DNA from: Gemmatimonadota bacterium
GTDB taxonomy: Bacteria > Gemmatimonadota > Gemmatimonadetes > Longimicrobiales > Gaopeijiaceae
Assembly: GCA_030827315.1 (NCBI GenBank)
Contig: JAURER010000021.1
Span: 1-49,393 of the forward strand
Direction of reading: 5' to 3'
Length of the DNA stretch: 49,393 nt
Under the pieces are notes generated by a model. It was given only the letters and a program-made list of their open reading frames with translations, was not told the origin of the DNA and did no database searches. Shown here piece by piece: positions 1 to 49,393 of this stretch. The translations under genes were made by a program, and so were the position numbers. Every line of letters starts with the position of its first letter. Positions within the stretch are counted from its first letter, which is position 1.

Positions 1-138
1 CTCGAAGAGCTCGCGGGCACGCACATCGACGAGCACCAGCGCGACGGGCACGACGCCATCCGGGTCTCGACGCACGTCTACGTGACGACCGCCGAGATCG
101 ACCGGCTCGTCGAGGGGCTCGTGGCGGCTCGAGGCTGA
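1..138 (+). CDS. Class V PLP-dependent aminotransferase, C-terminal end (partial)
   Basis: Only the last 45 codons are present, in frame from base 1 to the TGA at 136-138. The tail contains the string IRVSTHVY followed by an acidic segment and EIDRLVEGL. Members of the class V aminotransferase / cysteine desulfurase-like fold typically end this way: a strand carrying Arg-Val-Ser that helps bind the substrate carboxylate, then a helix ending in a Leu-Val pair. The substrate cannot be told from the tail. A complete class V relative lies at 41766-42956. The 149 bases that follow (139-287) are C-rich and hold no gene that I can see. Confidence 0.6.
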   Translation, partial: LEELAGTHIDEHQRDGHDAIRVSTHVYVTTAEIDRLVEGLVAARG

Positions 139-287
139 CCCTCTTCCGGAATCAGCCCCCCCGGCCTCCCCCCATCGCCCGGCCCATACCACCCCGGCTG
201 AATCCGCGCGAAGACCGTCTTCACGCCCAGACCCACCCTCGGTAGCTTGAAAGCCTCCAATCCCCTTAACGATTCCTAGGAGACCCC

Positions 288-905
288 ATGCCTCGTCCTT
301 CGATCCTTCCCGCGCTACTCCTCGCCGGGCTCACCGTCGCGGCCTGCGGCGGCGAGGCCATGGAGGAGGCACCGGCTGCCGAGATGCAGGGTGCAGCTGC
401 CCCCGCGATGGCCACCGCCGAACTCTCCTGCTACCTGGCCCGCGGTACCATGGCCGAGTCGCAGGAGCGGCCCAGCCCGCTGCAGGAGACCCGCTTCCAG
501 GTAGGTTCCGGCGACGCCCTCCTGTGCTATGGCGCCCCGTCCGCGAACGAGCGCGAAGTCATGGGCCAGCTCGTGCCCTTCGGCGATCCTTGGCGCATGG
601 GCGCCAACGAAGCCACCGCCCTGCATCTCGCCGGATCGGCCACCATCGGTGGCGTGGCCGTGCAGGCCGGTAGCTACTCCCTCTTCGCCATCCCCGGCGC
701 CGACGCCTGGGAAGTCTTCGTGAATTCGAACTTCGCTCGGTGGGGCATCCCGATCGACGAGACCGTGCGGTCGACCGATCTCGGTTCGTTCACGGCCACG
801 CCGGAAATGATGGGCGACTTCGTCGAGACGCTGCGCTACCGCTTCGAGGGTGGCGAGCTCCTGCTCGAGTGGGAGAACACGCGCGTCCGCATTCCGGTGA
901 GCTGA
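288..905 (+). CDS. DUF2911 domain lipoprotein
   Basis: This is a 205-residue exported lipoprotein. A short hydrophobic signal ends in the lipobox VAAC, so Cys20 should be the lipidated residue. The rest matches the DUF2911 family: CYGAPSANERE, then LVPFGDPWRMGANEAT, then AGSYSLFAIPG and a segment typical of the compact beta fold. No enzymatic role is established for DUF2911, which is often found in Bacteroidota and Gemmatimonadota as a secreted single-domain protein. The start is supported by GGAG five bases upstream of the ATG. The gene stands alone and converges on the minus-strand gene at 994-1605, with a strong hairpin between them. Confidence 0.8.
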   Translation: MPRPSILPALLLAGLTVAACGGEAMEEAPAAEMQGAAAPAMATAELSCYLARGTMAESQERPSPLQETRFQVGSGDALLCYGAPSANEREVMGQLVPFGDPWRMGANEATALHLAGSATIGGVAVQAGSYSLFAIPGADAWEVFVNSNFARWGIPIDETVRSTDLGSFTATPEMMGDFVETLRYRFEGGELLLEWENTRVRIPVS

Positions 906-960
906 CCCTCCACCCGGCACACGCCCGCCCGGTGCCTATGCGGCACCGGCGGACGACGAG

Positions 961-988
961 GCCCCCGGTCGCGATGGCGACCGGGGGC
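961..988. terminator. Bidirectional hairpin terminator between convergent genes
   Basis: The arms 961-972 and 977-988 are perfect 12-base complements around a 4-base loop, and two more flanking pairs extend the stem. It lies between two convergent stop codons (903-905 and 994-996). There is no long T run on either side, so read it as a strong hairpin rather than a textbook intrinsic terminator. Confidence 0.75.
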
Positions 989-993
989 CTTCG

Positions 994-1605
994 TCATGCG
1001 TTCAGGATCTCCGTCAGCACCTCGCGCGTCGTCGCGTACAGCGGCAGGACGCCCTCCGAGGCGCGCATGCGCGCCGAACGGAGGTCGACCGACCCCTGGC
1101 TTCCCTCCTGCAGGAGGGCCACCCGGAAGCGCTCGAAAGGCATGAAGATGCCCTGTGTGTCCCGAAGAATGCTGCCGAGGGCCTGGGCGAACGCCGTGGA
1201 CTCGTGCACGAGGCGCAGAAATCGGTCTCCGGAAACGGTGAGCGCCCGGACACGGTCGATCGCCTCGACCCGGACGGCCCGTGCCTCCTCGAACAGCGCC
1301 TCACGCTCGCCGATGTAGTGCCCGGCAGTCACGACCCTGGCTTCTGCCACACCCGGACCTGACACGTCCCGTCCACGCACGGAGCCGTCGAGAGTCAGGA
1401 AGACCCGCGCGTCGTGCCGATCACCCCGCTCGATAAGGACGGACCCCGGCTCGGACACCTCGAACGATGCGTCGGCGATCAACGCTTCCCACTGCCCGGG
1501 GGTCAGGTACCGGAACGCAATGATCTGCTCGAGCGTGCTGTCTCCGTCAGGACGTCCGTCGCAGGTGGAAGAATTAGCGAAAGGACCCGGGTAGCACACG
1601 CTCAT
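994..1605 (-). CDS. Cyclic-nucleotide-binding-domain protein without a recognisable HTH
   Basis: This is a 203-residue protein. Residues from about 25 to 130 look like a cNMP-binding beta barrel of the CRP type: a helix with LTPGQWEAL, then EPGSVLIERGD, a GHYIGEREAL segment in the place of the phosphate-binding cassette, and RVRALTVSGDRFLRL. The remaining 70 residues are helical (STAFAQALGSILRD, FMPFERFRVALL) and do not read as a CRP winged helix. It may therefore be a sensory domain acting through protein contacts rather than a DNA-binding regulator. The open frame runs far upstream, but that part is antisense to the divergent DUF5916 gene. The ATG at 1605 is chosen because it leaves that gene room; only 18 bases separate the two starts, so either start could be shorter. 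Ligand unknown. Confidence 0.65.
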   Translation of the reverse strand: MSVCYPGPFANSSTCDGRPDGDSTLEQIIAFRYLTPGQWEALIADASFEVSEPGSVLIERGDRHDARVFLTLDGSVRGRDVSGPGVAEARVVTAGHYIGEREALFEEARAVRVEAIDRVRALTVSGDRFLRLVHESTAFAQALGSILRDTQGIFMPFERFRVALLQEGSQGSVDLRSARMRASEGVLPLYATTREVLTEILNA

Positions 1606-1623
1606 GAAGCTGGCTCTCTTGCC

Positions 1624-3972
1624 GTGAAGGCGACGCGTTCGGCCGCGGCCGCGATATCCGCGACGGCGTTCGCCATGCTGCTCGCCCTCGATCCGGCTTC
1701 CGGGCAGCAGAGCGGCGGGCCGGGGGGCGAGGTCGACATGAGCGTCGGACGTGATGCGCCCGAGGCCGACGGCGTCGTGACCCTCCAGCGCCTGTTCGGC
1801 CCGATCACCCTGGACGGAATGAGTGACGAGCCGGCGTGGGCAACCATCGAGCCGCTCGCGCTCACTATGTACGAGCCGACGTTCCGGGGCTCCAGCGGTC
1901 GCCGGGTTCAGGTGCTGGTCGCGTACGACAACGAGTATCTCTACGTGGCCGGTCGTTTCTACCACGACGATCCCGACGACATCCGGGCCTTCTCGCTCAC
2001 ACGCGACCGATGGAGCGGCGACGACGGCTTCGGCATCATGCTGGACACGTTCAACGACAACGAGAACGGCGTCCGCTTCGTCGCGCTCCCCCTCGGCACG
2101 CGCATGGACATGACCATCACGCAGGGTGGAGCCGAGGGAGAAGGAGGGGGCGGTGGTGGCGGCAGTGGCTCGGGCGGTCCCCGCAATTCGTCGTGGAACG
2201 CGTTCTGGGATCTCGAGACCCGGATCACGGACGACGGGTGGTTCGGCGAAATGCGGATCCCCTTCTCCACGCTTCGCTTCGAAACGCTGCCCGACGCCTC
2301 GGTGGTGATGGGGATGATGGTGTACGCCTACGAACCCGCCATCGGCACGCGCTGGACGTACCCGGCCATCCCGCAGGACTTCCCCTACACCCAGATCAGC
2401 GCCTGGCAGGACGTGCGCTTCCATGACATCCGGCCCTCGAGCCCCGTCTACGTCTCACCGTACGGGCTCGCCGGGCGGAATCGCTTCGCGCAGGTCGACG
2501 GACCCGACGCCGAGTGGGGCTACACCCGTGACGACGAGATCGAGTTCGGCGGTGACGTAAAGTTCAACCCGACCCCGAATCTGACGATCGACCTGACCGT
2601 GAACACCGATTTCGCCGCGGTCGAAGCAGACCAGCAGCAGGTGAACCTCACGCGCTTCTCGCTCTTCTTCGACGAGAAACGGTCGTTCTTCCAGGAACGC
2701 GCCGGCCTGTTCAGCTTCGACACGGGCGCCGACCGCGGCACGCTCTTCTACTCGCGGCGAATCGGCCTGAGCAACGCGGGTGCACCCATCCCCATTCATG
2801 GCGGCGCGCGCCTGGTCGGGCGCGCCGGCGACGTGGACGTCGGCTTCATTTCGATGCAGACCGCCGCCTTCGAGACGAAGGCGTCGGAGAACTTTTCCGT
2901 CCTCCGCCTGAAGCGCCGGGTGCTCAACGAGAACTCGAACGTCGGCGCGATGACGACGATGCGCGTGGACGGCGACCGCCGCTACAACTTCACGTACGGA
3001 ACCGATGCGCTGCTGCGCGTCCTCGGCGACGAATACGTGACGCTGAAGTGGCTGCAGACGTTTCAGGGCGGAGACGCCGGCCTCGACGCGACCCCCTCCG
3101 GATTCGGGGCAGGCCGCTTCGTCTTCGACTGGACACGCCGCAAGCTCGGTGGCCTCTCGTACCAGCACGCCTTCACCTGGTCCGGTCCCGGTTACGTGCC
3201 GGGCATGGGGTTCCAGGTCCGACGGGACTTCACTCGCATGCAGAGCGACTGGAACTACCAGTGGTTTCCGGGCGCGTCGTCCGCGCTGCGACGCGTCTGG
3301 ATGGGCGTCGGCAACAACAGCTGGCTGCGCAACGCCAACCACCGTAGCAGTCAGCAGAGGGAGTTCGAGTCGGGCCTGGTCGAGCCGTTCGTTCAGCTCG
3401 AGACGAAGCCGGGGGCGACGCTGAAGGTTTCGGCCAAGTCACAGTACGAGGACGTCCTCGAGGACTTCTACCTCTCGGACGACGCCTCGATCCTGGAGGG
3501 GTCGTACTGGTTCACGGAGGCCGTCGCCGAGTTTCGGGCGCCCCGTGGCTGGAACCTGCGGCCCAACGTCACGGCGACCCGCGGCACCTTCTACGACGGC
3601 CGGCGTACCGCGTTCGAGAGTGACGTGAGCTGGAGCGTCAATGAACACCTCGAACTTCGCGGTGCGTGGGAGTGGAACCGTATCGACTTCTCAAGTCGCG
3701 GCCAGAAGTTCGATTCGAACCTCTTACGGCTGACGGCGAGGGGAGCGTACAACATGGCGCTGTCCATCGACGCGTTCGTCCAGTACAACACGCTCAACGA
3801 CGTGGTGAGCACCAACACGCGCGTCCGGTACAACTTCGCGGAGGGTCAGGACCTCTGGTTCGTGTGGAACGAGGGAATCAACATGCAGCGCGAGATCCTC
3901 GGCGTGCCGACGGTCTCGGACTTCGACGCGCGCACGCTCACCGTCAAGTACACGCACACCTTCACCTTCTGA
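1624..3972 (+). CDS. DUF5916 protein: N-terminal CBM9-like domain plus C-terminal beta barrel
   Basis: This is a predicted outer-membrane protein of about 782 residues. A signal peptide (LLALDPASGQQ near residue 30) precedes a carbohydrate-binding family 9-like domain marked by ITLDGMSDEPAW and VLVAYDNEYLYVAG. The DUF5916 region follows, with RFSLFFDEKRSFFQE and FDTGADRGTLFYSRRIG, and then alternating aromatic strands to a terminal Phe (HTFTF), as expected for a barrel. A run of mostly glycine near residues 169-187 interrupts the first domain. The GTG at 1624 is chosen because the signal peptide follows directly; the frame stays open upstream to an ATG at 1414, but that stretch is antisense to the neighbouring gene. 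DUF5916 proteins have no settled function; a role in binding or importing polymers is plausible but not shown. Confidence 0.8.
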   Translation: MKATRSAAAAISATAFAMLLALDPASGQQSGGPGGEVDMSVGRDAPEADGVVTLQRLFGPITLDGMSDEPAWATIEPLALTMYEPTFRGSSGRRVQVLVAYDNEYLYVAGRFYHDDPDDIRAFSLTRDRWSGDDGFGIMLDTFNDNENGVRFVALPLGTRMDMTITQGGAEGEGGGGGGGSGSGGPRNSSWNAFWDLETRITDDGWFGEMRIPFSTLRFETLPDASVVMGMMVYAYEPAIGTRWTYPAIPQDFPYTQISAWQDVRFHDIRPSSPVYVSPYGLAGRNRFAQVDGPDAEWGYTRDDEIEFGGDVKFNPTPNLTIDLTVNTDFAAVEADQQQVNLTRFSLFFDEKRSFFQERAGLFSFDTGADRGTLFYSRRIGLSNAGAPIPIHGGARLVGRAGDVDVGFISMQTAAFETKASENFSVLRLKRRVLNENSNVGAMTTMRVDGDRRYNFTYGTDALLRVLGDEYVTLKWLQTFQGGDAGLDATPSGFGAGRFVFDWTRRKLGGLSYQHAFTWSGPGYVPGMGFQVRRDFTRMQSDWNYQWFPGASSALRRVWMGVGNNSWLRNANHRSSQQREFESGLVEPFVQLETKPGATLKVSAKSQYEDVLEDFYLSDDASILEGSYWFTEAVAEFRAPRGWNLRPNVTATRGTFYDGRRTAFESDVSWSVNEHLELRGAWEWNRIDFSSRGQKFDSNLLRLTARGAYNMALSIDAFVQYNTLNDVVSTNTRVRYNFAEGQDLWFVWNEGINMQREILGVPTVSDFDARTLTVKYTHTFTF

Positions 3973-4014
3973 GCAGACGGCGATGACACGTGGCCGGAAA
4001 TTCCGGAGGCCGCG

Positions 4015-5640
4015 GTGACCGCCTCGCTCGCGCGTGAGGTCGGACGCCGACGGACCTTCGCAATCATCAGTCACCCCGACGCGGGGAAGACAACGCTGAC
4101 CGAGAAGCTCCTGCTGTACGGAGGAGCCATCCGGGAGGCGGGCTCCGTGAAGGCGCGTCGTGCGGCGCGGCATGCGACGTCCGACTGGCTCGAGATGGAA
4201 CAGGAGCGCGGCATCTCCATCACCGCGAGCGTGCTGCACTTCGAGTACGAAGGCTTCCGCATCAACCTGCTCGACACACCGGGCCACCAGGACTTCTCGG
4301 AGGACACGTACCGGGCGCTGACGGCTGCCGACAGCGCGATCATGCTCCTCGACAACCGCAAGGGCGTCGAGGCGCAGACGCTCAAGCTCTTCAGCGTCTG
4401 CCGAAAGCGGCGCCTTCCGATCTTCACCTTCGTCAACAAGTGCGACCGCGTCGGCGAGGATCCGCTCGGGCTCCTCGACGACGTGCAGGCGGAGTTGGGC
4501 ATCTCCTGCTTCGTGTCTACGTGGCCGGTGCGAAAGGATGGGCAGCTGGTGGGCGTCTGGGACCGCGTCCAGGAGCGCGTCTGGCTGTACGACCGGACGG
4601 ACGACCACGGGCAGTCGCGCCCGGAGGCCCACTGTGTCGGGATCGACGACCGCCGGGTCGCGGACGTCCTCGGCCCCGACGGTGTGGCGCGGCTCCGCGA
4701 CGAAATCGAGCTGATCGACGTGGCTGGCACTGCACCGGACTACGACGCGGTTCTGCGCGGAGAGGCGACCCCGGTCTGCTTCGGGAGCGCGCTCACCAAC
4801 TTCGGCGTCGACGTCTTCCTCGAGCGCTTCCTCGGGCTGGCGCCGGCCCCGACCCCCCGCGAGAGCCTGGACGGCCCGGTGGACCCGGTCACCGCCCCAT
4901 TTTCGGGATTCGTGTTCAAGGTCCAGGCGAACATGGACCCCCGCCACCGGGACCGCGTCGCCTTCCTGCGCGTCTGTTCCGGCGAATTCTCGGAAGGCGA
5001 AGAGGCGATCGTGTCCCGCACCGGCAAGACGATCCGGCTGGCGCAGCCCCAGGAGTTCCTGGCGAGGGAGCGGGGGCACACGGAATCGACCGCGGTAGCC
5101 GGTGACGTGGTGGGCCTTCTCGACCGCGGCAGCATGCGAGTCGGAGACTCCATCGCGGTGGGGCGCGCCGTCGAGTATCCGGGCGTGCCCCGGTTCAGCC
5201 CTGAACACTTCGCGCAGATCCGCCTGGAGGACGCCCTTCGCCGGAAGCACCTCGACCGGGGTCTTCGCCACCTGGCCGAAGAGGGCACGATCCTGCTCCT
5301 CTTCGCACCGTCGATCACCGGACCCGTGCCGATCGTCGGCGCCGTCGGGACCCTTCAGTTCGACGTGCTCCTGGACCGCCTCACGCGCGAATACGGGGTG
5401 ACGGCGAGGCTGGAGCGGCTGCCGTTTCACTGCGCCCGCTGGGTCACCGGCCCCGATGCGGCCATCGACAAGGTCGCAAATGCCTACGGGCGACGCCGCG
5501 TGGAGGACGCCGACGGCGCCTCGCTCATTCTGTTCGACAACGAGTGGACGCTGCAGCGGAGCGTGGAGCAGGAAAAGGACCTGGTGTTCCACGACGTCCA
5601 GCCGCGAAAGACCGCGGCCAGGCCTACTTCGGGTCCATGA
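4015..5640 (+). CDS. prfC: Peptide chain release factor 3
   Basis: A translational GTPase of 541 residues (the E. coli protein has 529). It recycles release factors 1 and 2 from the ribosome after peptide release. The GTPase motifs are complete: HPDAGKTT at residues 20-27, ERGISITAS for switch I, DTPGHQDF, and NKCDR. An EF-Tu-like domain 2 follows, and the C-terminal domain closes with LVFHDVQ, aligning with the FHATREH end of E. coli RF3. The GTG start has GGAGG five bases upstream. That ribosome-binding site sits inside a near-palindrome (CCGGAAATTCCGG, 3994-4006) that could fold over it. The last 13 residues differ from the usual tail; see the out-of-frame sequence after this gene. Confidence 0.95.
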   Translation: MTASLAREVGRRRTFAIISHPDAGKTTLTEKLLLYGGAIREAGSVKARRAARHATSDWLEMEQERGISITASVLHFEYEGFRINLLDTPGHQDFSEDTYRALTAADSAIMLLDNRKGVEAQTLKLFSVCRKRRLPIFTFVNKCDRVGEDPLGLLDDVQAELGISCFVSTWPVRKDGQLVGVWDRVQERVWLYDRTDDHGQSRPEAHCVGIDDRRVADVLGPDGVARLRDEIELIDVAGTAPDYDAVLRGEATPVCFGSALTNFGVDVFLERFLGLAPAPTPRESLDGPVDPVTAPFSGFVFKVQANMDPRHRDRVAFLRVCSGEFSEGEEAIVSRTGKTIRLAQPQEFLARERGHTESTAVAGDVVGLLDRGSMRVGDSIAVGRAVEYPGVPRFSPEHFAQIRLEDALRRKHLDRGLRHLAEEGTILLLFAPSITGPVPIVGAVGTLQFDVLLDRLTREYGVTARLERLPFHCARWVTGPDAAIDKVANAYGRRRVEDADGASLILFDNEWTLQRSVEQEKDLVFHDVQPRKTAARPTSGP

Positions 5641-5714
5641 AAGACGTGGTCGGTGCCGGCGTCAGCCTGCTCGCACTGGAGTTCAAGGGCGTCGTGAGGA
5701 TCAACCTGCGGTAG
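5637..5714 (+). other. Unexplained protein-like sequence overlapping the prfC stop
   Basis: A frame overlapping the end of prfC reads from the ATG at 5637 to a TAG at 5712-5714 (25 codons). It contains a hydrophobic protein-like run, GAGVSLLALEFKGVVRINLR. The frame stays open upstream inside prfC, where it would read AYFGSMKDV. No ribosome-binding site is obvious. It could be the tail of an older gene, the product of a frameshift at the prfC end, or chance in GC-rich DNA. I do not recognise a family. Confidence 0.2.
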
Positions 5715-5758
5715 CCGTGGCCGGCGCGCGTGCGCGCGGGGTCCCTCCGGGGTACGAT

Positions 5759-5784
5759 GGGCGTCCGACCTTCGTCGGGCGCCC
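5759..5784 (+). terminator. Hairpin downstream of prfC
   Basis: The arms 5759-5768 and 5775-5784 form ten pairs, one of them G-T, around a six-base loop CCTTCG, followed by GTCTTC. It sits between prfC and the phosphofructokinase gene and probably ends the prfC message. Confidence 0.5.
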
Positions 5785-5814
5785 GTCTTCATATGCAGGG
5801 AGGTAGCGAGGTCG

Positions 5815-6900
5815 ATGAATTCCATTCGAAGAATCGCCGTCAACACCGGTGGCGGTGACGCTCCGGGCCTCAACGCCGTCATTCGTGCCATCGTTCTCAC
5901 GGCCGAGCAGCGGGGCTGGGAGGTCTACGGGGTCCGGGACAGCTACGACGGTCTCTTCGAGGAGGACGGCGTGCAGCGCCTGGACCGGAGCTCGGTACGC
6001 GGGATCACGCACCTGGGGGGCACGATCCTGGGCACGACGAACCGGGGGAACCCGATGCGCTGGCCCGTGGAGGCCGAGGACGGGTCGGTCACGTACCGGG
6101 ATCGCACGCAGGAGGTGGTCGACGCGTTCGCCGGACTGGACATCGACGCGGTCATCGCCATCGGCGGAGACGGATCGCTCGGCATCGCGCACGCGCTGGC
6201 GCAGAAGGGGCTCAACGTCGTCGGCGTGCCGAAGACGATCGACAACGACCTGGCCGCCACGCAGCTCACGTTCGGCTTCACCACGGCCGTGGAGACCGCC
6301 ACGGACGCCATCGGCAAGCTCCACTCCACCGCCGAGTCGCACGAGCGCGTCATGGTGGTCGAGCTCATGGGACGGAACGCCGGCTGGATCTCCCTCTTCG
6401 CGGGCGTGGCCGGCACCGCCGACGTGATCCTGATTCCCGAGATCCCCTACGACATCGAATCCGTCTGCGCGAAGGTGCAGGACCGGTACGAGAACGGGCC
6501 GGAGTTCGCCATCGTCGTGGTCTCGGAAGGGGCGCACCCGATCGACGGTGAGCCGGTCTACCAGGACACGCGCGCTGGCCAGAAGCGGCTCGGGGGCGTC
6601 TCCAGGGTGCTCGCCGAGGAGATCGCGTCACGCACCGGGCGCGAGACCCGCGAAATGGTGCTCGGCCACCTCCAGCGCGGAGGCGGACCCAACGCCTACG
6701 ACCGGCTGCTCGCGCTGCGCTTCGGTGCCGCGGCCGTTCGCATGGTTGCCGAAGGCCGGTTCGGCACGATGGTGGCCCTCGATCCCCCGCGGGTGCTCGC
6801 CGTACCGCTGGAGGAGGCCGTGGCGCACATCAAGACGGTGCCGCTGGACTCCGACGTCGTCGAAACAGCCCGGGCGCTCGGCATCTGTCTCGGGGACTGA
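5815..6900 (+). CDS. pfkA: 6-phosphofructokinase with Gly/Lys cofactor signature
   Basis: A 361-residue phosphofructokinase that phosphorylates fructose 6-phosphate at C1 in glycolysis. It has the nucleotide-loop start TGGGDAPGLN, GGDG at residues 117-120, PKTIDND with the catalytic Asp at 143, the sugar-phosphate motif MGRNAGW, and SEGAHP. Gly120 corresponds to E. coli Gly104, typical of ATP users (diphosphate users usually have Asp). Lys140 corresponds to position 124, where diphosphate enzymes have Lys and E. coli has Gly. Actinobacterial ATP enzymes are known to share the Gly/Lys pair, so ATP is the better guess. The start has GGAGG upstream (5799-5803). The gene lies alone between hairpins, so no operon partner helps. 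Confidence 0.93.
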   Translation: MNSIRRIAVNTGGGDAPGLNAVIRAIVLTAEQRGWEVYGVRDSYDGLFEEDGVQRLDRSSVRGITHLGGTILGTTNRGNPMRWPVEAEDGSVTYRDRTQEVVDAFAGLDIDAVIAIGGDGSLGIAHALAQKGLNVVGVPKTIDNDLAATQLTFGFTTAVETATDAIGKLHSTAESHERVMVVELMGRNAGWISLFAGVAGTADVILIPEIPYDIESVCAKVQDRYENGPEFAIVVVSEGAHPIDGEPVYQDTRAGQKRLGGVSRVLAEEIASRTGRETREMVLGHLQRGGGPNAYDRLLALRFGAAAVRMVAEGRFGTMVALDPPRVLAVPLEEAVAHIKTVPLDSDVVETARALGICLGD

Positions 6901-7009
6901 GCGGGGCATTCCACCTCAGGCACCTGTGGGCGTCCGGTACGTCGAGGTTGCGCCCCCTCCGGCTTCGGGGGAAGCTATTCCTGCTCCTCCTCCCGTTCTC
7001 CCGACGAAC

Positions 7010-7135
7010 ATGACTACTTCCGAATCGACCCACGACGCTCGGGCCAGCTTCCGGGGCACGCTCACGAAGGTCCTGATGGTCCAGGCCGCGGCGCTCGCGC
7101 TCCTGGGCCTGCTCCAGCTCTTCTACACGCGCTGA
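7010..7135 (+). CDS. Small single-span membrane protein upstream of SSS symporter
   Basis: A 41-residue open frame from the ATG at 7010 to the TGA at 7133-7135, 11 bases before the symporter start. The first 20 residues are polar (MTTSESTHDARASF). The rest is one hydrophobic helix, VLMVQAAALALLGLLQLFY, ending in Thr-Arg. This fits a single-span peptide with the N terminus in the cytoplasm. Small proteins are sometimes encoded next to sodium:solute symporters, and the tight spacing suggests co-translation and perhaps a role as an accessory subunit. I know of no characterised homologue. A weak hairpin (6953-6971) lies just upstream, between this frame and the phosphofructokinase gene. No strong ribosome-binding site is visible. 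Confidence 0.55.
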   Translation: MTTSESTHDARASFRGTLTKVLMVQAAALALLGLLQLFYTR

Positions 7136-7146
7136 CGGGAGCGACC

Positions 7147-8838
7147 ATGCACTGGATCAACTGGCTCATCGTCGTCGCATACCTCGCGTGGGTCGTGGTC
7201 GACGGAATCCGGAAATCCAGCGGCACGGACACCATCGCCGGCTACTTCGTGGCCAACAAGAGCCTGTCGTGGTGGGTGGTGGGGCTGTCCGTGATGGCCA
7301 CGCAGCTCTCCGCGGTGACGATGATCGGCACGACGGGCCAGGGCGCCACGGACGGGCTGCGCTTCGTCCAGCTGTACTTCGGACTGCCGCTCGCGATGGT
7401 CATCCTCGGGGTGACGCTGGTGCCCCTGCTGCACGGTTCCGGCGTCTACACCGCGTACGAGTACCTGGAGCGCCGGTTCGACGCCAAGACGCGCTCGCTG
7501 ACGGCCTTCCTCTTCCTGCTGTCCCGCGGGATGTCGTGCGGCACCATCATCGCCGCACCGGGCGTCGTCTTCAGCGCCATCTTCGGCATTCCGCTCGCGT
7601 GGAGCGTCGCGCTCATCGGCATCCCTACCGTGATCTACACCATGATCGGCGGCGTACAGGCGGTCGCGTGGGCGGACGTGAAGCAGATGGTGCTGATCGT
7701 CGTAGCCCTGCTGGCCATCGTGGTCGTGCTGGTCCTCCAGATGCCGGTGAACCCGCACGACGCGCTGCAGATCGCGGGGGCGACCGGGCGCCTCGAGACC
7801 TTCGACTTCTCCTTCACCGTTAACGAGACGTACACGTTCTGGTCGGGGCTCATCGGCGGCACGTTCCTGATGCTGTCCTACTTCGGGACCGACCAGAGCC
7901 AGGTTCAGCGGTACCTCACGGCGCGCTCGGTCGACGAGGCTCGCACGTCGCTTCTCATGAGCGCCTACTGGAAGATCCCGCTTCAGGCGCTCGTGCTTCT
8001 GGTGGGGGTGGGAGTCTTCGTCTACTACCAGTTCGTGCAGCCGCCGCTGCTCTTCAACCCGGCGCACGAAGAGGCGGTCGAGGCGGAAGCGGGCGCGGCA
8101 TACGCGGCGCTCGAGGCTCGCTACGGGGAGACGTTCGGGCTCCGCGAGTCGGCGGCCATGCAGGTCGCGGAGGCGGAGGGCGACTTGGACGAGAAGCTGA
8201 GCGCCTTCCTCGCGCACGAGGCGGACCTCCAGGGGATCCGCTCCGAGGCGCTGGCGCTCGCCGAGGAGGTGACGGGGGAGAACGCCCGCGACGTGAACTA
8301 CATCATTCCCCGATTCGTTCTTTCCGAGCTCCCCATCGGGCTCGCGGGGCTCTTCATCGCCGGCGTGATCGCCGCCGCGATGTCGAGCATCGCGGCAGAG
8401 CTCAACTCGCTCGCCACCACGAGCGTGATCGACTTCTACCGCCGGTGGGTCAAGCCGGAGGCGACCGACGCGCACTACCTCACGGTCTCGAAGGGCGCCA
8501 CCGCGTTATGGGGGCTCTTCGCCTGCATCGTGGCCACGTACGCCGCGACGCTCGGATCGCTCATCGAGGTGGTCAACCGGTTCGGGTCGTTCTTCTACGG
8601 CTCGATTCTCGGCGTATTTCTGCTCGCCATGATTCCCCGATCACGAGGCACCGGCGCCTTCTTGGGGCTTATCGCGGGGATGGGAACCGTCGCGGCCGTG
8701 ACGTTCGGGGCACCGTCGGTTTCGTTCCTCTGGCACAACGTCATCGGCGCGGTCGTGGTGGTCGTGGTCGGCGTCGCGCTGGGCGGCGGGTCGCCGAGCC
8801 CGAACGCGGAGACGCCGGCCCGGACCGGGCCGGCATGA
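7147..8838 (+). CDS. Sodium:solute symporter (SSS family)
   Basis: A 563-residue multi-span transporter of the SSS family, which couples sodium entry to uptake of sugars, amino acids or organic acids. The N-terminal helices read [18 protein letters not shown] and then [30 protein letters not shown], the usual family pattern of a small-residue core with a WW(V)VG turn. [14 protein letters not shown] is the conserved central loop and [24 protein letters not shown] the conserved later helix that contributes to the sodium site. A hydrophilic, Ala/Glu-rich insertion of about 80 residues (roughly 305-385) lies between two membrane spans, longer than usual. The substrate cannot be read from the sequence, and neighbouring genes do not point to one. 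Confidence 0.9.
8814..8834. terminator. Perfect inverted repeat at the end of the symporter gene
   Basis: The 21 bases form a perfect palindrome around a central A, giving an 8-pair stem with a 5-base loop. It overlaps the last codons before the TGA at 8836-8838 and lies between convergent genes, so it could end transcription both ways. It has no T tract. Confidence 0.5.
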
Positions 8839-8871
8839 CGGGGACCGCTGCTGGGGCCTCGTGCGGGCGAC

Positions 8872-9885
8872 CTACTTTCCCCGCCCGCGGACGTCCTCTC
8901 GCCACTCCGCGAGCCATGCGTCCATCCCCTGGACTACGACGTCGAGCCCGAGCGGCCACCCGCGCCATCCGTCCGCCCCGATGAGCACCGAGCCGTCTTC
9001 GGAGACCCGGAGTTCGTCGGCGGCCTCCCACCCGGTCGTGATGGCGGCGACGGCCACCTCTTCGGGGGAAGAGACCCAGTCGAAGAAGAGCGCTGCCGCA
9101 TGGGCCTGCCGGGCACCCTCGACGACGCCGATTCCCCGGACCAGGAGGGGGGTCCCGCCCCGGGGCAGCCGGTAGCCGAGCCACTCCGCGCCCGCGGCGA
9201 TCTCCGCGTCGGCGGCCGCGCGGGAGACCACGGTCAGCTTGGCGTTGCCGACTCCCACCTCACGCAGGGCCGCGCGCTGATCGGGGACGTACCGGGCCAC
9301 CTGCTCGTCGAACCGGCGAAGCCAGTCCATTCCGACGGTCGCGTCTTCCTCGGCCCGAACCGCCCTGCCCACGATGGCGCCGACGAACCAGGCCCCGACG
9401 TCCATGCGGGCCGGATCGACCGCCACAAGCTCGCCTCGCCAGCGGAAGTGGAAGACGTCGATCCAGTCCTCCGGGGCGCTCGCTAGCGTCACCTCGGTCC
9501 GGTTGAACGCGATCACGAAGGGCGTGACCAGCAGGGGACGCCAGACCCTGGACGCCGCGGCGGAACGGAGCAGACCCTGGCCGGCGGCTCGCTCCAGCAG
9601 AACCCCGGAGGCACCCCACCACACGTCGAACGGGACGTCCTCGCTCCGCGCCTCCAGCTCGGCGGCCGCTTCCGAGTCATCACCCCTTAGAAAGCGGACG
9701 TCGACGTGCGGGTGCTCTGCCTCGAACGAGCTTTCCACCTGCTCGAGCAGGGCGTCCGGCAGGGATGTCCGCACGAGGAGCGGGGTCCGGCCGTCGCTCG
9801 TGCACCCGCCGAGCAGAAGGACGCCGAGGGCGGAGAGCGCGCGGACGCCGGCGTCACGAAGGCGTCGGCGTCGCCGGATGCACAC
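8872..9885 (-). CDS. Orphan extracellular solute-binding lipoprotein
   Basis: A 337-residue binding protein of the iron/spermidine-type class II fold. An arginine-rich N terminus (VCIRRRRRLR) leads to a hydrophobic core and the lipobox LLGGC, so Cys28 is the likely anchor. The mature part opens with LLVRTSLPDALLEQVESSFEAEHP, followed by DVWWGASG and a domain-crossing segment, VVSRAAADAEIAAG. The GTG at 9885 is chosen because GAGGGGAGG stands five bases upstream; an ATG at 9945 would overlap the preceding gene and has no such site. The family delivers ligands to ABC permeases, yet no permease or ATPase of that type lies beside it. The neighbouring importer is of the unrelated BMP type and has its own binding protein. 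Ligand unknown. Confidence 0.75.
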   Translation of the reverse strand: MCIRRRRRLRDAGVRALSALGVLLLGGCTSDGRTPLLVRTSLPDALLEQVESSFEAEHPHVDVRFLRGDDSEAAAELEARSEDVPFDVWWGASGVLLERAAGQGLLRSAAASRVWRPLLVTPFVIAFNRTEVTLASAPEDWIDVFHFRWRGELVAVDPARMDVGAWFVGAIVGRAVRAEEDATVGMDWLRRFDEQVARYVPDQRAALREVGVGNAKLTVVSRAAADAEIAAGAEWLGYRLPRGGTPLLVRGIGVVEGARQAHAAALFFDWVSSPEEVAVAAITTGWEAADELRVSEDGSVLIGADGWRGWPLGLDVVVQGMDAWLAEWREDVRGRGK

Positions 9886-9917
9886 GGACGCCTCCCCTCG
9901 ACGCGCGCCGTGCCTGC

Positions 9918-12629
9918 TCACCGGGATTCCGTGAACGTGCTCCATGCCGCAGCATCGAGCGAAATGAGGTTCGCGAAGAGCCGGTAGGCGCCCGGCACCT
10001 GACCGTCCCACTGACGGAAAAACGAGAGAGCGGTGTACACGAAGAGTCCGTCGCCGACGGAGGCGACGAGTACCGAGCCGCGCCTCGGGGGCTCGCCCGG
10101 ATCGTTGAGCTCGAGCAATGGCACGTATCGGTCGTCCCACTCGGAGGCGAAGTAGAGGCCGCGCTCCTGCACCCAGCCGTCGAAGTCCGCTTCGTCGATG
10201 CGGTTCGGCGTCGTGAAGAGCGGGGACTCCGGTTCCAGGATCCGCACGGGCGCGGTCTCGTCGGCCACGCGGGGAGACGTGCGGCCGATGTCCAGGGGAT
10301 AAGGCGGGAGGCTCCCGAGCCCGCCACGGTTGTACTGCAGGACCACCGTGCCTCCCCGTCGCGCGAAGTCGAGCAGCTGCGCAGACGCCGCCTGCAGGTC
10401 GGGCCGGGTTTCGTAGGCCCGCACACCGAGAACGATCGTCGAGAACGCGTCGAAATTCCCGTCGCGCACGCGCGCCTCGTCGAGAAGCTCCACCTCGGCG
10501 CCCATCTGCCGGATCGCCTCCGGGCCGTCGTCGCCCGAGCCCATGACGTACCCGACGCGAAGTCCGTCGGTCACCGCCACCGGAACGACGGACACCGTCA
10601 CGTCGGCACGCGCGTAGAGCGGCGCGCGCTCGATGTGTTCGTAGTCGATGAGACGGTATCCCTCACGGAAGGTGCGTCCGGAGGTGGTCGTCGCGGACAC
10701 CTCGAAGGTGTGCCGGCCGGCGGCCATCGCACCCTCGGCCCGCACCTCGAATGTCATGGATCGCTCCGCTCCCGCCTCGGCCAGGTCGAACTCCGTGGCG
10801 GCCGGAGCCACCGTCCACCCCTGCGGGGCGGAAACCGAAACCCGGCCCCGGCTGCCGCCGTCCGCCTCGGTCCGTACGACGACCGAAACCGACCGGCTGC
10901 CGGGCCGGCTTTGCGGCCAGGTGACGCCGGACGGCGTGACCTGGACCGACACCTCGGGAACGACGAGTACGGGCTTCTCGAACTCGCCGAAGGCGGGATC
11001 GACGCCCACGTACCGCCACGCCATGGACGAGCCGAGACGCGTCGCCGTCGAGCCAGCCATGGGCGCGCCGGCTCCCGTGTCGGGGGCCATGCCGAAGTCG
11101 ACTGCTCCGACCACCGGCGAGGGGTCTCGGGGCAGCCCCCAAAGGGCAGGTTCGTCGGGCCAGCGGTATCGGGCTCCGTCCCGCTCGGCCCGGAGGTAAT
11201 ACAGCCGCGAGGGCTCCGCGTCCGCGGGAAGCGATACGGCGAAGGTCCAGGTCGCGAGCGCGCCGGGCTCGAGCTCGGCAGCCGCAGACAGCCCCTCGCG
11301 CCCCGTCTGCCGCACGACCCACCCCTCCGGCGTGGCCAGATGCGGCTCGGGCGCGGTGAGCACGTGACGCCCCCCGTTCCAAAGCTGCGCCTGCACCTCG
11401 ACGGTCTGGCCGGGCACCAGGAGCTCGTCCTCGGCACGTACGTCGAACTTCACCCCCGTCGCGGCGAGGACCGCGCGCGTCGCGATTTCTTCCTTCTGCC
11501 CGAGCGCCTGGTCGAATTCACGGTCCGCCGCCGCACCGGCCGCGTCGCGCGCCGCGCGCAGGTGGCGCAGCGCCTCGAGCAGGTGGGGCGCGATCACCTC
11601 GGGGTCGAGGCCGAAGCCGGCGGTCGCCCGGGCGACGGAGGCACGGTACGCCTCGAGGTGCGCGCGGGCCTCGCGGGCCTCGCGGGCCGGAAGCGCCGCG
11701 GTGATGCCGACGAGCGTCGTGTCGATTCCGGAGAAGATCTCCTGACCCCGATCCTCGACCCGGGACTCCACGAGCACGACCCCGGTCAGCTGGGGCCCCA
11801 TGGGCTGAGAAGCCCCCATGTCCTGCGAGCGATGCTGGCTCCGGCTCTCGCGAGACAGCTGGAGGAGCGACCGGCCGAGGAGCGGGTCGTGCGCGCCGGT
11901 CGGTACGTCCAGCGAGCCGTCGTCCTCGTCCGGCGCGTTGGAGAAGAAGCGCCGGCGCGACGTCTGATACAGCTTGAGCGGCTGCCAGGCCTCCACGCCG
12001 AGCGCGAGCTGGTCGGGAAAACGCGCCGGGTCACCCGCGGCCTCGAACGCCTCGCGCGCCATGATCCCGGCCGCCTGGTGCTGGCCGTGCCCGTCGAGCG
12101 GCGTGCCGCTGAAGACGGAAACGATGACCTGCGGCCGGTATGTCCGGATGACCCACACGACGTCGCGGAGGAGCGCCTCCCTGGGCCACAGGGAGAGAGC
12201 CTCGTCGGCACTCTTGGAAAAGCCGTAGTCAAAGGCGCGGGTGAAGAACTGATGGCCGCCGTCGAGTCGTCGGGCCGCGAGCAGCTCCCCGGTGCGCACG
12301 ATCCCGAGCCCCTCCCAGAGCTCCGGCCCGATCAGGTTCTGGCCGCCGTCTCCCCGGGTGAGCGCCAGATAGGCCGTCTCGGCGCCCGCACCCCTGGCCA
12401 GGGCGGTCAGCAGCGCGGTGTCCTCGTCGTCCGGGTGGGCAGCGATCATGAGAACGCGCTTCACGCCGTCCATCTGGCGGAGCAGCAGGCCGGTGGCGAC
12501 CACGCCCGTCCCCTCCATCGACTGGGCCGCCGCGGGGGCGGGAGCCGAGGGGCCACCGCAGAGCATGAGGGACGCGGTGAGGATGAGCCTGGCGGTTCCT
12601 CGGCTGAACGGGGTGTCGATCGGACGCAT
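9918..12629 (-). CDS. Secreted PIG-L family deacetylase with NEW3-like and ThuA-like regions
   Basis: A protein of 903 residues, far longer than a single PIG-L domain. A signal peptide (residues 1-37, cleaved near APAAAQS) precedes a LmbE/PIG-L zinc hydrolase domain with AHPDDE at 64-69 and HGQHQAAG, whose His181 and His184 complete the metal site. Such enzymes remove N-acetyl groups from sugars. The middle part, with TPEGWVV and LEPGALATWTF, resembles the NEW3 immunoglobulin-like domain. The last third (GLRVGYVMGSGDDGPEAIRQ, FARRGGTVVLQYNRGG, GLFVYTALSFFRQW) looks like a glutamine-amidotransferase-like or ThuA-like fold without a clear catalytic triad. GGAG before the ATG at 12629 supports the start. 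It lies 131 bases after the importer genes, so cotranscription is possible. The substrate is probably an extracellular acetylated glycan or glycoside. Confidence 0.85.
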   Translation of the reverse strand: MRPIDTPFSRGTARLILTASLMLCGGPSAPAPAAAQSMEGTGVVATGLLLRQMDGVKRVLMIAAHPDDEDTALLTALARGAGAETAYLALTRGDGGQNLIGPELWEGLGIVRTGELLAARRLDGGHQFFTRAFDYGFSKSADEALSLWPREALLRDVVWVIRTYRPQVIVSVFSGTPLDGHGQHQAAGIMAREAFEAAGDPARFPDQLALGVEAWQPLKLYQTSRRRFFSNAPDEDDGSLDVPTGAHDPLLGRSLLQLSRESRSQHRSQDMGASQPMGPQLTGVVLVESRVEDRGQEIFSGIDTTLVGITAALPAREAREARAHLEAYRASVARATAGFGLDPEVIAPHLLEALRHLRAARDAAGAAADREFDQALGQKEEIATRAVLAATGVKFDVRAEDELLVPGQTVEVQAQLWNGGRHVLTAPEPHLATPEGWVVRQTGREGLSAAAELEPGALATWTFAVSLPADAEPSRLYYLRAERDGARYRWPDEPALWGLPRDPSPVVGAVDFGMAPDTGAGAPMAGSTATRLGSSMAWRYVGVDPAFGEFEKPVLVVPEVSVQVTPSGVTWPQSRPGSRSVSVVVRTEADGGSRGRVSVSAPQGWTVAPAATEFDLAEAGAERSMTFEVRAEGAMAAGRHTFEVSATTTSGRTFREGYRLIDYEHIERAPLYARADVTVSVVPVAVTDGLRVGYVMGSGDDGPEAIRQMGAEVELLDEARVRDGNFDAFSTIVLGVRAYETRPDLQAASAQLLDFARRGGTVVLQYNRGGLGSLPPYPLDIGRTSPRVADETAPVRILEPESPLFTTPNRIDEADFDGWVQERGLYFASEWDDRYVPLLELNDPGEPPRRGSVLVASVGDGLFVYTALSFFRQWDGQVPGAYRLFANLISLDAAAWSTFTESR

Positions 12630-12760
12630 GATGCACTCCAACCACGAATCACGGGAATTCGTTCCGCCCCGAGGCCGGTCGGGCGACGAGGGGAACCGAG
12701 AGGGAAGATAGGCGAGTGCCGACGCCCGCGGAGGGCGCGACGGGCGGGGGCGGCCAGTCT

Positions 12761-13684
12761 TCACTCCGACTCCCAGGGGATCGCCAGCGCGGCCGGGGCG
12801 CGGGCGCGGCCCACCCAGCCACCGAGCGCCGCCAGCGTGAGCAGATACGGCAGGGCGAGAAACAGCTGATAGGGCAGATCGAAGCCCAGCGCCTGCAGAA
12901 AGAACTGGAGCGCCGAGGCGGCCCCGAAGAAGAGCGCCGCCCCGAGCACGAGGAGCGGGTTCCAGCGTCCGAGCACCACGACGGCGATCGCGATAAAGCC
13001 CTTTCCCGCACTCATGTTCTCGGCGAAGGTGCCTGCGTGAGCGAGTGCGAGATGGGCACCGGCGACCCCCGCGAGCACGCCGCCGACGAGCGTAGCGAGA
13101 AAGCGGACGCGGCGAACCCGCACGCCGGCGGCCTTGGCAGCGTCCGGGGCCTCCCCCACCGCTCGGAGTTCGAGCCCCGCCGGGGTTCGGAAGAGCCAGT
13201 ACCAGAGCATCGGTGCGAGGACGTACGCCACGTACGCCGTCGGCGCCTGCGCGAAGAGTGCCGAGCCGACGAGGGGAATCCGCTCCAGGAAGGGGAGGGG
13301 CAGGGCCTGGAGCGTCGGCAGCGAAAGCTCGGTTCCCGTCGCCCCGAAGCGGGCCTGATACACCGCGCCCGTCATCCCCAGTCCTCCCAGCGTCACCGCC
13401 GTGCCGGTGATGATCTGGTCCGCGCCGAGGCCGACGGCGAACGCAGCGAAGACCGCCGCCACGAGCATGCCGGCCGCAGCCCCGGTCAACACGCCCAGTC
13501 CGGCACTGCCGAAGGCGAGCGCCCCCAGTGCCCCCCCGAGCGCGCCCGCGATGATCGAACCCTCGAGGCCGATGTTGATGACTCCGCTGCGCTCGGAGAT
13601 CGTCTCACCCAGGGCCGCAAGCGCGAGCGGGATGCCCAGGCGGACGGACGCCTCGAGAAAGAGGGACAGCTCCGCCTCGGTCAT
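12761..13684 (-). CDS. ABC transporter permease, BMP/nucleoside type (second permease)
   Basis: A 307-residue integral membrane protein of the branched-chain/ribose permease superfamily. It contains GETISERSGVINIGLEGSI near the N terminus, the conserved motif of the smaller permease in BmpA-type nucleoside importers (NupQ/YufQ-like). GLELRAVGEAPDAAKAAGV is the cytoplasmic loop that docks on the ATPase, and FIAIAVVVLGRWNPL is the later conserved helix. The ATG at 13684 overlaps the upstream permease stop as ATGA, so translation is likely coupled. With the partner permease it should form the channel. The long frame open upstream of 13684 is only antisense and out-of-frame coding and is not part of the gene. 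Confidence 0.9.
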   Translation of the reverse strand: MTEAELSLFLEASVRLGIPLALAALGETISERSGVINIGLEGSIIAGALGGALGALAFGSAGLGVLTGAAAGMLVAAVFAAFAVGLGADQIITGTAVTLGGLGMTGAVYQARFGATGTELSLPTLQALPLPFLERIPLVGSALFAQAPTAYVAYVLAPMLWYWLFRTPAGLELRAVGEAPDAAKAAGVRVRRVRFLATLVGGVLAGVAGAHLALAHAGTFAENMSAGKGFIAIAVVVLGRWNPLLVLGAALFFGAASALQFFLQALGFDLPYQLFLALPYLLTLAALGGWVGRARAPAALAIPWESE

Positions 13685-14767
13685 GCCCCACCCCCGCCAC
13701 CGATCCGGATCCCCGGAAGTACCCGACCGCCCGTCCGGCGCAGCCGATCGAGCCCGAGCACGGCGAGAATCACGAGCGCCTCCACCACACCGACCCAGGC
13801 CGCGGGGATCCCGGCGTCTCGCTGCATCGCACCCGCACCCGCCTGGAGCGCACCGAAGAGCAGCCCGGTCACGAGGACGCCGAGCGGCTCGAGGCCAGCC
13901 AGGAGCGCCACCGCGATCGCGGTGTATCCCCACCCGGGCGACAGATCCTCGTAGAGTGCATGCGTCACCCCGGCGACCTCGACACCCCCCGCGAGGCCGG
14001 CGACGGCGCCCGAGACGAGGAAGCACCCGACGAGCACGCGCCTCGCGTCGATGCGGCCGGACACGTGCGCCGCTTCGGGCGAGGCACCCACGGCCCGAAT
14101 CCGGAATCCGGCCCGGGAACGGTGCAGGAAGACCGTCATGCCGAGCGCGAGCAGCGCCGCCACCGCGAAGCCGACGTGGAGCCGGGTGCCCGGCAGGAGC
14201 GGGGGCAGTCGCGCCGCCTCCGCGATCGCGTCCGTCTGCGGGAACACGCCGCGGGACTCCTGCAGCGGCCCGTGCACCATATACGCAGCCATGTGTATGC
14301 CCACGAAGTTCATCAAGATGGTCGTAATCACCTCGCCGACGCCGAGTCGTACCCGCATGAGCATGGGCAGCACGGCCCACGCCGCACCCGCCGCCAGCGC
14401 TGCGCAGAGCACCGCGGGAACCAGGAGGACGGCCGGCAGTCCGCCCCCTGCGAGCCCGACCCCCGCCGCGGCCACGGCGCCCGCGTAGAGCTGTCCCTCG
14501 GCTCCGATGTTCCAGACGCCCGCGCGGAACGCCAGCGCGACTGCCAGGCCGGTGAGAATCAGCGGGACGGAACGCACCAGCGTGATCGACACGAAAACGT
14601 CCCAGCTGCCGACGGACCCTCGCACCATTGCGGCGGCCGCGGCGAGCGGATCGAACCCGCCCGCCAGGAGGAGCACCGCGCCGACGAGCCCCGTGAGCCC
14701 GATCGCCCCGAGCGAGATGGCCACCGGCTCCCACCGCGTCCGCGCGAAGCGTCCGCCCGCGCCCCCG

Positions 14768-14775
<8 letters not shown>
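13681..14775 (-). CDS. ABC transporter permease, BMP/nucleoside type (first permease)
   Basis: A 364-residue membrane protein, larger than its partner as usual for the YufP/NupP-like subunit. Visible marks are LALAFRAGVWNIGAEGQLYAG, the family motif at the second and third spans, VGEVITTILMNFVG, and the ATPase-docking loop GFRIRAVGASPEAAHVSG. WGYTAIAVALLAGLEPLG is the conserved late helix. The ATG at 14775 overlaps the end of the ATPase gene by eight bases. A more distal in-frame start at 14865 would lie deep inside the ATPase gene and is rejected. It pairs with the 12761-13684 product, the ATPase and the BMP lipoprotein to make a complete importer. Confidence 0.9.
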
Positions 14776-16293
<1,518 letters not shown>

Positions 16294-16297
<4 letters not shown>

Positions 16298-17337
16298 CGC
16301 ACGCCAGCCTCGCCTTCGACGAACTCGATGCGCGGCACGTCGAGCGTGCCCGCGCGAATCATGTCCCTGGCCTCCGAGACGCGCTGCACGATCTCGGGCG
16401 GAACGCGGTCGAGGAGTTCGGGATTGAACACGAAGTCGATGACGTCCTGGCGCGTGCTCGCGTAGATCGCGGCACCGCCGACCTCCCCCGCCTGCCACAT
16501 GCGGACCGTCTCGACGAACGCGTCGGCGATGCGGATCACCGCGCTGCCGATGATCACGTCGGGCGCGACGTCGTTCTGGTCGGAGTTCATGCCGACGGCC
16601 CACGTCGTGCGGCCGGCAGCCCTGGCCTCACGCACTGCCTGGAAGACGGCGAACGAAGCCGCATCGAGATTGTGGATCACGACGTCGGCGCCTCGGCTGA
16701 GCTGCGCGACGGTCGCCTCCTTCGCGGCCGCCACGTCGTTCCAGTCGCCCGTGAAGACCTCCAGGACCTCGATGTCGGGATCGACCGAACGGGCCCCGGC
16801 CTCGAAGGCGACGAACGTACCGCGCGCCGGCGGGATCTCGACTCCTCCCACCATGCCGACGATGCCGGACTCGGTCATCGCCGCGGCGGCCATGCCGGCC
16901 AGGTAGCTTCCCTCCTCGAGACGGAAGATCAGCGGCGCGACGTTGCCCGAGACGCGCCCCCCACCCGAGACGACGATCGTGAGCTCGGGGAACCGCTCGC
17001 CCGCACGTATGGCGGCGTCCTGGTACTCGTTGCCGTGTGCGAAGATCAGGTCGTAGCCCGATGTCGCATAGGCGATGAACGCCTCGTCGAACTCCGCCGG
17101 CGTTGCGGTCTGCTGGTGGCTGACCTGGGCACCGAACTGCTGCTCGATGCGCATCAGCCCCTCGTACGCCCCCGCGTACCAGCCCGCGTCGCTCACCGGA
17201 CCCGACGTGAGGAGCGCCACGCGGAGCGTCGGCTCGGCCTCGGGAGCATCGCCTCCGCCGCACGCGGTGGCGGCCGCGACGGTGAGCGCGACGAGGGCGG
17301 CCGTGCGGGCTCCTCGGGTCGGGAAGGGGTGGGCCAT
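16294..17337 (-). CDS. BMP family nucleoside-type substrate-binding lipoprotein
   Basis: A 347-residue lipoprotein with signal and lipobox ATAC (Cys26). The mature protein starts RVALLTSGPVSDAGWYAGAYEGL, the family opening in which the Asp and Trp contact the purine nucleoside. It continues with LIFAHGNEYQDAA, GGVEIPPARGTFVAFEAGA and TWAVGMNSDQND, all in the expected order for BmpA/PnrA/Med proteins. Together with the overlapping ATPase and permeases it forms a complete importer, most likely for purine nucleosides, though some relatives bind other ligands. The gene is first in its minus-strand unit; AGG lies six bases upstream of the ATG, and the 148-base gap to the divergent symporter must hold both promoters. 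Confidence 0.9.
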
Positions 17338-17485
17338 GAGGTACCTGGATGGGCAGTGACGTCGTGAGCGCCTGAATAACCCCGTGTCTGTCGGAGGTTC
17401 AGCAGGCTCCCTATGTTCGGGCCGAAATACCGTCCCGGCGAGTCCGCACCGTTTTGGACCCTCGCCGGATCACCCCGGAGACAGC

Positions 17486-18874
17486 ATGACAGAGCAGCGC
17501 GGCAACTGGACGTCGAACGCCGGCTTCATCCTCGCGGCCACCGGAAGCGCCATCGGCCTCGGCAACCTCTGGAAGTTCCCGTTCATCACGTGGGAAAACA
17601 ACGGAGGCGCGTTCGTCCTCGTGTACCTCGTGTGCATCGCGGCGGTCGGGCTCCCCATCATGATGGCCGAGCTTCTGATCGGCCGGAAGACGCAGAAGAG
17701 CGCTGTCGGTGCACTCCGAGAGGCCGTGGGCCCCGGATGGGGAATCGTCGGCGGGTGGGGCGTCCTGTGCGGCTTCATCCTGCTGAGCTACTACACGGTG
17801 ATCGCGGGCTGGTCGCTCTTCTATTTTTCCAAGACGATCGGGTGGACCGTGGGTGGGTTTCCGGCGGACATGCAGACCGGCGATCTCTTCGGGACGCAGG
17901 TCTCGAACGCCGGACTCCAGCTCACGCTCTCGCTGGGCTTCAGCATCGCGACCGTGGCCGTGGTCTACTTCGGCGTGCAGAAGGGCATCGAGCGCATCGC
18001 GAAGCTCTTTCTCCCGATCCTCTTCGCAATCCTGGTGCTCCTCCTGGTAAGCGCGCTCGGCATGAGCGGTTCCGGCGAGGCGCTGGGCTTCATCTTCCGA
18101 CCGTCCTTCTCGGAACTCGAGCCGGGCGGCGTGCTCGAGGCCCTCGGGCACTCGTTCTTCACGCTCTCGCTCGGCATGGGCGCGATGATCACGTACGGCT
18201 CGTACATCGACCGGTCTCAGTCGATCGTGAAGGCGTCCGCCGTGATCGTGGTGCTCGACACACTCATCGCACTGGTGGCGACGGTCATCATGTTCTCGGT
18301 CATCTTCTCGGTGCCGGGCATGGAAGAGCAGGTGGGCGGATCGACCGTGGGCATGCTCTTCATCTCCCTGCCGCAGCTCTTCTACACCGAGGTGCCGTTC
18401 GGGACGCTGCTCGGGCCGCTCTTCTACGTCCTGGTGGCCCTGGCCGCGCTGACCTCCACCATCTCGCTCCTCGAGGTGGTCGCGGCGTACGTCATCGACG
18501 AGCACGGCATCGAGCGGCACAAGGCGACCATTCTGTGCGGCTCCGCCATCTTCGTCTTCACCATCTTCGCCGCGCTCTCGTTCAGCGACGTGCCCCTGCT
18601 TGCTACGATGGAGCTCTTCGAGGGCAAAATCGGCTGGTTCTCCACCGCGGACCACTTCGTTTCGAACTGGATGCTTCCGACCGGGGGCCTCGCGATTACG
18701 ATCGCCGCAGGATGGTTCATGACGCGGGAGGCGACGGCGGCCGAGCTGGCGGACGAGACCGCACCGGGCTGGTTCAACTACGGCTTCTGGCGCTTCTTCA
18801 TCCGCTTCGTATCGCCGCTGGCGGTGGGCGCGATCATCATCGCGGTCCTGTTCTTCGGAGTGGACTTCAGCTGA
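17486..18874 (+). CDS. Sodium-dependent transporter, neurotransmitter:sodium symporter family (SNF)
   Basis: A 462-residue LeuT-fold transporter. It opens with NWTSNAGFILAATGSAIGLGNLWKFPFI, the diagnostic first helix with the unwound GSAIGLGN that binds sodium and substrate. It continues through GAFVLVYLVCIAAVGLPIMMAELLIGR, SLGMGAMITYGSYI (helix 6/7 region) and ALAALTSTISLLEVVAAYVID (helix 8, with the Thr-Ser pair near sodium site 2). Bacterial members mostly import amino acids such as Leu, Ala, Trp or Tyr. The ATG at 17486 is preceded by CGGAGACAG; a longer frame starting at 17384 has no matching signal. A strong terminator follows. Confidence 0.93.
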   Translation: MTEQRGNWTSNAGFILAATGSAIGLGNLWKFPFITWENNGGAFVLVYLVCIAAVGLPIMMAELLIGRKTQKSAVGALREAVGPGWGIVGGWGVLCGFILLSYYTVIAGWSLFYFSKTIGWTVGGFPADMQTGDLFGTQVSNAGLQLTLSLGFSIATVAVVYFGVQKGIERIAKLFLPILFAILVLLLVSALGMSGSGEALGFIFRPSFSELEPGGVLEALGHSFFTLSLGMGAMITYGSYIDRSQSIVKASAVIVVLDTLIALVATVIMFSVIFSVPGMEEQVGGSTVGMLFISLPQLFYTEVPFGTLLGPLFYVLVALAALTSTISLLEVVAAYVIDEHGIERHKATILCGSAIFVFTIFAALSFSDVPLLATMELFEGKIGWFSTADHFVSNWMLPTGGLAITIAAGWFMTREATAAELADETAPGWFNYGFWRFFIRFVSPLAVGAIIIAVLFFGVDFS

Positions 18875-18896
18875 GCCGGCTCTCACCCCCCTGAAA

Positions 18897-18945
18897 CCGA
18901 CGGCCCCGCCGGATCCCACAGATCCGACGGGGCCGTCGGGTCTTG
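18897..18945 (+). terminator. Strong hairpin terminator after SNF gene
   Basis: The arms 18897-18915 and 18921-18939 form a 19-base stem with a single mismatch and a five-base loop, followed by GTCTTG. It sits 23 bases after the symporter stop. Confidence 0.75.
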
Positions 18946-19049
18946 CATCACCCTTCCCGGGCGGCACCTTTCAGGTTCCTCCGACGTATCCGGAGCGACG
19001 AAGCTTCGACCGAGGACGCGCACGCCAGGGCTCTCCCGAAAGGACGCGC

Positions 19050-21143
19050 ATGATCAAGGACCTGCTCGATCGGAAGATCGAAAAGCGACCCACGACGCTG
19101 AAATTCGAGGGTCGCATCCTCCATCTGCTCGACGACGCCGACCTGGTGAAGGCGCAGCTGTACGAGGGAAGAAACGTGACGCTGACGCCGGAGCTGAAGG
19201 AACGGCTCCGCGACCAGATCTCGACCGACGAGATCACGCCGGCGTACATCTGCTTCTTTTACGACGAGACGCTGGGCGACTTCCCGTACCTCGGGCTCCG
19301 TACCACGAATCGCTCCACCGGCGAGACCGAGTATCCGGTCCAGCGCAATGCGGTCCGCGACGGGGGCTTCGTCTGCTCCGTGGCCGGCAAGCGGCGCGGC
19401 AAGGGAAGCAGCCGGGAAGCGAGTCCGTACGCGGAGCTCCACGCGGGCATCCAGGTCGTCGTGGCGGAGAGCATCGAGCGGATCTACAACGAGAACTGTC
19501 AGAACCTCGGCGTGCTCACGACGAGCGACTTCTCGATCATCGACCGCATCCTGGCGGGCGAGGAGATCCAGCTTTCCGAGTTCACCGACGGCGCCGACGA
19601 GATCACCCGCCAGATCATCGAGTACGGTGGGCTCTTCGAGTTCAACGTGGCGCGGCTCCAGGGCAAGGTGACGATTCCGGTCACGACGGCCCTCCAGCCG
19701 GGAGCGGCGGACCGGCGCCCCATGACGCTGGCGGAGAAAATCTTCGCGAAGCATCTCGTGACCGACGCGGCCCGGGGTGAGCTGGGGGTCCCGTGGGTGG
19801 AGCCTGGCGACGCCGGCTTCTTTCGCACGGATATCCGTTTCAGCCACGAGTACGTCACGCCAATGGCCTCGATCTTCTTCGAGGACAAGGTCGGCGCCGA
19901 CGCGAAGGTGGTGGACGCGGACTCGATCCTCTTCTTCCGCGACCATCTGACCTTCCTCGACAAGGTCATGAGCCAGGAGCGCATCGAGCAGGGTCTGCTC
20001 GACGTCGCGAACGAGCTGGAGGTCAAGCAGCGCACCTTCTCCGAGAAGCAGGGCGTGAAGCTCTACGGGGAGCAGATGGGCCACAGGCTCGGATCGCAGG
20101 CCATCTGTCACTCCAAGATCCTGGAGGAGTACGCCGAGCCCGGGATGCTCATCATCGGAACGGACTCCCACACGCCCCACGCCGGAGCGATCGGCGCCGT
20201 GGCCTTCGGCGTCGGGACGACGGCGATCTTCAACTCCTGGATCACCAAGGACGTGCGCGTCCAGGTGCCAAAGTCGTTCAAGGTCGTCATCACCGGCACG
20301 CCCGCGGCCAACGTGACGGCGAAGGACTACATGCTCGAGATCCTGCGCCACCCCTACATCCGGGACGGCGAGGCCATCGGTCAGATCATCGAGTATGCCG
20401 GTCCGGCCGTGGAGGCCCTCGGCGTGGACGAGCGGGCGACGATGACGAACATGGCGGCCGAGGTCGGGGCCTTCACCGGCATCATCGCGGCGGACCGGAA
20501 ATCCGTTGAGTTCATGGTGAACGAGCGCGGCATGGACCGGGCTCGCGCCGAGGAGCTGGTGGTGGGGATGCAGTCCGACCCCGGCGCGGAGTACGTGAAG
20601 GTCATCGAGATCGACGCGTCGGCCATCCGGCCCATGGCCGCCCTCCCCAACGATCCGGGCAACGGAGTCTTCATCGACGAGCTGGGCGACGCGCCCATCC
20701 GCATCGACATCGCCTACGCCGGATCCTGCACGGCGGGCAAGAAGGAAGACATGGACATGTACGCCCGCGTCTTCGCCGAAGCCGATGCCCAGGGCCTGAA
20801 GATCCACCCCGACGTGAAGGCGTACATCCAGTGCGGCTCCACGGAGGTCCGGGAGTACTGCCGGGAGCGTGGCTACCTCGAACTGTTCGAGCGGATGGGC
20901 GCGGAGTTCATCGAGCCCGGATGCGGTGCCTGCATCGCGGCGGGGCCGGGTGTGACGAGCTCACCCGACGAGGTCTCGATCTCGTCGCAGAACCGAAACT
21001 TCCCCGGCCGCTCCGGCCCCGGCAACCTGTACCTCGGGTCGCCGTACTCCGTGGCGGCCAGCGCCGTCGCGGGATACGTGACGAGCTGGACGCCGGGCCA
21101 GCAATTCGACCAGCTGTCGGCGCGGAAGCTCGCGACGGTCTGA
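19050..21143 (+). CDS. Aconitase-family hydratase with the swivel domain at the N terminus
   Basis: A 697-residue iron-sulfur hydro-lyase. The first 215 residues look like the small (swivel, LeuD-like) part: STDEITPA, then GKGSSREASPYAEL, the loop that contacts substrate in isopropylmalate isomerases. The LeuC-like catalytic part begins at MTLAEKIFAKHLV and carries GTDSHTPHAGAIGAVAFGVG. Three Cys can hold the [4Fe-4S] cluster: Cys560 in YAGSCTAG, and Cys625 and Cys628 in PGCGACIAAG. AcnA has the swivel last; AcnB has it early but after a HEAT domain that is absent here. No leuA or leuB is nearby, so citrate/isocitrate isomerisation is more likely than leucine synthesis, but both remain possible. 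The start has GAAAGGA upstream. Confidence 0.88.
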   Translation: MIKDLLDRKIEKRPTTLKFEGRILHLLDDADLVKAQLYEGRNVTLTPELKERLRDQISTDEITPAYICFFYDETLGDFPYLGLRTTNRSTGETEYPVQRNAVRDGGFVCSVAGKRRGKGSSREASPYAELHAGIQVVVAESIERIYNENCQNLGVLTTSDFSIIDRILAGEEIQLSEFTDGADEITRQIIEYGGLFEFNVARLQGKVTIPVTTALQPGAADRRPMTLAEKIFAKHLVTDAARGELGVPWVEPGDAGFFRTDIRFSHEYVTPMASIFFEDKVGADAKVVDADSILFFRDHLTFLDKVMSQERIEQGLLDVANELEVKQRTFSEKQGVKLYGEQMGHRLGSQAICHSKILEEYAEPGMLIIGTDSHTPHAGAIGAVAFGVGTTAIFNSWITKDVRVQVPKSFKVVITGTPAANVTAKDYMLEILRHPYIRDGEAIGQIIEYAGPAVEALGVDERATMTNMAAEVGAFTGIIAADRKSVEFMVNERGMDRARAEELVVGMQSDPGAEYVKVIEIDASAIRPMAALPNDPGNGVFIDELGDAPIRIDIAYAGSCTAGKKEDMDMYARVFAEADAQGLKIHPDVKAYIQCGSTEVREYCRERGYLELFERMGAEFIEPGCGACIAAGPGVTSSPDEVSISSQNRNFPGRSGPGNLYLGSPYSVAASAVAGYVTSWTPGQQFDQLSARKLATV

Positions 21144-21157
21144 ACGGGCCCGATCGC

Positions 21158-21193
21158 GAGGGAATCCCGCCGGGTCGGCGGGGTATTCCCCTC
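21158..21193. terminator. Hairpin between convergent aconitase and doxX genes
   Basis: GAGGGAATCCCGCC pairs with the following GGCGGGGTATTCCCCTC, leaving small bulges and a short GGGTC loop. The position between two stop codons suggests a two-way terminator. Confidence 0.6.
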
Positions 21194-21200
21194 CTTCCGT

Positions 21201-21602
21201 TCACGCGTTCGCGCGACGCTTCCGGAGCCCGTCGATGGAGAAGTCGCCCCCGCCCATCGCGGCCATGGCGAGGAAGGTCAGGCAGTAGACGGCGGCGAGC
21301 TCGCCTCCGTTGTCCCAGTGCCAGAGCCCCCGGCCGCCGACGTGTCGGTACCAGTAGGCCACGGCCATCTGTCCCGAGAGCAGGAACGCCACCGGGCGGG
21401 TACCCAGGCCGAACATGATGGCGAGTCCACCGACGGCCTCGATGATACCGGCAGCGCCCAGCAGGCTGGCGACGCTCCCGACCTGATTGCCGCCGAACCA
21501 GCCGAGCAGCTTCTGGGGGCCGTGCGTGAAGAAGGTGAAGCCGACGACGATGCGCCACGCGTTGAGGGCGAGCGGGCGGAGACGGTCCAGGAAGTCGTTC
21601 AT
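21201..21602 (-). CDS. DoxX family membrane protein
   Basis: A 133-residue protein with four predicted membrane spans. It contains RIVVGFTFFTHGPQKLLGWFGG, the typical first helix and turn of DoxX/SURF4-like proteins, then GIIEAVGGLAIMFGLGTRPVAF and a region rich in small residues around MAVAYWYRH. Family members are linked variously to thiosulfate oxidation and redox stress, but the single-gene versions have no firm function. The ATG has AAGG upstream. The DUF4440 gene ends 36 bases upstream on the same strand, so the two are probably one transcript. Confidence 0.85.
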   Translation of the reverse strand: MNDFLDRLRPLALNAWRIVVGFTFFTHGPQKLLGWFGGNQVGSVASLLGAAGIIEAVGGLAIMFGLGTRPVAFLLSGQMAVAYWYRHVGGRGLWHWDNGGELAAVYCLTFLAMAAMGGGDFSIDGLRKRRANA

Positions 21603-21638
21603 GTGGCCTTTCGAAGGAGGGCTCGGCTTCGTGACCGA

Positions 21639-22154
21639 TCAATAGCCGAGAGGCATCCCCGAGTTCCACATGTCGACGACGACCTTCCACGAACCGTCGG
21701 GCTGCCGACGCCACGTGTGGAAGTCGCGCACCACGTCGTGCCCGGTCGAGCCGTCGGGACGCTCGATGGTGATGTCGCCCACGGCGAACGACCACCCGAT
21801 GTCGCCCGACTCCGCCACCTCGACCCGGATCAGCTCGAACGAGAGCGAGACGCCCGGCGTGGAGATGAAGCCGAACCGGTACCCCCTGACTCCGTCGAGG
21901 CCCTGGACGAGATCCCCGTTCGGCGGAATCATCAGCGCCGACTCGTCGTACATCGCCACCACCGCCGCGGCGTCCTTGGACGTGGCCGCGGCCTGGTACG
22001 CCTCCGCGGCCGCACGGAGTCCCGCGCGCAGGCCCTCCATCCCGGCCGCGGCGGCGGCCGCCTCCCCTTCGCCCGACGCCGGCTCTCCGGCCGGGCCGGA
22101 GCAGCCCACCGCAGCGATCAGCAGCGTCGTAAACGCCAGTCGTCTGTTCGTCAC
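21639..22154 (-). CDS. DUF4440 / SnoaL-like lipoprotein
   Basis: A 171-residue exported lipoprotein. The lipobox AAVGC places the anchor at Cys18. After an Ala/Glu-rich linker comes an NTF2-like domain: AYQAAATSKDAAAVVAMYDESALMIPPNG, then GLDGVRGY, and a C-terminal DGSWKVVVDMWNSG, the pattern of DUF4440 or SgcJ-type proteins. These form cone-shaped dimers and often bind small molecules; several are catalytically silent. The GTG at 22154 has AGGGA five bases upstream and is followed by a signal peptide, so it is preferred over ATGs farther upstream, which would lie in the neighbouring gene region. Confidence 0.8.
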   Translation of the reverse strand: MTNRRLAFTTLLIAAVGCSGPAGEPASGEGEAAAAAAGMEGLRAGLRAAAEAYQAAATSKDAAAVVAMYDESALMIPPNGDLVQGLDGVRGYRFGFISTPGVSLSFELIRVEVAESGDIGWSFAVGDITIERPDGSTGHDVVRDFHTWRRQPDGSWKVVVDMWNSGMPLGY

Positions 22155-22377
22155 GCTTTCCCTGCCTCCAGAAGCATGTCCACGCGGCGTTCCGGTGCCG
22201 CCGGACTTCAATCTCCCTCCACGCAGTCCCGATCGCCACCGCCACGCCGAGCGGGACGCCCCGTGCCGGGGTGTGGACACCGGACGAGTCGAGCGCCCGC
22301 GCCTTGCGCCCACGGCGCGCTGTCCTCGGGCGAGCTGCCCCTCTAAGCTGTCGGCAACCCCATTCAGGAGTTCTTCG

Positions 22378-23568
22378 ATGGTCCGCACCCTCTCGACCCC
22401 CACGCGCGCCCGCGCAGCCCTCGGGGTGATCCTGGCCCTGCTGTCACCGACCACCGCGGCATCCGTACAGGGGCAGCAACTCGACCCCACGGCCGACCTC
22501 ATGCGACGACTCACCGAGGCACCGGGTCCTTCGGCGTTCGAGGAGGAAGTGCGGCGCATCGTCGTGGCGGAGTTCGACGCCCTCGGGGCCGACGTCGCCT
22601 TCGACGGTCTCGGGTCGGTGCACGCCGAGCTTCCCGGCAACGGAAACGGCCCCCGCGTCATGGTCACCGCCCACCTCGACGAGGTAGGCCTCATGGTGCA
22701 GCACATCAACGCCGACGGCTTCATCCGGGTGAAGAACCTCGGTGGCCTCCTGGGTCACGCGTATCCCGACCAGCGGTGGACGATCCTCGGGCGGAACGGC
22801 CCCGTCCTGGCGTTCAGTGGACTTCCGACCACGCACGTGGCCACGGCGGCGCAGCGCAACCAGGTATGGGACGTGGCCGATGTCTTCCTGGACGTGGGGG
22901 CGACGTCGCGCGAGGAGGTCGAGGCGATGGGTATTCGACCCGGTGACGGAATCGCCCCCTGGAGCCCCTTCACGGTTCTTCCCAACGGGCGCTACGCCGC
23001 CAAGGGGTGGGATGACCGGGTCGGGATCGCGGTCATGATCGCCGCCGCGCGCCGGATCCGCGCCGAGGGCATCGACCTGCCCGGAAACATTGTCTGGGTC
23101 GCCACGACCCAGGAGGAGATCGGGCTACGGGGTGCCCAGACCGCGGTGGACATGGCCCGCCCCGACATCGGCATCTCTATCGAGGCCGGCGTCGCGGCCG
23201 ACTACCCCGGCATCGGGCCCCAGCAGGCGCAGGAGCGGCTGGGCGGCGGACCCGGGATCTTCCTCCTGGACAGCTCCATGATCCCGAACCGGAAGTTCCG
23301 CGACTTCTTCTTCCGCGTAGCCGAGGAGTCAGGGATCCCGCTTCAGGCAGACGTGCTCACCGGGTATGGGGAGGACGGGGCTGAGATCCAGCGCTTCGAT
23401 ACCGGGCGCGCTTCGGTCAACATGACGGTGCCCGCCCGCTACCTCCACGCACACAGCGGCATCATCCAGCGTTCGGACTTCGACCACGCGGTCGACCTGC
23501 TGATCGAGGTGCTTCGGCGCCTGGATTCGAGCACCGTGTCGGACCTCTCGAGCTTCGACCCTCGATAG
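22378..23568 (+). CDS. M42-type metallopeptidase, exported
   Basis: A 396-residue zinc peptidase. A signal peptide (to about residue 33, TTAASVQGQQ) is unusual, since most M42 glutamyl or tetrahedral aminopeptidases are cytoplasmic. Catalytic marks are present: EAPGPSAFEEEVR at the N terminus, TAHLDEVGLM (first metal His and Asp), KGWDDRVG (bridging Asp), ATTQEEIGLRGAQ (catalytic Glu and metal Glu), SIEAGVA in place of the usual metal Asp segment, and RYLHAHSGI (final His). The SIEAGVAAD sequence is a deviation: family members generally have ALDVG here, so the fifth ligand may be Glu rather than Asp. The start has CAGGAG upstream. It probably trims peptides in the periplasm. Confidence 0.87.
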   Translation: MVRTLSTPTRARAALGVILALLSPTTAASVQGQQLDPTADLMRRLTEAPGPSAFEEEVRRIVVAEFDALGADVAFDGLGSVHAELPGNGNGPRVMVTAHLDEVGLMVQHINADGFIRVKNLGGLLGHAYPDQRWTILGRNGPVLAFSGLPTTHVATAAQRNQVWDVADVFLDVGATSREEVEAMGIRPGDGIAPWSPFTVLPNGRYAAKGWDDRVGIAVMIAAARRIRAEGIDLPGNIVWVATTQEEIGLRGAQTAVDMARPDIGISIEAGVAADYPGIGPQQAQERLGGGPGIFLLDSSMIPNRKFRDFFFRVAEESGIPLQADVLTGYGEDGAEIQRFDTGRASVNMTVPARYLHAHSGIIQRSDFDHAVDLLIEVLRRLDSSTVSDLSSFDPR

Positions 23569-23688
23569 CCGCGGACGCGACGACGAAAATCCGGAACGAC
23601 ACCGTCCTTCCGACCGGGGGACGAGGGGGCGATATTACCCGCCTTTCGAGTGAAGACGACACCCGAGGCACGACAGGGGGCGCCGAGC

Positions 23689-25707
23689 GTGGCCGATACC
23701 GATGTGGACGTCACCCCGACGACCGATGACGCTCCCTCGAGCGCACCCGAGGCTCCGGGCTCCGAGGGAGGCTCCGACCTCTGGTCGGTGAATGACGCCG
23801 CCGCCCTGTATCGCGTATCCGAGTGGGGCGGCGGATACTTCGGGGTCTCCCGCGAGGGCACACTCCTCGCCTTTCCCGACGCGGGCGCGTCGAGCAGGAT
23901 CGACCTCTACGAAGTGATGAAGGGCCTCGAGGCCCGCGAGATCGGCACGCCGGTGATCATCCGGCTGCCCGGCATCCTGGAGCACCGGATGCGCGACCTG
24001 CGACGGGCGTTCGACAATGCCATCAACGAGGCCTCGTATGGCGGCAGCTACTCCTGCGTCTACCCGATCAAGGTCAACCAGGAGCGACATGTCTGCGAGG
24101 CGGTCCGCGACATCGGCGCGGAGATCGGGTTCGGTCTCGAGGTCGGATCGAAGCCCGAGCTCATCGCAGGGCTCGCCCTGACCCAGGGCTTCAACTCGAT
24201 GCCCCTGGTCTGCAACGGCTTCAAGGACGCCGAGTACATCGAGACCGTCATCCTCGCCGCGAAGATGGGCCGCAACATCCTGCCCGTCGTCGAGCAGTTC
24301 TCCGAGCTCAGACTGATCCGCGCGTCCGCCGCGCAGCATGACGTGCTCCCGAACTTCGGGATCCGGGCGAAGCTCGCCACGCCGGGCGTCGGGCGGTGGG
24401 CGGGGTCGTCCGGAATGCGCGGAAAGTTCGGGCTGAGCGTCGGAGAGATCCTGCACGCAGTCGGCTTCCTGAAGGCCGAAGGGTTGCTCGGGGGACTGAA
24501 GATGCTGCACTGCCACGTCGGCTCGCAGATCTTCGACATCCGGACGGTGAAGTACGTCGTGAGCGAGCTCGCCCACCTTTACGTCGAGCTCGTGCGGGCC
24601 GGCGCTCCAGTGGAGATCCTCGACTTCGGCGGCGGCCTCGGCGTGGACTACGACGGTTCCCAGACGGCCACCGACTCGTCGATGAACTACTCGCTCGACC
24701 AGTACGCCGCGGACATCGTCTACCGCGTGAAGACCGTGTGCGACGAAGCAGGTGTTCCCCATCCGAACCTGATGACCGAGTCGGGCCGGGCGCTCGTGGC
24801 GCACTCCAGCGTGCTCGTATGCGAGGTGATCGGAAGCCGGGAGTTCCGATCGGAACCCGACCGGACGCTGGTCGACTTGGCTCTCGCGGCGGACGAGCCC
24901 CCGCAGCCGCTTCTCGACGCCTACGACGCGTACCGACGCCTCGGCGCCGACGACGACCTGCTCGAGGTCTACGCGGACGCGGAGCACGCGCTGGCCGAAG
25001 CCACGAACCTGTTCAACCTCGGCTACATGGACCTCCGGAGCCGCGCGGCGTGCGAGGAGCTCTTCTGGGCGGTCGGTACCGCGGCCCTCGAGCGGCTCTA
25101 CGATGAACTCCCCGACGCGCTGGTTCATCTCCCCGACCGGATGGCCGATCTCTTCTTCGTCAACATGAGCGTCTTCCAGTCGCTCCTCGATTCCTGGGGA
25201 ATCGACCAGGTCTTTCCGATCATGCCGATCCACCGGCTCGGCGAGGAGCCGACGCGCCTCGGCGTGCTGGCCGATATCACCTGCGACTCCGACGGACGCG
25301 TGGACCGCTTTCCCGGAGTGGGCGGCGTGAAGACGACGCTCGAGCTCCACGCGCCACCCGCCGACGCCCCGTACGGGGAAAGCGGCTCGGAGCCCTACTA
25401 CCTCGGCATCTTCCTGACCGGGGCCTACCAGGAGACGCTCGGCGATCTCCACAACCTGCTCGGTGACACCAACGCGGTCCACGTGGTTCTCGGACCGGAC
25501 GGGCGGTGGCGCATCGAGGCGATCGTGGAGGGAGAATCCGTCCGGGAGGTCCTCAGCTACGTGCAGTTCGACCCCGAGGAGATGCGGCGCAGACTTCGCC
25601 AGGACGTCGAGAGCGGCATGGAAGAGGGTCGGCTGACCCTGTCGGAAGGCGCGAGGTTGCGCCGGTTCCTGGACGACAGCCTGCAGGGGTACACGTACCT
25701 CGAGTAA
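23689..25707 (+). CDS. speA: Biosynthetic arginine decarboxylase
   Basis: A PLP enzyme of about 672 residues that turns arginine into agmatine, the first step of one route to putrescine and spermidine. The alanine-racemase-like barrel has YPIKVNQE, with the Lys that binds PLP at residue 128, then CNGFKD, HCHVGSQIFDIR, LDFGGGLGVDYDGS (PLP phosphate loop) and MTESGRALVAH. The C-terminal beta domain holds VNMSVFQSLLDSWGIDQVFPIMPIHRL and the second-subunit Cys/Asp segment LADITCDSDG. The GTG at 23689 is chosen because CAGGGGG lies eight bases upstream; another in-frame GTG at 23650 would add 13 residues without such a site. No agmatinase gene is in view. Confidence 0.93.
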   Translation: MADTDVDVTPTTDDAPSSAPEAPGSEGGSDLWSVNDAAALYRVSEWGGGYFGVSREGTLLAFPDAGASSRIDLYEVMKGLEAREIGTPVIIRLPGILEHRMRDLRRAFDNAINEASYGGSYSCVYPIKVNQERHVCEAVRDIGAEIGFGLEVGSKPELIAGLALTQGFNSMPLVCNGFKDAEYIETVILAAKMGRNILPVVEQFSELRLIRASAAQHDVLPNFGIRAKLATPGVGRWAGSSGMRGKFGLSVGEILHAVGFLKAEGLLGGLKMLHCHVGSQIFDIRTVKYVVSELAHLYVELVRAGAPVEILDFGGGLGVDYDGSQTATDSSMNYSLDQYAADIVYRVKTVCDEAGVPHPNLMTESGRALVAHSSVLVCEVIGSREFRSEPDRTLVDLALAADEPPQPLLDAYDAYRRLGADDDLLEVYADAEHALAEATNLFNLGYMDLRSRAACEELFWAVGTAALERLYDELPDALVHLPDRMADLFFVNMSVFQSLLDSWGIDQVFPIMPIHRLGEEPTRLGVLADITCDSDGRVDRFPGVGGVKTTLELHAPPADAPYGESGSEPYYLGIFLTGAYQETLGDLHNLLGDTNAVHVVLGPDGRWRIEAIVEGESVREVLSYVQFDPEEMRRRLRQDVESGMEEGRLTLSEGARLRRFLDDSLQGYTYLE

Positions 25708-25804
25708 GTGTGGCATCGTTCCTGCATCCGGTGAATTGCGGTGGATCGGGGGGAGTCGAGATCCCGCGGTCTGAACGTCCCAACACCGGAAGGAGCTCGA
25801 GGAA

Positions 25805-26488
25805 ATGAGCATGATGGAATTCAGGACCAGGGGGCTCGGAGTCGTGGCTGCCCTCGCCCTCGTCGGGGCGACCAGCGCCTGCAAGACCGTGAGCCCGGAA
25901 GAGATGGACCAGGGCCTCGCAGCGCTTCGCGCCGAGATGCAGCAGGAGATGCAGGCGGGTGATGAGCGGCTGGCCGCCGACATGGACGGCCGTTTCGCCG
26001 ACATGGGTCGCCGCATGGCAGCCCTCGAAGCGGACCTCCAGCAGATGGAGCGTGACTTCGAGGTGCAGATCGCCCGGCTCGAGGACGAACTGCGCGTCAA
26101 CGTCCCGGTGTACTTCGGCTTCGACGACGCGACGGTCGAGGCGGACGACGAGGCCGTTCTCGCCCGGTTCGGCAGCGTGGCCCAGAAGTACTACCCGGAC
26201 GCCATGATCACCGTGGAGGGCTTTACCGATCCCGCGGGTGACGAGGCGTACAACCTCTGGCTGGGCGAGCAGCGCGCGAAGGCCGTGGCCGCGTACCTGG
26301 TCGAGCACACCGCCGTGGGCTCGGAGCGCGTCAAGGCCGTCAGCTACGGCGAAGACACGCGCCGCCTTGTGTCGAACGGCTGGGGCCCCGGCGCTGCCGG
26401 ATGGGAGAACCGCCGCGTCGTGCTGGTCATCGACCACGACGGCGAGCCGCCCATGCTGGTATCCGAGGAGACCCCGTCGGGCGACTGA
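25805..26488 (+). CDS. OmpA-family lipoprotein with coiled-coil linker
   Basis: A 227-residue exported protein. The signal ends in ATSAC, so Cys26 is a likely lipid anchor. Residues from about 32 to 98 form a long charged heptad-like region (AALRAEMQQEMQ, ALEADLQQMERDFEVQIARLEDEL), probably a coiled coil. The OmpA-like peptidoglycan-binding domain follows: VYFGFDDATVEADDEAVL, TVEGFTDPAGDEAYNLWLGEQRAKAV and the final NRRVVLV. It resembles Lpp/Pal-like tethers between the outer membrane and cell wall. AAGGAG lies upstream of the ATG, and the C-terminal end is followed by a terminator. Alternative ATG starts at 25811 and 25814 would shorten the N terminus slightly. Confidence 0.88.
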   Translation: MSMMEFRTRGLGVVAALALVGATSACKTVSPEEMDQGLAALRAEMQQEMQAGDERLAADMDGRFADMGRRMAALEADLQQMERDFEVQIARLEDELRVNVPVYFGFDDATVEADDEAVLARFGSVAQKYYPDAMITVEGFTDPAGDEAYNLWLGEQRAKAVAAYLVEHTAVGSERVKAVSYGEDTRRLVSNGWGPGAAGWENRRVVLVIDHDGEPPMLVSEETPSGD

Positions 26489-26532
26489 CCCGTGGGGCGG
26501 GACACGACCGGCCGAGGCCGGCGCGCAATCCA

Positions 26533-26568
26533 CGAGGGCCGTCGGGACTCACCGGCGGCCCTCGTTCC
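26533..26568. terminator. Hairpin terminator after OmpA-like gene
   Basis: The arms 26533-26545 and 26552-26564 pair over 13 bases with one G-T, around a six-base loop, followed by TTCCGTT. It can serve the plus-strand gene and would also stop any minus-strand message from 26584-26715. Confidence 0.65.
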
Positions 26569-26583
26569 GTTCAGGGGCTGACG

Positions 26584-26715
26584 TCAGTAGAGGTATCCGA
26601 GGCCGATATGGATCGGTACGTACCCGAGCGCGCCGGCGAGGAGGCAAAGTCCACGGCGCCCGGAATACGCAGAGTGACCTGCCCCGGTCTTTCCCCGAGC
26701 CGCGGCATGGACCAT
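26584..26715 (-). CDS. Possible small hydrophobic peptide
   Basis: A 43-residue frame from the ATG at 26715 to the TGA at 26584-26586. The first half is basic and polar (MVHAAARGKTGAGH). The second half is hydrophobic and aromatic, GLCLLAGALGYVPIHIGLGYLY. It fills most of the gap between the OmpA-like gene and the dehalogenase and ends just before a two-sided terminator, a reasonable layout for a real gene. There is no convincing ribosome-binding site, and I do not recognise a family. It may be a membrane peptide or chance. Confidence 0.28.
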   Translation of the reverse strand: MVHAAARGKTGAGHSAYSGRRGLCLLAGALGYVPIHIGLGYLY

Positions 26716-26752
26716 CGTTGGCCGTCGCGACCGAAACCTGACCCCGCCGAAC

Positions 26753-27652
26753 GTGCCGCACGTACCGCTCTTCCAGCCCGACCCCCGGCTCTTCCCGTTC
26801 CGGTCCCGCTGGTTCGAGAGCCGGGTCGGCCCCGTCCACTACCTGGACGAGGGTGTCGGAGAGCCGATTCTCTTCCTGCACGGCAACCCGACGTGGAGCT
26901 TCCTGTATCGCGGCATCGTCATCCGGCTCCGGAAACGCTTCCGGTGCATCGCACTCGACTATCCGGGCTTCGGCCTTTCCGTGCGACCCACGTCGGGGTA
27001 CGAGTACACGCCGGGCGAACACGCCGGAATCGTCCGCGATCTCGTGCAGCACCTCGATCTGAAGGGGCTGACGGTGATGGGGCAGGAGTGGGGCGGCCCG
27101 ATCGGCCTGCGCGTGGCAGCCGACGAGCTCGCCCGCGTTCGTGCCCTCGTCATGGGCAACACGTGGTTCTGGCCGCTCGACTCCATTCAGGGCAAGGCGT
27201 TCGCGTATCTCACGTCGATGGCGCCGATGCAGTCGCAGATCGTCAACCGCAATCTGCTCGTCGAGAAGGTGATGCCCCTCGGCGCGAAGTTTCCTTTCCC
27301 TGAGGAAGTGATGCACCAGTACCGGGAGGCGATGCCCACGCCGGGCAGTCGGATGGGCGCCGCGGAACTCGCCGCGCAGCTCACAAGCGCGACCCGGTGG
27401 CTCGCCCAGCTCGAGGCCGACGTCCGCGGCCGACTCGTGAACGTGCCCCTGCTGCTCACCTGGGGCCTGCACGACCTCATGTACACGCGCCCGTTCATGG
27501 AGCGGTTCCGCGACACCTTCCGGCAGGTGCGGGTCCAGAGACTCGACGCGAAGCACTACATCCAGGAAGACGCCCCGAAGGAGATCTCCGCCGCCATCGA
27601 GGAATTCCTGACATCCCCGCCGTCGTTCGCGGGCGGAGCGACCGGAGCGTGA
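26753..27652 (+). CDS. Haloalkane-dehalogenase-like alpha/beta hydrolase with Glu at the nucleophile
   Basis: A 299-residue alpha/beta hydrolase closest to haloalkane dehalogenases, which split carbon-halogen bonds using water. HGNPTWSF (43-50) is the oxyanion-hole and halide-binding loop, DYPGFGLS follows, and NTWFWP supplies aromatic residues of the halide pocket. The general-acid region has GLHD, and the catalytic base is His268 in DAKHYIQED. The nucleophile elbow reads MGQEWGGPIG: Glu112 sits where the family has Asp (QDWGG). Trp113 next to it is kept. The codon is GAG, one base from Asp. The start is GTG at 26753 with no strong ribosome-binding site. The TGA overlaps the crcB start as GTGA, so fluoride export and this enzyme are made together. 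Alternative roles are an esterase-like or inactive relative. Confidence 0.82.
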   Translation: MPHVPLFQPDPRLFPFRSRWFESRVGPVHYLDEGVGEPILFLHGNPTWSFLYRGIVIRLRKRFRCIALDYPGFGLSVRPTSGYEYTPGEHAGIVRDLVQHLDLKGLTVMGQEWGGPIGLRVAADELARVRALVMGNTWFWPLDSIQGKAFAYLTSMAPMQSQIVNRNLLVEKVMPLGAKFPFPEEVMHQYREAMPTPGSRMGAAELAAQLTSATRWLAQLEADVRGRLVNVPLLLTWGLHDLMYTRPFMERFRDTFRQVRVQRLDAKHYIQEDAPKEISAAIEEFLTSPPSFAGGATGA

Positions 27653-28029
27653 TCCCACTGGTCGTCGGCGTCGGCGGCGCGCTCGGCGCCGTGGCGCGCT
27701 GGTACGTGACCGACTGGATCCGTCACCTCGCGGGTGCGCAGATCCCCTGGGGCACCATGGCGGTGAATGTGCTCGGCTCGCTGGCGCTCGGCTTCCTGAT
27801 GGTGTGGCTGCAGGCGCGCGCGCCCTCCGCCCAGATCCGCGAGCTGATCGGTGTCGGCTTCCTGGGCTCCTTCACGACCTTCAGCACCTACAGCTACGAG
27901 ACCGTGGCCCTGGTGCGCGCGGGAGAAGTCTGGCGAGCCGGCGGGTACGCGCTGGGCTCGCTGGCACTCGGAATCGTCGCGGTGCTCGCTGGCGCCCTCC
28001 TGGCAACGGCGTTGTTCGCCCGTAGCTGA
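27649..28029 (+). CDS. crcB: Fluoride channel CrcB/Fluc
   Basis: A 126-residue membrane protein of four helices that works as an antiparallel dimer and lets fluoride leave the cell. The family marks are GGALGAVARWYV at the start, AVNVLGSLALGF with the conserved Asn in helix 2, and GFLGSFTTFSTYSYE, the broken helix 3 with the sodium site and the Phe residues lining the fluoride path. The GTG overlaps the dehalogenase stop by four bases (GTGA), which implies coupled translation. I saw no fluoride riboswitch upstream of the pair. A frame open to 27397 is out-of-frame sequence within the hydrolase and is not part of the gene. Confidence 0.93.
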   Translation: MIPLVVGVGGALGAVARWYVTDWIRHLAGAQIPWGTMAVNVLGSLALGFLMVWLQARAPSAQIRELIGVGFLGSFTTFSTYSYETVALVRAGEVWRAGGYALGSLALGIVAVLAGALLATALFARS

Positions 28030-28072
28030 CGACGTGCACAAGCGACGCTCCACGGTTTCGAACGCCCTCACC

Positions 28073-30259
28073 ATGAACGCCGCCGTCCCGGCCTGCCCCG
28101 TGAACCGTCGCGGACGCCGCTTCGCCTCCCCGGTCTTCGTCACCGCAGCGCTCGTCCTCCTCGCGCCGGCCAGCGGAGCTGCACAGTCCGTGTGGGTGCG
28201 GACGCTCGGCCCGGCAGGTCCGCTGGAGGGGACCCGGGTCGAGGCGTCCGGACAGAGAGTGCTGACGGACAGCGCCGGCATGGCCCGCCTCCGCCTTCCG
28301 CTCGGGACCCATACCGTCACGGCCACGCGCATTGGCTTCGCCACCGAGTCGATGGAGGTGGTCCTGTCCCAGACCGGAGACACGACCCTGGTGATCCGGA
28401 TGCGGGAAGAAGCCATCGAAGGCGAGGAGATCGTGGTGACCTCGACGAGAAGTGAGCGGCGCATCGAGGAGGAGCCGATTCGCATCGAAGTGGTGTCCCG
28501 CGAGGAAGTGGAGGAGAAGGTCCTCATGACGCCGGGCGACATCTCCATGCTCCTGAACGAAACCTCGGGGCTCCGGGTGCAGCCGACGGCGCCTTCCCTC
28601 GGAGGCGCGAGCGTACGGATCCAGGGCCTGCGGGGCCGTTACACGCAGATCCTGTCCGACGGCCTGCCGCTCTACGGGGGCCAGGCCGGTGCCCTGGGTC
28701 CACTGCAGGTGCCCCCCATGGACCTCGCGCAGGTGGAAGTCATCAAGGGTGCCGCGTCGGCTCTGTACGGCCCAACGGCGCTGGGCGGAGTGGTGAACCT
28801 GATCTCGCGGCGGCCCGAGCCGGCGCGCGAGCTGTTGCTCAATCAGAGCACGCTCGATGGCACGGACCTGGTGGGATGGCTGGCCGATGAAGTGGGGGAA
28901 CGCTGGGGTTACACATTGCTGGCCAGCGCCCATCGGCAGGACTTTGCCGACGTGGACGCCGACGGCTGGGCCGACGTTCCCCGGTTCCAGCGCCTGTCGG
29001 TCCGCCCCAGGCTCTTCTGGAACGATGACCGTGGCACCTCCGTGATGGCCACGGTCGGCGGGATGACGGAGGACCGCACCGGGGGTACCCTGCCCGAGCG
29101 CGTGACCCCGGAAGGCCTGCCTTTCACCGAGTCTCTGGACACCCGTCGCTTCGACGGAGGATTACGGGTCCGCCGGTTGCTCGGAAGCAGCCGCGTCCTC
29201 ACCGCGCGCGCCTCGGGTTTCGTCCAGGGCCACGAGCATCGCTACGGATCCACGGTGGAGGACGACGAGCACCGGACGGGCTTCGCCGAGCTCGCTCTGT
29301 CCGGTCACGACGGCCGCCACCTCTGGGTGCTCGGGCTGGCATTTCAGCACGACGCCTACGAGAACGCCGGCCTCCCGGCTTTCGACTTCGCCTACAGGGT
29401 CCCGTCCGTATTCGCCCAGGACGAACTCGCCCTGTCCGGATGGCTCACGGTCGCGGGCAGCGTCCGATGGGATCAGCACAACCGGTTCGGCGGTGCTCTC
29501 AGTCCACGCCTCTCCTTCCTGGCCCGCACCGGAGAGTGGACCACCCGCCTCTCGGGTGGCACGGGCTTCTTCGCCCCGACCCCCTTCACCGAGGAGACCG
29601 AGGCGGTGGGGTTGAGCCGGGTGACCGCCCCCGCGGGGTGGACTCGCGAGGAGGCCCGGAGCGGTATGATCGACGTGGGCCGGCAGATCGGTCCCGTCGA
29701 GTTCAACGTGAGCGCCTTCACATCTCTCATCGACGCCCCCCTTCAGACGGTCCGGAGCGACAGCGGGCTCCTCACCGTCCGAAACGGCGACGATCGCGTC
29801 CACACGTGGGGGACGGAGGTCTTCGCGGCGCTTCGCACCGGACCATGGCGACTCGTCGGCTCGCACAGCTATCTGCGGTCCACCGAGCCGGACCCGGGCG
29901 ACACGGCACGCCGCGAGGTCCCCCTCACGCCCCGCCACTCGGCTGGCCTCATCGGCGCCTACGAGCAGGAGGGCCGGGGCCGAGTCGGGATCGAGGCATA
30001 CTACACCGGGCGGCAGGAGCTCGACGACGACCCGTACCGGGACGCGTCGCGGCGTCACTTCATCCTCGGCTTCCTCGTGGACCGCAGGCTGGGCCGCTTC
30101 CGGGTCTTCCTGAACGCCGAAAACGTCCTGGATACCCGCCAGACGCGCTGGGCGCCGCTCGTCCGTCCGGGTCGCACACCGGACGGCCGCTGGCTGACCG
30201 ACGTGTGGGCTCCGCTGGAAGGGCGGGCCTTCAACGCCGGGATCTGGCTCAGCCTCTGA
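28073..30259 (+). CDS. TonB-dependent outer-membrane receptor
   Basis: A 728-residue receptor. After a signal peptide ending APASGAAQS comes a carboxypeptidase-regulatory-like domain (LPLGTHTVTATRIGFATES), then a TonB-box-like EEIVVTSTRSERR and the plug (RIQGLRGRYTQILSDGLPLYGG, QVEVIKGAASALYGPTALGGVVNLISRRP). The barrel runs to AFNAGIWLSL with a terminal Leu. The plug motifs are closest to BtuB/FepA-like or metal/siderophore receptors, but the ligand cannot be named. The ATG at 28073 lies 43 bases after crcB on the same strand, so it may be the third gene of that transcript; an in-frame GTG at 28034 is an alternative. Neither has a clear ribosome-binding site. Confidence 0.88.
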   Translation: MNAAVPACPVNRRGRRFASPVFVTAALVLLAPASGAAQSVWVRTLGPAGPLEGTRVEASGQRVLTDSAGMARLRLPLGTHTVTATRIGFATESMEVVLSQTGDTTLVIRMREEAIEGEEIVVTSTRSERRIEEEPIRIEVVSREEVEEKVLMTPGDISMLLNETSGLRVQPTAPSLGGASVRIQGLRGRYTQILSDGLPLYGGQAGALGPLQVPPMDLAQVEVIKGAASALYGPTALGGVVNLISRRPEPARELLLNQSTLDGTDLVGWLADEVGERWGYTLLASAHRQDFADVDADGWADVPRFQRLSVRPRLFWNDDRGTSVMATVGGMTEDRTGGTLPERVTPEGLPFTESLDTRRFDGGLRVRRLLGSSRVLTARASGFVQGHEHRYGSTVEDDEHRTGFAELALSGHDGRHLWVLGLAFQHDAYENAGLPAFDFAYRVPSVFAQDELALSGWLTVAGSVRWDQHNRFGGALSPRLSFLARTGEWTTRLSGGTGFFAPTPFTEETEAVGLSRVTAPAGWTREEARSGMIDVGRQIGPVEFNVSAFTSLIDAPLQTVRSDSGLLTVRNGDDRVHTWGTEVFAALRTGPWRLVGSHSYLRSTEPDPGDTARREVPLTPRHSAGLIGAYEQEGRGRVGIEAYYTGRQELDDDPYRDASRRHFILGFLVDRRLGRFRVFLNAENVLDTRQTRWAPLVRPGRTPDGRWLTDVWAPLEGRAFNAGIWLSL

Positions 30260-30338
30260 GCCGCGTGCGGGCCTCGCGGTGCGCCCCCCGCAGGGAGGGC
30301 TCCGTGGGCCGCATCCGGGCCGGAAGGCGGAACGCAGA

Positions 30339-30366
30339 CGCCCCGCTCGCGTCGGCGATCGGGGCG
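30339..30366. terminator. Possible terminator between TonB receptor gene and tRNA-Val
   Basis: CGCCCCG at 30339-30345 pairs with CGGGGCG at 30360-30366 around a 14-base loop. It lies past the receptor stop and past the 3' end of the minus-strand tRNA pair. The stem is only seven pairs, so it is a weak call. Confidence 0.35.
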
Positions 30367-30387
30367 CAGGACACCTTGAGGATGCAA

Positions 30388-30460
30388 TGGTCGCTGCAGG
30401 ACTCGAACCTGCGACATCTACGATGTGAACGTAGCGCTCTACCAGCTGAGCTAAGCGACC
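30388..30460 (-). tRNA. tRNA-Val (anticodon CAC)
   Basis: Reading the minus strand, the acceptor GGTCGCT pairs with AGCGACC. The D arm is GCTC..GAGC, the anticodon stem is CTACG/CGTAG around the loop TTCACAT, giving CAC, and the T arm is GCAGG/CCTGC around TTCGAGT. The discriminator is A. The CCA end is not encoded (TTG follows). It reads GUG, a common valine codon in this GC-rich DNA. It lies 49 bases downstream of tRNA-Glu on the same strand. Confidence 0.95.
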
Positions 30461-30509
30461 GTTCCAGACGTTCGAGGTCCGGGCTTTCGCCCGGACCCCT
30501 TCGCGTCCA

Positions 30510-30582
30510 TACCCCCACGGGGACTCGAACCCCGGTCTACGCCGTGAGAGGGCGTTATCCTAGGCCACTAGACGATGGGGGC
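30510..30582 (-). tRNA. tRNA-Glu (anticodon CTC)
   Basis: On the minus strand the acceptor GCCCCCA pairs with TGGGGGT, with a G-U at the first pair. The anticodon stem ACGCC/GGCGT encloses CTCTCAC, giving CTC, and the T stem is CGGGG/CCCCG around TTCGAGT. The discriminator is A, and CCA is not encoded. The isoacceptor reads GAG only; a UUC-type tRNA-Glu must lie elsewhere. It is the first of a two-tRNA unit behind a promoter at 30614-30642. Confidence 0.93.
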
Positions 30583-30613
30583 GTCGTGGATCTTCGATTT
30601 TCGAAGGGCCACA

Positions 30614-30642
30614 ATTGTACCCAAGCCCTCCGGGAAGCTCAA
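30614..30642 (-). promoter_or_regulatory. Sigma-70-like promoter for the tRNA-Glu/tRNA-Val unit
   Basis: On the minus strand TTGAGC (30637-30642) and TACAAT (30614-30619) are separated by exactly 17 bases. Transcription should start near 30607, about 25 bases before tRNA-Glu. A six-pair hairpin with a TTT loop (30592-30606) lies in this leader. It is the best-formed promoter in the window. Confidence 0.7.
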
Positions 30643-30757
30643 CCCCTCAACGATTTCGCCCGGCCGTGGGTCTTACTACGTGCATGCGTGGATGTCGACG
30701 CCGGTCGGGGACCCGATCCGGAAGTCGCTAAATGGTTTCCGAGGAGGGGGTTGCAGG

Positions 30758-31069
30758 ATGCGGGCGGGCGACTCTACAACGAAGCTCACGGCCGACTCGG
30801 TGCGAGGCTGGCTGAGTGATCGCAGCGGCTGGAAGCGTCAGTCCAACAAGCTCACCAAGGAGTTCCGCTTCTCGCACTTTCGTGACTCGATCGTCTTCGT
30901 GAACCGGGTCGCGACGCTGGCCGACACATACAAGCATCATCCCGATATCGACGTGCGGAACGGCCGGGTGACCCTTGCCCTGTCGACGAGCGTGGCCGGG
31001 GGGATCACCACGAGAGATCTGAATCTCGCGGAGCAGATCGACTTCGCGACGTCGCTCGGGCGCGACTGA
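30758..31069 (+). CDS. Pterin-4a-carbinolamine dehydratase-like protein with degraded active site
   Basis: A 103-residue protein of the COG2154/PhhB family, which recycles 4a-hydroxytetrahydropterin. The fold is clear: KEFRFSHFRDSIVFVNRVATLAD, then HHPDI with His60 and His61, and GGITTRDLNLAEQIDFA. The third catalytic His of the family (in the string STH) is Ser78 here (STS), and the aromatic residue usually seen between HHP and that His is replaced. Activity is therefore doubtful. Related proteins in bacteria act as transcription cofactors, moonlight, or work in molybdopterin or folate pathways. The ATG at 30758 is chosen for family length; a purine-rich GAGGAGGGGG stands about eight bases upstream. 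No phenylalanine hydroxylase gene is in the window. It converges on the HAD gene with 16 bases between stops. Confidence 0.85.
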   Translation: MRAGDSTTKLTADSVRGWLSDRSGWKRQSNKLTKEFRFSHFRDSIVFVNRVATLADTYKHHPDIDVRNGRVTLALSTSVAGGITTRDLNLAEQIDFATSLGRD

Positions 31070-31085
31070 GCCTTTCGACGGCCGG

Positions 31086-31733
31086 CTACGGGGTGACCCG
31101 GAGCAGATCCTCCATCCGGTCCAGAAAGAAGTCGGGCGATTCTGCGTGAAGCACACGGCGGTCGAGGGGTCCCCACCCCACGGCCGCCGTTCTCGTTCCG
31201 GCGTCCCGTCCGGCACGCAGATCGTGGGGAGAGTCGCCGACGAAGAGGACCCGATGGCGCATGTCGGAGATCCCGAGCGCGGCAAGGGCCTTCAGGACCG
31301 GCTCCGGGTGGGGCTTTCCGTTCTCCACCTGGTCGCCGCACACCACGAACTCGACACGCTCGTGCAGACCACAGACCTCCAGGGTGCGCCGAGCGATGCG
31401 GTGCCCCTTGCTGGTGACGATGCCCACGCGCACCTCACGGGCACGGAGTTCGTCGACGACCTCGAGCGCGCCGGGAAACGGCTTCACCATGTCGTCGTGA
31501 TGGCTGCGCTGAAACGCCACGTACGTCTCGAGCATGGCCATGCGCTCTTCTTCGCTGCGGGCGAAGTCCCGCAGCTGAACGGGCAGCGGCTTGCCGATGC
31601 TCTCGAGGAACCTCGACTCCTCGGGCACCGCGCCGAGATGTCGCTCCATGGTGTGCCGGAAGCTCTTCAGGATCAACTCGACGGTGTCGGCGAGTGTCCC
31701 GTCGAGGTCGAAGAGCACGCCGCGCCAGGTCAC
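31086..31733 (-). CDS. HAD-superfamily phosphatase, phosphoglycolate phosphatase-like
   Basis: A 215-residue hydrolase of the haloacid dehalogenase superfamily. Motif I is FDLDGTLADT, with nucleophile Asp9 and acid/base Asp11. Motif II is VGIVTSKG, motif III is the Lys in NGKPHPEP, and motif IV is VLFVGDSPHD. The helical cap between motifs I and II is of the C1 type found in Gph and PpaX, so the substrate is likely a small phosphate monoester such as phosphoglycolate or pyrophosphate. The start is GTG at 31733, in a GTGA overlap with the stop of the lipase gene. It is the last gene of the minus-strand fabI unit. Substrate not determined. Confidence 0.9.
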   Translation of the reverse strand: MTWRGVLFDLDGTLADTVELILKSFRHTMERHLGAVPEESRFLESIGKPLPVQLRDFARSEEERMAMLETYVAFQRSHHDDMVKPFPGALEVVDELRAREVRVGIVTSKGHRIARRTLEVCGLHERVEFVVCGDQVENGKPHPEPVLKALAALGISDMRHRVLFVGDSPHDLRAGRDAGTRTAAVGWGPLDRRVLHAESPDFFLDRMEDLLRVTP

Positions 31734-32494
31734 CGGGTCGGCTCCCGGGCCACGACGCCGAGTTCGAGAAACGAGCGGACGATCTCGAGCACGTCCCGAT
31801 CCTGGAGCAGACCCGGGTGCGTCGGGCAGCAGAGCGTGTAGTCCGGAACGCCCGGCAGCGTCGCGCTCTCACCCGGCACGACGTGGGTGTCGATCACCGT
31901 GCGTACGGTGATCGCGTCGACACCCGACGGAACGGGTGCACGCGCGTTGAGCGTGTCGAGAAACGGGCTGTCGGGCATCATCTCGTCCCGGCCTCCGCCC
32001 CATGCCAGGTGCGCGGACAGGGTGCCGCGATGTGGCGAGGCGATGAAGACCGCGCGCCGCACCGGCGCGGCGCGGCGCGTGAGCAGATACCAGCGTACGG
32101 CGAGACCACCCATGGAGTGGGCGACGATGTCCACCGAGTCCGCGCCGGACGCCGCGCGCAATCGGGCCACGGCCCCTTCCAGCTCCGCGGCGTGGTCGCG
32201 ATTGCTGCCGGTCGGCTCTTCGAAGGTGAGCGTTCCCACGTGCGCGTCCGGCCATCCCGCGCCGATAAGGTGGATCCGCAGTGCCGCGAGGTCGCGTGCG
32301 CTGTCGAACCAGCCGGGGACGAGCAGGACCGGGACCGCCACCCGTGCAGAGAATGCGTCCCCCGTGCTCGGTCCGGAGATCCGACCGGGGTCGTGTCCCA
32401 CTCCTCCCGAAGCCGTCATACCCACCGTGACGACCCAGGCAACGGAGGCGACCCAGGGCGCCGGCGTGACTCGACGTCGAGGGGTGGTCGTCAC
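31730..32494 (-). CDS. Exported lipase/esterase, alpha/beta hydrolase
   Basis: A 254-residue hydrolase with a signal-like N terminus (WVASVAWVVTVGMTASG). VAVPVLLVPGWFDSARDL gives the strand and oxyanion loop, and VDIVAHSMGGLAVRWYLL is the nucleophile elbow with Ser in AHSMGG, as in PGAP1-like and class I triacylglycerol lipases. SPHRGT follows, and the His of THPGLLQD is the probable base. The family cleaves carboxylic esters of lipids or GPI-like substrates. The GTG start at 32494 overlaps the aminotransferase stop by four bases (GTGA), and its own TGA overlaps the HAD start in the same way. A longer frame reaching 32743 is antisense to the aminotransferase and not used. Confidence 0.82.
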   Translation of the reverse strand: MTTTPRRRVTPAPWVASVAWVVTVGMTASGGVGHDPGRISGPSTGDAFSARVAVPVLLVPGWFDSARDLAALRIHLIGAGWPDAHVGTLTFEEPTGSNRDHAAELEGAVARLRAASGADSVDIVAHSMGGLAVRWYLLTRRAAPVRRAVFIASPHRGTLSAHLAWGGGRDEMMPDSPFLDTLNARAPVPSGVDAITVRTVIDTHVVPGESATLPGVPDYTLCCPTHPGLLQDRDVLEIVRSFLELGVVAREPTR

Positions 32495-33846
32495 GTGCCC
32501 TCGACGATGAGCGAGGCGAGCACGTCGAGCGCATGATCGATCTGCTCGGTGGTGAGCACGATGGGGGGAGACAGCTCGAGCACCTCGCCGTGGTCGCCCG
32601 CGGGGAGCACGAGGATCCCCTCGGCTAGTGCCCGCTCCGCGATCCGCGACCCGGCGCCCGCCGCCGGCGTCCGGCCGTCGGACTCGACGAGCTCCACGCC
32701 CAGCAGCAGGCCGATCCCGCGCACGTCGGCGACGCGACGGCATTCCCCGAGCCGGCTACTCAGACCCGCGACGAGTTCCCCGCCCACCCGCTCCGCCCGG
32801 GCGGGCACGGCGTCGATGTCGAACGAGTCGAGCACGGCGACTCCCGCGGCACAGGCCAGCGGGTGGCCGAGGAAGGTGCTGGTATGGATCGCTTCGCCAG
32901 TGCTGCGCGGCCAGGCGTCCATGACTCGGGCCGGCGCCATGCATGCGGAGAGCGGGAGCCCCGCTCCCAGCGCCTTGCCGGCGCAGATCACGTCGGGGCG
33001 CAACCCCACGCGGTCCGAGGCGAACATGGCCCCGCAACGCCCCAGGCCCGTGAAGATCTCGTCGGCGATGACGAGCACCCCGCGCTCCGATGCCAGGTCG
33101 GACAGCGAAGCCATGAACCCGTCGGGCGGAACGCGCGCACCACCTCTCGCCTGAACCGGTTCGACGATGATCGTGCCGATGGCGTCGCCGTTGGGAGCGC
33201 CCGAGTCCAGCAATTCCGCAACCCGACGAAGCGAGGCCGCGCCACCGGGTTCCTCGTCGCGGATCACGTCGGGAAACGGCGCGAACGCGACGCCTCCGTA
33301 CACCCGACTGGCGAACGGCGCGCGGAAGTGATCGCGGCGCGTGACCGAGAGCGCCCCGAGGGTGAGGCCGTGGTACCCACCCTCGAACGCCAGCACCCCC
33401 GGCCTGCCACTCGCGAGCGCCGTGGTCTTGAGCGCGGCCTCCACGGCTTCCGAGCCCGTATTCGCGAGCAGGATGCGGGCGTCGTCCCAAGGGGCCACCC
33501 TCGCGAGCCGCTCGAGCAGCTCCAGCTTCGTTACCGGCGGATGGATGTCTCCCATCCCGTGGACCAGCGTGTGGTGGCGCAGGACGAACTCGAGCGTCGG
33601 ACTCCGGTGGCCGAGCAGCGCCACACCGAACGCCGAGGTCATGTCGATGTAGACGTTGCCGTCGGCATCGAGAACGTTGGCCCCACGGGCGTCCTGCCAG
33701 AAGACCGGCCAGCCGTGATCGACGAAGGTGACGTTCCGAGACTCGACGCGGGCGAGCCGTTCTGCCATGGCGCGCGAAGACGGCCCCGGCGGGGGGACGC
33801 GGATCTCGGGCAGAAGCGCACCGAGCGCCGGAGCTTGTCGGCTCAC
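32491..33846 (-). CDS. Class III PLP-dependent aminotransferase
   Basis: A 451-residue enzyme of the omega-aminotransferase/acetylornithine type. LDADGNVYIDMTSAFGVALLGH opens the fold, LLANTGSEAVEAALK is the cofactor loop, and FEGGYHGLTLGALSVT follows. VIADEIFTGLGRCG holds the Asp for the pyridine nitrogen. CAGKALGAG supplies the Schiff-base Lys, and TSTFLGHPLACAAG the phosphate-binding Thr. Family members transfer amino groups from omega-amino or beta-amino compounds, ornithine or 4-aminobutyrate to a keto acid. The start is GTG at 33846, 11 bases after the FabI stop. The neighbours FabI, lipase and HAD suggest a lipid-linked or coenzyme pathway, but the substrate is unknown. Confidence 0.9.
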   Translation of the reverse strand: MSRQAPALGALLPEIRVPPPGPSSRAMAERLARVESRNVTFVDHGWPVFWQDARGANVLDADGNVYIDMTSAFGVALLGHRSPTLEFVLRHHTLVHGMGDIHPPVTKLELLERLARVAPWDDARILLANTGSEAVEAALKTTALASGRPGVLAFEGGYHGLTLGALSVTRRDHFRAPFASRVYGGVAFAPFPDVIRDEEPGGAASLRRVAELLDSGAPNGDAIGTIIVEPVQARGGARVPPDGFMASLSDLASERGVLVIADEIFTGLGRCGAMFASDRVGLRPDVICAGKALGAGLPLSACMAPARVMDAWPRSTGEAIHTSTFLGHPLACAAGVAVLDSFDIDAVPARAERVGGELVAGLSSRLGECRRVADVRGIGLLLGVELVESDGRTPAAGAGSRIAERALAEGILVLPAGDHGEVLELSPPIVLTTEQIDHALDVLASLIVEGT

Positions 33847-33856
33847 ACGCGCGTAC

Positions 33857-34756
33857 TCACTCTGCGGTGAGGTGCGAGTCGGCCTGCATGCCCATCGCGT
33901 GATAGCCCTTGTCGACGTGCAGCGTTTCGCCGCTGATGCCGGCTCCGAGCGGCGAACACAGAAAGGCCGCGGCCCACCCCACCTCGTCGGCGGTGTTGGC
34001 TTCCGGAAGCGCCGCGTTCCGCGCGTAGTACTCGACCATCCTGTCGATTGTCCCGATCGCCTTGGCGGCGCGGCTCGCGAGCGGGCCTGCGCTGATGGTG
34101 TTCACCCGGATCCCCCACCGCCGTCCTGCCTCGTACGCGAGCGTGCGCGTGTCACCCTCGAGCGCGGACTTGGCCGAACTCATGCCGCCACCGTATCCGG
34201 GAATCGCGCGCTCCGCGGCGAGATACGAGAGCGACACGACCGCGCCGCCGGGGCGCATGAGCGGGCCGAAGCGCTGAACCATGCTCACCATCGAGTAGGC
34301 GCTCGCCGAGACCGCGGCCAGGTAGCCGGCGCGGCTCGTGTCGAGGAGCGCGTTCTGAACCTCCGGACCGTTCGCGAGCGAGTGCACCACGATGTCGAGG
34401 CAACCGTCGCCGAAGTCCTCTCGAAGGCGGTCGGCCACGCCCTGGATCGAATAGCGCTCGAGCTCCACGTACCGCTTCTCCGCCGAGACATCCGCCGGCA
34501 CGTCCTCGTCGCGGTCGTAGACGGCGTCCATCGGGTAGATCCGCTCGATCTCGATCTGGCCGCCGTCCGGCCTCGAGCGATCGAGCTTTCCGCGCTCGAG
34601 GCTCTTCGTGAAGATCCGGAGCGCGGGCGGCCAGGTACCCACGCAGACGGATGCTCCGGCGGTCGAGAGTGCCCGTACGATGGCCCAGCCATAGCCATTG
34701 TCGTCGGCGACGCCCGCCACCAGGGCGCGCTTTCCGGTCAGATCGATCGAGAGCAT
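33857..34756 (-). CDS. fabI: Enoyl-ACP reductase, plant-type FabI
   Basis: A 299-residue short-chain reductase for the last step of each fatty-acid elongation cycle. It opens with [22 protein letters not shown] (NADH-binding site) and contains [11 protein letters not shown]. The active site is Tyr178, Tyr188 and Lys196 in the run [19 protein letters not shown]. The loop at about residues 53-96, with [17 protein letters not shown], is the extra segment seen in plant and apicomplexan enzymes (plants: VYPLDAVFD, PEDVPEDV) and absent from E. coli FabI. Tyr188 and Lys196 are eight apart, as in plants, rather than seven. The ATG at 34756 has GAGGAG upstream. It heads the minus-strand unit of four genes. 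Triclosan or diazaborine sensitivity is possible but not tested. Confidence 0.93.
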
Positions 34757-34781
34757 GCGAAGAATCTCCTCACGGTTTCAG

Positions 34782-34804
34782 CGCGACGGCTTCCGCCCGT
34801 CGCG
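34782..34804. repeat. Inverted repeat in the fabI leader
   Basis: CGCGACGG at 34782-34789 pairs with CCGTCGCG at 34797-34804 around a seven-base loop. It lies between the fabI ATG (34756) and the polX stop (34930). It could be a terminator for polX, a leader structure or an operator for fabI; the sequence does not decide. Confidence 0.35.
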
Positions 34805-34929
34805 GCGCGATTCGTAAGCTACGGGCGCCTCACCCGAGCTTGAAGTGCCCGACGAAGCGACTGGCAGCACTCGCGCCAGCGCGCCCGTCGCGCTTCCACT
34901 GGTCGCTCCCGTCCCCGAGACGGCCACGG

Positions 34930-36693
34930 TCAGCCACGGCGTCGCCCGAGCCAGGCGCGAAAATCCTTCAGTGACTTCGTGTTAAGGACGTCGGGGGCCT
35001 CGAGCCACCCTCGGCGCGCCTGGTCCACGCCGAAGCGCATGTTCTCGAGCCCTGCGGGGCTGTGGGCATCGGTGCTGATCACGACGGGAACGCCCAGCTC
35101 CTTCGCACGATGCACGTGCACGTCGCTGAAGTCGAGCCGGTTCGGGTTCGCGTTCAGCTCCACCGCCACCTTCAGCTCCGCCGCCGCCACCAGCACCGCC
35201 TCGACGTCGAGCTCGAACGACTCGCGCCGGTTGATGAGCCGTCCGGTGGGATGCGCCAGGATGTCGACCGACGGATGCGCCATCGCCCTCAGGACGCGCT
35301 CGGTCATGGTCCCGCGGTCCTGGTCCATGAAGGAGTGGACCGAGATCACCACCACGTCGAGCTCCTCGAGAATCTCGTCGGGCATGTCCAGCGAGCCGTC
35401 CTTCAGGATGTCGATCTCCACGCTGCGGAAGATCTCGATCCCCTTCACCCGCTCCCGGACCTCGGCGATCTCCTCCCACTGCTTCCGGGCCCGTTCCGGC
35501 GTGAGCCCCTGGACCATCGCCATCGCCTGGCTGTGATCCGTGAGGGCGAGATACTCGTACCCGAGCTTCGTGCACGCCCGCGCCATCTCCTCGATGGACG
35601 CCTTACCGTCGCTCCAGGTGGAGTGCATCTGGAGATCCCCGCGGATGTCGTCGAGCTCGACGAGCGTCGGGAGGCGATCCTCGCGCGCCGCCTCCACCTC
35701 GCCGCGGTTCTCCCGGAGCACCGGCGGTACCCAGGCCATCCCGAGGGCGGAATAGACCTCCTGCTCGGTAGCGCCAGCCAGCCGCTCCCCACCTTCCTTG
35801 CCGAGGGCCTCCGGGTCCTCGCCTTCCGGAATGCGGAACACGCCCCACTCGTTCACCCGCAGCCCCTGGCGCACGGCCCCCGTGCGCAGCACGACGTTGT
35901 GCTCCTTCGAGCCCGTGAAGTAGACGAGGGCGGACCCGAACGAGCGCGTCGGGATCACGCGCAGGTCCACCTGCAGGCCGGAGTGCAGCACGATGCTTCC
36001 CTTGGTGGGTCCGGCGCCGAGGACCCGCGCAGCGCCCTCGAACGCCACGAAATGATCCACTGCCGGCGTGCCGTCGCCCTCGCATCGCGCCAGGAGATCG
36101 ACGTCGCCGATGGTCTCCTTCCGGCGGCGCAGGCTACCCGCGATCTCGATCTCCTCCACGCCCGGTGCCTTCTCCACCCAGCGCAGCAGCCCCTCGATGA
36201 GCTGCTCGGCCTCGTGGATCTGGAATCGTCCGGTGTGCTTGCGGTAGTCCTCGATGGAGCGGCGGATCTTCTCCACGCTCTTCTTCCCGAAGCCTGCGAG
36301 CTCCTCGACCGTTCCTGCATCCAGCTGGACCTCGAGTTCTTCCACGGTCTTCACGTCGAGCTCGTCGAACAGCTTCTTCGCCTTCTTCGGTCCCACGCCG
36401 TCGAGGCGGACGAGCTCCACGAGAGTGATGGGGATCTCAGCCGTCACCTCGTCGAGTCGGTTGATGTGCCCAGTCTCGAGCAGTTCGACGATGTGAGCGG
36501 CGACATTGTCGCCGATGGCGGGAAGCTCGGTCAGGTCCTCGCCGGCCTCGGCCATCGCCGCGATGGGCCGACTGAGGCTCTCGATGGTGTTGATCGCGTT
36601 CCGGTAGGCCCGGATACGGAACGGGTTGGCGCCCTGGATTTCCAGCAGGTCGGCCAGCGTCTCCAGTACGCGGGCAATGTCCAGATTCTCCAT
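34930..36693 (-). CDS. polX: DNA polymerase/3'-5' exonuclease PolX
   Basis: A 587-residue family X polymerase that fills short gaps in base-excision repair and carries an exonuclease/AP-processing PHP domain. The N-terminal helix-hairpin-helix region (NPFRIRAYRNAI, LPAIGDNVAAHIVELL, LDGVGPKKAKKLF) binds DNA. The nucleotidyl-transferase site has GSLRRRKETIGDVDLL, with the two Asp of GDVD, and LQVDLRV for the third Asp. The PHP domain holds MHSTWSDG, LALTDHS, ISVHSFMDQD, DILAHPTGR and STDAHSPAGL, all needed for the tri-metal centre. The ATG at 36693 is chosen for GAGGGGG upstream. It lies 36 bases after the ligA stop on the same strand, suggesting gap filling and sealing by one transcript. Confidence 0.95.
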   Translation of the reverse strand: MENLDIARVLETLADLLEIQGANPFRIRAYRNAINTIESLSRPIAAMAEAGEDLTELPAIGDNVAAHIVELLETGHINRLDEVTAEIPITLVELVRLDGVGPKKAKKLFDELDVKTVEELEVQLDAGTVEELAGFGKKSVEKIRRSIEDYRKHTGRFQIHEAEQLIEGLLRWVEKAPGVEEIEIAGSLRRRKETIGDVDLLARCEGDGTPAVDHFVAFEGAARVLGAGPTKGSIVLHSGLQVDLRVIPTRSFGSALVYFTGSKEHNVVLRTGAVRQGLRVNEWGVFRIPEGEDPEALGKEGGERLAGATEQEVYSALGMAWVPPVLRENRGEVEAAREDRLPTLVELDDIRGDLQMHSTWSDGKASIEEMARACTKLGYEYLALTDHSQAMAMVQGLTPERARKQWEEIAEVRERVKGIEIFRSVEIDILKDGSLDMPDEILEELDVVVISVHSFMDQDRGTMTERVLRAMAHPSVDILAHPTGRLINRRESFELDVEAVLVAAAELKVAVELNANPNRLDFSDVHVHRAKELGVPVVISTDAHSPAGLENMRFGVDQARRGWLEAPDVLNTKSLKDFRAWLGRRRG

Positions 36694-36729
36694 CGATGCG
36701 CCCCCTCGGCGCTCGCTATGCACACGCGA

Positions 36730-38811
36730 TCAGATGCCGTCGACCTCGATCGACCCGCCGTGCTCCCGGAGTTTCGCGAGGAATTCGTCGAAGTCGAGCA
36801 CCGGCACGCCCAGCTTCTCGGCCTTCTCGAGCTTCGATCCGGCGTTCTCTCCGGCCACCACGAAGACGGTCTTCTTCGACACCGATCCCGACGTCTTCCC
36901 GCCCACGCTGCGCCACGCGGTCTCGGCCACGACACGCGGCACCGGAATCGCGCCCGTGAACACCGCCGTCCCCAGCTCGGGCAGACCCATCGAGACCACT
37001 TCGACCTCCTCCGGCTCGACGCCGTGGGCCAGAATCGCGTCCACCGCCGCGGCGTTGCGCTCATCGGCGAAGAAGCCCGTGATCGCCTCGCTCATGCGGG
37101 GACCGATGCCGTCGATCGCCTCGAGCGCTTCCCGCTCCGCGGCGCGGATGGCGGCGAAGCTGCCGAAGCTCTCCGCGAGGGTCCGCGCCACGGTGACGCC
37201 GACCTCCGGAATGCCCAGGGCGATGAGGAACCGCTGCAGGTCCGGCGTGCGCTTCGAGGCGATCGCCTCGACGAGCGCACTGGCCGACTTCTCGGCGAAG
37301 CCCTCCAGCTCCACGAGCTGCTCGGGGCGCAGGTCGAAGAGCCCCGCGAGCTCCGTCACCAGCCCCGTCTCCACCAGGAGGTTCGCCGTCTCTTCGCCGA
37401 GCCCCTCGATGTCCAGCGCGGCACGGGAGCCGAAGTGGACGATGCGGCCCTTCAGCTGCGCCGCGCACCCCCACCGGTTTGCGCAGATGGTGCGAGGCCC
37501 GTCCTCGTACACGGCTGTGCCACACACCGGGCACTCGGTCGGCATCTCGAACGGCCCGGAGCGGTTCTCCCCCTTCTCGACGACCTCGACCACCTGCGGA
37601 ATCACGTCGCCCGCCCGCTGGATGCGGACGGTGTCGTGCTCGCGCAGATCCTTCCTCCTGAGTTCCTCGCGATTATGCAGCGAGGCTCGTGACACCGTCA
37701 CGCCTCCCACGACCACCGGCCGCAGCCACGCCACCGGCGTGAGCACGCCGGTGCGGCCGACCTGGATGTCGATCTTCTCGATCACCGTGACTTCCTGACG
37801 CGGCGCGAACTTGTACGCCATCGCCCACCGCGGATGATGCGAGGTCGCACCCATGGCCTGCCGCGCCGCCAGGTCGTCGAGCTTGATGACGACGCCGTCG
37901 ATCTCGTAGTCGAGCTCGTCGCGCTCCTCCTCGTACGCCGCCTGGTAAGCGAAAATCTCCTCGGGTGAGGAGACCGTGACGATCCGGTCGGGAACGCGGA
38001 AGCCCCACTCCCGGATCGCCTCGATGCCGGCGGAATCGGCTCCGAAGGTGACCCCTTCGGCAGCAAGGACATCGTAGACGAGCACGTCGAGCCTGCGCTG
38101 CGCGGTCAACCGCGGATCGAGCTGCCGAATCGCTCCGGCGGCCGAGTTTCGCGGAGAGGCATAGGGCTCGAGGCCGTGTTCCATGAGACCCTGGTTGAAC
38201 GCGGCGAAGTCCGAGATGTACATCATGACCTCGCCGCGCAGCGCGAGGAGCTTCGGTGCCGGCCGCACCTCGGTACGCAGCAGGAGCGGCACGGTCGGGA
38301 TGGTGCGGATGTTCTCGGTCACGCTCTCCCCTTCACGTCCGTTCCCGCGCGTGACCGCGCGCACCAGAACCCCGTCCTCGTATACGAGCTCGATGGACGC
38401 GCCGTCGAGCTTCGGCTCCACGATGTAGCGGGGCTCCACGCCCGTGCCGAGCGCCTTGCGCACACGCTCGTGGAACCGCTCGACGTCCTCCGACTTCTCG
38501 GACGAATCGAGCGACAGCATGGGAGCCACGTGTCGCACCGTCTCGAAGCGATCCTGCGGCGTGGCGCCCACGCGCTGCGTCGGAGACTCGGGTGTCACCA
38601 GCTCCGGATGTCGCTCCTCCAGCTCCTGGAGGCGGCGGTAGAGACGGTCGTACTCCGCGTCGCCGATCTCCGGACGGGCCTCCACGTAGTAGAGGAAGGC
38701 GTGCCGGTTGAGCTCGGCTCGGAGCTCCTCGACTTCGCGGACGATCTCGTCGGGAAGGGTCACGGCGTCGGCGGGAAAGCGGGCAGGGTCGGAGGGTGAA
38801 TATCGCCGCAT
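36730..38811 (-). CDS. ligA: NAD-dependent DNA ligase
   Basis: A 693-residue essential ligase that seals nicks using NAD. The N-terminal Ia domain has the YYVEARPEIGDAEYDRLYRRL pattern. The adenylation domain has VEPKLDGAS with the nucleophile Lys134, then TRGNGREGESVTENIRTI, LRGEVMM and DYEIDGVVIKLDD. The OB fold contains GRTGVLTPVAWLRPV. The zinc finger has four Cys (CPVCGTAVYEDG, then ICANRWGC), followed by helix-hairpin-helix repeats and a C-terminal BRCT domain ending VPVLDFDEFL. The ATG at 38811 is chosen for family length; the frame is open farther upstream only because it lies antisense to the amidohydrolase gene. It is the first gene of the ligA-polX unit. Confidence 0.96.
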   Translation of the reverse strand: MRRYSPSDPARFPADAVTLPDEIVREVEELRAELNRHAFLYYVEARPEIGDAEYDRLYRRLQELEERHPELVTPESPTQRVGATPQDRFETVRHVAPMLSLDSSEKSEDVERFHERVRKALGTGVEPRYIVEPKLDGASIELVYEDGVLVRAVTRGNGREGESVTENIRTIPTVPLLLRTEVRPAPKLLALRGEVMMYISDFAAFNQGLMEHGLEPYASPRNSAAGAIRQLDPRLTAQRRLDVLVYDVLAAEGVTFGADSAGIEAIREWGFRVPDRIVTVSSPEEIFAYQAAYEEERDELDYEIDGVVIKLDDLAARQAMGATSHHPRWAMAYKFAPRQEVTVIEKIDIQVGRTGVLTPVAWLRPVVVGGVTVSRASLHNREELRRKDLREHDTVRIQRAGDVIPQVVEVVEKGENRSGPFEMPTECPVCGTAVYEDGPRTICANRWGCAAQLKGRIVHFGSRAALDIEGLGEETANLLVETGLVTELAGLFDLRPEQLVELEGFAEKSASALVEAIASKRTPDLQRFLIALGIPEVGVTVARTLAESFGSFAAIRAAEREALEAIDGIGPRMSEAITGFFADERNAAAVDAILAHGVEPEEVEVVSMGLPELGTAVFTGAIPVPRVVAETAWRSVGGKTSGSVSKKTVFVVAGENAGSKLEKAEKLGVPVLDFDEFLAKLREHGGSIEVDGI

Positions 38812-38944
38812 CGCCCGGTCCGCGGCACCGCCCCGAGCCGGGAGCGTGGCGCGATCGACCTTCGCTGTGGGTCTTGCGGACTCCGCGGCAGGGCCGACCT
38901 TCACCGCGGGATTCGGAAGATTCGAGACGCACCCTGGAGGGGTC

Positions 38945-40579
38945 ATGAAGAGGTTCCACTCGCTGCTGCGCGCCACGCTCGCGCTCGCGGCCGTCGCTGT
39001 CCTGGCCGGTAACGCGCTCGCCCAGCAGGGAGGCATGGAAGAGACCAACCGGCGCCGAGCGGACGAGGGAGACGGGCCGCACGACAGGCTGATCCTTCGC
39101 GGCGGCATCTACATCGACGGCGCCGGCAGCCCTCCGCTGGGTCCGGTCGACATCGTCGTCGAAGACGACCGCATCGTGAGCATCGAGGCGGTCGGCTTCC
39201 CGGGCGCACCCATCAACGAGGCCCGTCGTCCCCAGGGTGCGACGCGCGAGATCGACGTCTCGGGCATGTACATCCTCCCGGGCCTCGTCGACATGCACGT
39301 CCACACCGGTGGCGCCGGGAAGGCGCCGCAGGCCGAGTACACGCACAAGCTCTGGATGGGCAACGGCGTCACCACGGCCCGCGGGGTCGGCTTCGGGCCC
39401 ATGATGTGGTCGCTGCAGCAGAAGGCGCTCGCCGAGAGGAACGAGATCGTCGCGCCGCGCATGTTCGTCTACGCCCGCCCCGGCGAGGGGTGGGACCGCG
39501 GAGCCGTCGACTCCCCCGAAGCGGCGCGCGAGTGGGTCCGCTGGGCGGCGCAGGTCGACGTGCAGGGTGCGAAGATCGACGGTCTCAAGCTGACGTCGTA
39601 CCCGCCCGCGATCATGGAAGCGCTGATCGATGAGGCGCACCAGCACGGCCTCGGCACCGTCGCACACCTCGCGCAGACCGGCGTCGCCCGCATGAACGCG
39701 CTCGACGCGGCCGAGCTGGGTCTCGACATGATGACCCACTACTACGGGCTCTTCGAAGCGCTCTTCGAGGGACGAACCATCCAGGACTTCCCGGCAGACT
39801 ACAACTATCAGAACGAGCAGCACCGCTTCGGTCAGGTCGGCCGGCTCTGGCAGCAGTCCGCGGAGCCGGGCTCGGAAGCGTGGAACGCGCTCATCGAGCG
39901 CTTCCTCGAGCTCGACTTCGCCATCGACCCGACGATGACCATCTACGAGGCCAGTCGCGACGTGATGCGCGCCCGCGAAGCCGAATGGCACGAAGAGTAC
40001 ACGCTCCCGACCCAGTGGGACTTCTATCAGCCCAGCCGTCAGGCCCACGGCTCGTACTGGTTCTACTGGACGACCGAGGACGAGTACCACTGGGGGAAGT
40101 TCTACGAGAAGTGGATGCGCTTCCTCAACGACTACAAGAACGCCGGCGGCATCGTCACCACGGGTTCGGATTCGGGCTTCATCTACAAGCTCTACGGCTT
40201 CGACTACATCCGTGAGCTCGAACTGCTCCGCGAAGCGGGCTTCAATCCGCTCGAGGTGATCCGGGCTGCGACGTACCACGGCGCCCTTCAGCTCCACAAG
40301 CCGAAAGGGCTCGAGAACGACCTCGACTTCGGCGTGCTCGAGGTCGGAGCCAAGGCCGACATGATCGTCGTCGAGGAAAACCCGCTCGAGAACCTCAAGG
40401 TGCTCTACGGCACCGGCACGCCGCGACTCAACGACGAGACCGGCGAAGTCGAGCGGGTGGGCGGCGTGAAGTACACGATCAAGGACGGGATCGTGTACGA
40501 CGCGAAGCAACTCCTCGAGGACGTACGGGAGATGGTGCGCCAGGCGAAGGCGAATCCGGTGTCCGAGGAGGGCTGGTAG
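38945..40579 (+). CDS. Secreted amidohydrolase
   Basis: A 544-residue exported metal-dependent hydrolase of the amidohydrolase superfamily. The signal peptide ends NALAQQGG. The N-terminal strand domain leads to LPGLVDMHVHTGG, with metal ligands His118 and His120. Further ligand candidates are His in GLGTVAHLAQ and MTHYYG, and Asp in TTGSDSGF; a possible carbamylated Lys lies in KIDGLKLTSYP. The closing domain has GVLEVGAKADMIVVEENPLENL, typical of the imidazolonepropionase/dihydroorotase/prolidase branch. Some relatives cleave Xaa-Pro dipeptides or degrade mycotoxins, but no substrate can be assigned. GGAGGGG stands before the ATG at 38945. The promoter for this gene and divergent ligA lies in the 133-base gap. 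Confidence 0.85.
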   Translation: MKRFHSLLRATLALAAVAVLAGNALAQQGGMEETNRRRADEGDGPHDRLILRGGIYIDGAGSPPLGPVDIVVEDDRIVSIEAVGFPGAPINEARRPQGATREIDVSGMYILPGLVDMHVHTGGAGKAPQAEYTHKLWMGNGVTTARGVGFGPMMWSLQQKALAERNEIVAPRMFVYARPGEGWDRGAVDSPEAAREWVRWAAQVDVQGAKIDGLKLTSYPPAIMEALIDEAHQHGLGTVAHLAQTGVARMNALDAAELGLDMMTHYYGLFEALFEGRTIQDFPADYNYQNEQHRFGQVGRLWQQSAEPGSEAWNALIERFLELDFAIDPTMTIYEASRDVMRAREAEWHEEYTLPTQWDFYQPSRQAHGSYWFYWTTEDEYHWGKFYEKWMRFLNDYKNAGGIVTTGSDSGFIYKLYGFDYIRELELLREAGFNPLEVIRAATYHGALQLHKPKGLENDLDFGVLEVGAKADMIVVEENPLENLKVLYGTGTPRLNDETGEVERVGGVKYTIKDGIVYDAKQLLEDVREMVRQAKANPVSEEGW

Positions 40580-40585
40580 GCGTCC

Positions 40586-40605
40586 ACGGGCGCAGCGGCG
40601 CCCGT
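40586..40605 (+). terminator. Hairpin after the amidohydrolase gene
   Basis: ACGGGCGC (40586-40593) and GCGCCCGT (40598-40605) form a perfect eight-pair stem with loop AGCG, six bases after the stop codon. It lacks a T tract but is well placed. Confidence 0.5.
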
Positions 40606-40757
40606 CCGCGCGGTTCCTGCGTCCATGGCCTCCTGAACGACCGGATCATGCATGCTGGGTAATCGCAGACGTGGCCCTTCCCCCTCCTCGAACCTCACGC
40701 GATGCTCGAACCCGCAGGCCGACTTCAGGCACTCGAAGCCGACGTGGGGCCGCGTCG

Positions 40758-41501
40758 ATGACCGGCTTCTCCCGCCAGGACGCTTCCGTGCGTGCCGCAA
40801 GCAGCGGGCTGATCCGGCTCCTCAGGGACGAACACCATGCAGGCCGCGCTCGCTGGCCCAACTTCGACACGATCACCACCGGGGCCCAGTACCGGCACCT
40901 CCACCGCCTCTGCGACACGTGGCTCCCTGCAGGCGGACACATTCTCGACTGGGGCGCCGGCACCGGCCACGCATCCCTCTACCTCTCGCGCGTCGGGCAC
41001 CCGGTCACGGGATTCTCGTTCGAGGAGTTCTCGTTCGAGGACCTGCTCGATGGTCTCCCGTATCGATTCGTACCGGGTCAGGCCTCGGAGCCTACCCTCC
41101 TCCCCTTCGCAGACGACGAATTCGACGGCGCGCTCTCGGTCGGAGTCCTCGAACACGTGCGCGAGACTGGCGGCACCGAGGCTGGAAGCCTCGCGGAGCT
41201 GCACCGTGTGCTGCGTCGGGGCGGTGTCCTGGTATGCGTGCACCTTCCCAACGCCACGAGCTGGATCGAGGCGGTCGCGCGGCGTAGAGAGGGTGCGCAC
41301 GTCCACCCGTACGTGTACCACCCACGCGACGTCGTCCGGATGTTCGAGGACGCCGGCTTCGACATCGAGAGCCGGGGCCGCTACGCGATTCTTCCGAGGA
41401 ATCAGGTCGCGCGGATCTTTCCTCGTGCCCTGTGTGACGCGGAATGGTTCCGTCGCCTGTACGATCTCGCGGACTCCGCAGGCGCATTTCTGGTGCCGTA
41501 G
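40758..41501 (+). CDS. Class I SAM-dependent methyltransferase
   Basis: A 247-residue methyltransferase. Motif I reads ILDWGAGTGHASLYLSRVGHPVTGFSF (SAM loop). FADDEFDGALSVGVLEHV is motif II with the family's Asp, and ELHRVLRRGGVLVCVHLPN is the region after strand 4, as in UbiE/COQ5 and small-molecule methyltransferases. The C-terminal region has HPYVYHPRDVVRMFEDAGFDIES, a cap that likely selects the substrate. The start ATG at 40758 has no strong ribosome-binding site; the frame is open from 40671. Neither neighbour suggests the acceptor, and its partner may be elsewhere. Confidence 0.8.
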   Translation: MTGFSRQDASVRAASSGLIRLLRDEHHAGRARWPNFDTITTGAQYRHLHRLCDTWLPAGGHILDWGAGTGHASLYLSRVGHPVTGFSFEEFSFEDLLDGLPYRFVPGQASEPTLLPFADDEFDGALSVGVLEHVRETGGTEAGSLAELHRVLRRGGVLVCVHLPNATSWIEAVARRREGAHVHPYVYHPRDVVRMFEDAGFDIESRGRYAILPRNQVARIFPRALCDAEWFRRLYDLADSAGAFLVP

Positions 41502-41581
41502 CTCACACAGAACCACTTCGTCGTCGCACGTGCCCGATGAGGTGAGTGACCCCGGCGCGCCTGCCACTCATCCCGACGAGA

Positions 41582-41767
41582 CTAACCGCCCGGTCGTCGC
41601 GGGACGTGCTTTTCCAGCATGCGACGGCGGACCAGGCCCCCGTACACGTCGCCATCCGTGTCCACGCCGACCGCCTCGGCTCCGCTGTGCGGGTCGATCC
41701 GGACTCCGCTCGAGCCCTCGAGACGTTTGGTGGGCGTCGCACCACCGTGTATTGTTCCGCCGCCCAT
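41582..41767 (-). pseudogene. Remnant of a beta-propeller (NHL/SMP-30-like) protein, C-terminal blade
   Basis: A 61-codon minus-strand frame ends at the TAG 41582-41584. The second half reads GVRIDPHSGAEAVGVDTDG, then DVYGGLVRRRMLEKHVPRR. This is very like the last blade of NHL-repeat or SMP-30/gluconolactonase-like propellers, where a Gly-Ala-Glu-(Gly/Ala)-Val-x-Val-Asp strand is followed by Gly-Asn-Val-Tyr and a basic tail. Upstream of 41767 the frame runs antisense to the class V aminotransferase, so the rest of the propeller is gone. The ATG at 41767 falls in the CCATGG that also gives the aminotransferase start. It is either a gene fragment left by recombination or a very small conserved protein. 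This gap holds nothing else that I can see. Confidence 0.42.
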
Positions 41768-42956
41768 GGAAGCACTGAACGTCACCGCGCTGCGCGCGGA
41801 CACTCCCGGTGTGGCCCACCGCGTCCACCTGAACAACGCCGGAGCATCGCTGATGCCCTCTCCGGTCCTGGACGCCATTCGTGGGCACCTCGACCTGGAG
41901 GCCCGCATCGGAGGGTACGAGGCCGCGGAAGAAGCGGCGCCGGCCATCGCGAACGCGTACGCCGACGTAGCCCGGCTTCTCAACACGACACCCGACCGGG
42001 TCGCCATGACGGAGCACGCCACCGCTGCGTTTGTCACGGCCCTCTCTTCGATCCGGCTTAGCGCGGGCGACGTGATCCTGACCACGCGCCACGACTACGT
42101 CTCGAACCAGATCCAGTACCTGTCGCTGGCCGACCGGCTCGGCGTGGAGATCGTCCGAGCCCCCGACGCACCCGAAGGCGGCGTCGACCTCCTGGCGATG
42201 GAGGAGCTCATCCACCGGCGGCGTCCCAGGCTCGTGGCGGTCACGCACATCCCCACGAACTCGGGACTCGTCCAGGATGTGGCGGCCGTGGGCGCCATGT
42301 GCCGCGCGCGGGACGTCTGGTACCTGGTGGACGGGTGTCAGTCGGTGGGGCAGATGCCGATCGACGTGGAGAACATCGGCTGCGACTTCTTCTCCGCCAC
42401 CGCCCGGAAATTCCTGCGGGGCCCGAGGGGCGCCGGCTTCCTGTGCGTCTCGGACCGCGTCCTCGACGGCGGCCTCGAGCCGCTCTTCCCCGACATGCGG
42501 GGAGCCGACTGGATCGACGACGATCTCTACCAGCCTGCGCCGGACGCACGGCGCTTCGAAACGTGGGAGTTCGCGTGGGCCCTCGTCCTCGGCACCGGCG
42601 CGGCGGCGGCGTATGCCAACGCGCTCGGGCTCGAGGCCGTCCGGGACCGGGCACGCGCACTGGCATCCAATCTGCGCGCGCGCCTGCCCGAGGTGCGTGG
42701 CTGTCGCGTCCTCGACCGCGGGGCCGAACTGGGCGCCCTCGTTACCGCATCCTTCGAGGGACACGTGCCCGCCGAGTTGGTCGCCGAGCTTCGGCGCCGC
42801 GGCATCAATACCTCGTCGCAGACCCGCATCGACGCCGTCCTCGACTACGACCAGAAGGGTGTCGACGGAGCGCTGCGCATGTCGCCGCACTACTTCAACG
42901 ACGATTCCGACCTGGATGCGCTCATCGGCGCCCTGGGGGAGATCGTCGGATCCTGA
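41766..42956 (+). CDS. Class V PLP-dependent aminotransferase / lyase
   Basis: A 396-residue enzyme of the cysteine desulfurase-like fold. It opens with VHLNNAGASLMPSPVLDAI and contains RVAMTEHATAAFVTALSSI and VAVTHIPTNSGLVQDV. DGCQSVGQMPIDV includes the Asp that pairs with the pyridine ring, and SATARKFLRGPRGAGFL carries the Schiff-base Lys. The C-terminal region has SSQTRIDAVLDYDQKGVDGALRMSPHYFN, ending in the Arg-Met-Ser strand. A catalytic Cys loop typical of desulfurases is not visible, so an aminotransferase, C-S lyase or epimerase function is more likely than IscS-type sulfur transfer. The ATG at 41766 fits family length. The gene ends before a hairpin at 42962-42991. Confidence 0.85.
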   Translation: MEALNVTALRADTPGVAHRVHLNNAGASLMPSPVLDAIRGHLDLEARIGGYEAAEEAAPAIANAYADVARLLNTTPDRVAMTEHATAAFVTALSSIRLSAGDVILTTRHDYVSNQIQYLSLADRLGVEIVRAPDAPEGGVDLLAMEELIHRRRPRLVAVTHIPTNSGLVQDVAAVGAMCRARDVWYLVDGCQSVGQMPIDVENIGCDFFSATARKFLRGPRGAGFLCVSDRVLDGGLEPLFPDMRGADWIDDDLYQPAPDARRFETWEFAWALVLGTGAAAAYANALGLEAVRDRARALASNLRARLPEVRGCRVLDRGAELGALVTASFEGHVPAELVAELRRRGINTSSQTRIDAVLDYDQKGVDGALRMSPHYFNDDSDLDALIGALGEIVGS

Positions 42957-42961
42957 GCGCT

Positions 42962-42991
42962 CGCGCGCAGGGCGAGGTTGCCCTTCGCGCG
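42962..42991 (+). terminator. Hairpin after the class V PLP enzyme
   Basis: The arms 42962-42973 and 42980-42991 pair 11 of 12 bases around a six-base loop, starting six bases past the stop codon. No T tract follows. Confidence 0.5.
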
Positions 42992-43047
42992 GTCGCGCCG
43001 GCATCTTCGCTGCGTCCGGCAACTTCCCGCGCCTGGTGCACTGAACC

Positions 43048-44610
43048 GTGGGCTCACTGGCGAACATCCACCCCCTCGGACGCGTAGACGCGCGCCTCGC
43101 CCGGAGGCGCCGCGCCCGCCCGATCGCCCTGGTCAGGTTGACCGGGTTGGCGGGCATGATGGCGTTTTCGGGATGCGCGACCTTCGGTCTTTCCGGGGGT
43201 GGCGTCGACCGCGATGCCATCGACCGGGTCATCGACTCGCCCCCGATCGACCAGCTGCACGTGGGCGTATTCGCGGTGGACGCGTCCTCCGGCCGGGTCC
43301 TGTACCGACGCAACGAACACCGGAAGTTCGTGCCGGCGTCGAACCAGAAGATCCTGGTCACGGCCGCGGCACTCTCTCTGCTCGGTCCGGACCATCGATT
43401 CCGCACGGAGATCGTCGCGCACGGCCCCGTGCGGGGCTCCTACCTGGACGGCGACCTGGTACTGACCGCCTCCGGCGACCCTTCCATGTCGGCCCGCTAC
43501 TGGACGTCCGGGACGGCCGCGCTCGAAGCCCTCGCCGACAGCCTGCGCGGGTCGGGCCTCACGTACGTGGCGGGCTCGGCCGTCGTGGACGTCTCCGCGT
43601 GGGACTCCACCACGGTCGGACCGACGTGGGAGGTCGAGGACCTGCGCTACGGATACGGTGCGACCGGCGGCGCGTTCGCGATCGACGAAGGCGAAGTGCG
43701 GATCGTGGTGGCGGCGGGCCCCGAGGTGGACGCGCCTGCTGCCGTCGCATGGTCGCCCCTGGGTGAGCCCGACTTCGTGGAGTCACGGCTGCGGACGGCG
43801 CCGCCCGACAGCGGTACGCGTGTCGTCCCGCAGTATCTGCCCGAAACCAGGCGCCTGGTTCTGGAAGGTCGGGTCGAGCTCGGCACGACGGACACCCTCT
43901 CCTTCGCCGTCCGGGACCCCGTACGCCAGGCAGTCGGCGCGCTGGCCGCCGCGGTGGACCGGGCCGGAATCGAGGTGGAGGGGGGGTGGACCATCCGATG
44001 GACCCCGGAGAATCCGGCCGCCCCACCCTGCCCGGAGGTCGGGCTCGGCGGAGGCTGCGCACCACCGCGCACACTGGCGGCCATCGAATCTCCGCCTCTT
44101 TCCGAGCTGGTAGCCGGCATCCTGGAACCCAGCCAGAACTGGATGACGGAGCAGCTCGTGCGCTCGCTCGGCGCCCGCTTCGGCACGGAAGGCAGCTGGC
44201 GCGAGGGCGTGGGCGTGGTTCGTGCCTACCTCGTGAACGAGGTGGGCGTAGACTCTCTCGACATCGCGTCGCGGGACGGCTCGGGTCTCTCCGCCTATAA
44301 CCTGGTCACACCGCGTGCGATCGTCGGCATCCTCCGCGAGATGCACCTCGGTCCGCACGGCGCACGTTATCGCTCGGCCATGGCGGAGCCCGGCGAGGAG
44401 AACTCCACGCTGGAGCGCCGACTGGAAGGACTCGAGGGCCGGGTCTTCGCCAAGACAGGGTCGATCAGCAACGTGAACTCCCTGTCGGGATATCTCGTAA
44501 GGGACAACGGTCAGGAGGTGATCTTCTCCATCCTGACCAACGCGTCCGGGCTTCCGGCGTCGCAGGTTCGTCAGGCAATCGACGAGATCGTGCGCGGCCT
44601 CGCCCGCTGA
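43048..44610 (+). CDS. dacB: D-alanyl-D-alanine carboxypeptidase/endopeptidase (PBP4 family)
   Basis: A 520-residue serine peptidase that trims or cuts peptidoglycan peptides in the periplasm. The arginine-rich N terminus leads to MMAFSGC; Cys43 may be a lipid anchor, unlike the soluble E. coli enzyme. The catalytic SxxK is PASNQKIL. The second motif is in DGSGLSAYN, and the third is AKTGSISNVNS with KTG. The large inserted domain between the first two motifs is present (from VDVSAWDST to about PQYLPETRRLVLEGRVE). The GTG at 43048 is the only start that leaves the full signal; an internal ATG near the lipobox would remove it. The gene is followed closely by the M28 peptidase, suggesting a cell-envelope cluster. 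Confidence 0.9.
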   Translation: MGSLANIHPLGRVDARLARRRRARPIALVRLTGLAGMMAFSGCATFGLSGGGVDRDAIDRVIDSPPIDQLHVGVFAVDASSGRVLYRRNEHRKFVPASNQKILVTAAALSLLGPDHRFRTEIVAHGPVRGSYLDGDLVLTASGDPSMSARYWTSGTAALEALADSLRGSGLTYVAGSAVVDVSAWDSTTVGPTWEVEDLRYGYGATGGAFAIDEGEVRIVVAAGPEVDAPAAVAWSPLGEPDFVESRLRTAPPDSGTRVVPQYLPETRRLVLEGRVELGTTDTLSFAVRDPVRQAVGALAAAVDRAGIEVEGGWTIRWTPENPAAPPCPEVGLGGGCAPPRTLAAIESPPLSELVAGILEPSQNWMTEQLVRSLGARFGTEGSWREGVGVVRAYLVNEVGVDSLDIASRDGSGLSAYNLVTPRAIVGILREMHLGPHGARYRSAMAEPGEENSTLERRLEGLEGRVFAKTGSISNVNSLSGYLVRDNGQEVIFSILTNASGLPASQVRQAIDEIVRGLAR

Positions 44611-44643
44611 GCGCGCGACACCGCAACGGGATCCGCCCCAGAC

Positions 44644-47490
44644 ATGAGCAAATTCGACTTCCCCGAACTCCCGTCCGACGACGAGCTCGGCATCACGGAC
44701 GAAGACCGCGAGCAGTACGCGAAGGACTTCCCCGACGACGGCCCGGAGCTGTCGGACGCCGAGATGGAGGCACTGCTCGGAGCGTCTCCTGCCGCCCGAG
44801 AGAAACCAGCGGACGCCAAGGCGGAAAAGAAGGCCGCGAAGGGCGAGGCGAAGGCCGCCAGGGAGCAGTCGCGCGCGGACGCCGCTGCCGCGAAGCAGGC
44901 GCACAAAGATGAGCGGGCGGCCGCGAAGCGCGCGCGTGTGGAGGCTGCCGCCGGGGACGCGCCGGCGCCCCGCTGGCGTGGCCCGGTGACACTCGTCGCC
45001 CTCGTTCTCTTCGCTCTCTTTTCGAGCTCACGGACCGGTCAGCCCCGCCCCGTCCCGGCCAACGCCCCCGACTCGGCCTTCTCGTCCGCCCGCGCGATGG
45101 CGACCCTCGTGGAGGTGGCGCGCGCGCCGCACCCCACGGGCTCGCCCGAGCACGCCCGCGTGCGCGGGCTGTTGATCGAACGGCTGCGCGATCTAGGTCT
45201 CGAACCCGAGGTACAGACGACCACCAGCCTGGTCTCGTCCGAAACCCAGGCCCGCTCCGCTACCGTTCGAAACATCGTGGCGCGGATTCCCGGAACCTCG
45301 CCGACCGGTACGGTCCTGATCACCGCGCACTACGACAGCCGCGAGATCGCCGTCGGCGCCGCGGACGACGGCGCCGGCATCGTAGTGATCCTCGAGGCGC
45401 TACGGGCGCTGCGCTCGGGCCCGCCCCTGGCCAACGACGTCGTCGTACTGATGACCGACGCTGAGGAACTCGGACTCCTCGGAGCCCGCGCTTTCGTCGA
45501 CGAGCACCCCTGGATGGCCGACGTGGACGTCGTGCTTTCGTTCGAGATGCGAGGGGGCGGCGGCCCTTCGATCATGTTCGAAACCAACGACCGCAACGGG
45601 TGGATCGCACAGGCGCTTGCCGCGTTCGACCCGGCACCCTTCGCCACCTCGCTCGCGTTCGAGATCTACCGGCGCATGCCGAACGACACGGACTTCACAC
45701 CCTTCCGCGAAGCCGGCGTCCAGGGGCTGAACTTCGCTGCAATCGACAACGCGCACGTCTATCACCAGTCGTACGACCGGCCGGAGAACGTCTCCGAGGC
45801 CACGATCCAGCATCACGGCCTGCGCGCGGTCGCAGGACTCCGCTGGCTCGGCCAGGCCGACCTTTCGGACGTGAACGCATCGAACCGCGCGTACTTCTCG
45901 GTGCCGGGCCTGGGTCTGTTCACGTATCCATCCGGCGGGGTGCACGCCATCTCCGGACTCCTCGCGGCCCTCTTCGGACTCCTGCTGCTGGTGAGCGTGC
46001 GGCGCGGGGCACGACCGGCTGCGACCACGTCATCGGCCCTTCTGTCCGCGGTGCTGCTCGGAGTGGCCTACTTCGGCGGCTCCACCCTGGTCGCACGGCT
46101 GAGCCCGCTCCATCCGGAACTCGGAAGCCTGCACGGCTCCGCGTTCCACTCGGAAGGGTTGTACGTCCTGGCTCTGGCGCTCGGCTCGATGTCCCTGGTG
46201 ACGTTCGCGTCGTGGATCGCGCGCCGCTGGATCACGCGGGACGAGCTCTTCGGCGGAGCCCTCGCGATTCCGGTCGTCGCCGCGATCGCGCTCGGTATCG
46301 CCGCGCCCCTCGGTGCCCAGCACCTCCAGTGGCCCGCCATCTTCGCGGTGACGGGAGCGCTCGTCGCGTCCCTGCTCCGGGGCCGGGCCACCGGACCCGT
46401 GGGCTGGCTCGTCGGCCTCGCCGTCGCGATCCCGACCTTCCTCCTCCTCCAGCCCATCGTGGAACTGCTCTGGCTGGCCATGACCCTGCGGCTCGCAGGC
46501 GGCCTGGCCGTGCTGCTCACCCTCGGGCTTCTGCTCTGTCTTCCCGGACTGGAGGGCCTTCGCGCCCCCAACGGCTGGTGGGCACCGCTGGCCGCTGCCG
46601 CTGCCGCAGCCGCCGCGATCGGCGTCGGACTCCTCGGCGCCACCCCGAGCGCGGAGCGTCCGCTTCCCACGACCCTCGTCTACGTCTACGAGCACGGAAG
46701 CGGCCAGGCGCTGTGGGCCACGAGTCCGGCCGCGACCGACTCCGCGTCGAGCCGGACCGCCACGGACTGGGCGGAAGCCCGCGCCGGGGGCGCCTTCGAC
46801 GAGACGCGCGACCTCTCCGGCTTCGGTCTGGCCTTCGACCGCAAGTTCACGGGCGGGGGTGACCCCCGGGCCGTCCCGGTCCGGCGCGCCCCAGTGGTCG
46901 AAGCGCGTCCGCCCCGGGTCGACGTACTGCGGGACACGGTCGAAGCGGGGGTGCGGTCGGTGACCCTCGGTGTACGGTCGGAGATCGGATCGGAGATGCT
47001 GGGATTCGAACTGTCCGGCAACACGAGGCTCCTCGCCCTCAACGGACGAGCGCTGCCGACAGGAGTGCGCGGCGCGGACCACTGGGGGGTGCCCGAGGAC
47101 GTGGTCATGCTGGAACTGGCCATGCCGGCGACGGAATCCATCGGCGTCACCGTCATCGAGCACCTTCTCAGACCCGAGGAGTTGCTGGGCGAAGAGCCGT
47201 TCACTCGGCCCGCGAACCTGGCGCCGGACATCACGCGAAGGAGCGACCGGGCGGTGTTCCGCTTCTCCGTCGCCGCGTTCGCCGACCCGCGCCACGCGTT
47301 CATCCAGACGGGTGGCATCCCTGCCGCCGTCCCGGAGCCCGCTCCCTCCGACACCCTCGGCATCCGGCTCCCCGGGGACACCGGAACGGCCATGCCCAGC
47401 TCGAATACCGTGCCGGCGCCGGTGAACACGGGTTCGGTACCGCGCGACACGACGTCCGCGGTGGTGGCCGTCGAAGGGCCGCGCACGTGA
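44644..47490 (+). CDS. Membrane M28 peptidase with C-terminal multi-span and external domains
   Basis: A 948-residue membrane protein. Residues 1-118 are acidic and then Ala/Lys/Glu-rich (KAEKKAAKGEAKAAREQ), presumably cytoplasmic and partly helical. One span (VTLVALVLFALFSS) leads to an M28 zinc aminopeptidase domain: His229 and Asp231 in TAHYDS, Asp241/Asp242 in AADDGAG, catalytic Glu274 and metal Glu275 in DAEELG, and His374 in HVYHQSYDR. About eight further spans follow, then an extracytoplasmic beta-rich end. The architecture matches eukaryotic ERMP1/Fxna and yeast Pff1-type M28 proteins more than secreted bacterial M28 enzymes. The ATG at 44644 is well placed, 33 bases after the dacB stop. 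Its GTGA overlap with the next gene suggests coupling. Confidence 0.88.
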   Translation: MSKFDFPELPSDDELGITDEDREQYAKDFPDDGPELSDAEMEALLGASPAAREKPADAKAEKKAAKGEAKAAREQSRADAAAAKQAHKDERAAAKRARVEAAAGDAPAPRWRGPVTLVALVLFALFSSSRTGQPRPVPANAPDSAFSSARAMATLVEVARAPHPTGSPEHARVRGLLIERLRDLGLEPEVQTTTSLVSSETQARSATVRNIVARIPGTSPTGTVLITAHYDSREIAVGAADDGAGIVVILEALRALRSGPPLANDVVVLMTDAEELGLLGARAFVDEHPWMADVDVVLSFEMRGGGGPSIMFETNDRNGWIAQALAAFDPAPFATSLAFEIYRRMPNDTDFTPFREAGVQGLNFAAIDNAHVYHQSYDRPENVSEATIQHHGLRAVAGLRWLGQADLSDVNASNRAYFSVPGLGLFTYPSGGVHAISGLLAALFGLLLLVSVRRGARPAATTSSALLSAVLLGVAYFGGSTLVARLSPLHPELGSLHGSAFHSEGLYVLALALGSMSLVTFASWIARRWITRDELFGGALAIPVVAAIALGIAAPLGAQHLQWPAIFAVTGALVASLLRGRATGPVGWLVGLAVAIPTFLLLQPIVELLWLAMTLRLAGGLAVLLTLGLLLCLPGLEGLRAPNGWWAPLAAAAAAAAAIGVGLLGATPSAERPLPTTLVYVYEHGSGQALWATSPAATDSASSRTATDWAEARAGGAFDETRDLSGFGLAFDRKFTGGGDPRAVPVRRAPVVEARPPRVDVLRDTVEAGVRSVTLGVRSEIGSEMLGFELSGNTRLLALNGRALPTGVRGADHWGVPEDVVMLELAMPATESIGVTVIEHLLRPEELLGEEPFTRPANLAPDITRRSDRAVFRFSVAAFADPRHAFIQTGGIPAAVPEPAPSDTLGIRLPGDTGTAMPSSNTVPAPVNTGSVPRDTTSAVVAVEGPRT

Positions 47491-48509
47491 GGCGGCCAAC
47501 CGTCACCGCGCCGCCCGGTATTGCGGCCCTCCTGCTCGTGCTCGGCGCATGTGCCCCCGACGCGGGACCCTCGCTCCGATTCGACCCTCCCGGCTGGTCC
47601 GGGGCCTGGTACAAGGGCAACACCCACGCCCACACGACCGAAAGTGACGGCGACTCCTCTCCGGAGTACGTCGCTCGCTGGTACAGGGATCACGGGTACG
47701 ACTTCCTCGTCCTCTCGGACCACAACGTCTTCACGGATCCTGAGACGCTCGCGCACCTCGTCGACTCCACCTTTCTTCTCGTCCCGGGCGAGGAGGTCAC
47801 GTCGACCTTCGAGGACGCCTCGGTCCATGTGAACGGGCTGAACCTTCCCCACGTCGTGGAGGCGCGCACGGCGGAGTCGCTCGTCGCGACCATCCAGGCC
47901 AACGTGGACGCGATCCGCGAAGTGGAAGGAGTGCCGCACATCAACCACCCGAACTTCCGGTGGTCGTTCGGCATCGAGGAGCTGCGTCAGATCGAGAACG
48001 ACCGCCTCCTCGAGATCTGGAACGGGCACCCCACCGTGCACAATGAGGGGGGCAGCGGGACGCCCTCCCTGGAGGAGGTCTGGGACCTCCTGCTCACGGG
48101 CGGGAAGCTCATCTGGGGTATCGCCGTGGACGACGCGCACCACTTCCAGGGGGAGTTCCACGCCGATCGCGCCAACCCCGGCCGCGGCTGGGTCTCGGTG
48201 CGCGCCGACGCGCTGGAGGCGAGCGCGCTCATGGAGGCGCTGGAGGCCGGTCACTTCTACGCGAGCACCGGTGTGGAGCTCGACGACATCGTCGTCGTCG
48301 GCGACACCCTGACCGTGCATATCCGGCATGACCGCGACTTCGCGTACCGGACAACCTTCATCGGTTCGAACGGCGTCGTGCTCGACGAGACGGAGGCGAA
48401 CCCCGCGGTGTTCGTCCTCGACGCGGCCACGGGGTACGTGCGCGCCCGCGTGACCAACTCGCGCGGCGACGTCGCATGGACGCAGCCCATCTTTGTCACG
48501 GGCCGTTAG
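47487..48509 (+). CDS. PHP-type metallohydrolase lipoprotein (CehA/McbA-like)
   Basis: A 340-residue exported protein. The signal ends in the lipobox LVLGAC, so Cys22 is the likely anchor. WYKGNTHAHTTESDGDSSPEYVARWYRDHGYDFLVLSDHN carries the first PHP metal motifs (HAH, and Asp in SDHN); VPGEEVTS, INHPNFRWSFG and VDDAHHF give later metal ligands. The CehA/McbA branch of PHP proteins includes carbaryl-type carbamate hydrolases and uncharacterised phosphoesterases. The C-terminal part is a small beta domain. The GTG start at 47487 overlaps the M28 stop as GTGA. The substrate is unknown. Confidence 0.85.
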   Translation: MRRPTVTAPPGIAALLLVLGACAPDAGPSLRFDPPGWSGAWYKGNTHAHTTESDGDSSPEYVARWYRDHGYDFLVLSDHNVFTDPETLAHLVDSTFLLVPGEEVTSTFEDASVHVNGLNLPHVVEARTAESLVATIQANVDAIREVEGVPHINHPNFRWSFGIEELRQIENDRLLEIWNGHPTVHNEGGSGTPSLEEVWDLLLTGGKLIWGIAVDDAHHFQGEFHADRANPGRGWVSVRADALEASALMEALEAGHFYASTGVELDDIVVVGDTLTVHIRHDRDFAYRTTFIGSNGVVLDETEANPAVFVLDAATGYVRARVTNSRGDVAWTQPIFVTGR

Positions 48510-48519
48510 CTCCTATAAT
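48493..48519 (+). promoter_or_regulatory. Promoter with perfect TATAAT for the terminal lipoprotein gene
   Basis: TTGTCA at 48493-48498 is followed after 15 bases by the exact consensus TATAAT (48514-48519), flanked by two copies of TAGCTCC. The spacer is shorter than the usual 17. The -35 element lies in the end of the preceding gene. The roughly 110-base leader (48520-48632) contains a six-pair GCGGAT/ATCCGC hairpin. Confidence 0.55.
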
Positions 48520-48635
48520 TTAGCTCCCGCAATACGGATGAATCAGTGCGGATCCGGCGCATCCGCTTTAACGGACCGGCCGGATCGCGCATCGAACTCT
48601 CTGCAAATGACCTTTTCCGTCCGAGAGGGACGATG

Positions 48636-49393
48636 ATGACGACGACGCGTAGCAGACGATTCGCAGCCGCCGCCTCGACGGCGCTCGTCGCCGCGGCCAT
48701 GGCCGCGTGCGATCAGACCACCGGCATCGAGAGCCTCGACGAGGCCATGACGATTGACGCTGCGGTCCTCGCCGCCGACGCGACCCTCGAGGAGGTCACC
48801 CTCTTCCGGCAGCCGCTCGACTTCGCAGGCTTCATTCCCGGCTATGCACCGCCCACCCGCGTGCGCCCGGGCGCGCCGGGAGGGCCCGGCGCGTTCCAGG
48901 GCGATTTCGCCGGGGTGCGCTCCGTGACGTTCTACGACGTCAACGGCATCGAGCAGGAAGCCTATGACGCCCTCGAAACGGCCTCCGTCGCGATCATGCA
49001 TGAAGTGGAGGGGACGATCGTACGCGACCTCTTCACGGCCCAGGTGTTTCGGGCCCGCGAACTCACCGTCACCGGTCTCGCGGGCGAAGAGACCCATCGG
49101 ACCTGGAACGGCTCCGGTTCGAGCCGCATGGCACGCAGTGGTGTGACCGAAGACGGATCGGAGCGCTCGCACAGCGCCGAGGAATCGTTCACGCTCACCG
49201 ACGTCGTCGTGCCGATCCCGGGGACCGACCCGCGCTGGCCGCTTTCGGGGACGATGACGCGGCAGATCGTCATGACCCGTACGTCGCCCGAGGGCACGAT
49301 GACGCGCGAGTTCGAGATCGTGATCACCTTCGACGGGTCGTCCATCGCCAGCGCACGGATCAATGGTCGGCTGGTGCAGATCGACCTCGCCGC
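48636..49393 (+). CDS. Uncharacterised lipoprotein, C terminus outside the window (partial)
   Basis: The frame is open from the ATG at 48636 to the end of the window (252 codons and two bases). The signal ends MAAC, so Cys25 should be lipidated. The mature part opens DQTTGIESLDEAM and is mostly beta: GVRSVTFYDVNG, VMTRTSPEGTMTREFEIVITFDG. It is rich in Thr, Val and Gly, with no Cys or catalytic motif that I can name. AGAGGG lies five bases upstream of the second of two adjacent ATGs (the first, at 48633, would be very close to it). I do not recognise a family. It resembles other uncharacterised lipoproteins of environmental Gram-negatives. Confidence 0.75.
   Translation, partial: MTTTRSRRFAAAASTALVAAAMAACDQTTGIESLDEAMTIDAAVLAADATLEEVTLFRQPLDFAGFIPGYAPPTRVRPGAPGGPGAFQGDFAGVRSVTFYDVNGIEQEAYDALETASVAIMHEVEGTIVRDLFTAQVFRARELTVTGLAGEETHRTWNGSGSSRMARSGVTEDGSERSHSAEESFTLTDVVVPIPGTDPRWPLSGTMTRQIVMTRTSPEGTMTREFEIVITFDGSSIASARINGRLVQIDLA

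Follow-up and report, generated by a model that had tools for sequence, protein, structure and literature searches.

An HLD-III-like hydrolase gene overlapping crcB: a conserved but not obligate gene pair in one family of uncultivated Gemmatimonadota

There is, to our knowledge, no agreed natural role for the HLD-III enzymes. The dehalogenase activity of HLD-III members is low, and OleB, a putative member of the group, has a different function (PMC10503415). Fluc channels, encoded by crcB, exhibit high selectivity for fluoride and are not known to serve any other purpose, and approximately 15% of them are under the control of riboswitches (PMC11139923); an earlier note on this DNA held that crcB is usually alone or under a fluoride riboswitch, and the riboswitch part of that statement is too strong given this proportion. 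In Caballeronia sp. S22, a fluoroacetate degrader, the gene for a fluoroacetate dehalogenase (FAcD) adjoins crcB (PMC11812338). Given this published adjacency, the earlier note's view that such pairings are not standard holds only in part. The fluoride pocket of RPA1163 is composed of His155, Trp156 and Tyr219 (PMC6100074, PMC11022551).

The window analysed here is a stretch of 49,393 nucleotides from a Gemmatimonadota genome, in which a hydrolase gene is directly followed by crcB on the forward strand. The features of this pair, including the active site positions of the hydrolase, are as follows.

26753-27652, + strand: HLD-III-like alpha/beta hydrolase; ORF with a GTG start, 299 aa, family assigned by sequence and fold.
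26885-26887, + strand: Asn45, halide-binding Asn position (DhmeA N63); alignment with DhmeA and relatives, pentad according to PMC10503415.
27086-27088, + strand: Glu112 (GAG), nucleophilic Asp position (DhmeA D129); alignment and codon check.
27089-27091, + strand: Trp113, halide-binding Trp position (DhmeA W130); alignment, pentad according to PMC10503415.
27473-27475, + strand: Asp241, catalytic acid position (DhmeA D258); alignment, pentad according to PMC10503415.
27554-27556, + strand: His268, catalytic base position (DhmeA H286); alignment, pentad according to PMC10503415.
27649-27652, + strand: GTGA stop/start overlap of the hydrolase gene and crcB; ORF coordinates, with a similar junction in relatives.
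27649-28029, + strand: crcB, predicted Fluc fluoride channel; GTG start, 126 aa, matching Pfam CRCB and TIGR00494.

The ORF coordinates confirm the 4-nt GTGA overlap at 27649-27652 that the earlier note had described, and its identification of a haloalkane-dehalogenase-like hydrolase beside crcB is upheld by profile, sequence and fold matches, from which both families are predicted. The overlap would permit translational coupling, and the two products could then be synthesized in fixed proportion. A TonB-dependent receptor gene (28034-30259) begins approximately 4 nt past the crcB stop, though its start is uncertain, and was not called 3' of crcB among the listed neighbours of the relatives. 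A tRNA gene pair is located at 30388-30582; throughout the family such a pair is found again close to crcB, whether the hydrolase is present or not.

The hydrolase matches Abhydrolase_1 in a profile search, and among the NCBIfam models PRK03204 'haloalkane dehalogenase' scores highest, with 307.7 bits, under the equivalog cut-off of 466. The top phmmer match among solved structures is the HLD-III enzyme DhmeA (E 6.5e-52). DhmeA is also the nearest solved structure in a fold search with an AlphaFold model of moderate confidence (mean pLDDT 71, alignment of 11 rows), the position of HLD-III as nearest by fold resting on the first 12 Foldseek matches. The nearest relatives by both sequence and fold are thus those of HLD-III, and the halide-binding Asn, the acid Asp after strand 7 and the base His of this group are present (N45, D241, H268). 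The nucleophilic Asp followed by Trp is found in the clade, with Asp-Trp in the relatives checked, and is Glu112-Trp113 in the window copy. The window hydrolase is described here as HLD-III-like, and halide release from haloalkanes by it would be a putative activity. Identity as a FAcD was rejected owing to the absence of the HDRGxR nucleophile motif, a query that matches FAcDs in the PDB; the corresponding residues are QEWGGP in the window and QDWGGP or HDWGGP in relatives. With regard to an OleB-type beta-lactone decarboxylase, the neighbours listed, not all of which are annotated, include no gene identified as ole.

The codon for the nucleophile is GAC or GAT (Asp) in all 24 relatives checked and GAG (Glu112) in the window genome alone, a substitution that the earlier note had overlooked. 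Of the alignment columns in which the 27 other clade members do not vary, residue 112 is the only one broken by the window copy, so the rest of the hydrolase shows no decay. The GAG codon could be a single-base consensus error of the draft assembly. Taken as read, Glu112 has probably impaired or altered this copy, and release of fluoride by it is unlikely because the needed nucleophilic Asp has been lost. The literature search found no relevant paper on an Asp-to-Glu HLD mutant.

The crcB product is predicted to be a housekeeping Fluc fluoride channel. It exceeds the curated cut-offs of Pfam CRCB (PF02537; 104.1 vs 32.9 bits) and of TIGR00494 (106.2 vs 80.45 bits, full-length match), and is the sole PF02537 match that the window genome yielded. 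At residue 81 it has Tyr (TTFSTYSYE, 27889-27891), a position at which each of the 32 further CrcB sequences of the family in the alignment has Phe. Searches with Rfam at the gathering cut-off covered the window, 18 paired loci (the G059 stub described below included) and 19 further loci with crcB or the hydrolase, and found no fluoride riboswitch.

Conservation of the pair was followed through 121 genomes of one family of uncultivated Gemmatimonadota, 29 of which contain the hydrolase clade, one as a partial copy at a contig edge. The adjacency proved to be conserved in related genomes: a paired subclade of 19 genomes from 7 genera, the window included, has the hydrolase stop within 1 nt of the crcB start in every member (19/19), with a 4-nt GTGA or ATGA overlap in 14 of them. 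This pairing exceeds chance. One of the 19, G059 (L142), encodes an intact overlapping hydrolase and a crcB stub of approximately 10 codons, with the tRNA pair directly after. The crcB of G061 (L039) reads in two frames, reflecting either a one-base frameshift or an assembly error, and that of G141 runs off the contig. In the hydrolase tree, the paired subclade forms one side of a branch with a support of 93/93, so a single origin of the pairing suffices. The overlap, the single origin and the retention within one Gemmatimonadota family show the pair to be real, and it is best read as vertically inherited.

The genes 5' of the hydrolase and the gene 3' of crcB differ between genera (OmpA-like, prfC and others, with DUF190 in several). 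A DUF190 gene follows crcB on its 3' side in G149, G148, G135 and G129 (L146, L153, L041 and L121, respectively) and G117 and G084 also have one adjacent to crcB; in the window genome no such gene was found. In G143 the pair adjoins prfC and the aconitase-like gene considered below sits on another contig, and the pair has moved as a unit in at least one genome. Outside Gemmatimonadota, no crcB was found in the flanking DNA available, up to 5 kb on each side of the hydrolase relatives (38-53% identity), and 21 loci exhibited no conserved hydrolase neighbours apart from a transcription-regulator-like gene in three actinobacterial loci.

Neither the hydrolase nor crcB needs the other, and the pairing is conserved rather than obligate. 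In four relatives the hydrolase remains although crcB is no longer intact, namely in G059 with its stub and in G121, G082 and G116 with remnants (L135, L136 and L137, respectively) that lie next to an intact hydrolase gene and are convergent to it; in two cases the remnant is joined to a DUF190-like tail. In the sister lineages, which include these last three genomes, crcB is otherwise convergent at a distance of approximately 450 bp (G117) or 2.7 kb (G084), or is located elsewhere in the genome (G032, G075, G111, G112). G096 and G139, which belong to the window's own genus, contain crcB without the hydrolase; this crcB nests with the paired crcB, so the hydrolase was probably lost there, with all gene losses being read from draft MAGs. 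Across the family, crcB is present in 25 of the 29 hydrolase-clade genomes vs 25 of the remaining 92 (Fisher p 3e-8), and co-occurrence counted by genus gives p 0.03, both values uncorrected for kinship. Replacement of Fluc by a CLC protein was also considered. Among ten genomes tested, CLC was found in only the four without an intact crcB, but this candidate was rejected since family-wide it also occurs in crcB-bearing genomes. In three of the four, the CLC contains the canonical GSGGSVGREGP motif and long C-terminal parts, and its length and domain make-up suggest that it is not CLC-F.

The explanation preferred here, held to be somewhat more probable than its competitors combined, is that the HLD-III-like hydrolase and a housekeeping Fluc form a co-expression unit, tied together by expression and by place on the chromosome and not by a shared substrate. 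The two proteins would probably be translated from one message, with the riboswitch-free crcB gaining steady expression from the overlapping upstream cistron, and the hydrolase would most likely act on some non-fluorinated substrate, given the low dehalogenase activity for which the HLD-III group is known. The junctions of at most 1 nt in 19/19 genomes, the 93/93 origin, the varying flanks, the lack of a riboswitch, the decoupled relatives and the aconitase-like landmark all favour co-expression, and the higher frequency of crcB in hydrolase-clade genomes (25/29 vs 25/92) speaks against it. The landmark, at 19050-21143 in the window, has a swapped domain order with the swivel domain first and the catalytic domain second. 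It is found in 84 of the 121 family genomes, most of them without the hydrolase, and was rejected for this reason as a clue to fluoroacetate tolerance, a clue weakened further by another aconitase-family match on a different contig of the window genome. The hydrolase lies directly 3' of the aconitase-like gene in G129, G121 and G084, the order in G129 being aconitase-like gene, hydrolase, crcB and DUF190, and the aconitase-like gene, crcB and the tRNA pair are near each other without any hydrolase in G096, G139 and G122, so the locus is partly a matter of synteny. Both arrangements would be expected if the hydrolase sat between the aconitase-like gene and crcB simply by descent, with an overlap of no consequence, but this plain chromosomal synteny is judged unlikely: G143, G135 and G134 have the two genes joined although their aconitase-like gene is missing from the upstream side or sits on a different contig, and the pair likewise persists despite differing flanks and with the stop/start spacing kept in 19/19. 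A pair that outlasts changes on both flanks could also be explained by selection on a shared role. The hydrolase might, for example, aid fluoride tolerance by clearing a metabolite that accumulates under fluoride inhibition and hence share its regulation with crcB, and the DUF190 gene after crcB in G149, G148, G135 and G129 would then point to a possible wider fluoride-related unit. The retention of the hydrolase where crcB is gone, the lack of a candidate substrate and the lack of a riboswitch make such a role quite improbable.

A shared role of another kind was raised by the earlier note, which linked the pair to defluorination. The clade enzyme would be a hydrolytic defluorinase cleaving the C-F bond of some organofluorine, with the coupled Fluc exporting the resulting fluoride. 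The conserved overlap of single origin, the co-occurrence of the two genes, the fluoride selectivity of a channel without other known role (PMC11139923) and the published FAcD gene adjoining crcB in a fluoroacetate degrader (PMC11812338) are all consistent with it. The hydrolase, however, lacks the FAcD signature HDRGxR and, in the window copy, the Asp nucleophile; it persists without an intact crcB in four relatives, whose kind of CLC is shared by genomes with crcB, and crcB in turn persists without it in two genomes of the window's genus; synteny of the locus does not depend on it; and outside the phylum its relatives are not accompanied by crcB. The proposed link was not borne out on these points, and defluorination by this clade, while possible, is not supported and is considered very unlikely. 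Less probable still, and given hardly any weight, is that an HLD-III-like clade evolved C-F hydrolysis outside the FAcD group, became locked to Fluc by the overlap and in one lineage adopted a Glu nucleophile.

The co-expression unit preferred above joins two families that are already known, and the overlapping HLD-III-crcB unit is absent from the literature searched: titles and abstracts of open-licence papers (crcB with haloalkane dehalogenase; Gemmatimonadota with dehalogenase and fluoride) contained no report of a conserved overlap. The unit is a testable genomic clue to the natural role of HLD-III enzymes, and the natural change from Asp to Glu, in an enzyme that is well conserved apart from it, offers a ready test of Glu as a nucleophile in this fold. 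It is plain from the decoupled relatives that a gene pair by itself should not be taken as evidence for defluorination.

When compared with the Caballeronia sp. S22 cluster, the window likewise has an alpha/beta-hydrolase dehalogenase-type gene beside crcB, but the S22 enzyme belongs to a different subfamily, the fluoroacetate dehalogenases, with an HDRGxR motif that the window hydrolase does not contain. No aconitate methyltransferase or fluoroacetyl-CoA thioesterase, in contrast to that cluster, was noticed among the neighbours listed, some of which are without annotation. Relative to Fluc/CrcB proteins (TIGR00494, PF02537), the window crcB product is a full-length match over both curated cut-offs, and its gene differs in the overlap with an upstream hydrolase gene and in that no riboswitch was found. 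The closest counterpart of the hydrolase is DhmeA of Haloferax mediterranei (PDB 8ckp, 8ooh), which is alike in fold and sequence with 34-35% identity in the fold match. Within the HLD-III group compared (DhmeA, DmbC, DrbA and DmrB), four positions of the pentad (Asn, Trp, acid and base) are common to both the group and the hydrolase, and Glu at the nucleophile position is confined to the window copy. The HLD-III relatives outside the phylum are found without a nearby crcB, whereas the clade of the window is coupled to it.
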